Shown here one piece after another: positions 1 to 64,000 of a DNA stretch of 64,000 nt (positions within the stretch are counted from its first letter, which is position 1; each line of letters starts with the position of its first letter). The translations under genes were made by a program, and so were the position numbers. This DNA is from Nitrospirota bacterium. GTDB taxonomy: Bacteria > Nitrospirota > Nitrospiria > SBBL01 > JAADHI01. The notes beneath the pieces are model-generated. The model saw nothing but the letters and a program-made list of their open reading frames with translations, had not been told where the DNA came from and ran no database searches. Location: contig JAJDBU010000061.1 in the NCBI GenBank assembly GCA_029261195.1, positions 1-64,000 on the forward strand. Direction: 5' to 3'.

Positions 1-256
1 CATGGGCATAAAAAAACTTGAGCCCGTGAAGGTCGAGCTTGACCGTGCTCCAGGAATGCGTCTCAAGTAGATTTGAGAAATAATCAAGCAACTGCGCTTC
101 AGAGAGATCGACAATCTGATGATCAAAATAGGCTCCGATCCGTCGAATAGCACGGGAATAAGCCGAAACTGTTTTAGGCTGAAGTCCTTTCATGCGAAGG
201 TGTTTGAGATGGCTATCGTAATTCTTCTTGAAATTAAATACAGATGATGGTTTCAT
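1..256 (-). CDS. Tyrosine recombinase/integrase, N-terminal part (runs off window)
   Basis: Reading leftwards from an ATG at 254-256 the frame stays open to the window edge, giving 85 residues of an N-terminal SAM-like (core-binding) integrase domain. Recognisable stretches are HLKHLRMKGLQPKTVSAYSR near residue 17 and WSTVKLDLHGLKFFYAH at the cut end. This pattern is that of site-specific tyrosine recombinases often found next to IS91-type transposases. It does not resemble the N-terminus of integron integrases. The catalytic R-H-R-Y domain lies outside the window, so activity cannot be judged. Family assignment is from remembered similarity. Confidence 0.8.
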   Translation of the reverse strand, partial: MKPSSVFNFKKNYDSHLKHLRMKGLQPKTVSAYSRAIRRIGAYFDHQIVDLSEAQLLDYFSNLLETHSWSTVKLDLHGLKFFYAH

Positions 257-359
257 GTTCGTATAACCTCATAGTTGGATGAACCCTCTCCTTGAAGGTC
301 TGAGGTTACATTTTAGAATAGGCGGCGCTGGGATGTCTTTTCTCCGCGCTAGCGGCTTC

Positions 360-450
360 GTTCAACCAATCGCTCAACCCGACTCGATATTACTTTGCGG
401 CCTTCGGGCTGCGTCGTTGGCTCGCGGGTTAGCTCAATACTAGGGTTAAG
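360..450 (+). repeat. attC-like recombination site (integron cassette site)
   Basis: The stretch has the layout of an attC site. It opens with an R''-like GTTCAAC (360-366, matching RYYYAAC) and an L''-like TCAACCCG at about 374. A central hairpin follows (GCGGCC-ttc-GGGCTGC, about 397-411), then an L'-like CGGGTTAGCTCAA at about 425 and an R'-like GTTAAGA (445-451, 6 of 7 to GTTRRRY). The order and the TCAA spacer beside L' resemble classical aadA-type attC sites. An ORF starts 13 bases after it, as in a cassette array. No integron integrase is visible and no second attC was found after the ORF, so this may be a lone or degenerate site. Confidence 0.45.
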
Positions 451-463
451 AAAGTAGAAATTA

Positions 464-835
464 ATGATTAATCGAGCCGCTTTAATACTCAAATATAAGA
501 AGCCAGCCGTCGAATGGATTAATTCATCAGATCCAGTAGTTGACGATCCAGGGATATCGATGGAGTCGGTAAACAAAGATAATACGGTATATTTAATCAG
601 AGAAGAGGATGCAGAGTCCCAAGAGCATATTGATAAATGGCTAAAATTAAACTACGAAGAGCTGTTTGAGTCAGAATTAGATAGCTGGTATACCGATGAA
701 GATCTGTGGCCCAAAAATAGAAGTCTCAAGCTTTTCAAGGAGTGGTTTGAAATAGAATATTTTACATTACTTCACGATACCGCGAGTGAACAAATTGAAG
801 ATGATGAAGCAGACCCGGGGGCCACAGTACATTAG
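464..835 (+). CDS. Hypothetical acidic protein, cassette-like
   Basis: ATG-initiated ORF of 123 residues, rich in Asp and Glu, with several Trp residues (EWINSSDP, DKWLKLNYEELFE, SWYTDEDLWPKNRSLKLF, EWFEIEYF). There is no signal peptide or membrane segment, so it should be cytoplasmic. I do not recognise a domain with certainty. It has the look of the conserved small proteins carried on integron cassettes or next to mobile elements. Its start lies directly behind the attC-like site at 360-450. No convincing Shine-Dalgarno sequence precedes the ATG, so ATG 464 was chosen as the first start of the frame. Function unknown. Confidence 0.55.
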   Translation: MINRAALILKYKKPAVEWINSSDPVVDDPGISMESVNKDNTVYLIREEDAESQEHIDKWLKLNYEELFESELDSWYTDEDLWPKNRSLKLFKEWFEIEYFTLLHDTASEQIEDDEADPGATVH

Positions 836-1244
836 ATCCTGTTGCCAAAATTTCTTTGCTTGAGTTTACGGAAATGGGATTTTCTGAAAGGGACGATCTT
901 TAGGGTAGGACGGTTGAAATCTTACTGGAGGGATGATTTTCTTACAGAGTTGCTTCCTTTCTCACATTCAAAGTATTTGTCTTGCCTGATGTGATACCTG
1001 CCAAGATTTGAACTGCTTTGATGTGGTCTGAAAATAGGGGACACATTTCTTAGAGCGAATTTGTCCCCTTCAGCACCATGTGGACCAAATAGCCTGATGC
1101 CATTTCCAATGGGTTCGACATTCCCTGAAAAAGAGCCAAGATTTAAAATATTAATGGTTTGAGTTTGGTTCTCGTGGTGACTTAATGGTGACTCACAAGA
1201 TTTAATGAATTTAAATTAAGCTCGTAAGTCGTTGATTTTATTGG
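836..1244. other. Intergenic stretch without a gene
   Basis: No ORF with coding character was found between the cassette-like ORF and tRNA-Thr. It holds a REP-like palindrome at 1037-1068 and a short direct repeat TGGTGACT (about 1177 and 1190). The rest is AT-rich and featureless to the eye. Confidence 0.6.
1037..1068. repeat. REP-like palindrome GGGGACA...TGTCCCC
   Basis: GGGGACACATT is followed after ten bases by AATTTGTCCCC, giving 11-base arms with one mismatch. Palindromes with GGGGACA/TGTCCCC ends are commonly seen around REP-associated (IS200-like) transposases. No transposase is present here, so this is a solitary element. Confidence 0.5.
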
Positions 1245-1316
1245 AGCCGGCGAATGGGATTGAACCATCGACCTGCTGATTACGAATCAGCTGCTCTACC
1301 ACTGAGCTACGCCGGC
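1245..1316 (-). tRNA. tRNA-Thr (anticodon CGT)
   Basis: The reverse complement folds as a cloverleaf. The acceptor stem is GCCGGCG/CGCCGGC, the D arm GCTC...GAGC, and the anticodon stem CTGAT/ATCAG carries the loop TTCGTAA with anticodon CGT. The T loop is GGTTCAATCC. CCA is not encoded. The gene appears intact. It borders the recombinase/attC-like region on its 3' side, so it could have served as an integration site, but no attL/attR duplication was seen. Confidence 0.93.
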
Positions 1317-1339
1317 TTACCTTCTTTGTGATTTTTTAT

Positions 1340-2281
1340 TTATTCGGCTTTTGCTGTTATACCGATAATCTCTTTCTCAACAACCTCTCCACTCGGACCT
1401 AAAGGCGAAAGTTCTTTTCCGTTAAGGTGGACTTTGACACCTCCAGCATTTCCGACTTTTAACAAGAACTTTTCTTTCGCCTTCCAGCGGATGCTGTCAT
1501 TCGCTTGAAGCAGGGCTTCACGTATTCCATCCCCGTCAATTTGGACCTGAACCCATGTTGGCTCAATGGCTTCGACATAAAGTAGATTCATTGTGTGTTC
1601 TTCTTGTGAAGAATCTAGAAATGATCCATTTTTTTCTGGAGAAACTGCGCCCTCTTTTTTTTCAGGACTGACTTCTGCTACGTTCATGATCTCTTCAGTT
1701 TTGCTTTCTGCCTTCTCTTGCATGCTGACTTCTTCTTGGGGAGGCGCACTTTGTTTTTTCACTGTCGGTAACATCTTAATTGTCGGTATCTCCTCAACAA
1801 ATACTTCTCCCTCTGCAAGTTCATCCTCCCCTGTTGTGATCTGATTTTCAAGAAGGGGCGGCGGAGACGTTTTTTTTAGGGAACTTTTTCTTTCAGGCAA
1901 TAAACCGACAAAAATGAGGAGAAGAAGAACCACTCCTCCGACCAAAAGTATGACACGACGGGGAAAAGGAAGACGGGAAGGACGTTTGACCTGAAGATAA
2001 GAAAGGATTTCATCCTGTTTTTCTCGGGATGAAGCCCCCTTTGTCATAGGGTGGAGCTTCTCATCAAAAGCCTCAGATATAGTAGTTGAATCAAGATCTA
2101 AAAATCGGGCATAGCTCCTTATAAAACCCTTTGCGGAAACAGCGTTCGGTATCTGATTAAATTGATTGGCTTCGATTGCCTGAATAAAGCGGATGGGAAT
2201 CTTCGTGTGAGACGCGATTTCATCGATCGAGACCTTCTGTTTCTTTCGCTCCGCCTTAAGATATTTCCCTAAATCGTCCAT
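1340..2281 (-). CDS. rodZ: RodZ-like helix-turn-helix membrane protein
   Basis: A 313-residue protein with three parts. Residues 1-75 form an Xre-type helix-turn-helix of the RodZ class (EIASHTKIPIRFIQAIEANQ, then GFIRSYARFLDLD). A single membrane segment follows at about 106-126 (RVILLVGGVVLLLLIFVGLL). A charged, Ser/Glu/Lys-rich linker leads to a C-terminal beta domain of the DUF4115 kind (about 228-305, VEAIEPTWVQVQIDGDGI). RodZ links MreB to the cell-wall elongation machinery at the inner membrane. It is the last gene of the minus-strand run from mutL; 20 bases separate it from the TPR lipoprotein upstream. The domain order is convincing; a role in cell shape is inferred. Confidence 0.85.
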   Translation of the reverse strand: MDDLGKYLKAERKKQKVSIDEIASHTKIPIRFIQAIEANQFNQIPNAVSAKGFIRSYARFLDLDSTTISEAFDEKLHPMTKGASSREKQDEILSYLQVKRPSRLPFPRRVILLVGGVVLLLLIFVGLLPERKSSLKKTSPPPLLENQITTGEDELAEGEVFVEEIPTIKMLPTVKKQSAPPQEEVSMQEKAESKTEEIMNVAEVSPEKKEGAVSPEKNGSFLDSSQEEHTMNLLYVEAIEPTWVQVQIDGDGIREALLQANDSIRWKAKEKFLLKVGNAGGVKVHLNGKELSPLGPSGEVVEKEIIGITAKAE

Positions 2282-2301
2282 TGTACGTGCTTTATAAGCC
2301 C

Positions 2302-3063
2302 TTAATTATCTGAAATCAAACATGCCCTAAAATCTTCTCTTTCTTTTAGATCGGGAGAAAGGGTGAGAACCAGATTAAACTCCGTCTCGGAGTGTGTAAG
2401 ATCCCCTTCCCTTTGGTAGGCGCAGGCAAGTCCATAATGGGCGTTGATGTTATTGGGAGTGAGTTGAACCGCGGTCTGGTAAGCATTGATCGCTTTTTGA
2501 TTTTCTCCCATTATAGAATAGACCTTCCCGAGAAGGTTATGAACCGATGGGATGGCGGGTTTCACGATCAGTGCATTATTGAGTGCCTGAATGGCATATT
2601 TGTACCTTTTCTGTCGCATAAAAACCAAGGCAAGATTCCAATAGGGCGCCTCTGGTGTTTCATATTTCTGATTCCTCAGGGCTGCCTCATATGACGCAAT
2701 GGCCTCGTCAAACTCTCCCCGCAAGGCATATATTTTGCCCATATAATTATGGGCTTCGGAATAGGCGGGGTCAATCGAAAGGGCACGCTCAAACGAAGCC
2801 ATTGCCTCTTGATACTTTTTAAGGATGAAACGAACATGTCCCAGGGCGTAATGGGCCTTCAGATGATTATTGTCAAGCTCGATCGCTTTCTGGAATTCGA
2901 TGTGCGCTCTTAAGACTTCCGGCGGCTTGTCTGAGAGATAGGCAATACCATACTGGTAGTGGGCGGAGGAATTTTTTTCCCGTTTGATCCTGGCCTCCCG
3001 AAGTCCGCAAGCGGATAAAACAAGCAGACAGGCCAGAAGCAGTGGAATTTTCCACTTTATCAT
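2302..3063 (-). CDS. TPR-repeat lipoprotein, PilF/PilW-like
   Basis: The start was placed at the Met followed by IKWKIPLLLACLLVLSACG, because this gives a lipoprotein signal peptide with lipobox LSAC. A longer frame would add 29 residues and overlap pfkB. The mature part consists of about six tetratricopeptide repeats (ALGHVRFILKKYQEAMASFERALSIDP, cut here to its type unit). It should be an outer-membrane or periplasmic lipoprotein scaffold. PilF/PilW proteins, which help assemble the type IV pilus secretin, have this architecture, but no pilus genes are present in this window, so the specific role is open. Confidence 0.8.
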   Translation of the reverse strand: MIKWKIPLLLACLLVLSACGLREARIKREKNSSAHYQYGIAYLSDKPPEVLRAHIEFQKAIELDNNHLKAHYALGHVRFILKKYQEAMASFERALSIDPAYSEAHNYMGKIYALRGEFDEAIASYEAALRNQKYETPEAPYWNLALVFMRQKRYKYAIQALNNALIVKPAIPSVHNLLGKVYSIMGENQKAINAYQTAVQLTPNNINAHYGLACAYQREGDLTHSETEFNLVLTLSPDLKEREDFRACLISDN

Positions 3064-3097
3064 CTGGGTTGAGACCTTCAACAGAGCGTTCAATTTA

Positions 3098-4006
3098 CTA
3101 ATAGTGGTCAAAGAAGGTAAGTGCCTTAAATGCCTGATAGCGGTTTTCAATGTCTTTTTGTGTCAGGTTACGCATCTGATCCAGGCTGAAGGCTTGTACA
3201 TTGATTGAGGCCATTGTACTGCCGTAAATGACTGCCTGGCGAATGTTAGTGTCATTCACTGCGCCGCACTTGGAAAGATATCCCATAAAGCCGCCCGCAA
3301 AAGAGTCCCCCGCTCCTGTCGGATCAAAGACTTCTTCCAGGGGATAGGCGGGGGCTGCAAAGATACTGTGTTGAGTGAACATCAGGGCCCCATATTCTCC
3401 TTGTTTGATGACGAGGGTCTTTGGTCCGAGGGTAATAATTTTTTTTGCAACTTTGACCAGGTTGACTTCCTGCGCCAATTCTCGCGCCTCTCCATCGTTG
3501 ATGATCAGAATATCGACCGCTTTAAGGGTTTCGATCAGGGCATCCCGTTTTCCTTCGATCCAGAAATTCATCGTGTCACAGGCAACCAGTTTTGGCGATT
3601 TGACCTGACTCAGGACATCACGTTGCAGATCGGGATCGATATTGGCGAGAAAGACGAACTCGGCATCCTGATACGAGGCGGGGAGTGTCGGGCTGAATTC
3701 CTGGAAGACATTGAGTTGGGTTTCAAGGGTCTTGGCTTCGTTCAATTGATAGCTGTATTCACCGCGCCACCGAAAGGTTCGCCCCGGTACTCGGCTTAAG
3801 CCCTCAAGATCAATTCCTCGACTTGATAAAAACTCGACGTGTGTCTCGGGGAAATCCTCCCCGATCACGGCCACTAAACTGACATCGGTAAAGTAGCTTG
3901 CCGCAGTCGAAAAATAGGTGGCAGACCCGCCCAAGACCTCATCGACCTGACCGAAGGGGGTTTTGACCGAATCAAAAGCAACTGATCCGACAACTAATAA
4001 ACTCAT
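3098..4006 (-). CDS. PfkB/ribokinase-family sugar or nucleoside kinase
   Basis: 302 residues of the ribokinase fold. The N-terminal GGSATYFSTAASYF corresponds to the substrate-binding GG motif. The C-terminal signature DPTGAGDSFAGGFMGYL (about 225-241) carries the anion hole and catalytic Asp, so the enzyme should be active. The substrate cannot be read from sequence; adenosine, ribose or fructose-type sugars are all handled by this family. It sits just downstream of a lipoprotein gene and mtnP, so a link to nucleoside or methylthioribose salvage is possible but unproven. Confidence 0.85.
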   Translation of the reverse strand: MSLLVVGSVAFDSVKTPFGQVDEVLGGSATYFSTAASYFTDVSLVAVIGEDFPETHVEFLSSRGIDLEGLSRVPGRTFRWRGEYSYQLNEAKTLETQLNVFQEFSPTLPASYQDAEFVFLANIDPDLQRDVLSQVKSPKLVACDTMNFWIEGKRDALIETLKAVDILIINDGEARELAQEVNLVKVAKKIITLGPKTLVIKQGEYGALMFTQHSIFAAPAYPLEEVFDPTGAGDSFAGGFMGYLSKCGAVNDTNIRQAVIYGSTMASINVQAFSLDQMRNLTQKDIENRYQAFKALTFFDHY

Positions 4007-4024
4007 TGTTCTCCTTTATGTGGA

Positions 4025-4783
4025 TTAACAGCTTGTGGACTTTGCTAGGCCTGAACTTGTTTTTATTGCCGAATCGAATGCTGCGATCAGCTCTCGGGTT
4101 GCCATTGTAAAAATATCTTCGACTCTGACCCGTTCTCGCTCGACCTTCTCCTTGGCATAGGCCCGGCTTGTTCCGATCCAGATGGCCGTACCGCACCGGC
4201 TGTCCCAAACCTCTCCCCGAATTGAGACCTTCTTTTCGACATCGTAAGGTATATGAGCAGGCCCGGAGGATGAGGCGGAAATTTTTCCACCGACAGCATC
4301 TTCGGACAAAGCCATTATTCGAGTGGCGGTATGTTTATCGTTTGTTGTGACCTGCCCGATAAAAAGATAGCGGACTCCGCTAAACTCACCCCAATCCTTA
4401 AGTTTTCCGGCATCCATGAAATTCCTGGTTTCATAGTCTCTTAAAAAAGCTTTATAAACAGTTAGTTTTTCGGCGGCCCAGATCCGCCGGATGAGTTCTT
4501 TTCTGGGAACGACACGGGCCTTCGGGAAAAAAGACCGGAGCCCCTGAAACAGTTCAAAGGCGGCGTTTTGGCGTTGGGTTTCCGGACCTCCCTTTAAAAT
4601 TCCGATGATGCCAATCCCCTCGTTCTCCAGCTGTTCGACCGAAAAATCCGAAACGGCATGCCGGGTTTCCACACTTTGCCTGAGCTGCGGAAAGGGATGC
4701 TGAAGCGCTTTTTTTGAAGGAACAGTGAAATGATCCACACAGCCCGAAAGTAAGAGGAGGATGACAATAGACAGATTTTTCAT
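4025..4783 (-). CDS. Hypothetical lipoprotein
   Basis: The start was chosen at MKNLSIVILLLLSGCVDHF, whose lipobox LSGC predicts a lipid-anchored protein of about 252 residues. Its ATG overlaps the mtnP stop as ATGA, so it is translationally coupled to mtnP. The middle part is alpha/beta-like (GIGIIGILKGGPETQRQ, GVRYLFIGQVTTND, RGEVWDSRCGTAIWIGTS). This resembles periplasmic assembly-type domains that sense or bind partners, but I cannot name a family. No enzymatic motif was recognised. Confidence 0.7.
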   Translation of the reverse strand: MKNLSIVILLLLSGCVDHFTVPSKKALQHPFPQLRQSVETRHAVSDFSVEQLENEGIGIIGILKGGPETQRQNAAFELFQGLRSFFPKARVVPRKELIRRIWAAEKLTVYKAFLRDYETRNFMDAGKLKDWGEFSGVRYLFIGQVTTNDKHTATRIMALSEDAVGGKISASSSGPAHIPYDVEKKVSIRGEVWDSRCGTAIWIGTSRAYAKEKVERERVRVEDIFTMATRELIAAFDSAIKTSSGLAKSTSC

Positions 4784-5676
4784 TTCAGATATTTCCCTAC
4801 AATCGGGGCAAGTTTTTCTTTCATCGTCGGTGATATGGCTTGAGGAGGGGTGATGATGGCGTTTTTCAGGGCATTGGCGCAGTAACACGTTCGTGCTGCT
4901 CCGAGCTTTCCTGTCCCGATCTCCCGGAGAGCGGCCTGAAGTAGCTTTTTTGAAAAGGCAACATTTTCTCGCAATGTTTTTAAGACCATCTCCGCCGTGA
5001 CATGGCCTTCCTCCACATACCAGCAGTCATAGTCGGTTGAGAGAGCGATGGTGACATAACAAATCTCAGCTTCCCGCGCTAACTTTGCCTCGGTCGCATT
5101 AGTCATCCCGATGACATCAATGCCCCATCCACGATGGATATCTGATTCGGCGCGAGTTGAGAACTGAGGCCCCTCCATGCAGAGATAGGTGCCGCCACGA
5201 TGCATCGTGGCTCCCAAGGCTTCACCTGTCTTTACAAGTGTTTCGGTAAGTTCAGGACAAATCGGATCGGCAAGGCTGACGTGGGCGACAATGCCATCTC
5301 CAAAAAAAGTACTCCGTCGTCCCTTCGTCAGGTCGTAGAATTGGTCGGGAATGACAATATGTGTCGGGACAATTTCCTTTTTCATGCTGCCGACAGCGCT
5401 GACGGAAAGAATGCGTTCGACGCCCAGTTTCTTCATTGCGAATAGATTTGCGCGGTAGTTGATTTCGGAGGGGAGTAAGTGGTGATCTTTGCCGTGACGG
5501 GCCAAAAAGGCAACCGAAATGCCTGAAACCTGTCCCAGGAGAAAAGCCCCGGAAGGCGATCCGAAGGGTGTGGAGACGCTTACTTCTCGTGTCTCTTCCA
5601 GGCCTTCCATGTCATAAAGGCCGCTGCCGCCGATGATGCCGATCTTCGCTTGATGGGTATTGACATCACTTGTCAT
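4780..5676 (-). CDS. mtnP: S-methyl-5'-thioadenosine phosphorylase
   Basis: 298 residues of the PNP/MTAP family. Visible motifs are GIIGGSGLYDMEG (phosphate loop), RHGKDHHLLPSEINYRAN, MEGPQFSTRAES (substrate pocket) and GMTNATEAKLAREAEICY. The enzyme phosphorolyses methylthioadenosine to adenine and methylthioribose-1-phosphate in methionine salvage and polyamine metabolism. An AAGGGA Shine-Dalgarno lies seven bases before the ATG. It is followed by a coupled lipoprotein gene and a PfkB kinase. All family motifs are present at the usual length. Confidence 0.93.
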   Translation of the reverse strand: MTSDVNTHQAKIGIIGGSGLYDMEGLEETREVSVSTPFGSPSGAFLLGQVSGISVAFLARHGKDHHLLPSEINYRANLFAMKKLGVERILSVSAVGSMKKEIVPTHIVIPDQFYDLTKGRRSTFFGDGIVAHVSLADPICPELTETLVKTGEALGATMHRGGTYLCMEGPQFSTRAESDIHRGWGIDVIGMTNATEAKLAREAEICYVTIALSTDYDCWYVEEGHVTAEMVLKTLRENVAFSKKLLQAALREIGTGKLGAARTCYCANALKNAIITPPQAISPTMKEKLAPIVGKYLK

Positions 5677-5709
5677 GCTATTTCCCTTTTACTGAATAAA
5701 CGCTACGGA

Positions 5710-6753
5710 TTATAACATACTCCCATATTTCTTCAAGCACCTTGTCGGATCGCCCCTTGTCGGATCGAATGGCCGGATCCGTTCGACAATTTCATCGGTC
5801 TTCTCTCCCGGCTCAAGGTCGATCCATTCAATGTTTTGATCAGCTCGAAACCAGGTCAATTGTCGCTTTGCAAATCGTCGGGTTTCCCGTTTCAGGATAT
5901 CGATCGATTCATCCAATGAGCATTTTCCCATGATTGCGGGGACGATCTGACGGTATCCTAAGGCACGCATCGATTGGTGCTTAGGCGTCAGTCCGGCCTC
6001 AAGCAGGCTTGACACTTCCTCTACCAAGCCTGAGGCAATATAGATCTCAACACGCTTGTCGATCCGGCGATAAAGGTCTTCCCTGTCTCTGTTCAGACCA
6101 ATGAGTCGACTTGGATGTCGATGACGTCCGGCGGCACGGTGGGCTGCATGGACTTCGGAGAGAGGGTGACCGCACAGGGCATGGACCTCCAGAGCACGGA
6201 TGATTTTAGGTAGATCCCTCATGTGAATTTTTTGACTCGCCTCAGGGTCTGTCTCACTCAAAATTCGATGCAGAGTCCCTTCTCCCTCTTCATTCTCCCG
6301 CTGTTTGAGATGTTCTCTTAGTCCCCAATCGGCTGGAGGACCTTCCCAAAGTCCGTAAAGAAGGGCTTTGATATAGAGACCGGTGCCCCCTTCGATGAGA
6401 ACAGTTTTTCCTTCCCTTTCGATCTTGGCAATGACAGCCTCGGCCTGTTTTTTATAGGCTCCCACCGAAAAGGATTGCTCGGGCTGAACGAAATCAATGA
6501 GGTGACGGGCAACCCGCAGACGCGCTTCGCAGTCCGGTTTCCCGGTTCCAATCTCCATGCCTTTATAAATTTGTCTGGAGTCGGCGATGACAATGTCGGT
6601 TTTGAGTTGGCAAGCCAGATGCTCTGCGACTGCACTTTTTCCGACGGCCGTGGGGCCGACAATGACAAGCCAGGGTGTTTTGGAGGCGGGATGTTCGCTG
6701 AAATTGTCTCTTTCCATCCCGGAATTTTTTACGGAGTTCAGGGAAAACTTCAT
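5710..6753 (-). CDS. miaA: tRNA dimethylallyltransferase
   Basis: 347 residues. The P-loop GPTAVGKS lies at about 33-40, followed by the DSRQIYKGMEIGTGKP motif that binds the prenyl donor and tRNA. GYRQIVPAI and the C-terminal RRFAKRQLTWFR are also typical of MiaA. The enzyme adds a dimethylallyl group to A37 of tRNAs reading codons that begin with U. Its ATG overlaps the mutL stop as ATGA, the common mutL-miaA pairing. The first 12 residues before MERDNFSEHP are dispensable and the true start could be that second Met. Confidence 0.95.
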   Translation of the reverse strand: MKFSLNSVKNSGMERDNFSEHPASKTPWLVIVGPTAVGKSAVAEHLACQLKTDIVIADSRQIYKGMEIGTGKPDCEARLRVARHLIDFVQPEQSFSVGAYKKQAEAVIAKIEREGKTVLIEGGTGLYIKALLYGLWEGPPADWGLREHLKQRENEEGEGTLHRILSETDPEASQKIHMRDLPKIIRALEVHALCGHPLSEVHAAHRAAGRHRHPSRLIGLNRDREDLYRRIDKRVEIYIASGLVEEVSSLLEAGLTPKHQSMRALGYRQIVPAIMGKCSLDESIDILKRETRRFAKRQLTWFRADQNIEWIDLEPGEKTDEIVERIRPFDPTRGDPTRCLKKYGSML

Positions 6754-8624
6754 TTTCGTCTGAAGAGTTTTTCTAAATCTGACATGGGATAGGTCTGAAC
6801 GATTGGGCGTCCATGTGGACAGGTAAGAGGGGTGTTTCGTTGAAAGTAATTTTTAAGAAGGGCGTCGATCTCCGGCAGACTCATCTTTTGATTGGCGCGA
6901 ACCGCAGCGTGACAGGCCATAGACGCAATAATCGTTCGGAAGGGTAAGTCTGCCTTTGCGCTCAGACCGAATTCCGCTAGATCATCGCACAACTCATGCA
7001 GGAAGGATTCAAGGTGCATGCCGACGAGTAGTGCGGGCATCTCACGAACAATGAAGTTGGTTTCGCCAAATGGCTCGATCTTGCAACCAATATTTTTCAG
7101 GGTAGGGAGGTGATCTTTCAGCACCGTCCCTTTAGCAAGTGGAAGATCGATTTGTTGGGGAATCAAGAAAGGTTGGATCTCCAGGCCATCTTCCTGAGTT
7201 TCTGTGGCATCCTCGGTGACTTTCACGCTTTTTTCCCAGGCTTCAAGCAACTCCTCGTACAAAATCCGCTCGTGCGCCGTATGTTGATCGACCATCACCA
7301 GAACGCCGTCAATCTCTGCTAAGAGGAAGGTGCCATAGACCTGTCCAAGCGGGCGAATCACTGGAAGTTCGGTGCCTAAGTCAGGCCTTTGTTCCGCACC
7401 TGCCGTCTTGAAGAAAGATCCTGTTTCTGCGATGTAGCTTCCAGTTGTTTCGCTGACCTTGGTTCTTGTTGACTCATTCTTTTGCAGGTTCGGCCAACCG
7501 GGCCACTCATGACTGTCTTCATGACTGAAATCTTTCTGTTTTGCCCCTTCTTTTTCCCCTGAAGCAAACTCTTTTGGAGTCCTTAAGGGAGACCTGTGAA
7601 AGGGTTCTTTTTCAAGAAAGCGATCCTGCTCCAAGGAGATTGCCTCTCGAATGATGTTTCGTACCGCCTGATGTACGGCACGAGTATCACGAAAGCGGAC
7701 CTCACTTTTTGTCGGATGGACATTGACATCGACCTCGCTCGGGTTAACCGTAAGAAACAGGACAAAAAAAGGAGCCTCTCCCTTCATCAGAGCGGTTCCA
7801 TAGGCATCGTAGATGGCATGGCTTAAGAGGGCACTTTTGACCGGTCGCTTGTTGACAAAAATGCGCTGCTCCTTTCTGAAATTCTTTTTAAGGGGAGGGC
7901 GTGACAGGAAGGCCCGGAGAGAAAGGCCATTCAATGTGGGCGTTTCATTGGCGGTCTCCAAGCTCTGAGAGAGCACCTTGTCTCCGAATAATTGAAAGAC
8001 GCGTTCCTTTAAGGAAGGACAAGCGGGAACATCAAGCAAGGTGCGACCACCGTGTGTCAATCGGAAATGTATGGTCTCATGAGAGAGGGCAAGGTCGGAA
8101 AGGAGACGACTGATATGACTCAATTCAGTCTGCCGGGTTTTAAGAAATTTTTTTCGAGCCGGAACGTTGTAGAAGAGATTCCTAATCTCAAAGGATGATC
8201 CGCAGGGAGTGCCGACTGATTTTACCTCCAGAATTTCGCCTCCCAAAATTTTGATTTCGCATCCTTCCCTTGCATTCGCGGTCAGTGTCCGTAGCCTGAT
8301 TTGTGCGATTGAGGCAATGCTCGGAAGGGCTTCCCCTCGAAAACCGAGGGTACGAATTGCAGCAAGATCTTCTTCGTTTGAGATTTTACTCGTAGCGTGT
8401 CGTCTGAAGGCGAGTAAGGCTTCATCCTGAGACATGCCCTCACCGTTATCGACAACCTGTATGAGTTCAGTGCCTCCCTCCAGTATTGAGACGAATATAC
8501 GGCTGCTCTTGGCATCAATTGCATTTTCTACCAGTTCTTTGACGACAGAAGCAGGACGTTCAACCACTTCTCCTGCGGCGATTTTGTTTGAAAGATGTTC
8601 AGAAAGAACCCTAATCTTTCCCAT
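6750..8624 (-). CDS. mutL: DNA mismatch repair protein MutL (endonuclease type)
   Basis: 624 residues. The N-terminal GHKL ATPase shows ENAIDA (33-38), DNGEGM (about 62-67) and GFRGEAL (about 93-99), then a Ser5-like transducer domain. The C-terminal domain has DQHTAHERILYE, matching the metal-binding DQHA(X)2E(X)4E motif with T for A, plus ACHAAVRAN and CPHGRP. MutL is therefore predicted to be a nicking endonuclease, as in organisms without MutH. It acts after MutS in post-replicative repair. The gene leads the mutL-miaA pair; the gap to cpoB upstream is 72 bases. Confidence 0.95.
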   Translation of the reverse strand: MGKIRVLSEHLSNKIAAGEVVERPASVVKELVENAIDAKSSRIFVSILEGGTELIQVVDNGEGMSQDEALLAFRRHATSKISNEEDLAAIRTLGFRGEALPSIASIAQIRLRTLTANAREGCEIKILGGEILEVKSVGTPCGSSFEIRNLFYNVPARKKFLKTRQTELSHISRLLSDLALSHETIHFRLTHGGRTLLDVPACPSLKERVFQLFGDKVLSQSLETANETPTLNGLSLRAFLSRPPLKKNFRKEQRIFVNKRPVKSALLSHAIYDAYGTALMKGEAPFFVLFLTVNPSEVDVNVHPTKSEVRFRDTRAVHQAVRNIIREAISLEQDRFLEKEPFHRSPLRTPKEFASGEKEGAKQKDFSHEDSHEWPGWPNLQKNESTRTKVSETTGSYIAETGSFFKTAGAEQRPDLGTELPVIRPLGQVYGTFLLAEIDGVLVMVDQHTAHERILYEELLEAWEKSVKVTEDATETQEDGLEIQPFLIPQQIDLPLAKGTVLKDHLPTLKNIGCKIEPFGETNFIVREMPALLVGMHLESFLHELCDDLAEFGLSAKADLPFRTIIASMACHAAVRANQKMSLPEIDALLKNYFQRNTPLTCPHGRPIVQTYPMSDLEKLFRRK

Positions 8625-8696
8625 ATTAAATTTTATTGTTTTTTTGAGGAAGGGCAGAACTCATGCGCTCACAGATCCTCGGCCTTTTGAAGCCTG

Positions 8697-9575
8697 CTAG
8701 TTGAAACTTGCGAGTTTATCTTCAGCCAAAGACGACTCATTGGAATGCGGAAATTGTTCAAGGATTTTTTCTAAAAAACTTTTAGCTTTTTCAGGGCGCT
8801 TGAGTTCAAAAAAAGCAAATCCTGTTTTGAGTAAAGCCTTCGAGATTTTTTCACTTTTCGGATAATGCTGTATGACATATTTAAATGCCGCGATCGCTTT
8901 CCAATAGGATTTTTCACTATAGAAGATTTCGCCCTTCCAATAATACGCCTGAGGAATTAAAATTGATTCTGGATATTGTTTGATAAATGCATCGAAGGCG
9001 GAGATCGCAAAGTGATAGTTTCCTTTGAGATAGTCATTGTAGGCAAGATTGTAGGCTTCGGTGGGTGAAAGACCTGTTGATCCGGTTGGACTGTTTTCTT
9101 TTCTTAAGCCAAGAGGGCGTGGAGGGTTCGGGGGGTTCTCTTTTTTTATCTCATCCACGCTCGAATCGGCTTTTTTAAGAGCGGCAAGTTTTTTTTCAAG
9201 CTTGGCAAGTCGGTCCAGTAAAGTCTTTGTTCGAAATGACTCACTGTCGACCTTATTGTTCAGGGTAGACACTTGATGTTCCGTTTTATCTACCCGCCCT
9301 GTAAATTCTCGTACTAGGGCTTCAATATCACTGAGCTGAGCAACCAGAGCGGCCGTAAAGTCCTGCTGAGTTTTTACATGGACCGAGGGGGTATCGGACT
9401 GCCCTTCCAGGAATTCAATACGTTGTTGAAGATCTCTTTGATGGATTTTAAGTTTCTCTGTATAGTCTTCAAGTTCAACGACGGTTGCCTGGTTGGCGCA
9501 ACCCACGGTGACAAACAGGAGGAAGATGCCGAGCAATCGCATAATCGGCATCTCTTTTCTGAGGGGGGTTTTCAT
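8697..9575 (-). CDS. cpoB: Tol-Pal cell-division coordinator CpoB (YbgF)
   Basis: About 292 residues. A lipobox-like VTVGC ends a hydrophobic leader at about residue 27, so unlike E. coli CpoB it looks like a lipoprotein. A coiled coil follows (about 35-130), then three C-terminal TPR repeats (EAYNLAYNDYLKGNYHFAIS, PQAYYWKGEIFYSEKSYWKA). CpoB couples outer-membrane constriction by Tol-Pal to peptidoglycan synthesis. Its ATG overlaps the pal1 stop by one base. An internal Met starting MRLLGIFLLF is an alternative start with a shorter leader. Confidence 0.9.
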   Translation of the reverse strand: MKTPLRKEMPIMRLLGIFLLFVTVGCANQATVVELEDYTEKLKIHQRDLQQRIEFLEGQSDTPSVHVKTQQDFTAALVAQLSDIEALVREFTGRVDKTEHQVSTLNNKVDSESFRTKTLLDRLAKLEKKLAALKKADSSVDEIKKENPPNPPRPLGLRKENSPTGSTGLSPTEAYNLAYNDYLKGNYHFAISAFDAFIKQYPESILIPQAYYWKGEIFYSEKSYWKAIAAFKYVIQHYPKSEKISKALLKTGFAFFELKRPEKAKSFLEKILEQFPHSNESSLAEDKLASFN

Positions 9576-10204
9576 CACTTGCTTTTTACTGAAAAATGAA
9601 CTCGTCTGTTTTGCTCCCAGCAGGGTTCACCTTCTCCGGAGCAAAAGGGTTTTTCTTCACCATAACTGATGATCTCAATTCGTTTTGGCGAAATCCCGTA
9701 GGCTTCCAGGAATTGTTTAACCGTTCGCGCCCGTCGCTCACCCAACGCAAGATTATAGTCGTTACTTCCCCGGCCATCCGTATGACCGGATATCTGTACT
9801 CGGGTTTTCCGGTGACGTAGCAGGTATTTGGCATTGGCGCGAAGTGACTTTTCCGCTGTCCCTTTTAACACGGACATATTATATTCGAAGAAAATATCCT
9901 GAAGGTTGATCGAAGGTGTGGGATGTGAGGAAACATTCTCTTTGTCTCCTCTTGCCCTGGCTCTTGCTCCAATTTTTTCTTCCCCGAGGTCCTCCTCTAG
10001 AAGGCCTTCACTCTCACCCGCCGCTCCCCTACCTGCCTGCCTACGGGTGTCATTGGGGAGATTCTCGCCGGGCTGCACTCTACTCTCATTTTCTCGTTCC
10101 ATTTCGACTGAGCCTGAAATGGGTGAAACCCTGCTTCTGCAGCCTACTTGAAGACTAAATAAGGTTAAACTCACTATAAAAAAAAATATTGACGTATTTC
10201 TCAT
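9575..10204 (-). CDS. pal: Peptidoglycan-associated lipoprotein Pal, copy 1
   Basis: The start was placed at MRNTSIFFFIVSLTL, giving a signal peptide that ends in LQVGC (lipoprotein). A low-complexity charged linker of about 70 residues precedes an OmpA C-terminal domain. That domain has the peptidoglycan-binding motif GHTDGRGSNDYNLALGERRA and the Pal-type ending C-x6-C-x4-RRVHF. Pal anchors the outer membrane to the wall and is recycled by TolB/TolQRA. This is one of two pal genes in the operon; the second is at 11390-12154. Both keep every wall-binding residue I can check. Confidence 0.92.
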   Translation of the reverse strand: MRNTSIFFFIVSLTLFSLQVGCRSRVSPISGSVEMERENESRVQPGENLPNDTRRQAGRGAAGESEGLLEEDLGEEKIGARARARGDKENVSSHPTPSINLQDIFFEYNMSVLKGTAEKSLRANAKYLLRHRKTRVQISGHTDGRGSNDYNLALGERRARTVKQFLEAYGISPKRIEIISYGEEKPFCSGEGEPCWEQNRRVHFSVKSK

Positions 10205-10358
10205 GATGTACTGCCCCTTTAATGCCATACCGATTTCAAGGAAATTCCAAAGTTGGAGGCTAAGCCAAGAGGTTTTTTAAAATTTAGCGCTCATTTGTAA
10301 ATGACACCCGACATCCAAATGCTTGGACACTAGCAGGAGAGGAAGTGACCTGATTCGA

Positions 10359-11327
10359 CTACTTCGGCTCAAGCGCTTTCAAACGGTCCCCCGCTTGTTG
10401 AAGAAGTCGTTTTTGTTTATCGATCTCAGAGCTTAGGGTATTTCCCAACATGTCGAGAGACTGTCGCTGGACCTCAATTGTATCTGTCAGTGCGGCTAAT
10501 TTTCGATTTAGATCCTCAATATTCATCTCTCGGATAAGGGCGCTGATTTGTTCCTCCTGCTTGTCGAGTCGTTCCCCAAGCCGATTTACGGCAGGAAGTA
10601 CCTTTTCAATCAACTGGTCGACTTGGGTGGAAACTTGATTCAAGGCATTAATCTGGTCATTTGATGACGCGGTCGCCTTTATGTTCGAGGATTTAATCTG
10701 ATTAATCTCGGCCTGAAGTGTTTTCCGCCCTTGCTCCTCCGCTTTTACCTGCACGAGAAGTACCTCATCAACTGCTTTTTTTAGGGCTTCTCGTTGATGC
10801 TTTCCCTCAGTGATTTGACCTTGCAGGATTTTAAGCGACGCTTTCTTTTCTTTTGCTTCACTCGCCATGAGCCGCTTGATATTTCCCAGTTCTCTCAGTG
10901 CATTGTCCTGCGTCTGTTCGGAGGCATCCCTGTAACGGTTTATTTCCTCTTCAATACTGCCTCCCATCAATCGAAGCTGGATTTCTATTTCCGCAATTTT
11001 CTCTCCGAAATCTGCATCCTGCCGCCTTAGAGATAAAAGCGCTGCCTCCTTTTTGTTCTCAAGCGCTCCTAGATCTCGCTGGATTTGTGCATGAAGATCA
11101 GCCAGTCTCTTGTCGATATCAGTTTTTGTTCTCTCAAGCAAGACCTTTTGCTCATTTTGGAGGTCGAAGATTGACACACGGTGCTGTGCCTTGAATTGTC
11201 TCAAGTCCCGTCCGAGTAAGGTAACCGGGTCAGGAGCATCCGGAGCCTCTTCAACCCTGGACATAGAATATCCGCACCCGCCAAGCAATGTCATTCCTAG
11301 GAGCAATAATAGGGCTACAAACTGCAT
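10359..11327 (-). CDS. Coiled-coil lipoprotein inserted between two pal genes
   Basis: 322 residues starting MQFVALLLLLGMTLLGGCGY, with lipobox LGGC. Almost all the mature protein is predicted coiled coil (heptad-like runs of L, I, E, K and Q from about residue 40 to 320), with no catalytic motif. It lies on the same strand as the Tol genes between pal2 and pal1, with gaps of 62 and 154 bases. A structural role at the outer membrane or periplasm, perhaps bridging Tol-Pal parts, is inferred from position only. I do not recognise a named family. Confidence 0.75.
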   Translation of the reverse strand: MQFVALLLLLGMTLLGGCGYSMSRVEEAPDAPDPVTLLGRDLRQFKAQHRVSIFDLQNEQKVLLERTKTDIDKRLADLHAQIQRDLGALENKKEAALLSLRRQDADFGEKIAEIEIQLRLMGGSIEEEINRYRDASEQTQDNALRELGNIKRLMASEAKEKKASLKILQGQITEGKHQREALKKAVDEVLLVQVKAEEQGRKTLQAEINQIKSSNIKATASSNDQINALNQVSTQVDQLIEKVLPAVNRLGERLDKQEEQISALIREMNIEDLNRKLAALTDTIEVQRQSLDMLGNTLSSEIDKQKRLLQQAGDRLKALEPK

Positions 11328-11389
11328 AGTTCCTTCACCAGGTTTAAGAAAACCCTACTCTCGAAAGTAAGATGGAGCATGGGCACCCC

Positions 11390-12154
11390 CTATTTCTTAA
11401 CGAAGAAATGAACACGTCGATTCTTCTGGTAGCAGGATTCTTTTTGCTCGCCACAGACGCTTCTTTCCTCTCCATAGCTGATAAATGAGAACCGGGATTT
11501 GTCAATACCAAGGTTGATCATGTAACGCATGATCGATCTTGCCCGACGTTCACCAAGTGCCAGATTGTAATCATTTGTTCCACGCTCGTCCCCGTGCCCT
11601 TCAATTTGGATCCTGATGTCCGAATTGAGCGCTAACCAACGTGAATTCTCTTCCAGCGCTTCTTTCGCATCATTTCGAACCAGTGCCTGATCATAGTCAA
11701 AATATACATTGTCTATGAAAACAGGTCCACCATTACTGAAAGCACTTCCTCTATTTTTTAGTGTTTGTGAACCAGATGCATCATCATGACGTCTTTGTGA
11801 GTCATGGCGGGGCGATTGATTCTCTGAGCCTTGTTTGCGTGAAGATTCCCCTTGTGACCTGCCATTTTCATCTAGAGTTCTGTCTTCAATCGGTATTCTT
11901 TTTGCTAGTTTTTCGTCTGTCATACCCTCATTTGAAGCTTGGATATCGCCACTGTCTTTTTGAGGAGACTGTTTATTTGATGTTGTCCTGTCCGTCGGTG
12001 TTTGTGAAGGGACGGAGGATCTTCCTTCGTTGGATAGGCCTGTCGACCCGCCCACTGGAGCAATTTTTTTTGAACACCCAACCACAAATAATGCGGCGAT
12101 CATGATGACAATCGGAGCGGTAATTGACTTAGAACAGTAAAAAAATTTAAACAT
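11390..12154 (-). CDS. pal: Peptidoglycan-associated lipoprotein Pal, copy 2
   Basis: 254 residues. The leader ends at LFVVGC (lipobox), followed by an unusually long Ser/Gln/Asp-rich linker (about residues 28-140). The OmpA-like domain has VYFDYDQALVRNDA, GHGDERGTNDYNLALGERRA and the Pal-type C-terminal C-x6-C-x4-RRVHF. It directly follows tolB and is probably the ancestral pal of the operon. The C-terminal domains of the two copies are clearly related, while their linkers differ in length and composition, pointing to an old duplication with divergence of reach or partner. Confidence 0.92.
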   Translation of the reverse strand: MFKFFYCSKSITAPIVIMIAALFVVGCSKKIAPVGGSTGLSNEGRSSVPSQTPTDRTTSNKQSPQKDSGDIQASNEGMTDEKLAKRIPIEDRTLDENGRSQGESSRKQGSENQSPRHDSQRRHDDASGSQTLKNRGSAFSNGGPVFIDNVYFDYDQALVRNDAKEALEENSRWLALNSDIRIQIEGHGDERGTNDYNLALGERRARSIMRYMINLGIDKSRFSFISYGEERSVCGEQKESCYQKNRRVHFFVKK

Positions 12155-12283
12155 GTATCTTCTCCCTTTGATGACTTATATGATGACCCGGTTATAGAAA
12201 ACCCGGATCTGCTTTAAATTCTGACTTCGATGCTTCATTTTTTAAGCTTTATCATTGATTTTATTCCATATCAACACTAGCGA

Positions 12284-13585
12284 CTAGCGCGGCGACCATG
12301 CGGGGCTAATATTATTGGATGGATTAGATGTCGTCAAGCGTCGCAAATGGCTTCCATCTAAATGGATGGAGAAAATTTGACTCTTTCCAAATCGATTTGA
12401 GGTAAAGATGAGTTCCCTCCCGTTCTGGCCCCATGACGGGGCTTCGTCATCCCATGGGCCACTTTCAGTGACAACAATAGATTGTGTGCCGTCCGCACGA
12501 TCGGCACAAACCTTCAATCGTCGCTCTTTGTTCCGGCAAGCATAGGCGATCCATTCCCCTTTGGGTGACCAAACTGGAGATGTATTATAATCTCCACCAA
12601 AAGTCAACCGGTTCACATTGGCACCATCCGCATCCATGATATAAATTTGAGGTTTTCCGCCCCGATCCGATGTAAACGCAATTTTATTTCCTGTCGGTGA
12701 CCAAGTGGGGGAGAGATCGTCTGACTTATTAAAACTTAATCTTTTGAGATCACTTCCATTTGATTTGATTGAATAGATCTCGGAGTTGCCATCCTTGGTG
12801 GTAGCGAAGGCAATTCGATCTTCAACGGGGGACCATGCAGGTGAATAATTCAGGCCGGAAAACGAGGCGATCATCTTTTTTTTCCCGGTTTTCATATCAA
12901 GCACATAGATATTAGGATTACCCGAGCGGTAGGAAGTGTAGACTAATTTCTTGCCGGAAGGGGACCATCTGGGAGAAAGTACGATGCTGTGATCTCTTGT
13001 GACTCGCATCTTATTAGCACCGTCATAATCCATGACATAAATTTCTTTATTACCCGACAGATCAGAGATATAGGCAATTTTAGTCTGAGCAATCCCTTTT
13101 TCTCCTGTAAAATGTAATGTCAGGATATCAGAAAAACGATGGGCCATATTCCGAATCAATCGTTTTTTCCCGGAGATTCGTATACTGATGACCTCTTCCC
13201 TGTTCGAAGTTTCGTAGGCGTAACTTTCCAGTACCCACTCTTTTTCATTGACGATTAACTTCGCCCATACTAATCCTTGAACCCCTGCTTTGGATGCCTT
13301 AGCTAAAGCTTGAGCATCCGGGGCTCCCTCGGATGTTGGAATGAAACCGATGTCACTCGTTTCAATCAACTCAAAAACAAGGGAACGCTCAAGGTCTGCT
13401 CGAAGGACATTTTCAGCGATTGACGCTGCCTCGTTCTTTCCGGAACCCTCCTGAAAAGGCAGAATCATTAAGGGGATCTTTCGAAAGCCTTTGCGCTTCA
13501 TCTCCAGAAAAACCTCGGCGGAATAAACGCTCGTATTTCCAATTGACACAATCAGAAGGAGGATTAATGAAACCAGTTTCAGCAT
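12284..13585 (-). CDS. tolB: Tol-Pal beta-propeller protein TolB
   Basis: 433 residues with a cleavable signal peptide (LILLIVSIGNTSVYSA). The N-terminal alpha/beta domain is about 25-165. It is followed by a beta-propeller with five or six repeats of the kind WSPSGKKLVYTSYRSGNPNIY, a form typical of the WD40-like (PD40) repeats of TolB. TolB is periplasmic and releases Pal from peptidoglycan in a TolQRA-driven cycle. It is separated from tolA by four bases, so the two are co-transcribed. Confidence 0.95.
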   Translation of the reverse strand: MLKLVSLILLLIVSIGNTSVYSAEVFLEMKRKGFRKIPLMILPFQEGSGKNEAASIAENVLRADLERSLVFELIETSDIGFIPTSEGAPDAQALAKASKAGVQGLVWAKLIVNEKEWVLESYAYETSNREEVISIRISGKKRLIRNMAHRFSDILTLHFTGEKGIAQTKIAYISDLSGNKEIYVMDYDGANKMRVTRDHSIVLSPRWSPSGKKLVYTSYRSGNPNIYVLDMKTGKKKMIASFSGLNYSPAWSPVEDRIAFATTKDGNSEIYSIKSNGSDLKRLSFNKSDDLSPTWSPTGNKIAFTSDRGGKPQIYIMDADGANVNRLTFGGDYNTSPVWSPKGEWIAYACRNKERRLKVCADRADGTQSIVVTESGPWDDEAPSWGQNGRELIFTSNRFGKSQIFSIHLDGSHLRRLTTSNPSNNISPAWSPR

Positions 13586-13589
13586 GTTC

Positions 13590-14735
13590 TTATGATGCCT
13601 CCTGAACGATAAAGTGCATATATACCGTCAGGATTTGATCGGCATAGGCATCTGGAAGGGCTGGAAAGGGATGTGCAGCGTAGACGGCACGCAGGGCGGC
13701 TTGATCGAAAAAAGTATTCCCTGAACTCTCTTTAACGACAACAGACATTTTATCAATACTGCCATTTTTGTTGATATCAAAGCGAACCACGAGGCTATCT
13801 TTTTGAGGTCTAATCGGAGGGGGTGCCCATTGCCATCGAATTTTAGTATCGATTCGCTGTAAATAGCCGGGAAAAGCAAAGTTGACGTTTCCTGTCGATG
13901 CACCACCGCTTGATCCGATACCCCCGTCTCCACCTCTCGAACCGAGTGAAGCCGTTTCATCTGGCGCTTCTGGGCCGGGAAGCTCGTCACCCATTCTCTC
14001 AGTGACCGAGGGTGAAGTCTCTGGAGGGAGAGCCTTGGTCTCAGGCGACTCTACATCTGCCTTATGCCCCCTTGGCAGTGAGGGTGATGCAGGATTAATC
14101 GTGTTCGGATTGTTTTTTTTCGTATTGAGCTTCGAATTTAGGACAACAGGGGGGACAACAATTGATTTTCTGATAATGTCAATCTTTGCTGTTCTTCTCT
14201 TGGGTGAGACGACCTTGTTTTGTTTTTCAGATGGTTTTTTCTCAGTTACTTTCATTGTCTGACTTTGCTTTTTCCACCACTCCTCCAAACGATCAGGGTC
14301 ATCCTGAACAGCTGTAGGAGCTTTTATAGGGGTCTTCTCCTTTGAAGCCTTCGGCTGGACAAGGGGGGGTGCATTAGTCGGAGCAATTTTAGCTTTTACT
14401 TGAAGGCCAGGAGGAGCCTTTTTTGATGAATTGAGCGGTTTGTCGGTCTTTGGGGTTTTACTGGTTTGGGAAGGCTTATTTTTTGATGCCTTGGCTACCC
14501 TTTTTTGCACAACCTTTTCTGGGGAGGCTACGCCCACTCCGGATGGAACGAGATTGACCTGAAAACTCTGGTAGTCGGGCTTATTCAGTTTTGACAAGAC
14601 TTGACTCAATATCACTAAGGAAAAAAATAAAAAGTGCAGAACGACGGATACCGCCATTGTTTTTGAAAGCCCATCAGGTCGGCGCCTAGCGAGGATGCCG
14701 ATTTTTGGCCTCCACTCTGATTGCCTTACGGTCAC
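13590..14735 (-). CDS. tolA: TolA/TonB-type energy-transducing protein
   Basis: 381 residues. A GTG start is preceded by GGAGG eight bases upstream. A membrane anchor lies at about 27-47 (MAVSVVLHFLFFSLVILSQ), followed by a long Lys/Pro/Ser-rich periplasm-spanning segment. The C-terminal TonB/TolA domain (about 290-375) contains VVRFDINKNGSIDKMSVVV and AALRAVYAAHPFPALPDAY. It passes the force generated by TolQ/TolR to TolB and Pal. The linker is Pro/Lys-rich as in TonB instead of Ala-rich helical as in E. coli TolA, but the operon context decides for TolA. Confidence 0.88.
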   Translation of the reverse strand: MTVRQSEWRPKIGILARRRPDGLSKTMAVSVVLHFLFFSLVILSQVLSKLNKPDYQSFQVNLVPSGVGVASPEKVVQKRVAKASKNKPSQTSKTPKTDKPLNSSKKAPPGLQVKAKIAPTNAPPLVQPKASKEKTPIKAPTAVQDDPDRLEEWWKKQSQTMKVTEKKPSEKQNKVVSPKRRTAKIDIIRKSIVVPPVVLNSKLNTKKNNPNTINPASPSLPRGHKADVESPETKALPPETSPSVTERMGDELPGPEAPDETASLGSRGGDGGIGSSGGASTGNVNFAFPGYLQRIDTKIRWQWAPPPIRPQKDSLVVRFDINKNGSIDKMSVVVKESSGNTFFDQAALRAVYAAHPFPALPDAYADQILTVYMHFIVQEAS

Positions 14736-14754
14736 TTAAGATTCCTCCCGAGTC

Positions 14755-14844
14755 AAACCTCTCCTAAAGCGACTATCAGGCATGTAGATCGCTCTAAAGG
14801 AGGTTTCGATCTTTCTTTTAGAACGAAATGCCTGTCTTGGCATT
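14755..14844. repeat. Two inverted repeats between tolR and tolA
   Basis: An 18-base arm AAACCTCTCCTAAAGCGA (14755-14772) is matched by TCGCTCTAAAGGAGGTTT (14789-14806) with a few mismatches. A second hairpin AATGCC-tgtctt-GGCATT lies at 14827-14844. They sit in the only sizeable gap (about 205 bases) inside tolQRAB and upstream of the tolA ribosome-binding site, so they could act on tolA expression or mRNA processing. Confidence 0.5.
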
Positions 14845-14940
14845 CTATTAGATAAAACATTGACGAATTGGCTCACTATTTCGATTGATGACGGTTTAAG
14901 CAGGTAGGGTGAAGGCACTCACTGGAGGTAAATCGAATAA

Positions 14941-15357
14941 TCATTGAAGTTGTTTTATGGAAAGCGGTTCTGTGACGATGCCGAGTTTAACAATACCTGC
15001 ACGTTTAATAAGATCCATGACATGGACTACCGTCCCGTAAGGAACATCCCGGTCGGCACGTAGGTAGAGTGAAACATCAGGAGAAGCGCCTTTTAACAAT
15101 AAAAGTCGTTCTTCCAGACGAGCCAAACCAATTTCCTCTTTACCTAGATGTACCGTTTGGTTTTTTTCGACCGTCAGTACCGTTCTTTCCGTTGCTTTAA
15201 TACTATTTGTCGAGGCCTTCGGGAGTTTAATATCCATTCCTCTATAGAGGAGAGGTGCAGTGATCATGAAGACAATTAGAAGTACCAACATCACATCAAC
15301 TAGCGGAATAATGTTGATTTCTGACATCATTTCACGGTGATTTGCTGAAGTTTTCAC
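14941..15357 (-). CDS. tolR: TolR/ExbD-family proton-channel partner
   Basis: 138 residues. One N-terminal membrane helix (about 15-38) has the essential Asp in INIIPLVDVMLVLLIVFM, then a periplasmic ExbD/TolR domain ending in IKRAGIVKLGIVTEP. With TolQ it forms the proton-driven motor of the Tol system. A GTG start overlaps the tolQ stop (GTGA), so the two are coupled. Confidence 0.93.
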   Translation of the reverse strand: MKTSANHREMMSEINIIPLVDVMLVLLIVFMITAPLLYRGMDIKLPKASTNSIKATERTVLTVEKNQTVHLGKEEIGLARLEERLLLLKGASPDVSLYLRADRDVPYGTVVHVMDLIKRAGIVKLGIVTEPLSIKQLQ

Positions 15358-16070
15358 CCTAACCTGTTCCCTGCGGAAACTTGAATCATCTTCTCTTCGA
15401 CTAAGGTAACGACTTCCGAGGAAAAGACCTCAAGTTGAATGTGCATGTTTTTGATTTTGTGTACAAATAGGTTATAAGCGACGGCGGCAGGAATCGCGAC
15501 AAAGAGACCGGCAGCTGTATTAACCAGCGCTTCCGCTACCCCTGGGGCAACCACTGCGATATTTGCGGAGCCTTGCCGTCCAATCTCTTGAAAGGCACCC
15601 ATAATTCCCCAGACAGTCCCGAGGAGACCAATAAAGGGGGCAATGTTTCCGATTGTCGCCAGAAGATGAAGGTAGCGTTCCTGATGCGTCATCTCGTCTT
15701 GAACTGCTCCTTGCAAGGTTCTTTCTATTGCTGATAGCCGCATGGCATCGACCTCTTTCACCGATGGACCGGCACGGTTGGCAGAAAAAAAAGTATCGAT
15801 CTTTCCTAGGGCCGTTCGCAAAATAAGGGCCAAGGGGCCACTGTTTCGCTTTAGGGACTTGAGCTGTATATCTTCTAAGTCTTCAGCCTTGGAAAAGAGG
15901 ATTAAAAAACGACGGTTTTCTGTACTAACACGACGAAAAGTCAAGGATTTGTAGAGGATGATAGCCCAGGAGGAAATTGAACCCAGGATAAGGACGCTTA
16001 AGACAAGCTTTGCAATAATGCCAGCTGCTAAAAATGCGTCAATAACAGAAGAATCAGCTACAGATTCCAT
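15354..16070 (-). CDS. tolQ: TolQ/ExbB-family proton-channel protein
   Basis: 238 residues. There is one N-terminal membrane helix (about 15-38), a cytoplasmic loop, and two C-terminal helices in the MotA/TolQ/ExbB domain: LLATIGNIAPFIGLLGTVWG and VAPGVAEALVNTAAGLFVAI. It is the first gene of the Tol run and forms the stator with TolR in the inner membrane. The gene begins about 70 bases from tRNA-Asp and no clear promoter was seen in that gap, so it may have a weak promoter or be read through from the tRNAs. Confidence 0.93.
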   Translation of the reverse strand: MESVADSSVIDAFLAAGIIAKLVLSVLILGSISSWAIILYKSLTFRRVSTENRRFLILFSKAEDLEDIQLKSLKRNSGPLALILRTALGKIDTFFSANRAGPSVKEVDAMRLSAIERTLQGAVQDEMTHQERYLHLLATIGNIAPFIGLLGTVWGIMGAFQEIGRQGSANIAVVAPGVAEALVNTAAGLFVAIPAAVAYNLFVHKIKNMHIQLEVFSSEVVTLVEEKMIQVSAGNRLG

Positions 16071-16140
16071 ATAATTAGGGTTCTCCCCGTAAAATATTCC
16101 TCGAACATAAGGATGGAATACAGTTTACTACTAACTAAAA

Positions 16141-16217
<77 letters not shown>

Positions 16218-16255
16218 GCATACTAACTTATGTACTACCTCCGCTCCACCAACTG

Positions 16256-16328
16256 TAGGCGGGACAGGGCTCGAACCTGCGACCCTCGGCGTGTAAAGCC
16301 GACGCTCTCCCAACTGAGCTACCCGCCC
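16256..16328 (-). tRNA. tRNA-Val (anticodon TAC)
   Basis: The cloverleaf has acceptor GGGCGGG/CCCGCCT (one G-U pair), D arm GCTC/GAGC, anticodon loop TTTACAC around TAC for Val, and T arm CAGGTTCGAGCCCTG. CCA is not encoded (the sequence reads ACA). It is the promoter-proximal member of the tRNA pair. Confidence 0.94.
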
Positions 16329-16390
16329 GTATACTGCTTGAATAGCAGAATTGCGGCCTGTAGAATACTATTAAAACCTAGGTTTGTCAA

Positions 16391-17497
16391 TTGAGAACTT
16401 CCATTTTCCCCCTCATATTATTAATGTGTTATCTGTCTGGATGCGCTGTTTCCAGATCAGCACGGACTTCTGAGTACAAAACAAGTACTCCTCCAAGATT
16501 TATTAATTTTGAAACCGGGGCTAATGTCAAAACCCTTGCTTTTGAAGGAAATTTTCTATGGCTTGGGCTGGCAAACGGCATCATTCGCTACGACACAACA
16601 ACCCCGGATCAATACCGGATCTACACAACCCGCTCCACTGCCGGGCTTCTCGCAAAAGGCATCTATAAGATTGCCATTGATAACAATGGCGTAAAATGGA
16701 TTGGCACCTACGGGGGTGGTCTTTCCCGCTTCGATGGGAAAAAATGGGAAGTTTTTACCCCATATGGTGGTGGAAAAACCGACTACGGGCCATCATGGAC
16801 AATCTACCCTTTCGGCAAAGGTCTCGGGGACCTCTGGGTCTATGATGTTTTTTTTGACGACGACGGTATGACCTGGATTGCCACATGGAAAGGGCTTAGC
16901 CGCTTCGATGGAAAATCATTTACGACCTATACGGAAGAAAGCGGCCTGCTTGACAAATGGGTCTATGCCATTGCTAAAGATCAAAGCGGACTTTTCTGGT
17001 TCGGAACCGAGGGGGGTCTTAACAGCTTTGATGGTCTTACCTGGGAAGCTTATACGCACAGAGACGGTCTCGGCGCAAAAACAGGAAGTACCTCAAGGGA
17101 AGACGAATATAACCCGGGACATCACCGGCAACATAAAAAGGGGAATCAAATCGGGAACCCTAATTATGTCCTGGATATCGCTATTGATAAAAATAATGTG
17201 AAGTGGATTGGTACCTGGGGAGCGGGACTTTCTAGGTTTGACGGTCAAAATTGGACGACTTATATCGCGGGAACCGGCACAATCGGTGGAAATTTTGTGC
17301 ATGCACTTGAAATTGACTCGGAAGGGAACCTCTGGGCGGGAACAGACAAGGGTGTGACACGCTTCGATGGCGCAATATGGACGACCTATACCACCTCAGA
17401 CGGTTTGCTCGACAACAATGTTTTTTCGATCGCGTTTGACCAGGCCGGAAATAAATGGTTTGGCACTTGGACTGGTTTGAGCCAGATGCTTGACTGA
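16391..17497 (+). CDS. Two-component-regulator-propeller-type lipoprotein
   Basis: 368 residues from a TTG start (16391). That start is needed for a full leader, SIFPLILLMCYLSGC; the next Met would leave too short a leader. The lipobox is LSGC. The mature part is a beta-propeller of repeats such as NGVKWIGTYGGGLSRFDGKKW and NNVKWIGTWGAGLSRFDGQNW, the Reg_prop type seen in sensor domains of hybrid kinases. Here it stands alone as a lipid-anchored protein with no kinase attached. Ligand and role are unknown. It is transcribed divergently from the tRNA pair. Confidence 0.82.
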   Translation: MRTSIFPLILLMCYLSGCAVSRSARTSEYKTSTPPRFINFETGANVKTLAFEGNFLWLGLANGIIRYDTTTPDQYRIYTTRSTAGLLAKGIYKIAIDNNGVKWIGTYGGGLSRFDGKKWEVFTPYGGGKTDYGPSWTIYPFGKGLGDLWVYDVFFDDDGMTWIATWKGLSRFDGKSFTTYTEESGLLDKWVYAIAKDQSGLFWFGTEGGLNSFDGLTWEAYTHRDGLGAKTGSTSREDEYNPGHHRQHKKGNQIGNPNYVLDIAIDKNNVKWIGTWGAGLSRFDGQNWTTYIAGTGTIGGNFVHALEIDSEGNLWAGTDKGVTRFDGAIWTTYTTSDGLLDNNVFSIAFDQAGNKWFGTWTGLSQMLD

Positions 17498-17619
17498 TAT
17501 ATGGACTGTAGCTGAAAAAAGTCGACAATCCGACTCCGCTTTTCGTTGTCGGGAACTGGAAATACTGTGAGTCTTATGCTACCATGCGCCGCTTTTAAAA
17601 ACTTGATAGGTGCTTTACT

Positions 17620-18117
17620 TTGAAGACTTCTTTCAGACTATTTTTTCTTTCTTTTCTTTTTTTTCTCTTCACCCCCTCGACAGCTTTTTCGCTACCCGAT
17701 TCATTTACGGGAACTGTGGTTGAAGTTCTCGAAGGCGATACGATCAAGGTTTTATATAAGGGAAAACTGATAAATGTTCGGCTTTCCTTTATTGATTGTC
17801 CCGAACGAGGACAAGCTTACGGGAGAGAGGCCATGGAATTTACGGCAATGATGGCCCACTCAGGACCTGTCCGTGTTGATGTGAATACAGTCAACAGCGC
17901 CGGCAGGGTCAGTGCCGAGGTGACATTAATGGATGCCGGTTTCAATATTAACCGTGAGTTAGTCAAGGCCGGTTTTGCCTGGTGGCACGGGAAGAGTTCT
18001 GATGATGCCAGCTATGGTGATTTAGAAAAAATCGCCCGTAAAATGAAGATCGGTCTCTGGAAAGAGGAGAGTCCGACTCCCCCCTGGGAATTCAAGGATA
18101 AAGCTCACGGCCAGTAA
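17620..18117 (+). CDS. Secreted thermonuclease-like protein (SNase domain)
   Basis: 165 residues from a TTG start, with a signal peptide (LFFLSFLFFLFTPSTAFS). The staphylococcal-nuclease OB fold shows GTVVEVLEGDTIKVLYKG, then IDCPERGQAYGREAMEF (calcium Asp and catalytic Glu region), then SAGRVSAEVTL (second Arg) and LVKAGFAWWH. The motif residues I can locate are present, so nuclease activity in the periplasm or outside the cell is plausible. An alternative start is not available without losing the leader. Confidence 0.85.
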   Translation: MKTSFRLFFLSFLFFLFTPSTAFSLPDSFTGTVVEVLEGDTIKVLYKGKLINVRLSFIDCPERGQAYGREAMEFTAMMAHSGPVRVDVNTVNSAGRVSAEVTLMDAGFNINRELVKAGFAWWHGKSSDDASYGDLEKIARKMKIGLWKEESPTPPWEFKDKAHGQ

Positions 18118-18190
18118 GAAATGAATGATTGCTGCGATCCAGCGACCTTTTTATTTCTCACATTGACAATGCGTAAACGATAAACGCCGC

Positions 18191-20272
18191 CTATTGATTC
18201 GCAAGAGGCAACTCAACCGTAAAGGTACTTCCTTCTCCCTCGACACTTTTAACGCCAATCTTTCCTCCATGCGCTTTCATGATCTGCTGGCACTGAAATA
18301 AACCGATGCCCCAGCCTGCGGTTTTAGTTGTCCTGAGGGGTTTGAAGAGTTTAGTCGAAATAAACTCTTCTGACATGCCGCAACCATCATCGCGAATAGA
18401 GATATAAATACGCTCATTATCCGCCCTGGTTTCAATGTTGACATTGCCTTCACCGTCAACCGCATTGCAGGCATTGATAATCAGGTTTCGAAAAACATTG
18501 GCAATCTGCTCAGGGTCGGCGGAAACCTGGGGCAGATCCCCCAGCATTGAGTAGATCTGTCCCTTTAGGCCGAGTGCTCCCTTGAGTCCGGAAAGGGTCA
18601 GTTCCAGCAATTGACTGATGTCGACCTCTGATCTGGAGAGAACCAGTCCATTTGCGACCACAGTGATGTGCCTGATCAGTTGCTTCATCTTGTCGACAGT
18701 TGCTTCAATGGTTTTAAACGCATCTCGCTGAAATTCTGGGTTTTCACCATGAAACTTAACGTTCTGGGCCAAGAGAGAAAGGGTCGAAGTGTAGTTCTTC
18801 AGGTCGTGAAGGAAAAAAGAGGACAGCGTGTGAATGGCCTTGAGTTCTCTGACAACAGCCAATTCTTCAATGACCTGGACACGATCGATCTGTCCGGCGG
18901 CCTGATCCGAAATCGTCATTAATAGATCCAGATCATGGTAATCATATCGATCATTTGTAATCTTGCGGCCAAGGGCAAGGATGCCCACCATTTTTTGATC
19001 CAGGATCATTGGTATCCATGCCGTATCAGGGTGAGAATCAAAAAACTCCGGAGATTCTTGGCTAATAGCTTCGTATAGACCTTTTGATTTGAATAATTCC
19101 AAAGGAGCGGCCCGATCCTTTATCGCCGTAGCGAGCGGGCCTTTGTCAGACCATGTCGCAGGAGCCGAAGAAAAACTCCGACGGCTTGCCAGATAATATC
19201 GGTCTCTCTCCTGGTCTAAGAGCCAAACGGCTGCGTCATCGCTTCCGATTGTTTCTGAGACCCAGGAAACCAGGGAGGGAAGGAGTTCCGTCAAACTAAG
19301 CTTTGTCCCTACGGTACCCGTAAACTCCTGCCAATTGACTCGGTAATCATATTTATTTCTAAAAAAATTGACATTGATAAAGGTTTGCACTTTCCGTCTT
19401 AAACCCTCGGACAGAAGAAGAATCCCCATACCCAAGAGCGCTGCAAAGACGACAAGTGGAATCAAGTGGGCATATTTCCCATCACCAAAGTTCTGCACCC
19501 CGATCACCATGATGCCGACAAATGAAAGGTAGGCCCCAACGGCAAGGAGAGAAACCGACTTGTAGACGACGTAGCGTGAGACAAAGATATCAACGTTCAA
19601 AAGACGGTGCCGGACAACTGCGAACAAAATCAAAGCATAGGCGAAGATGAGTATGGCGGAGTAGAAGGGCAATAAACTACGATCAATCGCTGAAAAGAGA
19701 AGAACCTGCCCGGCTCGATAGATTTCCAGAACGAAAATTGTACCCGTCCCCAGGAATATGTACTTAATTCTATAACGGGGAGTACCTGAGGAGGCACGAA
19801 AGGTCTGTTCTAAATTCATGAGAGCAAAAACCATCAAGAGGAGATGGATAAGGAAAAAGGACCCTCCTTGTTTTCCGACTTGCAGTGTTTGAGTCGTTGA
19901 GGCAATGCTTGTGCCCATTGTGAAGAGTGGTGTCCACAAGGATGCGAATAAGGCAATGTAATAGACGCCAAGCAATGACCGCCATTTTCTAAAAAACTCA
20001 GAAGCATTTGCACGGGCGAGAGTGGTAGAGAAGAGTACCCACCCGCCCCCCATAAAGGCCTGACCAAAAAGAAAGGCTTGTTCCCACGCAAGGATGTTGC
20101 CCTCAGGAGAACCGGCGATCATTGCGGAACTGGCTTCTTTGAGGGCCAGACCGATCATGCCGAGCGTAAAACCAAGGTTGGCTACGTGCTTAAGCCCTCT
20201 TGAAGCGACAAAAACAGCCAGGACCAGGCAAAAAAACACACTTATAATAGGGGAAATTTCTTGATATGGCAT
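18191..20272 (-). CDS. prsK: Exosortase-system histidine kinase PrsK
   Basis: 693 residues. About 280 N-terminal residues carry eight or so membrane helices. A GAF-like sensor domain follows (about 320-460), then a dimerisation helix with the phosphoacceptor His in FFLHDLKNYTSTLSLLAQN. The HATPase domain has NLIINACNAV, RDDGCGMS and GWGIGLFQCQQI. This architecture is that of PrsK, the kinase associated with exosortase systems. It follows the exosortase gene by eight bases on the same strand, so they are co-transcribed. Its usual partner PrsR was not found next to it. Confidence 0.88.
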   Translation of the reverse strand: MPYQEISPIISVFFCLVLAVFVASRGLKHVANLGFTLGMIGLALKEASSAMIAGSPEGNILAWEQAFLFGQAFMGGGWVLFSTTLARANASEFFRKWRSLLGVYYIALFASLWTPLFTMGTSIASTTQTLQVGKQGGSFFLIHLLLMVFALMNLEQTFRASSGTPRYRIKYIFLGTGTIFVLEIYRAGQVLLFSAIDRSLLPFYSAILIFAYALILFAVVRHRLLNVDIFVSRYVVYKSVSLLAVGAYLSFVGIMVIGVQNFGDGKYAHLIPLVVFAALLGMGILLLSEGLRRKVQTFINVNFFRNKYDYRVNWQEFTGTVGTKLSLTELLPSLVSWVSETIGSDDAAVWLLDQERDRYYLASRRSFSSAPATWSDKGPLATAIKDRAAPLELFKSKGLYEAISQESPEFFDSHPDTAWIPMILDQKMVGILALGRKITNDRYDYHDLDLLMTISDQAAGQIDRVQVIEELAVVRELKAIHTLSSFFLHDLKNYTSTLSLLAQNVKFHGENPEFQRDAFKTIEATVDKMKQLIRHITVVANGLVLSRSEVDISQLLELTLSGLKGALGLKGQIYSMLGDLPQVSADPEQIANVFRNLIINACNAVDGEGNVNIETRADNERIYISIRDDGCGMSEEFISTKLFKPLRTTKTAGWGIGLFQCQQIMKAHGGKIGVKSVEGEGSTFTVELPLANQ

Positions 20273-20280
20273 GGGTTCGC

Positions 20281-21891
20281 TTAGGCTTTCCTTACTTTTT
20301 CCTGTGGTTTTTCAGATCCCGGCAGGTATTCCACCAGGATTGGAGAAACTATTTTGATGTATTCAATGCCGAGAGCAAGCGCATCTTCAATCGATTCGTT
20401 CTTCGCAATTGGAATTGAAACACGCACAAGCGCACCATCTGTTCTCCCTATTGTGATTGAATCCCAAACGAGGTAGACCTTCGCCCAATATTCGCTTGTA
20501 ATAATACGCCCCCGATCCTGATACCAATAGAGAATGAGTTGTCGCTCAAGACCTTTCTGAATAACGACTTTATTTACCACATAGTCTTGTTTTGTTCCAA
20601 GCGAGGCAAACATTGCTAGACTGAGGTCTTCGATATGAATGATTTCCCAGCCGCTTCCAGGGAGGCAGTTTTTTGGAGAGTGGTAAGTTGCGCCCTTCCT
20701 CTGACTGGCATAATAACCGGCATAGAGCCAGACCGGCCTCTGAGTACCGGATCGCTCATCTTTAAACAGGTAGCGTCTATTGACATAATCTGTCACTCCG
20801 AGGACTTGAACCGTTTTTTTCTCAAACGGTAGATCCTCTCCCTTCCAGTGTTCGATTTGCAAGGGAAGTTTTGAAAATTCTTGAATAAGAGGAAGGTCGG
20901 ATTCGTGATGGAGTAGTGATTTATTCACAAAGAGGCCGCTGCCAAGAAGAATGCTGGAAAGTACGAGCGGAACCCAAAGCGGGCGGTTTTTGACTATTAA
21001 GGATTGATGGTCTGTTTTTATCCCTGCCGCCTTTACTTTCACTTGATTTTTCCTGTTCGGAAAAATTGAAAAGATAAAGCCAACAAAAAGAAGCATCACA
21101 AAAGCAAAGATAAAAACAAGCCAGCCTGTAAAGGTGTGGTAAAAACCCTGAGCAGCCTCTTCTCCGACAAATTGTGCAAGCAGACCCGTTCCGGTTACCC
21201 GAAAGGCATTCGCCAGAATTGCAATTGGAATGGTAGCAAGCACCATCAATCCCCTCTTCCAGGTAGTTCCTTGGGTAATGTAAGCAAAAAGTGTCCCAAG
21301 GGCCATGAGCGACATGAGGGAGCGGATGCCGCTACAGGCTTCTGTCACATCCATAATAGAGGAGGCGAGATAAATCAAATTGCCTTCACGCAGCACCGGA
21401 ATTTGGACTGCTTTAAGACAGAACGCAGCCGTTTGTGCCGCAAAGAGCTGGAGTGGAAACGCGACAGCATTAAAAATGATCGCTGGCAGTGGAATCATGA
21501 AGATGAGAAAGCCGATTGGAAAACTGAGCGTTAAAAGGGCATCAGCGCCAAAAAGGGTCACAATGAGGCCTGCAATCGTGATGATCAGAGAGATCCGCAT
21601 CAAGAAATATTCCGAACCCGCATTGCCAAGGGTTAAAATCCCCAGCCCGGCGAAGAGAATAAGAAGTCCTCGATAGTCAGGTGACATGGAGAGTCGTATG
21701 AACTGCGCCCTCTTTTCCCAAATGTAAAAGAGGCTGACCAGGGGAACAAGCATTCCATGGGAATAATCAGGGTTGTCCCACCACTGAGCGGCCATTTCGA
21801 CTAAGACAGAATTATAGAGGAAAAGCGTAGGCGTGAGAAGTGCGGCCAATATTACTAATCGGGCTTTTAACGGCCCGCTGTGTGGTTTCAC
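20281..21891 (-). CDS. Exosortase with fused EpsI domain
   Basis: 536 residues. The N-terminal half is an exosortase with about eight membrane helices and the three catalytic positions: Cys in VTEACSGIRSLMSLMALG, Arg in ANAFRVTGTGLLAQFVG and His in AQGFYHTFTGWLVF. The C-terminal half (from about 310) is an EpsI-type periplasmic domain (WLYAGYYASQRKGATYHSPK, NCLPGSGWEII). Exosortases cut proteins with short C-terminal sorting tails (PEP-CTERM and relatives) and hand them to the surface; EpsI is linked to exopolysaccharide. XrtA versus XrtD subtype cannot be settled by eye. Confidence 0.9.
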   Translation of the reverse strand: MKPHSGPLKARLVILAALLTPTLFLYNSVLVEMAAQWWDNPDYSHGMLVPLVSLFYIWEKRAQFIRLSMSPDYRGLLILFAGLGILTLGNAGSEYFLMRISLIITIAGLIVTLFGADALLTLSFPIGFLIFMIPLPAIIFNAVAFPLQLFAAQTAAFCLKAVQIPVLREGNLIYLASSIMDVTEACSGIRSLMSLMALGTLFAYITQGTTWKRGLMVLATIPIAILANAFRVTGTGLLAQFVGEEAAQGFYHTFTGWLVFIFAFVMLLFVGFIFSIFPNRKNQVKVKAAGIKTDHQSLIVKNRPLWVPLVLSSILLGSGLFVNKSLLHHESDLPLIQEFSKLPLQIEHWKGEDLPFEKKTVQVLGVTDYVNRRYLFKDERSGTQRPVWLYAGYYASQRKGATYHSPKNCLPGSGWEIIHIEDLSLAMFASLGTKQDYVVNKVVIQKGLERQLILYWYQDRGRIITSEYWAKVYLVWDSITIGRTDGALVRVSIPIAKNESIEDALALGIEYIKIVSPILVEYLPGSEKPQEKVRKA

Positions 21892-22038
21892 GATGAAAGG
21901 ATTGCTTGTATTGATTTATTTTCACCTCATCTCGAAGTCATTACAATTCTTGACGAATATAGGGCTGTACTGCAAAAATATCTGGCAGAAGAAGACTCAC
22001 GGGGAATTGTAAACAAAGCATCTTAGCATGGCAAGCCC

Positions 22039-22117
22039 CCCTATACGAGCCCTCCTATACGAGGGGCAAATGATTCGTAATCATTCTCTTGACCTGCTAC
22101 GAGACCTACAGTAGAGT
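22039..22117 (+). promoter_or_regulatory. Putative promoter and operator of the monooxygenase gene
   Basis: TTGACC (22089-22094) and TAGAGT (22112-22117) are 17 bases apart, a plausible sigma70-type promoter. Directly upstream lies a perfect palindrome AATGATT-cgt-AATCATT (22069-22085). Before it the decamer CCTATACGAG occurs twice with a 14-base period (22040 and 22054). The arrangement suggests a repressor or activator site, but no regulator gene is adjacent. Confidence 0.45.
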
Positions 22118-22143
22118 GAGCCCTTAATTGAGAAAATGCCGGA

Positions 22144-23403
22144 ATGCCTGTAAAAAAATCGGATCTGCTTATCGTCGGTGGCGGAGCGGGTGGAATGGTC
22201 CTCGCCCTTGTGCTTGCAAGGAAGGGCTTTCGTGTTTCAATACTGGATCGCCAGGATCCTCCGATGCCAGCCCCGCGAGGTGAAATCCTACAACCTAATG
22301 GACTCAAAATCCTTAACCGGATCGGCATCCTCTCCGGGCTTTTAAGGGCTGGAGTTCACCGCTGTGATCGGGTTCGTTTTTATCAGGGCGCCGGGGAACA
22401 CCTTTGCACAATCGATTACACCAGGCTGCTACCGCCTTACAACTATGCCTTGATCCTTCTTCCCGAGATCTTGCAGCAACTGTTGCTGGAAAAACTCAAG
22501 GCGGAACCTCATATTGAAACCTACTGGGATACCTCCTTCAGGGATGTGATTCGGGAAGGGCAGCAAGTGATTGGCCTTTCGGCTGATGTTTGCGGACAAA
22601 CGGTTTCATTTCACGCCCCAGTGGTTGTCGGTGCTGATGGCCTCAGATCCCGCGTTCGGGATGCCTTTCAGATCAAACACCAACTTTACGCTTATGCAGA
22701 TGGTTATGTGACGATGGTCGTTGACCGTCCTCCTGGATTTCAGAGGGATGTTCGTTATTACCTGGGCAAAGAAATGATCTTTGGTGCTTTCCCGGTGTCA
22801 AAAAATCGGATCTACCTATTCTATCTTGTTCCGACTGACCGCCTCCAAAGGACTCATGATAAAAGCATTGACCACCTTAAGAGAGAAATTTTGTCTTTGA
22901 ATTCAGAGGTCAATGCCTTATTTACAGAGCCCCTGGAAGCAATTTCCTCGTGGGAACAGTGCTCTTACATGCGGTGTTTCCGTGTGATCAGCAATTCCTG
23001 GGTGGTTAACGGTGGTGCGCTCCTGGGCGATGCGGCTCATGCGATGAACCCTCACGTGGCACAGGGAAGGAACTCGGCAATGGAAGATGCCCTTGCTTTA
23101 GCAAAGGCGATTGAAGACTGTTTCAAGCAAGGGATCTTCTCTAAGGAGGCACTGGGTGGCTACGAAACAGCACGCCGTAGAGATGTCGATTCCCTTCAGA
23201 AAATCGGTCATGAGATGGCTTGGCTCTGGAACAGTGGCTTTTCCCCCGTGGTTTGGGCAAGAGACCGTGTATTCAGGTCGCTTCATGTGCAAGGGAGACT
23301 TCACGATAAAATGCTCAATACCGTTGCAGGTCTGGAAATCTCTCCGCTCAATCTTGCTGATCGATGTCGAGCACTTTTTCCTGAGCAATTCGACGCTGTT
23401 TAG
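22144..23403 (+). CDS. FAD-dependent monooxygenase (UbiH/PHBH class)
   Basis: 419 residues. It has an N-terminal Rossmann motif IVGGGAGGMVLALVLARKG, a middle GADGLRSRVRDAF (the DG motif for FAD/NADPH) and a C-terminal GGALLGDAAHAMNPHVAQG (the GD motif contacting FAD ribose). All three hallmarks of class A flavoprotein hydroxylases are intact. Substrate is not evident; relatives act on aromatic rings, ubiquinone precursors and polyketides. It stands alone, divergent from the exosortase gene. ATG 22144 was chosen because the upstream ATG ends after four codons. Confidence 0.88.
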   Translation: MPVKKSDLLIVGGGAGGMVLALVLARKGFRVSILDRQDPPMPAPRGEILQPNGLKILNRIGILSGLLRAGVHRCDRVRFYQGAGEHLCTIDYTRLLPPYNYALILLPEILQQLLLEKLKAEPHIETYWDTSFRDVIREGQQVIGLSADVCGQTVSFHAPVVVGADGLRSRVRDAFQIKHQLYAYADGYVTMVVDRPPGFQRDVRYYLGKEMIFGAFPVSKNRIYLFYLVPTDRLQRTHDKSIDHLKREILSLNSEVNALFTEPLEAISSWEQCSYMRCFRVISNSWVVNGGALLGDAAHAMNPHVAQGRNSAMEDALALAKAIEDCFKQGIFSKEALGGYETARRRDVDSLQKIGHEMAWLWNSGFSPVVWARDRVFRSLHVQGRLHDKMLNTVAGLEISPLNLADRCRALFPEQFDAV

Positions 23404-23711
23404 GTGCCAAAGTCCCCCACAGTGGGTCCGATCAGTTATTTCCCGGCATGTTTTAAACTCAACATTAAAGCCCTCCATGAGTGCGACAAAAACTTGACAC
23501 ACTGAAGATTAGTAGATAAGCTATTTCAAATAGACCGTTAATGAGTAAATGCTAAGAAAGCGATTTAAGCCGATTTTTCAGTACTTTAATCAATCATTTA
23601 CGTCGATCAGAGATGAATGACTCCTACATGGGCGGAAGGTAAGGCTCTCTTTGTCAAGCAAGTACTCTGTCATATCTTTGGCGATTCAAAAAAAGATGGG
23701 AAACAGCTCAG
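23404..23711. other. Intergenic stretch upstream of the NtrC-type regulator
   Basis: No gene is visible. It holds a short palindrome CCCACAGTGGG soon after the monooxygenase stop and a TTGACA hexamer at 23494-23499 with only a poor -10 match. No sigma54-type GG-N10-GC element was found. Confidence 0.5.
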
Positions 23712-25148
23712 ATGATGAAAAAACGAATCATGGTTGTTGAAGAGGATAAAAAAGTTCGGGATGCTCTTGTCGCACTGCTTGAAAAGACCGATTATGAAAC
23801 GGAGTCCGCCTCAGACGGGCCAATAGCAATCAATCTGGCAAAATCAAAGTCCTTCCACCTCTTCATGATTAACCTGCGTCTTCCCGGCATGGGAGGGATA
23901 GAGGTCATGGAAAAGATACAAGAGATTGACTCCGATGCCTGCTGCATTGTCCTGACCGCCGATGCAACGATTGAACTCTCAGTCACGGCAATGAGGGCGG
24001 GGGCCTTCGACTTCATCGGAAAACCCTTTCAAGTCGATGTCGTCTTAAACCTGGTTAAACACGCCCTGGAATTTAAACACCTGAAAAACGAAAACCTTTC
24101 CCTCCAGAAGATGGTCCGCGACAAGTACCGCTTTGAAAACATGGTCGGTTCGTCTCCTTCAATGAACAAGGTCTATGAATATATAGAACGGGTTTCAGAT
24201 AGCGACAGCACCATTCTGATCCAGGGGGAAAGTGGCACAGGAAAAGAGGTCGTCGCCAAAACCATCCATTTTAACAGCGGACGTCGGAACAAACCCTTTG
24301 TCCCGATTAATTGCGGCGCAATCCCTGAAAGCCTTCTGGAGAGTGAACTCTTCGGTCATGAAAAAGGGGCCTTTACCGGGGCGACTTCATCCAGAACCGG
24401 GCGTTTTGAGTTGGCCCACGGGGGGACCCTTCTGCTAGATGAAATCGGCGAGATGCCAATTGCGCTCCAGGTTAAACTGCTTCGTGTTTTACAGGAACAA
24501 ACCTTTGAGCGGGTCGGGGGTGTCCGGTCCATCCATACCGACGTGCGCATCCTTGCTGCGACCAACCAGGATCTCGAAGAAGCCATTGTCGAAAAACGAT
24601 TTCGAAGCGACCTCTACTACCGTCTCAACGTCATTCCAATCAACATTCCTCCTCTGAGAAAACGAAAAGGAGACATCCCTTTGTTGGTTGATCATTTTTT
24701 GAAGAAGTTCAACAAAAAACAGAGCAAAGAAATTCCCGGTCTAACGGATGATGCAGTCAAGATCCTCCTCAAATATTATTGGCCGGGTAATATCCGAGAA
24801 CTTGAAAACCTGATTGAACGCATGGTTGTTTTAAAATGGGAAGACGGTCCGATTACTGCGGAGGACATTCCTGAAAAACTGGTCCAGTCCCGCCGACGTT
24901 CCTTTCCCTTTCAATTTGAACTCCCGGAAGAAGGCATCATTTTTTCAGAGATCATCTCATCCTTTGAAAATCAGATCCTTGATCAAGCCCTGGCAAAAGC
25001 GAAGGGGGTCAAAAATCAAGCAGCCCAGTTACTGAAAATGAATCGCACCACCCTCGTCGAAAAACTCAAAAAAAGACGAACAACAAACCCGCCCCCTCCG
25101 GATATCGACCCGAAGGCCTCGCTCAACCGATTTTATAGAGATGAGTAA
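23712..25148 (+). CDS. NtrC-family sigma54 activator with Asn at the phosphoacceptor site
   Basis: 478 residues in three domains. The receiver (about 5-120) has the acidic pair region VVEED, a switch Thr (IVLTADAT) and Lys (FIGKPF). Its phosphoacceptor position reads MINLRLPGMGG, with Asn54 instead of Asp. The AAA+ domain (about 145-385) has ESGTGKE (Walker A), GAFTGA (sigma54 contact) and LLLDEIGEM (Walker B). A Fis-type helix-turn-helix ends the protein (NQAAQLLKMNRTTLVEKLKK). It should activate sigma54 promoters, but the receiver cannot be phosphorylated conventionally. It is 2 kb from prsK but does not look like typical PrsR. Confidence 0.9.
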   Translation: MMKKRIMVVEEDKKVRDALVALLEKTDYETESASDGPIAINLAKSKSFHLFMINLRLPGMGGIEVMEKIQEIDSDACCIVLTADATIELSVTAMRAGAFDFIGKPFQVDVVLNLVKHALEFKHLKNENLSLQKMVRDKYRFENMVGSSPSMNKVYEYIERVSDSDSTILIQGESGTGKEVVAKTIHFNSGRRNKPFVPINCGAIPESLLESELFGHEKGAFTGATSSRTGRFELAHGGTLLLDEIGEMPIALQVKLLRVLQEQTFERVGGVRSIHTDVRILAATNQDLEEAIVEKRFRSDLYYRLNVIPINIPPLRKRKGDIPLLVDHFLKKFNKKQSKEIPGLTDDAVKILLKYYWPGNIRELENLIERMVVLKWEDGPITAEDIPEKLVQSRRRSFPFQFELPEEGIIFSEIISSFENQILDQALAKAKGVKNQAAQLLKMNRTTLVEKLKKRRTTNPPPPDIDPKASLNRFYRDE

Positions 25149-25230
25149 AACTCCTGCCATACCAAATGCAAATGGAAATCTGGCTCAGTTAATGATTTTG
25201 AGTTCATATGGTGATTGAACAGACAAAAAC

Positions 25231-25773
25231 TCAAGCCCTGTTTTCTTGTTGATACCAGAGCAGGGCAAGCAGGGTTTTGCTATCAACGATTTCGCCTGAA
25301 ATCGCTTTTTGATAAGCCTCCCTAAAGGGAAGCTCAACAACTTCGATAAACTCGCCTGCATCAAGGTGGTAGTCGCTTTGTGGTGTGAGATCACGACCGA
25401 GGAAAACAGCGATCTGACCGGTCGAAAAACCGACGGCATGGTAATACCTAAAGAGAAAATCAAGGCGCTGCGGCCTTAGCCCGACCTCTTCGGCACATTC
25501 CCGACCAGCCGTCTCAATCGGCTTTTCACCCGGATCAAGGATACCGGCAGGAATTTCCAGAGTCAGTTGGTCAATCGCTGTACGGTACTGACGAACGAGA
25601 TAGACCCGGCCCGCATCATCGATCGGAAGGACGGCGGCAGCATCAGGAGGACAAACAACCTCCCGATTCGCCTCCGATCCATCTGGAAGCCTTACGGTTT
25701 GTTTCTCCGTTAGCAGATAGTTGCCCTTGAAAACCACTTCTTTGTGAAGCAGGGTTTCTTTTAGATTTGGCAT
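25231..25773 (-). CDS. NUDIX hydrolase, ADP-ribose pyrophosphatase-like
   Basis: About 180 residues with a complete Nudix box beginning GILDPGEKPIETAGRE and ending CAEEVGL (about 97-119). LEIPAGILDPGE and YYHAVGFSTGQIAVFLGR are typical of ADP-sugar diphosphatases. It should hydrolyse ADP-ribose or a related sugar nucleotide in the cytoplasm, which fits its position next to glycogen phosphorylase. A GTG two codons upstream (25779) is an alternative start. Confidence 0.9.
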   Translation of the reverse strand: MPNLKETLLHKEVVFKGNYLLTEKQTVRLPDGSEANREVVCPPDAAAVLPIDDAGRVYLVRQYRTAIDQLTLEIPAGILDPGEKPIETAGRECAEEVGLRPQRLDFLFRYYHAVGFSTGQIAVFLGRDLTPQSDYHLDAGEFIEVVELPFREAYQKAISGEIVDSKTLLALLWYQQENRA

Positions 25774-25804
25774 CGTCACGAATACTGTCTATTAGATGGT
25801 AATC

Positions 25805-25879
25805 GTCATTCTCGCATGTTCCTAGCGGGAATCCAGTAAGTAAGGTAAGTGGATTCCCGCTAAAAATTGCCGGAATGAC
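25805..25879. repeat. REP-like nested palindrome
   Basis: The inner arms TAGCGGGAATCCA (25823-25835) and TGGATTCCCGCTA (25850-25862) are perfect over 13 bases. The outer ends are GTCATTC and GAATGAC. Elements with CGTCATTC...CGGGAATCC ends are dispersed in many bacterial genomes as REP- or MITE-like repeats. It fills the gap between the NUDIX gene and the glgP stop and could act as a bidirectional terminator or mRNA stabiliser. Confidence 0.7.
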
Positions 25880-25899
25880 CTAAAGTTGGCCTTCGGTTG

Positions 25900-28029
25900 T
25901 CAGCCCTTCCCTATCTTTTTCCCGTTTATCGCAGGGGCGTAAAGCCTTTCAGTATATTCTTTCACAACCCGCCGCATTGAAAATTGCGGCGCAACGGAGC
26001 GAATCGTTTCTTTAACCACCTCTATCCAGCCGCGCGGCACCCCGTCAGTGTCCTGTCGATAATATAGCGGCGCAACCTCGTGTTCGAGTACCCGGTAAAG
26101 GTCTTCAGCGTCGGCACCGTCATTGTTTTCTCCGCCCTCCCGTCCGAATGTCCAACCGTTCAAACCGTTATAGGCCTCCGGCCACCAGCCATCCAGGACG
26201 CTGAGTTGCGGCACACCGTTTAAGGACGCCTTCATGCCGCTTGTGCCACTTGCTTCGAGAGGAGGTCGAGGGCAATTCAACCAGACATCAACCCCCTGTA
26301 CCAGAAAATGGGCGACGTGCATGTCGTAGTTTTCGACAAATGCAATATGACCGGCCATACCGGGATCTCTTGCGAGATTATAGATCTCCTGCAAAAGTCG
26401 TTTTCCGATATCATCAGCCGGATGAGCCTTTCCGGCAAAGATAATTTGCACCGGGCGTCTGTTATTTTTCAGGATGGATTTAAGTCGTTCCAGGTCGTGG
26501 AAAATGAGGGTTGCCCGTTTATAACCGGCAAAACGACGTGCGTAACCGATGGTCAGAGTTTCCGGGTCAAGCAGGGTGCCGGAGGCGAGCAGTTGTGATG
26601 CCTCGGCTTGATCTTCGACCCAGGCCTTCCGTGCCCGATCTCGAATGAATGCAAGCAGTTTCTGCTTCAGTTTCTGACGCATTTCCCAAATGTCTTTGTC
26701 CGGAATATCCTTCACCAGCTGCCAGAGCAGCGGATCATCCTGTCGATTGACCCAATCGGGTGCAATATGTTTCCGGTAAAGGATGTTGATTTCAGGGGCA
26801 ATCCATGTGGGCACGTGGATACCGTTCGTGATCGAAATGATCGGAACCTCTTCTTCTTTTTTATCGGGCCAAAGGTGATTCCACATCTGGCGACTCACCT
26901 GGCCGTGCAGGCGGCTCACGCCATTCAGGCCCTTTGAAAGGTTGAGGGCGAGCACGGTCATATTGAAAGATTCCCCCCAGCTTTCCTGGTGGCATCCTAA
27001 GGCCCAGAAACGGGACTGATCGATACCAAGTAGTGGCCAGTAGTTCAAAAAATATTTTTCGATCAGAGCGGACGCAAAGGCGTCATGCCCTGCCGGTACC
27101 GGTGTATGTGTCGTAAAAATGGTCGTTTTTCTGACCGCTTCCGCTGCTTCATCAAATGCCTGTCCCGCAGCGACATGCTCTCTGATCCGCTCCAGCATTT
27201 GAAAGGCGGTATGACCTTCATTGCAGTGCCAGACCGAAGGAGAGATACCTAAGGCTCGAAGAAGGCGAACCCCGCCAATCCCCAGGACGATCTCCTGCCG
27301 TATTCTGAGTTCCTCGTCACCCGCGTAGAGGCGGGCTGAGAGTTCCCGGTCCCAGGGGGCATTCTCCTCAACATCGGTGTCCATAAGATAGAGCTGTACA
27401 CGACCGAGCCGAACCTGCCAGACAGCGGCATAGACGGTTCGTGATCCGACCGGAACTGAAATCAAGTCTTCACCTGTCTTCGCAAATGTGGCCGGTTCGA
27501 TCGCCACACGGCTGATCTCGAGAGGCCGATAGCTTGCATCCTGCCATCCGTTCGATTGTATTTTTTGATGGAAATAACCTTGTTGATATAAAAAACCGAT
27601 GCCGACGAGCGGAAGCCCTAACTCCCCCGCCTCCTTGCAATGTTCTCCTGCAAGCAGACCTAAGCCACCGGAGTAGATCGGAAGGGAATTATGAAGTCCG
27701 AATTCAGCAGAAAAATAGGCGATCGTCTTTTCGGCGAGGTCGGGATGGGTTTTTTGAAGCCAGGTCTCCGATGTTCCCATTTCGTGATCAAATTTTTTGA
27801 AAACACCATCATAGCTACGGAGAAAGCTTGGATCCTCTGAAAGCTCCTTGAAACGCCGGGGGGAGATGTCCTTCAGCATGGCGACAGGGTTGTGATGCGT
27901 GCTTTTCCAGAGTGGGCGGTCAACGGCCTCAAACAGTTTTCTGGCGTCCGGATGCCAGCTCCACCATAAGTTGTAGGACAATTCCTTTAAGCGAGCAATC
28001 CGTTGCGGGAGCCCGGAAGAATCTGACAT
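25900..28029 (-). CDS. glgP: Alpha-glucan phosphorylase
   Basis: About 709 residues. The N-terminal DUF3417-type segment (ELSYNLWWSWHPDARKLF) and YFSAEFGLHNSLPIYSGGLG mark the bacterial short alpha-glucan phosphorylases. The pyridoxal-phosphate region is EASGTSGMKASLNGVPQLSV. The enzyme releases glucose-1-phosphate from glycogen or maltodextrin. ATG 28029 was preferred to the TTG at 28044, because that TTG lies inside the sequence TTGGAGGCA, whose GGAGG sits seven bases before the ATG. It has its own promoter at 28069-28098. Confidence 0.93.
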   Translation of the reverse strand: MSDSSGLPQRIARLKELSYNLWWSWHPDARKLFEAVDRPLWKSTHHNPVAMLKDISPRRFKELSEDPSFLRSYDGVFKKFDHEMGTSETWLQKTHPDLAEKTIAYFSAEFGLHNSLPIYSGGLGLLAGEHCKEAGELGLPLVGIGFLYQQGYFHQKIQSNGWQDASYRPLEISRVAIEPATFAKTGEDLISVPVGSRTVYAAVWQVRLGRVQLYLMDTDVEENAPWDRELSARLYAGDEELRIRQEIVLGIGGVRLLRALGISPSVWHCNEGHTAFQMLERIREHVAAGQAFDEAAEAVRKTTIFTTHTPVPAGHDAFASALIEKYFLNYWPLLGIDQSRFWALGCHQESWGESFNMTVLALNLSKGLNGVSRLHGQVSRQMWNHLWPDKKEEEVPIISITNGIHVPTWIAPEINILYRKHIAPDWVNRQDDPLLWQLVKDIPDKDIWEMRQKLKQKLLAFIRDRARKAWVEDQAEASQLLASGTLLDPETLTIGYARRFAGYKRATLIFHDLERLKSILKNNRRPVQIIFAGKAHPADDIGKRLLQEIYNLARDPGMAGHIAFVENYDMHVAHFLVQGVDVWLNCPRPPLEASGTSGMKASLNGVPQLSVLDGWWPEAYNGLNGWTFGREGGENNDGADAEDLYRVLEHEVAPLYYRQDTDGVPRGWIEVVKETIRSVAPQFSMRRVVKEYTERLYAPAINGKKIGKG

Positions 28030-28068
28030 ATTGATTGCCTCCAATTAAGTCTGAATTTAAGAAGGGGG

Positions 28069-28098
28069 ATTATATCTCATGGGAGAGCCGACTGTCAG
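28069..28098 (-). promoter_or_regulatory. Putative sigma70 promoter of glgP
   Basis: On the minus strand CTGACA (28093-28098) is followed after 18 bases by a perfect TATAAT (28069-28074), about 40 bases upstream of the glgP start codon. Confidence 0.6.
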
Positions 28099-28111
28099 CC
28101 GGGAAACGATT

Positions 28112-30283
28112 TTAATTCCCCCTGATTCTTCTGGCTTGCAGAACGCCCTTGAGCCCTTCGATTTTTTTGATCACTTTCTCGAGATGTTTGATGTTGACGA
28201 TATCGACGACAATATGGAGGTTCCCCTTGTGATCCTCTGTTGTTTTAATCTCTGCGTGACTGATATTCGCGCCTGTTTCTGCAATCGCGGCTGAGACGGA
28301 AGCCAGCAGCCCCGGCCGGTCAAGAGTCAGTACCGAGAGCAGAATCGAGTGCTTCGGATTCGCTTCCTTATCCCATTCAACAGCGACAAGACGTTCTCTG
28401 CTGTAGTCCAACTGGTCGATATTGGGACAGTCTATGGTATGCACCGAAAGTCCTCGCCCCCGCGTGATAAAACCGATAATTTGCTCTCCGGGTACCGGAT
28501 TGCAACATTTTGAAAGATGAATCAGAATGTCGTTCAGACCCGAAACCTTGACCGCACTTTTTCCAAAACCGGCTTTGTTAATGATGCGGTCGGTAATGCC
28601 TTCCTTCAGATCTGTTTTTGGAAGGAAGGGGCGGATGACATGCTGCACAGAGATCGTGCCATAACCAATGGCGGCGATCAGGTCTTCAAAAGAATGAATG
28701 CCCTGAGCTGCAACCGACTCAAGGATCTCTTTCGAGTTCATCACCTCAGAAGGTCTTAATTTTGCCTTCCGGCATTCTGATTCCAGCATTTTTTTTCCGA
28801 TTTCCAGGCTTTGCTTCCGCTCTTCCAGGCCGATCAGATGTTTGATCTTCGCTTTTGCTTTGGAGGTTTTGACAAATTTAAGCCAGTCTCTGCTGGGTTT
28901 ATGCGATGGAGAAGTCAGGATTTCAACCGTATCCCCGCTCCGCAAGGGCCGACTCAAAGGGCTGATGTATCCGTTCACCTTTGCCCCGAGGCAGTGATTT
29001 CCCACTTCCGTATGGACCGCATAGGCAAAATCAACCGGCGTCGATCCCTGAACCAGTTCCTTGAGATCTCCCTTGGGGCTGAAGACAAACACAACATCGG
29101 AAAAGAGATCGGTTTTCACGGAAGTCATAAACTGGCGGGTATCGGGTAAATCTCTCTGCCATTCGAGCAGTTGACGTAACCAGGCAAAAACCTGCTCGTC
29201 CTTTGCGTTGATCTGTCCACTGTCTTTGTAAACCCAGTGGGATGCGATGCCCTCTTCGCCGATGAGGTGCATCTCTTCGGTCCGGATCTGAAACTCGACA
29301 TGCTTCCCTCCCGGACCCATGACTGTTGTATGCAAAGACTGATAGCGATTCGATTTCGGGATGGCGATGTAATCCTTGAAGCGCCCCGGCACCGGCCGCC
29401 AGAGCGAATGAATGAGTCCAAGCAGGGCATAACAGTCCATCTTGGTGTCGGTGAGAATCCGAATGCCCATCAGGTCGTAAACTTCTTCAAGTGGAATGCC
29501 CCGACGTTCCATTTTTGAATAAATTCCGAAGAGATGTTTTGAGCGTCCGGAGACCGTACATTCAAAACTGTTTTCGGCCAAAACCTTCTTTACGCTCGAA
29601 ACCACGGATTCGATATATTTTTTCCTCTCCCCTCGCCCCGCCTTGACGTTTTTAACGATGTCTTTGTAAATTTCGGGTTTGAGGGCACGCAGGCAGAGAT
29701 CTTCGAGTTCGGATTTGATCCAGCCAATACCGAGGCGATTGGCAAGAGGCGCGTAAATTTCCAGTGTTTCTGTCGCGATGCGATCCCGCTGCTCCTCAGA
29801 AAGCGCATCCAGGGTGCGCATGTTATGAAGACGATCCGCCAGTTTAATCAGCAAAACCCTAATATCCGCCGACATCGATACGATCATTTTTCTGAAATTT
29901 TCAGCTTGTTTCTCCTGATTATTTTTAAAGGAGATTTTCCCGATTTTGGTGACACCCGCGACTAGGGATGCTACGACTTCTCCAAATTCCCGACGGAGAT
30001 CCTGAGAGGTAAATTGGGTATCTTCCACGACATCATGAAGCAGCCCTGCCACAATTGAAGGGAGGTCAAGTTTAAGCTGGGTGAGAATGCCGGCCACCTC
30101 TGCCGGATGCTGAAAATAAGGCTCTCCCGACTTGCGTTCCTGCCCCTTATGCGCCTTGTCTGCGAAGTCATAGGCCTTGCTCAAAAGGGCGACATCGGAC
30201 TGAGGGGTATAGGCCTGAACCTGCTTGATTAAACTTTTTATTGAAGGGGTCTTACCGGATCTAAATTTCAATTGACTCATCAT
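28112..30283 (-). CDS. spoT: Bifunctional (p)ppGpp synthetase/hydrolase (Rel/SpoT)
   Basis: 723 residues in the full long-RSH order. The HD hydrolase domain has YFQHPAEVAGIL and GLLHDVVEDT. The synthetase has RFKDYIAIPKSNRYQSLHTT and EEGIASHWVYK. A TGS domain (VFVFSPKGDLKELVQGSTPV), a zinc-finger-like CCNPVPGEQIIGFITRG and a C-terminal ACT domain follow. RFKD in the synthetase loop marks bifunctional enzymes, unlike E. coli RelA. It makes and removes the stringent-response alarmone. The double ATG at the start leaves a one-codon ambiguity. Confidence 0.95.
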   Translation of the reverse strand: MMSQLKFRSGKTPSIKSLIKQVQAYTPQSDVALLSKAYDFADKAHKGQERKSGEPYFQHPAEVAGILTQLKLDLPSIVAGLLHDVVEDTQFTSQDLRREFGEVVASLVAGVTKIGKISFKNNQEKQAENFRKMIVSMSADIRVLLIKLADRLHNMRTLDALSEEQRDRIATETLEIYAPLANRLGIGWIKSELEDLCLRALKPEIYKDIVKNVKAGRGERKKYIESVVSSVKKVLAENSFECTVSGRSKHLFGIYSKMERRGIPLEEVYDLMGIRILTDTKMDCYALLGLIHSLWRPVPGRFKDYIAIPKSNRYQSLHTTVMGPGGKHVEFQIRTEEMHLIGEEGIASHWVYKDSGQINAKDEQVFAWLRQLLEWQRDLPDTRQFMTSVKTDLFSDVVFVFSPKGDLKELVQGSTPVDFAYAVHTEVGNHCLGAKVNGYISPLSRPLRSGDTVEILTSPSHKPSRDWLKFVKTSKAKAKIKHLIGLEERKQSLEIGKKMLESECRKAKLRPSEVMNSKEILESVAAQGIHSFEDLIAAIGYGTISVQHVIRPFLPKTDLKEGITDRIINKAGFGKSAVKVSGLNDILIHLSKCCNPVPGEQIIGFITRGRGLSVHTIDCPNIDQLDYSRERLVAVEWDKEANPKHSILLSVLTLDRPGLLASVSAAIAETGANISHAEIKTTEDHKGNLHIVVDIVNIKHLEKVIKKIEGLKGVLQARRIRGN

Positions 30284-30354
30284 GAGCGTGCTTACTCAGT
30301 GGCTTACGGTCTCTGTCTCAATCGTAGAATCCGCCTGGGCTCTTGTCAAGACAC

Positions 30355-31479
30355 TCATGAGGCACTCAGGGTAGCAGAACCGCCACGATCCAGCGTATCG
30401 AGCCTCAATACAATTCTGTGATGGGAGGAAGAAAAAGGATGTTGGTCAAGTGTTTTCATTTTTGCCCACCTAAACGGGGCTTCGTATCCCAGCTGAGCAT
30501 CGATCCGGCAGATAAAAACATGGAGGGTCATTTTGAAGTGCGTAAAAACATGTTTGATCGTCATCCACTGCCCGGCTGTCGTAAGCTCCAAACCCAATTC
30601 ATTTTTAAAATAAGTATGTAAGGCCGCTTCAGGGCTTTCATCAGCGGACAATTCCCCGAATATCTCAGCAACCCGGTCCCCCGGAAATTCCCATAAACCG
30701 GCGAGCAGCCCTTTCAAAGGTCTTCTTCTGATCAAAACGGCATCTCCGGAAAGAATCACCCCGGCGACATAATCAAAATGCGGGATCATTTTCGTTGGTT
30801 TTTTCAGGGGGATATCAGCCTGCAATCCCGCACGTCTTGCGCCACAAGCCCGTGTTACAGGGCAATCGCCACATATCGGTTGTTTCGGTTTACAGATTGT
30901 CGCCCCGAGATCCATGATCGCCTGCAAATAAAAACCGGGTAGCCGTTTCGGCAGCAATGCGGAAGACAAGTCCCATAACATGGCCTCCACTTTCTTTTCA
31001 CGAGGGTCTTCCTTGATTGCAAAAAAACGGCAGAGGACCCGCCGGACATTTCCGTCGAGGATGGGATGGCGTTGTCCCAAGGCAATGGTCAGGATCGCAC
31101 CGGCAGTCGAACGACCGATACCGGGAAGGCTCATCAAGGCCTTCAGGTCTGAGGGGAAGGCGCCCCCATATTGTTCCACAATTTGACAGGCTGCCCGATG
31201 AAGATGGCGCGCACGGGCGTAATATCCAAGGCCTTGCCATTGTTTCAAGACCTTTTCAAGGGGCGCTGCGGCGAGATCCCCTATGGTCGGATATGCGGAA
31301 AGGAAACGGTGGAAGTAGGGAATGACCGTGCTGACTTGAGTCTGTTGCAGCATGATCTCTGAAATGTAAACCGCATAGGGCTCTGGACGATTGCGCCAGG
31401 GCAGGTCACGACCGGCGGTGCGGTACCATCGGACAAGCGGCCTCGTAAAGCGGGCCTTTGTCCCGGCATCACAAATCAA
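30355..31479 (-). CDS. mutY: A/G-specific adenine DNA glycosylase
   Basis: 374 residues. Visible are [20 protein letters not shown] (catalytic Glu), the helix-hairpin-helix [18 protein letters not shown] with catalytic Asp in [10 protein letters not shown], and an iron-sulfur cluster site [17 protein letters not shown] (C-x6-C-x2-C-x5-C). The C-terminal NUDIX-like domain recognises 8-oxoguanine. It removes A opposite 8-oxoG. In the HhH motif the usual Tyr of GRYTAGA is Ser. The TTG start overlaps the cysE stop (TTGA), so cysE-mutY are coupled. Confidence 0.94.
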
Positions 31480-32135
31480 TCATCATCCTTTGTCTCAGGC
31501 GAAATGTGCTCACTGGTTTTATTGAGTTTTCGACCCAGTTCCATGATTTTGAGTTCAAGAATTTTGAAACGGGCCGAAATCGGATCGGGCAGATTCGTAT
31601 GGTCGAGATCCCCTTCGTCATCCTTGCGGTGGATGATTTTTCCCGGAATGCCCACAACGGTGTTATGCGCAGGGATCGATTTGAGGACGACGGAATTGGC
31701 ACCGATGCGAACATGATCCCCAACAACAATAGCACCCAGGATCTTTGCGCCTGCCCCGACAATCACATGGTTTCCGAGCGTAGGATGTCGTTTCCCCTGC
31801 TCATTTCCTGTGCCGCCGAGTGTGACCCCCTGATAGAGCGTAACATAGGCTCCAATCTCCGTCGTCTCTCCAATGACGACACCCATGCCGTGATCAATAA
31901 AAAAGCCCTTCCCTATGACTGCTGCGGGGTGGATTTCGATGCCGGTTAAAAATCGAGCAACATGGGAGATAAGGCGGGGCAGAACCGGGACTTTCATTTT
32001 CCAGAACAGATGGGCAATGCGGTGCAGGAGGATGGCGTGTAAACCGGCATAGCTGAGCAGGATCTCAATGAGACCCTTTGCTGCGGGGTCTCTCTCGCGT
32101 ACGGCCTGAATGTCTTGTTTAATCGTCCGGAACAT
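31476..32135 (-). CDS. cysE: Serine O-acetyltransferase
   Basis: 219 residues starting [21 protein letters not shown] helical N-terminal domain leads into the left-handed beta-helix of hexapeptide repeats ([19 protein letters not shown]-type, here with TGIEIHPAA and [13 protein letters not shown]) that carries the catalytic His and Asp. It makes O-acetylserine, the precursor of cysteine. The open frame extends far upstream through the palindromic element at 32163-32295, but the ATG at 32135 is where similarity starts. Confidence 0.94.
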
Positions 32136-32162
32136 GAATGATTTATTTATTTTTAAAAATGG

Positions 32163-32295
32163 CGATTCAGCTTGCCTAGATAAGGCTTGAGTACAAGGCG
32201 GGAGGAACGCAGAACCGGAAGGTATGTGCCTATACCTGAGGATTCGAGTACCACAGCAACGCAGTAATCGAGTCTTAGATGGGCGAGATGAATCG
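32163..32295. repeat. 133-bp imperfect palindrome between ispF and cysE
   Basis: The outer arms CGATTCA (32163) and TGAATCG (32295) begin an inverted repeat that continues with mismatches through GCTTGCC/GGGCGAG and ATAAG/CTTAG to the centre GGTAT-gtgcc-TATACC at 32221-32236. Inside the arms a unit GAGTAC...AACGCAG occurs twice in direct order. The element ends immediately before the ispF stop codon and fills the gap to cysE. It could be a MITE-like repeat or a structured leader RNA of cysE. Confidence 0.6.
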
Positions 32296-32772
32296 TCATT
32301 TTGAAATGAGGCAGACCGCTTGAGCGGCAATGCCTTCTCCTCTCCCGATAAAGCCCATCTTTTCATTGGTCGTACCTTTGACATTGACCTCTTCCGGTTC
32401 GATGCCCAGGTGGCTGCTGATGTTTTTGAGCATTTCGCCAACAAAGGGGGCGATAAGCGGGGACTCTGCGATGATGACACTGTCACAATTGAGTACGCGA
32501 TAACCCTTTCTTTTCAGGATCAAGACCACCTCTTTTAGAATCGTCAAACTTGAAACCCCGTTCCAGCGTGGATCGCCGACTTTGAAATGACGGCCAAGAT
32601 CTCCTGCACCTGCCGCGCCGAGCAAGGCATCTGAAATAGCGTGAAGAAGCACGTCTGCATCGGAGTAGCCCGCAAGGCCCTTTTCATACGGGATTTCGAC
32701 GCCTCCAAGCACACACCTGCGGCCTAAGACAAGTGGATGGACATCGTAGCCGATACCCACGCGAATACTCAT
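32296..32772 (-). CDS. ispF: 2-C-methyl-D-erythritol 2,4-cyclodiphosphate synthase
   Basis: 158 residues. GIGYDVHPL supplies the zinc-binding Asp10 and His12. [20 protein letters not shown] and [19 protein letters not shown] are the family signatures. It performs the fifth step of the MEP isoprenoid pathway. Its ATG overlaps the ispD stop (ATGA), the usual ispD-ispF coupling. Confidence 0.96.
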
Positions 32773-33491
32773 GCCCTCTCAGCTCGGACAGATTCGCTGT
32801 CATTTTGATTTTTCAGGAGGAATTCGGCCATTTTTAAGTCGGAGGCAGTGGTGATTTTGATATTCTCCGACGGCCCTTCAATACAGAGAATCGGAACGCC
32901 GAGCCGCTCAACCAGCATGGCCTCGTCGGTCGCATAAAAATGATCCTCCGCCCCCTTCCGACAGGCCTCTACCAGTACCGACAGATAAAAACCCTGAGGG
33001 GTCTGCATTGCCCATATTCGCTCGCGTGCCAGGCTCTTCTGAATCACCGCGCCATCCGTAACCTCTTTCAGAGAATCTGTCACAGGGCGGGCCGCAACAA
33101 CCGCTCCAAATGTTCTGACTCCCTCGACCACGGCTCCGATAAGGGTGTTTGTAACCAGGGGACGGACACCGTCATGAACCAGGACGATATCATCATCCTG
33201 GCCTTTTTCTTTCAGGAGCAGCATTCCGGCAGCGACCGACTCCTGTCGGGATCTGCCTCCGGCAATCACATATTTTAGTTTTGGAAGCCCATAGTCTCTA
33301 ATCAGAGCCTTCGTCGACGGGAGGTCTTCCTCCGGAACAACGAAGATAATTTCATCAATACAGGCCGATTCCTGGAAAGCCAGGAGGGTGTGGATGAAGA
33401 CCGGCTTGTCGGCCAGCATTAAAAACTGTTTTTTATTCTTCCCACCGAAGCGCTCCCCATGACCGGCCGCCGGAATGATGACATAGACCAA
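32769..33491 (-). CDS. ispD: 2-C-methyl-D-erythritol 4-phosphate cytidylyltransferase
   Basis: 240 residues. The nucleotide-binding start IIPAAGHGERFGGKNKKQF, then VLVHDGVRPLV and QTPQGFYLSVL are standard. It makes CDP-methylerythritol in the MEP pathway. The start is a TTG at 33491 directly after the stop of the PIN/TRAM gene. An AGGGGG Shine-Dalgarno seven bases upstream inside that gene supports it. Confidence 0.95.
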   Translation of the reverse strand: MVYVIIPAAGHGERFGGKNKKQFLMLADKPVFIHTLLAFQESACIDEIIFVVPEEDLPSTKALIRDYGLPKLKYVIAGGRSRQESVAAGMLLLKEKGQDDDIVLVHDGVRPLVTNTLIGAVVEGVRTFGAVVAARPVTDSLKEVTDGAVIQKSLARERIWAMQTPQGFYLSVLVEACRKGAEDHFYATDEAMLVERLGVPILCIEGPSENIKITTASDLKMAEFLLKNQNDSESVRAERA

Positions 33492-34517
33492 CTAAGTCCC
33501 CCTCACTGCCCGTACCGCTTCACGAGTGGGTTCTTCCTTGATCCGGCTGAAGATCATCCGTCCGGCCGGGGTCTGAAGCACACTGGTTACGGTAATCGCC
33601 ACATTTTTCCCAATCGATTTTCTCGCTTCATCAATGACAATCATTGTACCGTCATCAAGGTATGCGATCCCCTGTGCGAACTCCTTTCCTTCTTTCAGCA
33701 CAAAGACCCGCATGACTTCACCGGGAAGCACGACCGGTTTCAGTGCGTTGCAAAGCTGATTGATGTTCAAGACCTGTACACCCTGAAGCTCGGCCACCTT
33801 GTTCAGATTCAAATCGTTTGTGATGACTTTTGCGGAAACATCCTTTGCCAGGGCTACGATCTTGGAATCGACCTCTCGTATTTCAGGATAGTCTGTATCG
33901 ACAATACGCACCTCAAAACCCGGCATTTCCTGGAGCTTGTGAAGGACATCAAGCCCGCGCCGACCTCTGGCCCGTTTCATCGAATCAGAAGAATCCGCAA
34001 TATGTTGAAGTTCATGCAAAATAAATTGCGGAGTCAGAAAAACCCCCTCCAGAAAACCGGTTTCACAAAGGTCGGAAATCCTACCATCAATAATCACACT
34101 CGTATCCAATATTTTCAAACTCTCAGATGACGCAACATTCTGCTTCTCTTCAGCAGGCTCGTGCAAACTTTCCTGCCACTTTAAAGCGATCGTCATGCCC
34201 ATGTAAGGGAAAAAGAGGAAGACAATGCCCGTCCAGATCAGGGTCGCAGCCGGATTAAAAAGAATGAAGGGTGAGGTCATCGCATTGATCAGTCCGGCTG
34301 TAAGTACACCGATAGCAAAACCCAGGGCTCCCCAGCCAAGCCTCTTGGCCGCCTTCTTTTTCAAGGAGAGGGAGAGGGCGACTAATGCGCCTCCGGCGAG
34401 CAGACCTAGCCCTGCCCCGAACAGAGGTGTGCCGCTCTGCAGGCTCGTAGAGATTGCAGAAGCGACAAAGGCGCTGATGACAACAAATATAAAATTAATA
34501 AAAACAACAGGTTTCAT
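33492..34517 (-). CDS. PIN/TRAM-domain membrane protein (YacL-like)
   Basis: 341 residues. There are four N-terminal membrane helices (to about residue 118). A PIN nuclease fold follows with acidic residues in ILDTSVIIDGRISDL, LHELQHIADSSD and RRGLDVL. The C-terminal TRAM domain covers about 265-325 (VFVLKEGKEFAQGIAYLDDG). Homologues lie upstream of ispD in many bacteria. The PIN acidic residues are present, so RNase activity at the membrane is possible. The physiological target is unknown. Confidence 0.92.
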   Translation of the reverse strand: MKPVVFINFIFVVISAFVASAISTSLQSGTPLFGAGLGLLAGGALVALSLSLKKKAAKRLGWGALGFAIGVLTAGLINAMTSPFILFNPAATLIWTGIVFLFFPYMGMTIALKWQESLHEPAEEKQNVASSESLKILDTSVIIDGRISDLCETGFLEGVFLTPQFILHELQHIADSSDSMKRARGRRGLDVLHKLQEMPGFEVRIVDTDYPEIREVDSKIVALAKDVSAKVITNDLNLNKVAELQGVQVLNINQLCNALKPVVLPGEVMRVFVLKEGKEFAQGIAYLDDGTMIVIDEARKSIGKNVAITVTSVLQTPAGRMIFSRIKEEPTREAVRAVRGT

Positions 34518-34632
34518 AATAATACCCCTTTAAAATCGTGATAAGAATGAAGTCGATACTGAGAGTGCAAGCCTAATATCGACCGATATGAATAAGATGT
34601 AAAAGTATTTGGTAAATCTGAGAAAACCCTGG

Positions 34633-36171
34633 TCATTGTGGCGTTACCGTTAAGAACAGGGTTCGATTTTTACGACCAACGAGCAAAAGAATCGCTTCAC
34701 TCTTTTCTGACTTAGAAAGGCTTGTTTCGTAGTCAGCAATGTTATGAACAAGGATTCGGTTGACCTCCATAATGAGATCACCCTCTTGGATCCCTGCTTC
34801 CCCGGCGAGGCTTTCCGGCTCGACTGCAATGACCACCACACCTTGGGCCTTTTCATCCAAATTAAATTGACGGATTAAGGTTTCGCTCAGGTTTCTGACT
34901 TCAATCCCGCTGAGCAGGGTGCTGCTACGCTCCTCCCTACTACTGTCGCTCTGCCTTCTCACGAAGAGATCTTTCGGTTGCGCCTCTATCATGACCTCAA
35001 GAGTAAGCTCTTTTTTATTACGGATGATGCGAACGGGGATCTGCTCTCCGACCGCGGTATCGGCAACAACATTTCGAAGTTGTTTTGTGTCCGTAATCGC
35101 CTCATTACCAAATGCGACAATGACATCTCCCCGATTGAAACCGGCCTTCTCCGCAGGGCTGCCGGACATGACTTCGCTGATCAAGACGCCTTTTGCCTCT
35201 TCCAGACCAAAGCCCTGAGCCAGGGAGGCCGTCACTTCCTGAATCGCAACCCCCAGCCAACCGCGAACGACTTCTCCTTTTTCTGCCAGGCTGCCGACGA
35301 CTGAATGGACCATGTTGCTCGGAATCGCGAAGCCAATGCCCATATAACCACCGCTCCGGGTAAAGATGGCCGTATTGATGCCGACCAATTCCCCCTGAAC
35401 ATTGACCATTGCGCCACCCGAATTTCCGGGATTGATGGCTGCATCAGTCTGAATAAAGTCTTCGTAGTTTGTCAGTCCGATATCTGCACGCCCAATCGCC
35501 GAAACAATGCCCATTGTCACGGTCTGTGTAAAACCGAAGGGACTGCCAATCGCAAGGACATACTCTCCGACCTGGAGCTTTGAGGAATCACCCCAGGGGA
35601 TGGTTGGAAGATTGTCGGCCTTGATTCGGATCAGGGCAAGATCGCTCTTCGAATCGGTCCCGACGATCTCTCCCGGAAATTCTCGTTTGTCAGCCAGAAG
35701 CACAACGATTTCGTCGGCATTTTCGATGACATGATAATTTGTGACAATCAGGCCATTCGGGTCAATAATGACCCCGGAGCCTAAACCTTCGGATTTTCTT
35801 TTTTCCGGTTTATCGGGAGAGCGAAAGAGATCGTCCCCGAAAAAACGCTTAAAAAGCGGATCTTGAAATGGAAAACGGGACTCTTCCCCTTTTCCGCCAT
35901 TGCGAGTTGCTGCAATATTCACCACAGCAGGGGTGACTGCTTTTGAGACGGCGACAAAGGTTTGATCAACCCTTGGGACAACTGGATCGCTTGTGACAGG
36001 GGGCGCTAATATTGCCGTCTCTTGCTCGACAACTCCGCCTGTGGCTCGACCATTCGGAACCGAATCAAACTCCGTAACAAGGACAACCCCGACGATCACC
36101 CCGACAAACAATAAAAAAGCGGAAAAGACAAGGCGTCTCATTCCGCTCGGATCGCGTCTCAATTGATACAA
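34633..36171 (-). CDS. degQ: HtrA/Deg family periplasmic serine protease
   Basis: 512 residues. An N-terminal membrane anchor or uncleaved signal (LVFSAFLLFVGVIVGVVLV) precedes the trypsin-like domain with His in IVTNYHVIENAD, Asp in SKSDLALIRI and Ser in INPGNSGGAMVNVQG. Two PDZ domains follow (about 300-390 and 410-505). It degrades or refolds misfolded envelope proteins. The listed TTG start has a poorly spaced GGGAG; the ATG at 36141 starting MRRLVFSAFLL is a good alternative. Confidence 0.94.
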   Translation of the reverse strand: MYQLRRDPSGMRRLVFSAFLLFVGVIVGVVLVTEFDSVPNGRATGGVVEQETAILAPPVTSDPVVPRVDQTFVAVSKAVTPAVVNIAATRNGGKGEESRFPFQDPLFKRFFGDDLFRSPDKPEKRKSEGLGSGVIIDPNGLIVTNYHVIENADEIVVLLADKREFPGEIVGTDSKSDLALIRIKADNLPTIPWGDSSKLQVGEYVLAIGSPFGFTQTVTMGIVSAIGRADIGLTNYEDFIQTDAAINPGNSGGAMVNVQGELVGINTAIFTRSGGYMGIGFAIPSNMVHSVVGSLAEKGEVVRGWLGVAIQEVTASLAQGFGLEEAKGVLISEVMSGSPAEKAGFNRGDVIVAFGNEAITDTKQLRNVVADTAVGEQIPVRIIRNKKELTLEVMIEAQPKDLFVRRQSDSSREERSSTLLSGIEVRNLSETLIRQFNLDEKAQGVVVIAVEPESLAGEAGIQEGDLIMEVNRILVHNIADYETSLSKSEKSEAILLLVGRKNRTLFLTVTPQ

Positions 36172-36240
36172 ACTCCCTTTTAAAAAAAAACTGTCGCGAT
36201 TATACTACGGTTTTTTTTATCTTGTAAAGAATGGAGATTA

Positions 36241-37659
36241 TTGAAAAAAATGTTCCCAACTCATGACGAAATCGACCTTTGGTATGAAAAGGGGCAGTCG
36301 CTGATCTGGCACCCTTTCACTCAAATGAAGGAGTGGGAAGATGAAAAACCCACCATCATTGTTTCGGGCGAAGGCGCGACGCTCTGCGACATTGAGGGAA
36401 ATCGCTATCTCGACGCCACCTCATCCATCTGGGTCAATATTCACGGCCACCGGCACAAGAGCATCAATCAGGCCATGAAGAAGCAGCTTGATCGTATCGC
36501 CCATTCAACCCTGCTCGGTCTGACAAATCTCCCCGCAATCGAACTGGCAGAGCAACTGATTCAAATTGCACCGAAAGGGGATGTAAAGCATAAGGAATCG
36601 GGAGAGGCGGAAAAACTGACAAAGGTGTTCTACTCCGATAATGGATCCACTGCGGTTGAAATCGCGCTGAAAATCGCTTTTTCCTACTGGCAGCACCTCG
36701 GTGGAGAGTACAAGAGAAAAAAGAAATTCGTCTCTTTTTCAAACGCCTACCACGGGGACACCATCGGTTCGGTCAGCGTAGGCGGCATCGACCTCTTCCA
36801 CGCAGCTTATGGTCCCCTCCTTTTTGACACGATCAACATTTCCTCGCCCACCTGCTACCGCTGCCCCATAGGACTCAACTATCCCTCCTGTAAACTGGCC
36901 TGTGTTGACGAGGCAGAGAAGGTACTGAAAAAACATCATCGGCGGCTTGCCGGCCTCATTATCGAACCCCTCATTCAGGCGGCGGCAGGGATGTTATGCG
37001 CACCCCCCGGCTACCTGCGCAAAATTCGGGCACTTTGTACAAAATATGAAATTTTGATGATCGTGGATGAGGTCGCCACAGGATTTGGACGGACGGGAAA
37101 GATGTTTGCCTCTGAACATGAAGGCCTTGTGCCGGACCTGATGGCCATTTCAAAAGGACTCACCGGGGGTTATCTTCCCCTGGCAGCGACCCTGACACGA
37201 CAGAAGATATATGATGCCTTCCTGGGAGACTATGCTGAATTTAAGACTTTTTTCCATGGACACAGCTACACGGGGAATCCGCTCGGCTGCGCGGCGGCAA
37301 TCGCCAATCTGAAGGTCTTTAAAAAGGAAAAAACGCTCGAAAAGCTTAAAGAAAAGATCATCTACGTCAAAAAGAGTCTTATGTCCTGGCGGCGATGGAA
37401 GCATGTTGGAGACATCCGTCAGGTCGGCCTCATGATCGCAATCGAACTGGTCGCAGACAAAAAGACGAAACTTAGCTACCCTTTAGAGATGCGAGTCGGA
37501 GGCGCGGTCTGCCAGGAGGCCAAATCACGAGGGGTTCTGCTTCGTCCCCTCGGAAACGTCATTGCCATCGTGCCGCCTCTCTCCATTACCCTGGATGAGT
37601 TGGAAAAAATTATCACGGTTGTAGGGGCTGCTATACGAAAGGTGACGGCAAAAAAGTGA
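36241..37659 (+). CDS. bioA: Adenosylmethionine-8-amino-7-oxononanoate aminotransferase
   Basis: 472 residues of class III aminotransferase. SIWVNIHGHRHKSINQAMKK, FYSDNGSTAVEIALKIAFSY, VDEVATGFGRTGKMFA and the PLP lysine in AISKGLTGGYLPLAATL identify BioA, which makes diaminopelargonate in biotin synthesis. GGAG at 36233 sits four bases before the TTG start and 13 before the ATG at 36250, so either is possible. No other biotin gene is in the window. Confidence 0.93.
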   Translation: MKKMFPTHDEIDLWYEKGQSLIWHPFTQMKEWEDEKPTIIVSGEGATLCDIEGNRYLDATSSIWVNIHGHRHKSINQAMKKQLDRIAHSTLLGLTNLPAIELAEQLIQIAPKGDVKHKESGEAEKLTKVFYSDNGSTAVEIALKIAFSYWQHLGGEYKRKKKFVSFSNAYHGDTIGSVSVGGIDLFHAAYGPLLFDTINISSPTCYRCPIGLNYPSCKLACVDEAEKVLKKHHRRLAGLIIEPLIQAAAGMLCAPPGYLRKIRALCTKYEILMIVDEVATGFGRTGKMFASEHEGLVPDLMAISKGLTGGYLPLAATLTRQKIYDAFLGDYAEFKTFFHGHSYTGNPLGCAAAIANLKVFKKEKTLEKLKEKIIYVKKSLMSWRRWKHVGDIRQVGLMIAIELVADKKTKLSYPLEMRVGGAVCQEAKSRGVLLRPLGNVIAIVPPLSITLDELEKIITVVGAAIRKVTAKK

Positions 37660-37690
37660 CAGGCAAAACTCGATTTCCGAAAGCAAGGGC

Positions 37691-37718
37691 TTGATTCCCT
37701 ATAAATCTTGTTTATATT
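37691..37718 (+). promoter_or_regulatory. Putative promoter of the 65-residue ORF
   Basis: TTGATT (37691-37696) and TATATT (37713-37718) are 16 bases apart in the short gap after bioA, with AGGAGG at 37743-37748 six bases before the ATG. Confidence 0.45.
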
Positions 37719-37754
37719 TAGAAGAACAGCTTAGAGTAAAACAGGAGGTTTTTT

Positions 37755-37952
37755 ATGACTGAAAAGGTATTGATTGAAAAAGTATCAGGGGGCTATATTG
37801 TCTCCGAGGCGAATCCGGAACCCAAAAATCCAACTGAACACTGGATGAGCAAGTCGGTATTTTCCGATTTTCATTCTACCGTCGAAGAAGTGCGTCGGCG
37901 ATTTCGTGTCTCGGATATCATCGCTTCGGAAGAAGGCAAGTTCATCCTGTAG
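37755..37952 (+). CDS. Small hypothetical protein (65 residues)
   Basis: ATG with an excellent AGGAGG six bases upstream and a candidate promoter, so it is very likely translated. The protein reads as a small alpha/beta fold (VLIEKVSGGYIVSEANPEP, then EEVRRRFRVSDIIAS). It has no signal peptide, membrane helix or known motif. It lies between bioA and the convergent AIPR gene and ends 79 bases before the AIPR stop. Function unknown. Confidence 0.75.
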   Translation: MTEKVLIEKVSGGYIVSEANPEPKNPTEHWMSKSVFSDFHSTVEEVRRRFRVSDIIASEEGKFIL

Positions 37953-38030
37953 TTTTATGCGTATAGTAGCTTGTATTCCTGCAATTGATGTTTCATCTTA
38001 AATTCCACTTGATATGACGAGGGGCCATGT

Positions 38031-40103
38031 TTATTGGAAAATCCCCTCAAGTTTTGCTTTCTGAAGAACATCCACCAAAACCAGACACTGTTTGTCTGAC
38101 GGGATTTTATTCGGAATTTGTTCGGCAACTTTAAGAATTCCAATTTCTTTGGCACTCAGCATGTTCTTTTTTGTGCCCTCCTTGAGTACCAGAGTCCATT
38201 TTTCTATGGGGATTTTAAAAATCAGTTTCTGAGCCTCAATACCATCGTCAATCTTTTGGGTTTTTTTTGCTGATTTTTCTTCGACAATTCGGTCTTCCAC
38301 CGTAACCAGTTCATCCCGAAACTCATCAGGAAGTAGTCTTTCCAAATCAACCATTCGCCCTTGTATCCTTAGCCAGCAGCCCTCTTTCTTTGCCCATTCG
38401 GAAATATTGGAAATACCCTGTGGAGGGTAAATAATGTCATCATTCACAAATTTTGCGGCGATAGCCAATGAGTCCGATAGGGCCGAGGAGAGGGATTGGG
38501 TATCCCATATCATTTTGTGATTTATCGATTGCCTGCGCCGTCTGCAGCATTCGTTTATTGACGCAATTGCGTAAGAAACAATGTTGGCCCGATAGCCCCC
38601 GTTGTACCAGGGTTGTTTTGGAACCAGCCTCTCTGTCTTCCGGAATATAATGGCACGTGAGATCATCCGCTTATAGTAAAGCTCATTGAAACTGTCAGGG
38701 GATTTCGCCCATTCCTTGCCAATCCGACCTGCATATCGGGCAAAATTTTTCTGTGCGCCAAGATTGACCCAACGGGGATGATCATCCCAGACATTCTCAA
38801 ACTTCGCAAGATCAGTTTTCGTGAACATCTGAGGTTTGGGCTTTTCTGCCTTAAAACGGCGTCGTTCAGCCGGAGTCATTTTGGACTGTGCATCACCATA
38901 CTGGCCTCTGGCACGCTCATAAAACCAAAGGGTTTCCCGTTGTGCACCCTGCTGTGGCGGAGCCCAGATCCTTCTTGAAAAATTTTCCATGCGAATATGG
39001 AAGGGATGATTGGAAAAAAAGTCCGCTGCGTTCACACGATTCTGTGTGTTTGCGTACTCGGATATGCGAGGAACAATCGTTTCGCCTGCCTCACTGTCGA
39101 TAACAGACAGCTTCATCGGCACAAATATTTTTTTGAGTGAGGCTTTATCCTTTCGCCTTGTATGAAAGAGTGAGGCTGTTGTTTGACCCCCGTTTACGAT
39201 TTGAAGGTCTTTTATTCGGATGATTTCCTGACCTTTTTCGGTCATTTCCGTCTCGACCTCTTGTGCAGTGGCCGTAATGCCATTGTTGTACGCGAAGAAC
39301 ATATCGGGTTCATTCAGGATGGTACTTCTGATTCCTTTATTCACCTTGCTTCGGGCCTGAAGAAAACACCTGACATTCTGCTCCAGCAAGCGTGCACCAT
39401 ATTTTTCGTACAGGTCAGAGAGACCTTCGGCCGGCATGACAACCAGGTAAGACTGATGGGCATCAGAACCAAGATGAGCTGACAGGCACGAAAGGCCTCT
39501 CCCGAGTATTTCATGAAAATTCAGGTCCAATACCTCTTTGTGTCCGTGAGAACTACGTTGTCTCTGGAGTCTGGATATATCCCATATCTGATAAGTCGCA
39601 GGGATGCCGCAGACATTATTTTCTTCAATTGTCTGTAATCGCTCACTCAGTCCTCGTTCTGAAATCAGGAAAAAATTGATTTTACGAATCAGGTTCCCTG
39701 CCCTTCGGTCATAGATCTGACGTGAAAGGTCGTATTCAGGAGAGGTGTCCTCAAGATCAAGATAAAGCATGTTGTCTATGCTGGCGGTGAAAAAGTTGAC
39801 AACACGTTTGAATGTCGCTTCGACTTCTGTTCGTGTCAGTGAGGCGAGTTCCGCTCTGCAATCGAAATCAGAGACAAAAAGATCAAGGCTTTCCTGCTCG
39901 TCATTGAACCAGTAACCGTCCACTCGCATACCGCGAGGGGGACGAAAATAGCAATGCTCAAAGCCTTCAATAAAACCGGTTTCTATCAATTCATTTGTAA
40001 CGGCATCCATAAATTCGGAGAGCTGAAAGCTATTGTTCGCTTCAGCCCCCGCCATAAGTCCCTGTCGAAAATCATGAAAAAAAGCTTCTGTTGTCTGCTC
40101 CAT
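38031..40103 (-). CDS. AIPR-family phage-resistance protein
   Basis: 690 residues matching the AIPR (abortive infection phage resistance) family. Visible landmarks are EPDMFFAYNNGITATAQEVE, IKDLQIVNGGQTTASLFH and SEYANTQNRVNAADFFSNH. The frame is intact at normal length. A GGAGG that includes the stop of the preceding PD-(D/E)XK gene lies seven bases before the ATG, so the two are coupled. It is the last gene of the minus-strand restriction-like island. Biochemical activity is unknown; the family recurs in restriction-modification and abortive-infection neighbourhoods. Confidence 0.88.
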   Translation of the reverse strand: MEQTTEAFFHDFRQGLMAGAEANNSFQLSEFMDAVTNELIETGFIEGFEHCYFRPPRGMRVDGYWFNDEQESLDLFVSDFDCRAELASLTRTEVEATFKRVVNFFTASIDNMLYLDLEDTSPEYDLSRQIYDRRAGNLIRKINFFLISERGLSERLQTIEENNVCGIPATYQIWDISRLQRQRSSHGHKEVLDLNFHEILGRGLSCLSAHLGSDAHQSYLVVMPAEGLSDLYEKYGARLLEQNVRCFLQARSKVNKGIRSTILNEPDMFFAYNNGITATAQEVETEMTEKGQEIIRIKDLQIVNGGQTTASLFHTRRKDKASLKKIFVPMKLSVIDSEAGETIVPRISEYANTQNRVNAADFFSNHPFHIRMENFSRRIWAPPQQGAQRETLWFYERARGQYGDAQSKMTPAERRRFKAEKPKPQMFTKTDLAKFENVWDDHPRWVNLGAQKNFARYAGRIGKEWAKSPDSFNELYYKRMISRAIIFRKTERLVPKQPWYNGGYRANIVSYAIASINECCRRRRQSINHKMIWDTQSLSSALSDSLAIAAKFVNDDIIYPPQGISNISEWAKKEGCWLRIQGRMVDLERLLPDEFRDELVTVEDRIVEEKSAKKTQKIDDGIEAQKLIFKIPIEKWTLVLKEGTKKNMLSAKEIGILKVAEQIPNKIPSDKQCLVLVDVLQKAKLEGIFQ

Positions 40104-40107
40104 GCTT

Positions 40108-41076
40108 TTACCTCCAAATCAATGAGACATCGCATTCGAACGGCTCCAATTTTTCCAGTTTGATTTCATAACCCACCTGAACGATCCCGTCCGGAAGACC
40201 GGACCGAATCAGTCGTGGGAAATCATCCATCACCCTGAAAGTCCGCTGGCTTGAAATCAGAAACTTTGGTTCATCATAGTCCCGCATTTCGACGTAACCA
40301 TATGCGGCAAGTTTACGGGGAAATTCTTCAATCGCGTCAGAGTCCGTTATATCCCGCTCAATCTGTCGGGCGAGCTCATTCAGGGAAATGGCACGGTCAG
40401 ACTCAGGAATTTCGCTCAGGCGGTAGATCATCAGGTAGAGATTGTCGGATAGCCCTTCCAACTGGTCCTCCGACGAAATCCGAACTGCACTGCGTTCCCT
40501 GCCGGAAAGCGATTTGACCTCTACTGAGGTGTTGGCGAAGATGAAATCCTGATGGGCACCCTCTGCACCGCACCAGGACTCAATTGCTGATTTCTCACTA
40601 AGGTGCGTGGGAAAGAGCGATTGAAGAAAAGATAATTCCGCAAACAAGCCACGAACCTCTTCCGCAGAGAGGAGCCTTTTATTTTTACCAGCCATGAATG
40701 CTTTCCATCGTTTAAGATGGGCCACAGCAACACTGAGGCCGGTTGTTGAATCCTTTACGTCTTTCAGAGACGACACAAGCGTTTCGCATAAACCAAGGAA
40801 TATATCCGTATCGACAAGGTTTTCCACGCTGATCACCAGGCCTTGCTTCTGGATTGTTCCCAGAAGTCTCAGATCAATTTTCAGACCATGAACAGAAATA
40901 CGATGTTTTTGAAATTGCCCGGAGTGATCACCATCCAGTTCCAGAATAAAAAGACAACGCCCTTCTGCATCTTTTCCCCAGTACAAAGGAATTGATGTAG
41001 CCGCAGCAACACTCCGAACATTGTAATCGGAACCGGGCGTCTTTATTTTGTCCCAGGGTGACTGCTTACTCGTCAT
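40108..41076 (-). CDS. DUF4420-like PD-(D/E)XK protein
   Basis: About 322 residues. ATG 41076 (MTSKQSPWDKIKTP) was chosen; it overlaps the Z1 stop by 11 bases. The nuclease core is seen as EVRGLFAELSFLQSLF (helix with Glu), then HQDFIFANTSVEVKSL, giving the D...E-x-K metal triad, so the active site appears complete. LVISVENLVDTDIF lies before it. Proteins of this family accompany Z1 and AIPR genes in predicted restriction systems, where they are the likely DNA-cutting part. The frame shows no damage. Confidence 0.85.
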   Translation of the reverse strand: MTSKQSPWDKIKTPGSDYNVRSVAAATSIPLYWGKDAEGRCLFILELDGDHSGQFQKHRISVHGLKIDLRLLGTIQKQGLVISVENLVDTDIFLGLCETLVSSLKDVKDSTTGLSVAVAHLKRWKAFMAGKNKRLLSAEEVRGLFAELSFLQSLFPTHLSEKSAIESWCGAEGAHQDFIFANTSVEVKSLSGRERSAVRISSEDQLEGLSDNLYLMIYRLSEIPESDRAISLNELARQIERDITDSDAIEEFPRKLAAYGYVEMRDYDEPKFLISSQRTFRVMDDFPRLIRSGLPDGIVQVGYEIKLEKLEPFECDVSLIWR

Positions 41077-43237
41077 AGCCCTCATCCTCGTCTGGAGCAT
41101 CTAATGATGAACCATACATCCCGTCAAGCCATACCTTGTTCACAACTACGGTGATCTCTTTGTCATAGTTGCCGTACGGAAAGCTGATCCCAAATGCGGG
41201 AACACGGCTCTGCCGAGCATTCCCCTCTCCCAGATCAAGCGCATGCAGCATAAGTAGAGGCTTGTTGCGTACTCTACGGAAATGGTGATCGGACAACTTC
41301 TCCTCTTTCGCCATTTCAAGTGCGCGTTGTCGTTGTGTATTAGACAGTCCCAGTTTTTCATCCCCTCTACTTGCGACGCGATCCTTGCTGGCCCGCCAAG
41401 CATCCTCGACCCGCCTAGCGCTGGCTCTTCCCTGAGTGCCAAGCCGATACCGGGCTGCGTCTTCACCATTCCCCTTCATGGAGATTAACAGGACATCACC
41501 TTTAGGGTGGTCCTCGGAGAGCCTGTCAAGGTAGTCGATGGCAGCAGCTTTTTTCCAAGAGAACCATGGATGAGATCGGAACCTCGTCAGGAACGCTTTG
41601 ATGACTTCGGTATCCACATCCTGAACTATCCAACCTTTGCGAGTCGAAACGAGAGCTTCCGCCCCCTTTCCGAATCCCTTTTTCCAGTATTCGGCAATGA
41701 GTTCTTCGTTTTCAATATTTATAGCTTTCTCTGTAGGCAGTGTATGACTCTCAATGAGGTCTCCATTGAAGTTCTGTTTGACGGTGATTTCTTCACCACT
41801 CCGCATTTTGTTAGCGGCGGTAATGAGCAAGCGATCCGGATGCGCTTTAACATAAAGACCGAATTGCCTGGGACTCAGCTGGTCGCGGCGCATACGTTTT
41901 ATCTGCTGCCGAAGCCCCTCGGAGGCTTCGGCAATATGCGAGTACCAGTTAATGGAATCAGGGGAGAGATGTACTCTGCATAAATCTTCGAAACCGGGCC
42001 GATACCCGAACCACCTTCCCATCTGCATCAGGGTGTCGTACATCCGGGTATTCCGATACATATAGCTGACGCAAAGGCCTTCTATCGTCAGACCACGCGA
42101 TAAACTGTACCCGCCTACCGCAATGGCCGTAAGGGCATCTCCGTCTTTTTCGTATTTCCTGTAATCCAGAGCCTCATCAGATTTGCTGTTCACAACAAAT
42201 ATACGCAGATTATCAAAGGCACTGAAAAGTGCGGCCTTAACCTCATGCCAGTCAAATCCACAGTTCGAATAACCCTCCAGGAATGTTTTCTTCAGTGCGG
42301 CCATATAATAATCTCGCCCTGAAACATGTTCAGGCATGGCGTAGTTTGATTTGACAGCCACCCGCAACTTTTTTTCATAGACACTGATAAAACCACGAAC
42401 CATATTCTGAATTGCCACAAGATATGACACGTTCACCATCATGGAGCAGTGCTTGTTACGGTGACCCCGCAGATTGCGTATCGCCCTGGCAATAATAAAT
42501 TGATTTATTGCTCTGTAAAGTGACGGGGGCAACTCATCTATGAAGGAATCTTTCTTCAGTGAAAACGGGATGTAGTTCTCGGCATCGGTAATTTCCTCAA
42601 GGATTGCTCCACTTGTCTCCTCATCAAGAAAAACCTTCTCCGGCCCGAAATAGGTGGTTGGTGCATCAAGACAGTATATAAAATCTCTCGGGAAGAGCTC
42701 TTCTCGTACCTGATCATCGTAAGACTCAGGATTGATGAAAATATTGGCAAATGGTGTCGCTGTGTATCCGACATAGCAGGATTTTGCGAAGAGACCCAGA
42801 ATTTTCCGGATCATGGCATTTGTGCGGGTAGGGTCTAAATCGGGCTTGTTTGTGTTGATAGATGCGTTGTCTGCCTCGTCATCAATCAGGAGCATTGGCA
42901 CATCGGTAATCTGACCATCTCCCTGGGCATTAAGCTCCTTCAACCATTTATGGAGAGAATCCAGCGTCCTGACATTCTTCTTGATAACCAGAATGATGGG
43001 TTTGCTGAAATCGTTCAGTTTCCAGCCACTCTGGCGAGCTGTATTTTTGTTGAAATCATCGTGGATGTTCGTAAGTGTTGCAGGATGTGGATATTGTCCT
43101 CCGATACCAACACCGATCAGTGCCCGGCCATCCGGATCGCTTGACCGCCCGACAAATCCTTCATCAATACGTTCCTGGGTTTGTTTTCTGAGGTTGTTTC
43201 TGGGAATGCTGAGATGGATGTACTTCCTTGGCGTTCT
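41066..43237 (-). pseudogene. Z1-domain helicase-like protein, 5'-truncated
   Basis: The frame is open from the stop at 43238-43240 for about 98 codons with no ATG, GTG or TTG until 42943, yet those codons encode family sequence (NNLRKQTQERIDEGFVG). So the gene is broken at its 5' end. What remains is LLIDDEADNASINTN (Walker B-like) and the Z1 motif region TLMQMGRWFGYRPGFEDLCR. The N-terminal part expected to carry the Walker A loop is absent from all frames up to the HNH gene. Z1 proteins are superfamily II-related ATPases of predicted restriction systems. A 625-residue product from TTG 42943 would lack ATP binding. Confidence 0.85.
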
Positions 43238-43303
43238 TTAAAAATGAATCGCGACATGCTAAATTATTTCAATCAATTAACAATCACCAAGGGTCACATC
43301 TAA

Positions 43304-44077
43304 ATGCCAGAGAGACGAAAATGGAACCGACAAGAATTACTTGTTGCTCTGAAAATTTATTGCGAATTAGAATTTGGCCAGTTTCATGCACTCCATCCAC
43401 GGATAATAGAGATCGCTTCTTTCTTAAACAGGACACCAAGTGCTTTGGCAATGAAGCTCTGTAATTTTGCAAGCCTTGATCCGTCCATGATGGGGAAAGG
43501 CTTAAAAAGGGTGAGTAAGGCCGATACTGAAATAATCGAGAACTTCCTTGCTAATCCAGAGGTTATCATCCTTGAATCTGGACGAGCTTGCACCCAGCTC
43601 ATGACTACGACAGGTAATGATGATGTCGATGAAAGGCCAGAGTCTTTTGTACCCGATTACAGAAAATTTGGAGAGACAGAAAAGGTTTCGGAAGTCAAAA
43701 CAAGGACGGTGCAACAATTTTTTCGATCGGCTGTTGTTTCAAGTTATCATTTCAAATGTGCTATTTGCGAACTCAGTATAAAAGATCTCCTCATTGCATC
43801 TCATATTGTCCCGTGGGCAGAAAAAGTTGAAAGTAGAGCCGACCCTTCAAATGGGATATCTCTTTGCGCATTGCACGATAAAGCTTTCGATAGAGGGTTA
43901 ATGACCGTAGATCAAGATCATAGAATTTTGATAAGCCCTAAACTTAAATCAGCCGGGGGCCAAGTTATTGCTGATATGTTCTCCCGATTTGAGAACGAAA
44001 AACTGCACTTACCTTTTCGATTCGCTCCCAATGTAGAATATTTAAATTGGCATCAGGAGCATAGGTTTCAAAGTTAA
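43304..44077 (+). CDS. HNH endonuclease
   Basis: 257 residues, intact, on the opposite strand to its neighbours. The C-terminal half has the zinc/HNH core CAICELSIKDLLIASHIVPW followed by NGISLCALHDKAFDRGLMTV, a complete beta-beta-alpha metal site. The N-terminal part (NRQELLVALKIYCELEFGQF) is helical and probably DNA-binding. Such proteins often are restriction enzymes paired with a C5 methyltransferase. It lies exactly between the Vsr-like remnant and the broken end of Z1, and it looks more AT-rich than the flanking genes, suggesting separate acquisition. Confidence 0.88.
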   Translation: MPERRKWNRQELLVALKIYCELEFGQFHALHPRIIEIASFLNRTPSALAMKLCNFASLDPSMMGKGLKRVSKADTEIIENFLANPEVIILESGRACTQLMTTTGNDDVDERPESFVPDYRKFGETEKVSEVKTRTVQQFFRSAVVSSYHFKCAICELSIKDLLIASHIVPWAEKVESRADPSNGISLCALHDKAFDRGLMTVDQDHRILISPKLKSAGGQVIADMFSRFENEKLHLPFRFAPNVEYLNWHQEHRFQS

Positions 44078-44105
44078 ATTTCTGATTCTATTGCCTTCAA
44101 AATTA

Positions 44106-44463
44106 TTATTGTGCGAGAAGATCTGTATGCTGGTAGCCCAGATAAGCCAGTTCGGCCGCCTTTCGTTTATCACGCTCTATAAGTGCCCTTGAGTTTGGTT
44201 TACCAAAAATCGGATCTAGTTTTCGGTGTGCTTGCCTTTGGACAACCTTTATACCTTTTCCAAATAGCATCCGTTCACGAAAATTACGGTGTGATATTTT
44301 AGAAATACAATATCGGTTTACCAGGAAGTTTTTTGTCGTGGAGGCGAAAACGGTATCCGGTCCTATTCAGCATCGACCGTAGAAGCATTTCCGGTCCCGT
44401 ATCCTTCTCCCGGATGCGGGACATGCCCCAACTACGTATCTCTTGAGGCAATGTATCAACCAA
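44106..44463 (-). pseudogene. vsr: Vsr-type mismatch endonuclease remnant
   Basis: From a TTG at 44463 the sequence reads RSWGMSRIREKDTGPEMLLR and GYRFRLHDKKLPGKP, the Vsr N-terminus. Matching continues only across frame changes near 44314, 44263 and 44202: DIVFLKYHTVIFVNGCYWKR, GCPKASTPKTRSDFW, RDKRKAAELAYLGY. So at least three frameshifts break it. The two active-site His of Vsr (in FVHGCFWH) are Asn and Lys here. It starts three to four bases from the likely original methylase end, the usual dcm-vsr order. It is not functional. Confidence 0.85.
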
Positions 44464-44509
44464 GGCTCACCTGGTAATTTTTGCCTGCTTCATAATATCT
44501 AAGTGCCTT

Positions 44510-45998
44510 TCAAGAAGGGGGGACTGCATTTCCGACTTGTTTGTATTGCTCGGTCCGAGGGCCACAGAAATAGTAATTGTCAGGGAAAGTTTGTATCCGT
44601 GCGGCCTCACGAACGGTCAGACTTCTGGCCTGAGTGGGGTCAGGATGAATGAAATAATGACCATCTTTACTGAGCGTGACAGGTGATTGTCGTCGATGTT
44701 CTGTCGGCTACCTGAACACGAAATCGGTCTGCAAAATTGTTGTGCTTCATTGAGCGGGAAACATTTCTGTGTTTGGGTAAAAGGGCAGAGGGGAAGTGCC
44801 GTAGTTTCGGGGAGAAACCGTGTACTTTGGCATAGCTGGCTGCGAAGACATACCGATGGAGATCCTTCTCCATGTGAGATTTTGTCACATGGTTGCATAC
44901 TCCCCCGATACGCGGATCATGAAACCAATGACTGTTCCACTGAACCTTCGTCTCTGTGGTCCCTATAAATTCAGCCCCTCTATCCCTGTTTTGTGCATTA
45001 AGGTTCGACAAAATATTGATCATGAATGGACGAATTCCCTTGTCTTCAAGGCCTCCATTGAGAAACCACCTCTCATTTTTCATTGAAGTGAGCACAGAAA
45101 CCCAGTTTTCTCTTGAATCTGTCTTTCTTGAAAGACCACTCCTGAGATGCGGAAGATCGTCAATCACGCGACCCAGAGAGACTTCGTCGTCTACCGGAGA
45201 AAGTTGTTTCGGCACGGCCCGGGTGATGTCTTCTCGGATGCCAAGAATAATGACGCGGTGTCTGGCTTGTGGAATCCCGTACCGCTCGGCTTCCACTAAA
45301 AAATTCTTCTTCTCTCCGGTCTGGCACGCGTCCGGTTCCACGAGAGAATAAAGCCTGTATCCAAGGGTTCCTGCTGACCGGCCTATAGCCGATACGGGGG
45401 ATGTAAGATCCTCCAGCAGTCTCTCGAAGAGGTCTTTGTTGTGGAGCCTGGCAGAGAGCAAACCTTTGACGTTCTCCATGACAAACACACAGGGTTGATG
45501 ATCTGCAAGTATCTGGAGATACTCTGTATACAAAGTGCTGCGTTGGTCAGTTTCCGGGGTGTATCCCGAATTTCCTTTGTTTCTTGACCTGCCGACAACC
45601 GAGTAAGCCTGGCATGGAGGCCCTCCGACCAGAACAAAGTTCTTTCGTCTTCCAAGAACATTCTCTATCAGGGATCTGACATTTGCCTCCGGCCATTCTT
45701 TGCTCCCAAGCTCAACATTTTTGGCAATGGCATCTGCGTTGGCTGATTCTCCAGGGAAGGAATGATACAGATCCTCACGTGACAACTCCCCTCTCAAGTG
45801 CTCGTAGTAGTCATCAGGTACTTCTCCATCAGGAAACTCCCGGAAAAAGGATCTAAGCCGAAGGGTTTCCCACGCGTGTCTGTCTTTCTCAATAGAAAGA
45901 CAGACACGAAAAGGAATGCCGTGTGCCGGAGTGCGCAGGCTGGAGAAGCCTTCCCCAAGTCCCCCGGGGCCCGCGAATATGTCAATGACAGGTATCAT
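44510..45998 (-). pseudogene. dcm: C5 cytosine DNA methyltransferase, frameshifted
   Basis: The first 443 codons hold motifs I (DIFAGPGGLGEGF), IV (GGPPCQAYSVVGRSR, catalytic Cys), VI (FVMENVKGLL) and VIII (QARHRVIILGI). The frame then stops at 44667. The missing C-terminus is present in the next frame: [20 protein letters not shown] (motif IX) and [10 protein letters not shown] (motif X), so one base is out of register near 44675. A run of six C near 44516 may hide a second lesion; without it the original end could be 44467. Without motifs IX and X the enzyme should be inactive. Confidence 0.88.
45875..45908. repeat. Perfect 15-bp inverted repeat inside the methylase gene
   Basis: CGTGTCTGTCTTTCT and AGAAAGACAGACACG flank a four-base loop at codons about 31-41 of the methylase gene. 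The encoded residues (RVCLSIEKDRHAW) still fit the family, so the palindrome is accommodated in coding sequence. The mRNA would form a strong hairpin. Confidence 0.75.
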
Positions 45999-46009
45999 CA
46001 GTATTCTTT

Positions 46010-46027
46010 AGCCACGGTGCCGTGGCT
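46010..46027. promoter_or_regulatory. Perfect 18-bp palindrome upstream of the methylase start
   Basis: AGCCACGG-TG-CCGTGGCT lies 12 bases before the methylase ATG and just after the glk stop (46031 on the minus strand). It has no T-run on either side, so it is a poor terminator; an operator or cruciform is possible. Confidence 0.5.
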
Positions 46028-46030
46028 GGA

Positions 46031-47029
46031 TTAATCGCTTTCAGGTTTATATTTTACTTTGTGCCGCCCTGCCTTATATGCAGCGCCGAGTAGCGCAGTC
46101 TTGTCGTTCAGGATGACTTTAACCGGAATAGCTTTCAAGAATGAAGCATATCTGCCCTTGGCAAGAAAGGCCTTTATAAAGGTTCCGTCTTTCAGCTTTT
46201 CCAATATCTTCGGGGCGATCCCGCCGCCGACATAAACGCCACCTGTCGCCAGTGTTTTTAAGGCGAGATTTCCAGCTTCAGCACCATAGATCGAAACAAA
46301 AAGATCAAGGGCTTTGATACATCGCTCCGACTGATGAGCGAGCGCAAGCTCGGAAATCACACTGCCCGGGTCTTCTTTCTTCAATCGTTCGGAAACCGGA
46401 TACACGTCTCCGCTCTGTTCGCTTTCCTCTAAAAACCGGAAGACGTTCAGAAGACCCGATCCGGAAAGCACTCGCTCATAACTGACCCGCGGGTACCGTT
46501 TTAACAAATAACTCAACAGGCCGATCTCGACCGAATTTCTGGGCGCGAAGTCGCAATGTCCGCCCTCAGAGGGAAAAGGTCGATGTTGCACTCCGTCCCA
46601 AAAGAGAATCGCTTCGCCAAGCCCGGTTCCCGCAGCAATCACCACCCGGTTTCCATGCGGATTGATCCGACCGGTATTAAGGGTGAAAAAATCATCTTCT
46701 TTTAGAGCCAATGTCCCGAAAGCGGTCGCCTCCAAATCATTCAGCAGGGTGACAGAAGGGATGCTCAGTTTTTGATTCAATTCCATCGCATCGATCGTCC
46801 AGGGGAGATTTGTCATCCGGCATCGCCCCGCATTGACCGGTCCTGCCACACCAAAACAGGCCGCATCGATTTGAGGGGTTTCTCCCTTCAAAAACCACTT
46901 GACCGCTCCAATCAAGCTTTCATGGCTTTTTGAAAGAAGTGTCTCTTCCCGAATTAGTCCTGCATCTGGCTCATCTCCAAAGAGTGCCAGTCGTGTGTGT
47001 GTGCCTCCGATGTCACCCGCTAATATCAT
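46031..47029 (-). CDS. glk: Glucokinase
   Basis: 332 residues of the bacterial ATP-dependent glucokinase family. The ATPase phosphate loop is LAGDIGGTHTRLALF, with LLNDLEATAFG (catalytic Asp), IAAGTGLGEAIL and SEGGHCDFAP. It phosphorylates glucose at C6 in the cytoplasm. Its ATG overlaps the stop of the fetB-like gene (ATGA), an unusual pairing. Confidence 0.92.
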   Translation of the reverse strand: MILAGDIGGTHTRLALFGDEPDAGLIREETLLSKSHESLIGAVKWFLKGETPQIDAACFGVAGPVNAGRCRMTNLPWTIDAMELNQKLSIPSVTLLNDLEATAFGTLALKEDDFFTLNTGRINPHGNRVVIAAGTGLGEAILFWDGVQHRPFPSEGGHCDFAPRNSVEIGLLSYLLKRYPRVSYERVLSGSGLLNVFRFLEESEQSGDVYPVSERLKKEDPGSVISELALAHQSERCIKALDLFVSIYGAEAGNLALKTLATGGVYVGGGIAPKILEKLKDGTFIKAFLAKGRYASFLKAIPVKVILNDKTALLGAAYKAGRHKVKYKPESD

Positions 47030-47757
47030 TTGTTAGCCCTTATCACCACATCAATCTCACGAGGTTTGATCAATTTCAAGAAAAAAGCGGATGCGATGCC
47101 GGAGGCACCGAAGACCATGCACATCACCATAATCTGGTAGCGTACTGCAATTAAAGGAGAAACCCCGGAGAGGATCTGCCCCGTCATCATCCCCGGCAAT
47201 GAGACCAGACCGACGGCGAATAAAGAATTGGTAATCGGAATCAGTGAGGCCCGGAGCGCAATGCCACGGGCTTTCTCGTAAGTAACATGGCGTGCCGTTT
47301 CTGCCTCCATTCTTTCTGCAGCAAGCGAGATGCTGTTCATCGCCTGAGCAAAAATCATCCCGGCCAGAGGGATCAAAATACGCGGTGCGTACCAGGGACG
47401 GAGACCGAGTACGCCCTGAGAAATCAATACGAGGGTCAGCCCCCCGGCCACAACAATCGCGCTCAAGGCCTTAAGAAAGAGGTGTTTTCGCTTCGCCTTG
47501 ATGGTGCGAAGCGCAATCCAGCTGGAAGTGCTGACCATCACCAGTAATACGAGTAAAACAATCAAGGCCTGATCTGATTTAAAGATCAGGCTTAAGAAGT
47601 AACCGACCAGAAGAAGCTGGGCGAGCATTCTGGAAATCGCATAAAAGGCATCACGAAAATCCAAAGACCAGCGATAAAAAATGGCAACAACGATCAAGGC
47701 GGGAATGAAAGCAAGGATTAAATTGCTGAAAGGGATGAGTTGAACGCTTTGCGACAT
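47026..47757 (-). CDS. fetB: FetB-like (UPF0014) ABC permease
   Basis: 243 residues with seven or so membrane helices. The family stretch IPLAGMIFAQAMNSISLAAE and IPITNSLFAVGLVSLPGMMTG is typical of FetB, the permease partner of FetA in iron export. No FetA ATPase gene lies next to it, so the partner must be elsewhere or lost. It is translationally coupled to glk downstream. Confidence 0.88.
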   Translation of the reverse strand: MSQSVQLIPFSNLILAFIPALIVVAIFYRWSLDFRDAFYAISRMLAQLLLVGYFLSLIFKSDQALIVLLVLLVMVSTSSWIALRTIKAKRKHLFLKALSAIVVAGGLTLVLISQGVLGLRPWYAPRILIPLAGMIFAQAMNSISLAAERMEAETARHVTYEKARGIALRASLIPITNSLFAVGLVSLPGMMTGQILSGVSPLIAVRYQIMVMCMVFGASGIASAFFLKLIKPREIDVVIRANK

Positions 47758-47825
47758 TTTTTTATTGAAGTCGGAGTCAAAAACAGGGAAACATTTTGAA
47801 GGAGTTCTCCATTCAAAAAAACCTG

Positions 47826-48020
47826 CTACCTCCGGTTCTGCTTCCGGGCTTTCTTCGCGGCCTTATTCTTTTTTTTCTTTTTCGTCTTTACGGCGGCACT
47901 GCTTGTGGGTTTAGTTGGGAGGGCTAATTCCGGATCTTCCTCTTCGCCATATCCACCGGATGAGGGATCCTGATTGGAAAATTTTGAGAGGATGCTTTCT
48001 TTGTCATCTTGATCTGTCAT
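47826..48020 (-). CDS. Small Lys-rich hypothetical protein
   Basis: 64 residues with a clear AAGGAG Shine-Dalgarno six bases before the ATG. The first half is acidic and Ser/Gly-rich (NQDPSSGGYGEEEDPELA). The second half is very basic (KTKKKKKNKAAKKARKQNRR). It is likely disordered and able to bind nucleic acid or acidic surfaces. No family recognised. Confidence 0.7.
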   Translation of the reverse strand: MTDQDDKESILSKFSNQDPSSGGYGEEEDPELALPTKPTSSAAVKTKKKKKNKAAKKARKQNRR

Positions 48021-48259
48021 CTGAACTCCTTGTTCGACGAGTATTGGCCGAGGCAGGAAAACTCATGGCCTTAGAGACAGAGTTTAGCCTTTAATACGGT
48101 TGAAGATCAAGAATAAGGAAGGATCAACTGGTGATGAATTGTCGACTGGAGGGTTAATAAGGGTTCTGCATCAAGCTCGGCTTTTCTTTTCTGCAACCCG
48201 CAGAACAAGCCTTAGAGCATCGATTACCGTAAACCATTTCAGAAAAGCCAAAAGACTCT

Positions 48260-48282
48260 AACCCCGCCCAAAGGACGGGGTT
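48260..48282 (-). terminator. Hairpin downstream of the lyase-like gene
   Basis: On the minus strand AACCCCGTCC-TTT-GGGCGGGGTT (one mismatch) follows 17 bases after the lyase stop, then AGAGTCTTTT. It may be a terminator, but the surrounding sequence (GTTCGCCGGAGAAACCCCGTCC) also resembles the hairpin ends of IS200/IS605-type elements. Confidence 0.45.
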
Positions 48283-48299
48283 TCTCCGGCGAACTTCGT

Positions 48300-49799
48300 C
48301 TATGGTGAAATTATTAATCCAGTGGGTGCATTTGGTGCTTGTGTGTCTGGAACTGGCGGAACAGGCATACAAACAGTGTCATGTGTGTAGCTGATTGCAG
48401 ACAGGTGATGTAAGTAGTCTTCTATATCTGTGTACCCGTTATTGTCTTTATCTTGATTTCCGTCCAGTGGATTATTACTATCCAGTCCTTGCGCAGTCTC
48501 CCATGTGTCCGGCATTCCATCGTTGTCGGTATCTGTTGGTGGTGTTAGGTTTTGGAAGGTTGGATAATCGGAAGAAGAAACGTTACCTTTGAAGCCACCC
48601 GTTCTGTTATGGAAATTGTTTACTACTCGCACGTCAACACTATCCCGAACTGGTGCCATTGCACCTACCGCTGTAAGTATACAGCTTGCGACAGATTCTG
48701 ACATTACTTTATTAGTTACTGGCGGAACTTCTTTGGTATTTGACCATGGAAGCGTTGACCACCTCGTATCTTTTCTGTACAGGGTAGATAATCGTATGTT
48801 CTGCCAAAACTCTCCAATATTCCACTGTGGTTCAGATTGACTCAACCTCGATGATCCGATGTTGCCATGCACGTAAAACCGAGGGATTGGATTTGAATCA
48901 CTCCCAACTGTGCCTCCAGGAGGACGATAGGTTACTTCAAAGGAATAGCCATTGGATACTGGTCCTTGGCGGGCATAGTTATTCATAAAATTAGCCTTCA
49001 CTCCACCCGAAGCTGACGAGGTGAGTCCTCCAAACCATTGATACACAACGTTATTTACACTATCTAAAAATAGACTATCATTTCCATTTATCTCTGGGTT
49101 TCTCTCTCTGTTATGAGCAAAATAATTGTGATGCAGAGATACAGTCATCTCTTTTGCGTGTTTTCCCCAGATAAGCATACCCATGCCGTGGTTTTTTTCA
49201 CTGTGTCCTGCATCCAATAGCCCTTCTGAAAAAACAGACCATTGAAATGTTATGTCCCGAGGCGCATAAGCAACTTCAACATTCTCATCAACTCCCCAGC
49301 TAAATGAGTTATGGTCAAAGATAAGGTTATATCCATCGTTAAACTGATCAACCCACTTCCCCCAGATCTGCACAGCGTCTTGAGAGTCTAATTCCTTACC
49401 ACTAGCGTTTCCTGCTCCAACTCTCCAACGCATATGCCTAGAAATAACATCGTGAGTATTGAATCGAGTCGGTCTACCTGTGACCAATATACCACCAGGT
49501 GATGTTTCTCCAGCTATTGTAATGAAAGGATTATTAATCTTAAGAATTGATGTTAAACGAATTATTCCAGAAACATTAAACACAACAATCCTAGGACCTG
49601 AGGCCGTCGCAGCTGCTCTAAAACTGCCCGGACCACTGTCATTTAGATTGGTCACTTTGATGACTTGCCCCCCTCTTCCGCCAACCGACTTTGCACCGAA
49701 GCCTTCGGCCCCGGGAAAGGCTGGAACAGCATGTGCGGCATTTGGGTAAACAAGAAACAGAATGAATATTCCAAGAACATAATTTTTGATTTGATTCAT
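48300..49799 (-). CDS. Secreted pectate-lyase-like beta-helix protein, C-terminally truncated
   Basis: 499 residues. A signal peptide (NYVLGIFILFLVYPNAAHA) precedes a right-handed beta-helix of the pectate lyase type (VPAFPGAEGFGAKSVGGRGG, then LHHNYFAHNRERNPEINGND). A calcium-binding repeat follows (DTDNDGMPDTWETAQGLDSN, NPLDGNQDKDNNGYTDIEDY). The chain stops at PDTQAPNAPTGLIISP, which is the usual beginning of a fibronectin-III domain, so about one domain plus any C-terminal sorting tail is missing. Substrate is likely an acidic polysaccharide. The truncation abuts a possible mobile-element end. Confidence 0.82.
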   Translation of the reverse strand: MNQIKNYVLGIFILFLVYPNAAHAVPAFPGAEGFGAKSVGGRGGQVIKVTNLNDSGPGSFRAAATASGPRIVVFNVSGIIRLTSILKINNPFITIAGETSPGGILVTGRPTRFNTHDVISRHMRWRVGAGNASGKELDSQDAVQIWGKWVDQFNDGYNLIFDHNSFSWGVDENVEVAYAPRDITFQWSVFSEGLLDAGHSEKNHGMGMLIWGKHAKEMTVSLHHNYFAHNRERNPEINGNDSLFLDSVNNVVYQWFGGLTSSASGGVKANFMNNYARQGPVSNGYSFEVTYRPPGGTVGSDSNPIPRFYVHGNIGSSRLSQSEPQWNIGEFWQNIRLSTLYRKDTRWSTLPWSNTKEVPPVTNKVMSESVASCILTAVGAMAPVRDSVDVRVVNNFHNRTGGFKGNVSSSDYPTFQNLTPPTDTDNDGMPDTWETAQGLDSNNPLDGNQDKDNNGYTDIEDYLHHLSAISYTHDTVCMPVPPVPDTQAPNAPTGLIISP

Positions 49800-50540
49800 T
49801 GTGTATTTCCCTTCAAATACAATGTATTATTATCTCAAATTTATAGGCAGCTCAGGTTTAATGGCCCATAGTTTGGCTTAGTAATCATTTTCCTGATTCC
49901 GAATTAAAGCAATATGCATGCCGATGAGGCGAATCAACTTGAAAAACGGCGAGAATTTCAGTTATTAATGAAATAGTACTAGCTTTTTCCCATTCTGTAA
50001 GGCTGGCATGTTCATTACCATGTAATTTTCACCTAGAGGTTATGTAGTGAGTTGCCCATTTAACTTTATTGGTCATAATGTTCATGGATTGCCGTAGAAT
50101 CTGAATAGTGGCTTAAGTCGCAATGTGGACACAAATTAGAGCGTAATAATATTAACCACTCACGATTTTGATTAAACAACATCTACAATGTAGGACAGCC
50201 CTAGTGTTTCATAAAAGCGAACAGTATAACTTGGCTCTCAGGCCTTTGCTCAATGTGCCAGAACTACGAATCAATAAAGAGCCCACTAGAAACACACATC
50301 TAAAGGATTCTACAGCGTCGGACTTCAAGCGCTTTTAATGCCCCTAAGGGAAGTCTGGAATCCGTCATTTCAAACAGCTCAATCAAGAGCATGAGGCTAA
50401 CGACGAAGACATTTAACACATTAAACCATAATTTACATGATCGCAGTTCCTATGCGTTTTCCACTCAATTCCCATTACACGACAAGGATCCCAGGAAAAG
50501 TGCCATTTTTTCCTGACCAGATAGAACAGCCCGTTTAATA
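49800..50540. other. 741-bp gene-free stretch before the glycan cluster
   Basis: AT-rich and closed by stops in all frames, with no tRNA or strong hairpin seen. It separates the minus-strand lyase from the plus-strand glycan cluster and may hold the cluster promoter, but no good -35/-10 pair or sigma54 element stands out. Confidence 0.5.
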
Positions 50541-51839
50541 ATGAAAAAAATATTACAAGATCGCTTATTAAAAAAAATCATCAAAAACTCCGGCATCATT
50601 TTTTTTGGTCACTCAACTGCGTCTGTATTGAGTGTTATTTCGTTTACGATTATGGCCAATATCATTGGTCCGGAGACATTGGCAATATTTGTATTAGCAC
50701 AATCTTATTCCATGATTTTAAATGATATTTTCAATATTCAGACCTGGGAGTCGATGATTAAGTTCGGTTCTGCTCAGACCGGAAAACAGGGAATGACCAA
50801 TGTCATTAAAACCAATGTGTTTTTGGATGCCGTCAGTGCAGTGCTTGCAGCTTTTTTTGCATTGTTATTCGTCTATCCTGTGGGCTCTTTTTTTGGTTGG
50901 GAAGAATATTTTTTGCCTGTTATCTCTATCTACAGCATCTCGATCCTCTTTAATATTACAACCCTGACCATCGGAATTCCCAGGTTATTCGATCAATTTT
51001 CTTCCCTGGCAAAAATTCAAGTGTCGATGTCATTTTTAAAACTGATTCTCATTCTAATTGCGATGGCAACAACTAACAGATATGAGATTTATATCTATAT
51101 TTTTTTACTGATCGATATCCTCCAAAATATATCCTTAATTACCTTTAGCACAGTCTTACTCAATCGCTCCTATGGGCGTGGATGGTGGAAAACCCCTCTC
51201 AAATTCGACCAAGAACAAATCAAATTTATTTGGTGGACCAATTTAAGATCGATCATTAGAATCCCGGTGCAACGCCTGGATATGATCGTGATCAGTTCTA
51301 TTTTATCAATGAAAACAGTGGGCGTTTACAAAGTTTATAAGGAAGTGGCGAGTTTGATTAACCGTTTAGGGGAACCCATTAATCAAGCAATCTTTCCTGA
51401 ATTTACAAAACTTTTAGGGAAAAAAGATTTGTCAAAAACATCTTATGTGACTAAAAAGGCGATTTCTCTATTGTCCTGCGTTAGTTTTGTGGTCATGCTT
51501 TCGTTGTTTATTTCATCTGAATTTCTGGTGGGAACCTTCTTTGGGGCAGAATATCTTCCTGAACTGAATGTGCTTTATATCTTGTTAATTATAGTTGGGA
51601 TCAGCTTTGCTTTGGTGCCGATTAATTCCTTGTTTATTGCCGCAGGTTTTGCAAGGCTTAGTTTTTTTATTGTTTTGTTTACAAATACGGCATACTTAAT
51701 CACCATATTTCTATCTACAAAACTGCTTGGTCTTTATGGAGTCGTATTGGCTTTTGCAGTTCAAATGGTCTTAAATCAAGGCTTGAAGGTGATTTTTCTG
51801 CGAAAATATTCTAGTGATTGGGGAAGCGGAATTCGGTAG
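50541..51839 (+). CDS. Oligosaccharide flippase (Wzx/RfbX-like)
   Basis: 432 residues with about 12 membrane helices and a basic N-terminus (MKKILQDRLLKKIIKNSG). The pattern is that of the polysaccharide-transport (MATE/MOP) family that moves lipid-linked repeat units across the inner membrane. It opens a plus-strand run of glycan genes; the asparagine synthetase follows ten bases later. Confidence 0.85.
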   Translation: MKKILQDRLLKKIIKNSGIIFFGHSTASVLSVISFTIMANIIGPETLAIFVLAQSYSMILNDIFNIQTWESMIKFGSAQTGKQGMTNVIKTNVFLDAVSAVLAAFFALLFVYPVGSFFGWEEYFLPVISIYSISILFNITTLTIGIPRLFDQFSSLAKIQVSMSFLKLILILIAMATTNRYEIYIYIFLLIDILQNISLITFSTVLLNRSYGRGWWKTPLKFDQEQIKFIWWTNLRSIIRIPVQRLDMIVISSILSMKTVGVYKVYKEVASLINRLGEPINQAIFPEFTKLLGKKDLSKTSYVTKKAISLLSCVSFVVMLSLFISSEFLVGTFFGAEYLPELNVLYILLIIVGISFALVPINSLFIAAGFARLSFFIVLFTNTAYLITIFLSTKLLGLYGVVLAFAVQMVLNQGLKVIFLRKYSSDWGSGIR

Positions 51840-51849
51840 GAGCTTTTTT

Positions 51850-53802
51850 ATGTGTGGCATCTTTGGTGAATATTTGTTTTGCGGTGAGATTGAAATTGAT
51901 CGTTGCGTCAATAAATTAAATTTATTGGAACGCCGGGGACCGGATGGTTTTGGTTTTGAATTTGGAAACTATAAAGAGGGAAAGTACCAGCTCTACCATA
52001 ATCAGGACATGCTGAAAAACAGTAAAGACCTTAATCCTCAATTCAATTATTTTAGTGGTCATCGTCGATTAAGTATTTTGGACTTAAGTGAAAATGCTTT
52101 TCAGCCAATGGAAACAAGCGATAAAAGGTATTCCATTATTTTTAATGGAGAGATCTACAATTATATAGAACTCAAAAAAGAATTAACGGCCCTGGGCGTT
52201 CGTTTTCACACAGATCATTCCGATACTGAGGTGCTATTAAACGCCTATTCTGAATGGGGAACGGACTGCCTCTGTCGAATCAGAGGGATGTTTGCTTTTG
52301 CGATTTTTGACAGAGTGAATCAAACGGTATTTTTAGCTCGGGATAGAATCGGGCAAAAACCGCTCTATTATGAGTTTTCGGATGAAAAATTTTCATTTTC
52401 ATCCGAGTTAAACCCATTGATTCAGTTTTCAAATTCAAAAAGAAAAATTGATTTAGAAGGCTTAAGATATTACATGGCCTTCGGTTATATCCCACACCCC
52501 ATTTCTATTTTTGAAGGCATTAAAAAACTCCCTCCGGCTTCTTATGCTCTGGTTGACCTAAAAGAGAAATTAATTCAAATTGAGCGGTATTGGGATGTGT
52601 CTTTTTCTGAGGGAAATGAAACGGAGACATTCGAAGACTATAAAGAGGATGTTGAAAAACTGATCACGGAGTCGGCCGCTTTGCGCCTCAGGTCGGATGT
52701 TCCGGTCGGGGCATTTATTTCAGGAGGGATTGATTCAACTTTAGTTGTAAAAAAAATAAAAGAAATCGGGAAAAAGAAGTTCGATATCTTTGGTGCTGAT
52801 TTTCCTCAAGAGGATAAAAGCGAAAAAAAATACATGGAGAAGGTTGCATCAAGATATGAGCAAAACCTTAATGTGTCCTATATCGACTTGTCTCATGTTG
52901 AAAATATAGAAAATGTTGTCAAAGTTTTTGATGAACCCTTTGATGGCGGATCATCAATTGCCTTATTTGATTTATTTAAAGTCGCCAGCAAAACCTATAA
53001 AGTCATTTTAACCGGAGATGGTGGAGATGAAATGTTTTCCGGCTATACCTATTATTCAAGCCTTCCTCAGCGACACAAAAAATTCAAATACCTGAAAATA
53101 CTCTTTTTCCCTGAGATTCTTCTTTCTTTATTATGGGTTCTACGCATTAGAAATAGAAAAATAAGAAAACTACTCCAATTGATTCAAGGAGATATTCTGA
53201 CGGCAGGTCTCATATTTAGTACGGAATCCGACCTCCTTGAGTTGATGAAGAATGAAAATCCGCCCTCACTTGAAATTGGTTTTTTTGAAGAGATTCGATC
53301 GAAAATAAAAAAATTGAAGCTTCAACCGGCAACAGCCTTGCAATACTTTGATGTGAATACCATCTTACCGGGCAGAATGTTATACAAACTAGATCGCTTT
53401 TCAATGTACTACAGCGTTGAGGCGCGTTCTCCCTTGCTGGATCATCTCTTGGCGGAAAAGGCTTTTTCTATTCCTCAAGAGATGAAAGAGAGGGACGGAA
53501 AAACAAAGTCATTGCTGAAGCGAATATTAGAAGATGATTTCGATAAGGGCTTTGTCCACCGGAAGAAGCAGGGCTTTGGAAATCCTTTAAGTCATTGGTT
53601 TAAAAATTCAAAACGGGGAGATATCTTTAAAATCCTCCTTGATGAAAAAAGTTTGATCTATCACTTTCTTGATTACAAACGCCTGCACGCTTGTTTCCCC
53701 CAAATAAAGGGTGGTTTTGACGGGACAAGGGAAAAAACATTATGGCGATTAATCGTTCTCGGGCAGTATCTGGAAAACTACAAATCGTATATTGAACATT
53801 AA
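51850..53802 (+). CDS. asnB: Glutamine-hydrolysing asparagine synthetase family
   Basis: The start was set at MCGIFGEY so that Cys2 becomes the N-terminal nucleophile after Met removal; the frame extends 12 codons further but that would bury it. 650 residues. The glutaminase domain (1-220) has GHRRLSILDLSENAFQPM, FNGEIYNY and HSDTEVLL. The synthetase domain has the PP-loop FISGGIDSTLV and LTGDGGDEMFSGY. In surface-glycan clusters such enzymes often amidate a sugar or uronic acid instead of making asparagine. Confidence 0.92.
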   Translation: MCGIFGEYLFCGEIEIDRCVNKLNLLERRGPDGFGFEFGNYKEGKYQLYHNQDMLKNSKDLNPQFNYFSGHRRLSILDLSENAFQPMETSDKRYSIIFNGEIYNYIELKKELTALGVRFHTDHSDTEVLLNAYSEWGTDCLCRIRGMFAFAIFDRVNQTVFLARDRIGQKPLYYEFSDEKFSFSSELNPLIQFSNSKRKIDLEGLRYYMAFGYIPHPISIFEGIKKLPPASYALVDLKEKLIQIERYWDVSFSEGNETETFEDYKEDVEKLITESAALRLRSDVPVGAFISGGIDSTLVVKKIKEIGKKKFDIFGADFPQEDKSEKKYMEKVASRYEQNLNVSYIDLSHVENIENVVKVFDEPFDGGSSIALFDLFKVASKTYKVILTGDGGDEMFSGYTYYSSLPQRHKKFKYLKILFFPEILLSLLWVLRIRNRKIRKLLQLIQGDILTAGLIFSTESDLLELMKNENPPSLEIGFFEEIRSKIKKLKLQPATALQYFDVNTILPGRMLYKLDRFSMYYSVEARSPLLDHLLAEKAFSIPQEMKERDGKTKSLLKRILEDDFDKGFVHRKKQGFGNPLSHWFKNSKRGDIFKILLDEKSLIYHFLDYKRLHACFPQIKGGFDGTREKTLWRLIVLGQYLENYKSYIEH

Positions 53803-53875
53803 TAGTGGATTCATGTAATCGAATGAATCTGAGTTTCTCCATGTTTTTTTTAAGAACTTATAGAAGGTAAAAACT

Positions 53876-54664
53876 TTGTTCCACGTTGAATTTGTTGGGG
53901 TTCCAGGCTCTGGAAAAAGTACGATTCGAGATGCCCTGATTGAACGATTACAAAAAGTAGACGCCAATCAGTTTTTAAAAATAGAGGACGCTTTTTTTCT
54001 GGTTTCAAAAGAAAAAACCGACAAAATCTATCGTTGGATGATTAACCTTCTCCCTCTGAGTCTCGGATATAAAGTAGTTGATAAATTATTCAATCGGACA
54101 CTCATGCAATTTGAAGCACAGAATCGCTTCCTCGCGAAATACGGGAAGGGCCTCAACGCATTTCTTTCATCAAGGGCCTATGATCAATTGGATGCGACTG
54201 ACAGAAGCAATGTCCTGACTGCATTCATTGAGACCGGCTCACTTTATGAGATGACCCAGGGTGAAATTGATTCAAATACAGCCGTTTTTTTTGAAGAAGG
54301 CCTGGTACAGAAATCTTTTATGTTTATTTCTCATTTACGAAAGCGAGAAGAAAATAACCTGCCTCTGCATGCCTATTTACAACATATCCCATTGCCGGAT
54401 GTCATCATTAATGTGAAAGCGGACTTTGCAGTATGTTACAACAGGATGAAAGAACGTCCAAAAGGCCTGACCAAACGGCTTAAAAATTCAAATGAAGATG
54501 TGATTTTAAATTTTTTAAAACGGTCCGATGCACATTTAATCGAAGTGACAAACTGGCTGGCTCATCACTCAAATACATTGATCATCGAAGTCCTTAATGT
54601 TGAAGATTTAGACGATGTAATAAATGATCTTGAAGCAAAGATAAAAACGACAATGCCCTTTTAA
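53876..54664 (+). CDS. P-loop kinase-like protein of the glycan cluster
   Basis: 262 residues from a TTG start. Walker A is FVGVPGSGKSTIRDALIERL at about residue 6. A second stretch AVFFEEGLVQKSFMF resembles the acidic motif of nucleotide and sugar kinases, and PDVIINVKADFAVCYNRMKE fits their nucleoside-monophosphate-kinase fold. It should phosphorylate a small molecule; the substrate is unknown. It sits between the synthetase and the deacetylase on the same strand. Confidence 0.72.
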   Translation: MFHVEFVGVPGSGKSTIRDALIERLQKVDANQFLKIEDAFFLVSKEKTDKIYRWMINLLPLSLGYKVVDKLFNRTLMQFEAQNRFLAKYGKGLNAFLSSRAYDQLDATDRSNVLTAFIETGSLYEMTQGEIDSNTAVFFEEGLVQKSFMFISHLRKREENNLPLHAYLQHIPLPDVIINVKADFAVCYNRMKERPKGLTKRLKNSNEDVILNFLKRSDAHLIEVTNWLAHHSNTLIIEVLNVEDLDDVINDLEAKIKTTMPF

Positions 54665-54719
54665 CAAAAACCATGTGCATTCAAGTGTATTTTTTTTTAA
54701 TACACCACAATTTCAGACA

Positions 54720-55799
54720 ATGAAAAACCTCATTAAAAAATATGCTGCGAAAGCACTTTGTACTTTGTGGATTGATTCTATCTTTCGGAGCTTGAACAAG
54801 AAAAAATTACTGGTTTTGACCTATCATGGCGTGTGCTTGCCCGAGCGCTGCCCGCCTTTATTCACTCAGCTTCCGGTTCATTTGTTTAGGGAGCAACTCA
54901 GTTTTATTAAACGACATTATCAGGTTATTTCTGTCGATGATTTAGTCGTATCTCTAAGAGAAAAGAAAAAACTACCCGAAAGGTCTGTTTTGTTAACCTT
55001 CGATGATGGTTTTATGAATAATTATAAAGTTGCTTTTCCCTTGTTGAAGGAATTTAATCTCCCGGCGGTTATTTATTTAACCACAGATTATATTGGTACG
55101 GATCAACACTTATGGTTTGATGAACTTTTTTTAAGCCTTAAGGCGGCCTTGGAAAACCATGTTGACCTTGAATCGATTGAAGACTTGTTTTCTTTTTCCA
55201 ATCTCCCGAATGATCTTGCCGAATTATATCCCCTGCTTTCAAATAAATTAAAAAGAAAGACCTTGAAGGAGCGTCTTCATCTCATTTCAAAACTAAAAAG
55301 TAAAAGTTCTTCGACTGAAGATCCCATGCAGGAAAACTTTAATCTCTTAACTTGGGAACAAGTGAAGGAAATGCACGCCTCCAAACTCATTCATTTTGGC
55401 GTCCATACAGCGACGCACCGCATTATCAGTGAACTCGATAAAGAAGAGTGGCACGAAGAAATTGCGGCCCCAAAAGAGCGTTTATCCGAGATGCTGAACT
55501 GTGAAGTCGCAACCTTTTGTTATCCGAATGGTATTCCGGATTTAGATTTCAACGAAAGCCATGAACAATACTTAATCGAAAAAGGTTATATCTGCTCTTT
55601 TTCGACAGCCGAATCATTAAACGACGCGAACTACAAGCCTTTTCGGATCGGGAGAGTTTCTGTCGGTAATGATTTAACCTCCGAAAAGAATTTTTTTAGA
55701 TTACAGACCTCTGGTTTTTTTTACGCATTAAAAAGTGTTTTCAGTAAAATTAATAATCCCAAGCGTAAGCAGCGTGAAATACAACCCGAAGAAATTTAA
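54720..55799 (+). CDS. Polysaccharide deacetylase (NodB domain)
   Basis: About 359 residues from ATG 54720 (MKNLIKKYAAKALC); a GTG at 54675 would add 15 unlikely residues. NodB motifs are visible: VLLTFDDGFMNNYKVAF (catalytic Asp pair), IHFGVHTATHRIISEL (metal His) and CEVATFCYPNGIPD. It should remove N- or O-acetyl groups from a cell-surface polysaccharide. No cleavable signal is clear, though the N-terminus is basic and mildly hydrophobic. Confidence 0.9.
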   Translation: MKNLIKKYAAKALCTLWIDSIFRSLNKKKLLVLTYHGVCLPERCPPLFTQLPVHLFREQLSFIKRHYQVISVDDLVVSLREKKKLPERSVLLTFDDGFMNNYKVAFPLLKEFNLPAVIYLTTDYIGTDQHLWFDELFLSLKAALENHVDLESIEDLFSFSNLPNDLAELYPLLSNKLKRKTLKERLHLISKLKSKSSSTEDPMQENFNLLTWEQVKEMHASKLIHFGVHTATHRIISELDKEEWHEEIAAPKERLSEMLNCEVATFCYPNGIPDLDFNESHEQYLIEKGYICSFSTAESLNDANYKPFRIGRVSVGNDLTSEKNFFRLQTSGFFYALKSVFSKINNPKRKQREIQPEEI

Positions 55800-55830
55800 G
55801 CCCTGAATGGAGCCTTAATGAGGTGTTTTA

Positions 55831-56904
55831 ATGAAAATAAAGTTAATTAAGTCCCTTGGACTCCTGACATTGAGTTTTTTGATCTTCTACATGGCCATCG
55901 TCCAAGCCTTTTCTGCAGACTTATCTGAATCCCAACAATACAACAATAACCCCGTCGTGGCGACGGTCGATGGTCAGTTGATACTGATGAACGATCTGAA
56001 AACGCCCAAAATGCAGGAACTGATGCTTCAGCTCCACGAGATGCAGGGTTTGGCTCTGAAAAGAAAAATTCTTGAATCTCTGGCAAAGAAACATCCGGAA
56101 CTGGGCGCGGACAAGGCCCCGCAAGTGAGCAATCAGGATGTCATTAATTTTTATGAAAATACCCCGGAAGTTCAGAAATTAGGCAGTCTGGAAAAAATAA
56201 AAAATGAAGTCCGTAACTACCTTGAAGGTGCGCTGGAAGAAGCTTATATCGAAACACAATATAAGAGAGCAGTTCAAAAGGGATGGGTTAAAGTTTACCT
56301 GTCCCCACCGAGCGATTTCCATATCGACGCTCCGGTGAATACGGCCCGATTACGCTTCAATGACGGCCATCTTCGCCGAGTGTTTCTCCTTGAGTTTTCG
56401 GATTTTCAGTGCCCGTTTTGTAAACGAGTGCAAACCACCCTCGGCAAGCTACGCGAGCGGTATGGCCGGCAAGTACAATTCGGCTACCGTCATTTTCCGC
56501 TTCCCTTTCACAAGGAGGCCAAATTTCTGGCCGAGGCGGTCGAGTGCGCCGGAGATCAGGAGCGATTTTGGCACTTGCATTCCCTTTTTTTCACCCAGTC
56601 CTCTATCGCGTCGGACTTGAACCGCGTCATGGAATTGGTCGAACAGGCTGGTGTGAAAAATCTGGACGAATTTACGCAATGCTGGAACGGAGGGAAATAT
56701 AGGGAACGGGTGAAAAACGACATCCTGGAAGGAAGCGAAATCGGTGTTCAAAGCACACCAAGCTTCATATTGGGCATCTACAACCCCGAGACCAGAGTGA
56801 TTTCCGGCGACCTGTTTTCCGGCGCTGTGCCCGAGGAACAATTTGTTCGCTCCATCGAAAAATATCTTTCCATCTTGAACCCCGATGCCAAGTCGAATCA
56901 GTGA
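55831..56904 (+). CDS. DsbA-family thiol oxidoreductase with SurA-like N-terminal part
   Basis: 357 residues. A signal peptide (LTLSFLIFYMAIVQAFSA) is followed by a helical segment (about 40-150) like the N-terminal arm of SurA/PpiD chaperones (PVVATVDGQLILMNDLKTPK). The thioredoxin domain has active site FSDFQCPFCKRVQTTLGKLR, the cis-Pro in GVQSTPSFILG and the DsbA helical insert. It probably assists folding and disulfide formation of exported proteins. The gene overlaps the next one by four bases. Confidence 0.85.
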   Translation: MKIKLIKSLGLLTLSFLIFYMAIVQAFSADLSESQQYNNNPVVATVDGQLILMNDLKTPKMQELMLQLHEMQGLALKRKILESLAKKHPELGADKAPQVSNQDVINFYENTPEVQKLGSLEKIKNEVRNYLEGALEEAYIETQYKRAVQKGWVKVYLSPPSDFHIDAPVNTARLRFNDGHLRRVFLLEFSDFQCPFCKRVQTTLGKLRERYGRQVQFGYRHFPLPFHKEAKFLAEAVECAGDQERFWHLHSLFFTQSSIASDLNRVMELVEQAGVKNLDEFTQCWNGGKYRERVKNDILEGSEIGVQSTPSFILGIYNPETRVISGDLFSGAVPEEQFVRSIEKYLSILNPDAKSNQ

Positions 56905-57437
56905 GCTTAGCCAAACCTTCTTTAAAATGGGCGAGCTTTTTCCTCTTGTCCTGCTTTCTTTTGATTACCAATCACGCCCTTGCGCTTGATTCCTTCTCAA
57001 AGTTCAATCGCTACCAAAATAAAAACATCCATGTCAGTATTTCAGCTATTGTCGATCCCTATCCGGTCAGGGCGGGTCAAAGGTTTGTCCTCAGACTTAT
57101 CGTTAATTTAGATGAAGGCTGGCATATTTATGCCATGAATCCTCACTCTGAAAACACTTCTCTGGCGACTCGAATTACAATCGAAGAACAAAAGTTTATT
57201 TTCAAAGGCGAGTGGACAGAGTCCGAACCCAGAATCATTTTTGACGAGGCTTTGGACAAAGTCATTGCCATTCATCAGACCATCGCCGAATTCAGCCGAC
57301 CTTTCACAATTACCGGATCCCTAGGCTCCGGTAACCATCAGATCACCGGAACGCTTATCTTCCGGGCCTGCGACAATAAAGTGTGTACCCTGGAAAACCA
57401 TTTGCCCTTCCAAATTGATTTACAAATTGCCCCTTGA
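56901..57437 (+). CDS. Stand-alone DsbD N-terminal-type (DsbC/PF11412) protein
   Basis: 178 residues from a GTG overlapping the previous stop. A signal peptide (FFLLSCFLLITNHALA) precedes one immunoglobulin-like domain of the DsbD-alpha kind, with LDEGWHIYAMNPH and the redox pair CDNKVC. In full DsbD it passes electrons to periplasmic partners. Here the membrane and thioredoxin domains are absent, so it needs a separate electron donor. It pairs with the DsbA-like gene upstream. Confidence 0.85.
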   Translation: MSLAKPSLKWASFFLLSCFLLITNHALALDSFSKFNRYQNKNIHVSISAIVDPYPVRAGQRFVLRLIVNLDEGWHIYAMNPHSENTSLATRITIEEQKFIFKGEWTESEPRIIFDEALDKVIAIHQTIAEFSRPFTITGSLGSGNHQITGTLIFRACDNKVCTLENHLPFQIDLQIAP

Positions 57438-57529
57438 AGGGACACTCTTCTGAGCAATCCGAGGGAAGGGTCGGGTGAAAACGGATCACATTCGCATCGA
57501 TAATCGCAAAAACCTGCTGCCGTTTCTCC

Positions 57530-57557
57530 TTGACTGCCCGACCTTCTTCTGTATAAT
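57530..57557 (+). promoter_or_regulatory. Strong sigma70-type promoter of dprA-topA-hldD
   Basis: TTGACT (57530-57535) and a perfect TATAAT (57552-57557) are 16 bases apart, 22 bases upstream of the dprA ATG. It is among the best promoter matches in the window. Confidence 0.72.
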
Positions 57558-57579
57558 AAGCCCCATTTTCGGGTAGGCA

Positions 57580-58668
57580 ATGGAACAATACCGCAACTGG
57601 CTGGCATTAAAACAGGTTCCCGGTGTTGGAAACGTCCTCTATAAACGGCTGATTGAGGCCTTCAAGGCACCGGATGCCGTTTTTGAAGCGGGCGAAAAAA
57701 GGCTCCGGGATATCGAAGGGCTGTCAGAGAAAGTCGCGAAGGAGATTGTCTCCTTCAAGGCCTTTGATCCGGTCGATCGCGAGCTGGATCGCATCACGAA
57801 AGTCGGTGCCACCCTGCTTACCCTGAGTGATCCCGCCTACCCTCCCCTGCTCTCAGCCATTTATGATCCGCCTCCTTTTCTTTACGTCAAGGGCGTCTGG
57901 GGAGAGTCCTCTGCGCCCTATCCCATTGCCATCATCGGTTCCCGGAAAACGACGGCCTACGGAAAAACCATGACAGAACGCCTCTCTCGGGGGCTTGTGG
58001 AACAGGGCTGTACCATTGTGAGCGGTTTTGCCCGTGGCATCGATTCTATTGCCCACCGAGCAGCCCTATCGGGAGGAGGCGACACCATCGCTGTACTGGG
58101 TTGCGGCATCGATCAGATTTATCCGCGCGAGAACAAAAAACTTTATGATGAAATCATTGAAAAAGGAACGATTTTTTCGGAGTTTAAAATCGGCGCTCCC
58201 CCGGAGGCACACAATTTCCCGAAACGAAACCGGATTATCAGCGGACTGTCTTTGGGTTGTCTCGTTGTGGAGGCTAATCTGAAGAGCGGCTCGCTGATCA
58301 CTGCCCGCTTAGCCCTTGAGCAAGGCAGAGAAGTCTTTGCTTTGCCCGGCCCGGTGCTTTCAGAAACGAGCGTCGGTCCGCATCAACTGATCGCCTCGGG
58401 GGCAAAGCTGGTCGAAAAAACGGAGGACATTCTTGAAGAGATCCTACCGCAGTTGAAGAGAACTTCAGCGACACCCTCATCGCCACCTCCGGAACTTGAA
58501 GAAGAGGAAGCGCATCTTTATAGCAGCCTGGCCTTTGAGCCGAAACATATTGATGCCTTGATACAAGAGAGCCAAAGGGCCGCGCCTGTAATATCCGGTC
58601 TTCTGCTTTGTCTCGAATTAAAAGGATTGGTCCGTCAGATGCCGGGACAATATTATGTTAAGGTCTAA
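57580..58668 (+). CDS. dprA: DNA-processing protein DprA
   Basis: 362 residues. A helix-hairpin-helix N-terminus (ALKQVPGVGNVLYKRLIEAF) precedes the Rossmann-like DprA core: AIIGSRKTTAYGKTM, SGFARGIDSIAHRAAL, GGGDTIAVLGCGIDQIYPRE and GSLITARLALEQGREVFALP. A C-terminal winged helix (VISGLLLCLELKGLV) ends it. It loads RecA onto single strands taken up by transformation. topA follows 27 bases later, a common pairing. Confidence 0.95.
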   Translation: MEQYRNWLALKQVPGVGNVLYKRLIEAFKAPDAVFEAGEKRLRDIEGLSEKVAKEIVSFKAFDPVDRELDRITKVGATLLTLSDPAYPPLLSAIYDPPPFLYVKGVWGESSAPYPIAIIGSRKTTAYGKTMTERLSRGLVEQGCTIVSGFARGIDSIAHRAALSGGGDTIAVLGCGIDQIYPRENKKLYDEIIEKGTIFSEFKIGAPPEAHNFPKRNRIISGLSLGCLVVEANLKSGSLITARLALEQGREVFALPGPVLSETSVGPHQLIASGAKLVEKTEDILEEILPQLKRTSATPSSPPPELEEEEAHLYSSLAFEPKHIDALIQESQRAAPVISGLLLCLELKGLVRQMPGQYYVKV

Positions 58669-58695
58669 TTATTACTTAAGTGAATCGTAGGAGAT

Positions 58696-61062
58696 ATGGG
58701 TTTGGTTGAAAAAGCAGTCGTGACAAAAAAGACGGCAGAGAAGAAGTCATCCGCAAAAAAAACACCGGCAAAAAAAGCGCCCCCTAAAAAATCGGCGAGT
58801 ATGAAGGGGAAATCCCTGGTGGTGGTCGAGTCGCCTGCAAAGGCAAAGACCATTCTTAAATACCTCGGGCGAAAATATAAAATGATGGCTTCAATCGGCC
58901 ACCTGAAGGACTTGCCTAAATCTCGTTTCGGGGTGGATATCGAGGCGGCCTTTAAACCGGAATATATTGTGGTCAAGGGGAAAAGTAAAGTCTTGACGGC
59001 CATCAAGAAGGCGGCGAAACAAGCCGACCAGGTTTTTCTCGCCCCCGATCCCGACCGGGAAGGGGAGGCCATCGCCTGGCATATTGCCGAAGAATTGAAA
59101 CCCTTGAATGACAAGGTATATCGGGTCCGTTTTAACGAGATCACCAAAAAGGCGGTCCAGGAGGCTGTGGCATCGCCGACGGAAATCGACATGAACGTGG
59201 TGAATGCCCAACAAGCGCGCCGTGTGCTGGATCGCATCGTGGGTTACAAGATCAGCCCACTGCTTTGGGACAAGGTGCGTCGCGGTCTTTCTGCGGGGCG
59301 CGTGCAGTCCGTCGCCGTCCGCATCATCTGCGAACGAGAAAAAGAAGTCCTCGCCTTTGTGCCTGTGGAGTATTGGACCGTCGATGCAAATCTGAGCGGG
59401 AAAAATCCACCCCCATTTAAAGCGCGTCTGATTCAAAAAGGCGAAGAGACACTCAAGATTCAAAATGAGGCAGAGGCTCAGGAACTGACAGAGACCCTTC
59501 AAAGTGCCAATTATGTCGTAGCAAAAGTAGAGAAAAAGGCGAGAAAGCGGAATCCGACGCCTCCTTTTATTACCAGTCGCCTACAGCAGGAAGCCGCCAG
59601 AAAACTCCATTTCACCCCGAAAAAAACAATGATGCTGGCCCAGCAACTCTACGAAGGGGTGAATGTGGGGACAGAGGGTTCGGTGGGTCTCATCACCTAT
59701 ATGCGTACCGATTCCGTTCGGATCTCTCCCGATTTTCAAGGGAGTTCTTTGGCATGGATCAAAGAAAAATATGGCGCGGACTATGTGCCGGAATCTCCCA
59801 ATGTTTATAAAAGCAAGAAGGGTTCACAAGAGGGGCATGAGGCCATCCGCCCGACAGGCATCGAACGGGAGCCGATCCTCCTTCGGACAGACCTCACAAA
59901 CGACCAGTTTTTGCTCTACCAACTCATCTGGAATCGCTTTGTCGCCAGCCAGATGCGTCCTGCCATTCTGGATGTAACCCGCATTGATATCTCTGCAGCA
60001 GACTTAACTTTAAGGACAACCGGCAGCATCGTTCGATTTAAAGGCTTTACCATTGTTTATACCGAGAGTCATGAGAAGGCAAACAATGACCGTACGGAGG
60101 AGCGGGAAGGCGAAGCAACCCTGCCGCTGCTTACCGTGGGTGACCGACTGAAACTTGAGAACCTCGACCCGAAACAGCATTTTACCCAGCCCCCGCCGCG
60201 TTACAACGAGGCCTTGTTGATCCATGACCTGGAGGATAAAGGCATCGGCCGTCCGAGTACCTATGCCGCGATCATCTCCACAATTCAGGATCGGGAATAT
60301 ATTGAAAAAAGAGAGGCCCGTTTCTACCCGACCGACCTGGGTAATACCGTCAATGATCTTCTGGTAGACCATTTTTCAAAAGTGGTCAACGTCGAATTTA
60401 CTGCCCAGATGGAGGAGTCCCTGGATGCGGTTGAAGAGGGGACACAGGACTGGGTTGAGGTCATCCGAACCTTCTATGAACCCTTCAGCAAAAACTTTGA
60501 AAAAGCTCAGACCGAAATGCGGGACATCAAACGGGAGGAGCAACCCACCGACATTGACTGCGAGAAATGCGGGCAAAAGCTGATGATCAAGTGGGGGCGC
60601 TTCGGTCGTTTCCTAGCCTGCTCAGGCTATCCAGAGTGCAAAAATACTAAGGAATTTGTTGAAACAGAGGGAGAAATCAAGGTCGTCGCAAAAGAGACCG
60701 AGACCGATATCGATTGTAAACAGTGCGGAAAAAAACTGGTGATGAAAAAAGGCCGCTTTGGTCGTTTTCTCGCCTGTTCCGGCTATCCGGAATGTCAGCA
60801 CACCGAACCCATCAGCATCGGCGTTGCCTGCCCCGAAGAGAACTGCGGAGGGGATCTCACCGAGAAACGCAGTCGTAAAGGCAAGACCTTCTATTCATGC
60901 AGTCGCTATCCGGATTGCAAATTTGCACTCTGGGATCGACCTGTCGACCGTCCCTGCCCAAACTGTAAAGACCCCTTCCTTGTTGAAAAATATGACAAAA
61001 ATAAGGGGACAAAAGTCCTCTGTCGTCAAAAGGCCTGCGGTTTTGTGGAAGCTGCGGGTTAG
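58696..61062 (+). CDS. topA: DNA topoisomerase I
   Basis: 788 residues. A Lys/Ala-rich tail of about 35 residues (TPAKKAPPKKSASMKGK) precedes the TOPRIM domain (VVVESPAKAKTILKYLG, PDPDREGEAIAWH). The catalytic Tyr lies in GLITYMRTDSVRIS. The C-terminus carries three or four four-Cys zinc ribbons (CEKCGQKLMIKWGRFGRFLA, then CKQCGKKLVMKKGRFGRFLA). It relaxes negative supercoils. A GTAGGAGATATG context supports the start. The basic tail could be a DNA-binding addition, since the core would begin at SMKGKSLVV. Confidence 0.95.
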   Translation: MGLVEKAVVTKKTAEKKSSAKKTPAKKAPPKKSASMKGKSLVVVESPAKAKTILKYLGRKYKMMASIGHLKDLPKSRFGVDIEAAFKPEYIVVKGKSKVLTAIKKAAKQADQVFLAPDPDREGEAIAWHIAEELKPLNDKVYRVRFNEITKKAVQEAVASPTEIDMNVVNAQQARRVLDRIVGYKISPLLWDKVRRGLSAGRVQSVAVRIICEREKEVLAFVPVEYWTVDANLSGKNPPPFKARLIQKGEETLKIQNEAEAQELTETLQSANYVVAKVEKKARKRNPTPPFITSRLQQEAARKLHFTPKKTMMLAQQLYEGVNVGTEGSVGLITYMRTDSVRISPDFQGSSLAWIKEKYGADYVPESPNVYKSKKGSQEGHEAIRPTGIEREPILLRTDLTNDQFLLYQLIWNRFVASQMRPAILDVTRIDISAADLTLRTTGSIVRFKGFTIVYTESHEKANNDRTEEREGEATLPLLTVGDRLKLENLDPKQHFTQPPPRYNEALLIHDLEDKGIGRPSTYAAIISTIQDREYIEKREARFYPTDLGNTVNDLLVDHFSKVVNVEFTAQMEESLDAVEEGTQDWVEVIRTFYEPFSKNFEKAQTEMRDIKREEQPTDIDCEKCGQKLMIKWGRFGRFLACSGYPECKNTKEFVETEGEIKVVAKETETDIDCKQCGKKLVMKKGRFGRFLACSGYPECQHTEPISIGVACPEENCGGDLTEKRSRKGKTFYSCSRYPDCKFALWDRPVDRPCPNCKDPFLVEKYDKNKGTKVLCRQKACGFVEAAG

Positions 61063-61089
61063 AAAAAATAATTAAGAAAGGCTGATCAC

Positions 61090-62037
61090 ATGATCATTAT
61101 TACAGGTGGCGCCGGATTCATTGGCAGCAATATCGTTCAAGGGCTGAATAAGATCGGTCGTCGCGATCTTTTGGTGGTCGACAATCTAAAAAACGGCGTC
61201 AAATTCAGAAACCTTGTCGACCTAGATATGCTTGATTTTATCGACAAAACAGATTTTCTGGCACGTATCAAGTCAAACGAAACATTCGCCGAATCGATTG
61301 AGGCCATCTTTCATCAAGGGGCTTGTTCCTCCACGACCGAATGGGACGGCCGCTACATGCTTCAAAACAACTATGATTATTCAAAGGCCCTGCTCCAGTA
61401 TGCCCTGGAAAGAGAGATTCCCTTGATCTATGCCTCCTCTGCGGCGACCTATGGTGGTGGAAACACTTTTGTTGAAGATCGCAAACATGAAGCCCCTTTA
61501 AATGTTTACGGCTACTCTAAATTCCTCTTCGATCAGCATGTTCGACGTCTTCTTCCGAAGGCCAAAAGCCAAATCACGGGTTTCCGCTATTTCAATGTTT
61601 ATGGACCGCGCGAGGCGCACAAGGCGTCCATGGCAAGTGTCGCTTTTCATTTCAATCAACAGATTCATGAGGGCTCTGAAATAAAACTCTTTGAAGGCAG
61701 CGGGGGTTATGGTAATGGAGAACAGCGACGGGACTTTATTTATGTCGGTGACGTGGTCAGCGCCAACCTCTGGTTCCTGGAACATCCGGAAGTCTCCGGA
61801 ATCTTTAATCTCGGAACAGGACGAAGCCAAACCTTTAACGATGTTGCAAAAGCCGTCATCGCCTGGCACCGCCGCGGAGACATTAAATACATTCCCTTCC
61901 CGGATAAACTACGTGGTTGTTATCAGAGTTTTACCGAGGCCGATATCAGCCTGCTTCGCAGTGTTGGGTATGCAAGTCCCTTTAAAACAGTTGAAGAAGG
62001 GATCGCACTTTATATGGATTGGCTTAATGCGGCCTAA
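61090..62037 (+). CDS. hldD: ADP-L-glycero-D-manno-heptose-6-epimerase
   Basis: 315 residues of the extended SDR family. The NADP-binding start is [20 protein letters not shown], the catalytic Tyr-Lys lies in [19 protein letters not shown], and [19 protein letters not shown] is typical of HldD. It makes the heptose of the lipopolysaccharide inner core, supporting a diderm cell with LPS. It ends the dprA-topA-hldD run. Confidence 0.94.
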
Positions 62038-62063
62038 AGGGCTTCCTCAGTTTTTTGTTCGAT

Positions 62064-63116
62064 TTATGACTTCACTTCCGATTTCTCAAAAACAACGGTG
62101 TGGGTCATTTTTAAACGAATGTTGACTTTTGTCTGCTCAGGAATGACCGTCAGAGAGTGTTGGCTGCTGTGGACGATCTCTCCGGTGGGAAGCTGAAGGG
62201 TGTAGAGGTTTTCCGACCCTCTGAATTGGCGGGCCAGGATGGTCGTTTTGCCCGTTTCTCTCGGAAGTAGGTCAATATCGTCAGGACGAATCATCACCAT
62301 CACCTCTGTGCCACTTGCAAAACCGGTCTTATTCTGCAAATCACCGATCACCGTCTCAATGACCTTGCCCTGAACCAGACCGGGGATAAAATCGGCCTGA
62401 CCGACAAAATCGGCGACAAAGGGGGTAAGGGGGGTGTGATAAATCGCTTCAGGTGAACCGTACTGCTCCAGGCGGCCCTGATTCAACAGTACGATTTGAT
62501 CTGCCATGCAAAAGGCCTCTTCGTGATCATGTGTCACCAGTACCGCTGTACTCCCCGTATTTTTCAAAATCGCCGATACCTCCCGACGCATCTCTGTGCG
62601 CATATCGGGGTCCAGGTTGCTGAAGGGCTCATCTAAAAGCACGACAATCGGATCGGGTGCGAGCGCACGGGCCAGCGCGACCCGCTGTTGCTGGCCTCCT
62701 GAAAGTTCATGGGGATAACGTTCCCGAAAAGGCGTCAGACCGACCATCTCAATGATCTCATTCACTTTCTTTAAACGATCTGACCGCGACATTTTTTTTA
62801 ATCCAAAGGCAATATTTTGTGACACACTCAAATGAGGGAAGAGGGCATAGTCCTGAAAGACCATGCCGATGCCGCGTTTTTCAGGAGGTACACAATCCCC
62901 CGATTGGCAAACATTTCGTCCCTCAAGCAAGACCAGTCCCTCATCCGGATGTTCAAAGCCTGCGATCAGGCGCAGAAGGGTTGTCTTGCCGCTTCCACTC
63001 GGTCCGAGCAAGGCGAGGACCTCTCCTTTTTTGATTTGAAATGATATATCGGAAACAGCTGAAGTGGCTGAATTGGGATAGGTAAGAGAAACTTTGTCTA
63101 GTTCGATGACTGTCAT
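62064..63116 (-). CDS. fbpC: Fe(III)-type ABC importer, ATP-binding subunit
   Basis: 350 residues. Walker A is LLGPSGSGKTTLLRLIAGFE, the signature HELSGGQQQRVALARAL, Walker B VVLLDEPFSNLD and the switch His LVTHDHEEAF. A C-terminal TOBE domain follows (about 245-350). It powers iron or similar uptake with the permease encoded nine bases upstream. Substrate is inferred from the two-part permease and TOBE type. Confidence 0.9.
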   Translation of the reverse strand: MTVIELDKVSLTYPNSATSAVSDISFQIKKGEVLALLGPSGSGKTTLLRLIAGFEHPDEGLVLLEGRNVCQSGDCVPPEKRGIGMVFQDYALFPHLSVSQNIAFGLKKMSRSDRLKKVNEIIEMVGLTPFRERYPHELSGGQQQRVALARALAPDPIVVLLDEPFSNLDPDMRTEMRREVSAILKNTGSTAVLVTHDHEEAFCMADQIVLLNQGRLEQYGSPEAIYHTPLTPFVADFVGQADFIPGLVQGKVIETVIGDLQNKTGFASGTEVMVMIRPDDIDLLPRETGKTTILARQFRGSENLYTLQLPTGEIVHSSQHSLTVIPEQTKVNIRLKMTHTVVFEKSEVKS

Positions 63117-63125
63117 GATTTTTAT

Positions 63126-64000
63126 CTAAATCACTCGCTCTCTTGTCAGTAGTATCACTGGAATCAGTCCAGCCAAAACCAGGGCGACTGCGGGTAAGGC
63201 CGCTCTTTCCCACTCCCCTTCGGAAGTCATCTCAAAAATACGAATCGACAGAGTGTCCCAGCCAAAGGGCCGGGTCATGAGTGTAATCGGCATTTCCTTC
63301 ATCACATCGACAAAAACAAGCACAAGCGCTGTCATCAGGCCTCCGCGCATGATCGGCAGGTGAATTTTCCGGAGCATGGCCCAGCCGTTGCACCCGAGGT
63401 TTTTCGCCGATTCATCGATGTTGGATGAAATGCGCTGTATCGCGCTCTGAATCGGATGATGAGCAACGGCCAGAAATCGAACCAGATAGGCACAAAACAT
63501 CGCAAGCAGTGTCCCCTGCAAAAAGAGATCGACATCAAAAAAAGCAATCAACTGTTCATCGAACCAGGCGAGTGGAATAAAGATGCCAACAGCCAGTACT
63601 GAGCCTGGCAAGGCATAACCTAAGGTGGAAATGCGAACCATGACGCGGACTGGAAAGGTGTTATACAGGCGATTGGCATAAACAAGAATCAAGACCGCAC
63701 CGACCGTAATAATGGCCGCAAGCGAGCCTAAAAATAGAGAATGACCGAGTAGGTCAAAATAGCGGCTGTCCAGATCGGAGAGTAAAACATGCCAACTCCA
63801 AAAGAGCAATTGTGCCAGCGGAAGCAGGAAGGCCGCCGAAAGAATCAACAAGGAAAATGTAAAAGCCAGCCATTTAGTTAGGGGTGATAAAGCCACTCGG
63901 TCACCGGAAGCCCCGCTCCGCTCGGCCCGGGTATAACGTGTCCGATAAGTGGCATACTGTTCCATCACTAAAAAAACAAACACAAAAAGGACGAGAAGAG
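63126..64000 (-). CDS. fbpB: Fe(III)-type ABC importer permease, C-terminal part (runs off window)
   Basis: The frame is open from the window edge, so the 5' end is missing. About 290 residues remain, with six or so membrane helices and the permease EAA loop in DESAKNLGCNGWAMLRKIHL. This is the second half of the fused two-domain permeases (ThiP/FbpB type). It pairs with fbpC downstream. A GTG inside the window at 63983 is not the true start because hydrophobic sequence continues beyond it. Confidence 0.88.
   Translation of the reverse strand, partial: LLVLFVFVFLVMEQYATYRTRYTRAERSGASGDRVALSPLTKWLAFTFSLLILSAAFLLPLAQLLFWSWHVLLSDLDSRYFDLLGHSLFLGSLAAIITVGAVLILVYANRLYNTFPVRVMVRISTLGYALPGSVLAVGIFIPLAWFDEQLIAFFDVDLFLQGTLLAMFCAYLVRFLAVAHHPIQSAIQRISSNIDESAKNLGCNGWAMLRKIHLPIMRGGLMTALVLVFVDVMKEMPITLMTRPFGWDTLSIRIFEMTSEGEWERAALPAVALVLAGLIPVILLTRERVI

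What the first reader, a model, noticed from the sequence alone, without database searches (positions are those of the whole stretch)
43304..44077. Intact HNH nuclease beside a dead cytosine methylase
If the HNH protein were the restriction partner of the C5 methylase, loss of the methylase should be lethal. Its intact active site suggests instead that it is modification-dependent, non-cutting, silent, or unrelated to this methylase. Its opposite orientation and AT-richer sequence fit separate arrival.
Basis: inference. Interest (0 to 1): 0.6.

Follow-up and report, generated by a model that had tools for sequence, protein, structure and literature searches.

The report
Stray nuclease replaced defence operon's ATPase
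An intact DNA-cutting (HNH) gene sits where the ATPase gene of a bacterial anti-phage operon should be; the operon has lost its engine and its cytosine methylase is dead, while relatives of the cutter persist in genomes with no such methylase, so it is a self-sufficient newcomer and not the methylase's partner.

Summary
In detail: 43304-44077 encodes a complete 257-aa HNH_2 nuclease with H167, N183, H191/D192 and D196 present. The methylase beside it is frameshifted twice, and the genome has no other C5 methylase.

The methylase is not half of a simple R-M pair. It belongs to an Mza-type operon. An intact relative (L068) reads MTase-Vsr-GHKL ATPase-Z1-DUF4420-AIPR. In the window, a segment of about 0.9 kb carrying HNH replaces the end of vsr, the whole ATPase gene and the first ~170 Z1 codons, Walker A included. 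With the restriction engine gone, methylase loss need not be lethal, and vsr has decayed too.

HNH homologues are mostly solitary. They show dN/dS of 0.04-0.18, and 13 of 21 host genomes checked have no C5 methylase. Yet C5-methylase sequence lies within 300 bp of 7 of 44 homologues, about 40 times background, and 6 of those 7 are remnants, including gonococcal NgoAXIII. One distant genome (L127) shows an independent HNH substitution in another broken Mza operon.

Verdict: separate arrival is supported, and partnership with this methylase is rejected. Modification dependence is plausible but unproven. Solitary nucleases beside dead methylases are already known; the Mza substitution is the new detail.

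The parts
43304..44077 (+). Intact HNH_2 nuclease gene, 257 aa: N-terminal helical part (residues 7-102), conserved R134/Q137/FFR139-141 helix, HNH core (residues 152-203)
43757..43912 (+). HNH_2 domain; H167, N183, H191/D192, D196 all present
   Evidence: residues equivalent to VcaM4I H224, N241, D250, D254 (PMC7897488)
43200..44130 (.). Approximate bounds of the substituted segment (at most ~0.93 kb; more likely ~43225-44100) that carries HNH and takes the place of ~2.1 kb of operon (end of vsr, whole GHKL ATPase gene, Z1 codons 1 to ~170). No direct or inverted repeat of 9 bp or more was found at the two edges
   Evidence: template L068
41066..43234 (-). Z1 (MzaC) gene lacking its N-terminal ~174 residues, including the Walker A GHVQSGKT (template residues 143-150); homology starts at 43198
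40108..41100 (-). MzaD / DUF4420 putative PD-(D/E)XK protein, open reading frame intact
38031..40103 (-). MzaE / AIPR protein, open reading frame intact
44130..44463 (-). Decayed vsr gene: pieces in three frames with internal stops, C-terminus missing on the HNH side
44516..45998 (-). C5-cytosine methylase gene of the Mza-type operon; main frame 45998-44667 keeps the PCQ, ENV and QARHR motifs, frameshift at ~44675 moves motifs IX-X (44674-44516) out of frame, second frameshift at ~44516

Best explanation
The HNH gene is a separately acquired, self-contained nuclease gene. It sits as a substitution (insertion plus deletion) in an Mza-type defence operon: C5 MTase - Vsr - GHKL ATPase - Z1 - DUF4420 - AIPR. 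Shown: the segment carrying HNH takes the place of the whole GHKL ATPase gene, the end of vsr and the first ~170 codons of Z1 with its Walker A motif. The methylase and vsr are decayed, while Z1 without its N-terminus, MzaD and MzaE stay open. Inferred: once the ATPase parts were gone the operon could not restrict, so methylase loss was harmless and not lethal. Only the co-occurrence is visible; the order of the ATPase loss, the methylase loss and the arrival of HNH cannot be read. HNH stays intact because its family works without a cognate methylase. Its most likely job is a solitary (type IV-like or otherwise conditional) restriction nuclease: the N-terminal helical part reads the target and the HNH core cuts, held off the host chromosome by target choice or auto-inhibition and not by protective methylation.
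For: Operon template: L068 (Z1 65%, MzaE 65%, MzaD 56% identical) has MTase, Vsr, HATPase_c_3 protein, Z1, MzaD and MzaE in the same order and on one strand. In the window no MzaB similarity remains and Z1 homology begins at residue 175. None of 10 Mza loci has HNH inside the operon. No other C5 methylase in the 99%-complete genome. HNH homologues without a C5 methylase: 13 of 21 HNH-bearing genomes have no PF00145 match and a 14th has only the remnant beside HNH; dN/dS is 0.04-0.18 among solitary homologues; their neighbours are varied ordinary genes. The PDB match of the nuclease half is VcaM4I: 4e-11 for the single sequence, 7.7e-20 for the profile; VcaM4I is modification-dependent and auto-inhibited (PMC7897488). 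Independent parallel: L127 (another phylum, HNH 38% identical) has HNH beside an MTase remnant, an ATPase fragment and a Z1 without its N-terminus, with MzaD and MzaE open.
Against: The order of events cannot be read from one genome; methylase decay may have come first. The assembly is a draft of 77 contigs, so a single frameshift could be an error, though vsr alone carries several. The C5-methylase association of the family (7 of 44 loci) shows it is not wholly unrelated to such methylases. No recognition domain was identified, and the structure model is poor (mean pLDDT 59). No sigma-70-like promoter was found upstream of HNH. Purifying selection was measured on homologues, not on this copy.
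Confidence: 0.8

Rival explanations
1. HNH is the restriction half of a C5-methylase R-M pair, left behind as an orphan after its methylase died.
For: L047 has an intact C5 methylase overlapping HNH by 4 bp. L110 has HNH-Vsr-GHKL-Methyltransf_35 in a row with an intact convergent C5 methylase. Six homologues lie beside C5-methylase remnants, including gonococcal NgoAXIII. Solitary restriction enzymes beside corrupted methylases are published (PMC3488263).
Against: In the window the methylase clearly belongs to the Mza-type operon and HNH interrupts that operon on the other strand. The methylases near homologues are of different families. Selection maintains HNH in genomes with no C5 methylase at all.
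Confidence: 0.1
2. HNH is a selfish, homing-like nuclease that invades C5-methylase and Mza loci; its cuts cause the neighbouring deletions.
For: At all six C5-methylase remnants the truncated end faces HNH. In L127 both the MTase and the ATPase are truncated on the HNH side. L005 carries a serine recombinase without its N-terminal domain directly after HNH. Methylase-gene sequence within 300 bp is about 40-fold enriched.
Against: No empty site with a clean insertion, no common target site and no edge repeats. Remnants are old and eroded, so the facing ends may reflect ordinary decay. Many homologues sit undisturbed among intact genes and are inherited in clades.
Confidence: 0.12
3. HNH is silent or inactive here, a bystander caught before decay.
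For: No promoter-like site upstream. Several homologues are broken by stops (G245, G289, G467, G733).
Against: All active-site residues and 41 of 44 near-invariant positions are kept while adjacent vsr and MTase are riddled with frameshifts; homologues are under purifying selection.
Confidence: 0.2

Closest known systems
Mza system (mzaABCDE) and related GHKL/MORC-Z1-DUF4420-AIPR operons with C5 methylase and Vsr (Gao 2020; Iyer 2008 PMC2292703; Miller 2022 PMC9523054)
   Same: MzaC, MzaD and MzaE models match at 2.7e-94, 1.2e-21 and 2.5e-85. Gene order equals intact relatives. C5 methylase and Vsr genes are reported in such operons.
   Different: Here the ATPase gene is gone, Z1 lacks Walker A, vsr and methylase are decayed, and HNH sits in the gap on the other strand. 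The canonical mzaA is a sigma factor (PMC9523054), not a methylase.
VcaM4I (EVE-HNH) and TagI (SRA-HNH) modification-dependent restriction endonucleases
   Same: The C-terminal HNH half aligns to VcaM4I, including the linker-helix segment and the active-site positions.
   Different: The first ~110 residues do not align with EVE or SRA; they are predicted all-helical. Modification dependence is not shown.
Solitary restriction endonucleases (Ershova 2012, PMC3488263), including PacI, a solitary endonuclease
   Same: Nuclease gene without a working cognate methylase; 74 of 272 published cases have a corrupted methylase nearby.
   Different: Here the corrupted methylase is not the cognate one but part of an interrupted Mza-type operon.
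Gonococcal NgoAXIII locus (Vsr plus truncated MTase; PMC6789123)
   Same: An HNH homologue (39% identical) lies ~280 bp after the truncated methylase, with vsr upstream and pheT downstream (L006).
   Different: HNH there is on the same strand as the methylase, and no Mza genes are present.

Membership tests
HNH_2 (PF13391) nuclease | Profile match above curated cut-off with H-N-H residues | tested here: met
   48.6 bits against cut-off 21; H167, N183, H191/D192, D196 present
PADLOC 'HNH' model PDLC04132 | Full-length match | tested here: met
   1e-83 over residues 1-256; which defence system this model stands for is not stated by the tool
Type II R-M partner of the adjacent methylase | Nuclease and methylase form one conserved unit | tested here: not met
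   The methylase belongs to an MTase-Vsr-GHKL-Z1 operon; no HNH in 10 Mza loci
Type II R-M partner of the adjacent methylase | Working cognate methylase in the genome | tested here: not met
   Only C5 methylase in the genome is the broken one; N6/N4 methylases exist but nothing links them to HNH
Modification-dependent HNH endonuclease (VcaM4I-like) | HNH domain of the same group | tested here: met
   7.7e-20 to VcaM4I over residues 110-255
Modification-dependent HNH endonuclease (VcaM4I-like) | Known modified-base reader domain (EVE, SRA, NEco) | tested here: not met
   No Pfam or PDB match to residues 1-105; helical prediction
Modification-dependent HNH endonuclease (VcaM4I-like) | Cleaves modified and spares plain DNA | not testable with these tools
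   needs enzyme assay
Mza system (the surrounding operon) | MzaC (Z1), MzaD, MzaE present | tested here: met
   NCBIfam MzaC scored 373.8 bits against an equivalog cut-off of 1500, so it is Mza-type and not the canonical MzaC
Mza system (the surrounding operon) | GHKL ATPase MzaB and complete Z1 | tested here: not met
   MzaB absent, Z1 lacks N-terminal ~174 residues with Walker A
Solitary restriction endonuclease | Nuclease gene with no non-corrupted corresponding methylase nearby | tested here: met
Homing endonuclease | Clean insertion with an intact empty site in a relative | tested here: not met
   Insertion is accompanied by ~2.1 kb deletion; no edge repeats

The most novel reading that the evidence does not exclude
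This HNH subfamily repeatedly substitutes into C5-methylase and Mza/GHKL loci and settles only where the local methylase is dead, because the nuclease attacks DNA carrying that methylase's mark: a natural incompatibility between a nuclease family and neighbouring cytosine methylases. It would explain why 6 of 7 adjacent methylases are remnants and why most HNH genomes checked lack C5 methylases. Intact C5 methylases beside HNH in L047, near it in L110, and elsewhere in the gonococcal genome require that the incompatibility be sequence-specific.
Probability: 0.12. Interest if true: 0.7.

Novelty: new member of a known kind. Interest (0 to 1): 0.42.

Why it matters
It resolves an apparent paradox (active-looking restriction nuclease, dead methylase) by showing that the two genes are not partners. 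It documents gene replacement inside an Mza-type operon, with a second independent case in another phylum. It also points to a widespread, uncharacterised solitary HNH nuclease family, under purifying selection in genomes without C5 methylases, and recurrently found beside dead C5 methylases, including the gonococcal NgoAXIII remnant. That recurrence makes the question 'how does a solitary nuclease spare its host?' testable with a few laboratory clones.

Tried and rejected
1. HNH as a component of Mza: rejected, absent from the operon in 10 Mza loci.
2. A hidden ATPase remnant in the gap: none found (best tblastn E 0.94, spurious).
3. Edge repeats or inverted repeats as a sign of transposition: none of 9 bp or more.
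4. Empty-site comparison in the family: Z1 is absent from the other 7 genomes, but the flanking glucokinase lies in other contexts or at a contig end, so no empty site could be read.
5. Structure: AlphaFold with 5 sequences gave mean pLDDT 59; Foldseek had no significant match, VcaM4I and TagI first.
6. Phage origin: of 80 viral-contig matches only two were full length (L129, L130). In annotated phages, one full-length match (33%) on a 6-kb record.
7. A first regex for C5 methylases missed L047 and the remnants; it was replaced by a profile search of six frames.
8. A wider class search returned no further homologue.

Full report
OBSERVATION. The window encodes on the + strand at 43304-44077 a complete 257-aa protein. 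It matches HNH_2 (PF13391, 7.6e-13) and, over its full length, PADLOC model PDLC04132 'HNH' (1e-83). Its closest found relatives are Rickettsiales MAG proteins at 57-58% identity, and it is the only HNH_2 gene in the genome. H167 and N183 are invariant in 44 of 44 homologues, and H191/D192 and D196 are present here. They correspond to H224, N241, D250 and D254 of VcaM4I (PMC7897488; position matching is mine). HNH is AT-richer than its surroundings (GC3 0.357 against a mean of 0.492, sd 0.064). That alone proves little, since the cluster at 48-56 kb is similar.

THE NEIGHBOURHOOD. Downstream of HNH, on the - strand, lies a gene identified as a C5 methylase (45998-44667). Its homology continues in a different frame at 44674-44516 (motifs IX-X) and is broken again after GNAVPP. 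Between this methylase and HNH is a vsr gene decayed into three frames (44463-44130). On the other side of HNH lie Z1 (MzaC, 43234-41066), DUF4420 (MzaD) and AIPR (MzaE), all on the - strand. In another genome of the same class, L068 carries the intact form: MTase, Vsr, a 492-aa HATPase_c_3 protein, an 885-aa Z1, MzaD and MzaE, all on one strand, with Z1 and MzaE 65% and MzaD 56% identical to the window. Such C5-methylase/Vsr/GHKL/helicase operons were described by Iyer et al. 2008 (PMC2292703) and related Z1-DUF-methylase-AIPR systems by Miller et al. 2022 (PMC9523054).

WHAT HAPPENED. Against L068, about 2.1 kb (the end of vsr, the whole ATPase gene and Z1 codons 1 to ~170) is missing. At most 0.93 kb carrying HNH stands in its place. 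The missing Z1 part holds the Walker A motif GHVQSGKT (template residues 143-150). The operon has therefore lost both ATPase parts. It is inferred that it can no longer restrict, so losing the methylase is not expected to be lethal, and Vsr, which repairs deaminated 5mC, loses its use. The methylase is the only PF00145 gene in a 99%-complete genome. None of the 10 Mza loci read contains HNH inside the operon. The order of events is not visible.

DOES THE HNH FAMILY NEED A METHYLASE? I read the surroundings of 44 homologues from two phyla and from plasmid-collection records. Most stand alone among ordinary genes. Of 21 HNH-bearing genomes in the phylum, 13 have no C5 methylase at all and one has only a remnant. 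Solitary homologues in several clades show dN/dS of 0.04-0.18. The family is thus kept by selection without a C5 methylase.

A RECURRENT NEIGHBOUR. C5-methylase sequence nevertheless lies within 300 bp of HNH in 7 of 44 loci, against 3 loci beyond 1.5 kb: a density ratio of about 40 and a crude Poisson P of 9e-10. One is intact (L047, 4-bp overlap). Six are remnants (L006, L042, L049, L052, L055, L127), each with its truncated end facing HNH. The HNHs of these seven loci are only 35-52% identical to one another, so these look like separate events. L006 is the gonococcal NgoAXIII locus: the paper reports Vsr plus a methylase that is truncated in all strains (PMC6789123). An HNH homologue follows it and pheT comes next. 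The paper's main text does not mention HNH.

A SECOND MZA CASE. L127, from another phylum, has HNH next to a methylase remnant, a middle fragment of the ATPase, a Z1 that begins at a nearly identical residue, and open MzaD and MzaE. L110 (HNH-Vsr-GHKL-Methyltransf_35 with an intact convergent methylase), L042 (methylase remnant-HNH-GHKL-379 aa-Vsr) and L129 (HNH-Vsr-NgoFVII-decayed Z1-C5 methylase) lie in related loci. HNH genes therefore keep turning up in C5-methylase/GHKL/Vsr defence loci, without a fixed partner.

HOW IT MIGHT WORK. The nuclease half resembles VcaM4I (7.7e-20 over residues 110-255) and weakly TagI, both modification-dependent HNH enzymes. VcaM4I's HNH domain is auto-inhibited and becomes a toxic nonspecific nuclease when the EVE domain and linker are removed (PMC7897488). 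Here the first ~105 residues are predicted helical and match no known reader. Conditional or modification-dependent cutting fits a nuclease that needs no protective methylase, but it is inference. PacI, a published solitary endonuclease, spares its host because the genome lacks its sites (PMC3488263), and that is a live alternative.

VERDICT. The supposed pairing was wrong: the methylase belongs to a broken Mza-type operon whose ATPase gene HNH has replaced. Solitary nucleases beside corrupted methylases are a known phenomenon (74 of 272 solitary enzymes in PMC3488263). The particular family, the double Mza substitution and the strong enrichment beside dead C5 methylases are, as far as these tools show, not described.

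Noticed in passing
L127:4727-12345 (G468:C89): Independent Mza operon with HNH, methylase remnant, ATPase reduced to about residues 179-307, Z1 starting at the equivalent of residue ~153-171, MzaD and MzaE open.
   Followed up: yes
L006:6956-8747 (N. gonorrhoeae NZ_CP119142.1, ~373.3-375.1 kb): An intact HNH gene lies between the truncated NgoAXIII methylase and pheT; it is not mentioned in the main text of the paper on gonococcal R-M systems that was read.
   Followed up: partly
L129:5983-12392: Viral contig with HNH, Vsr, a split NgoFVII-type restriction gene, a decayed Z1 and an intact C5 methylase in a row.
   Followed up: partly
L005:5336-7215 and L130:5371-8356: HNH directly followed by a serine recombinase; in L005 the recombinase lacks its catalytic N-terminal domain, in L130 it is complete and HNH follows directly on a repressor-like ORF.
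   Followed up: partly
L049, L051, L056, L057, L058, L128 and L048, L050, L053: Solitary HNH genes are followed by conserved small ORFs of 70-120 aa (MPTNDERAERG... and MNSVEQIEE...) without a Pfam match, possible co-inherited partners.
   Followed up: no
window 44130-44463: A vsr repair gene decayed together with the methylase it would serve.
   Followed up: yes
window 48300-55799: AT-rich cluster (polysaccharide-type genes: flippase, asparagine synthase-like, polysaccharide deacetylase) with GC and GC3 as low as HNH, so low GC is not special to HNH in this window.
   Followed up: no
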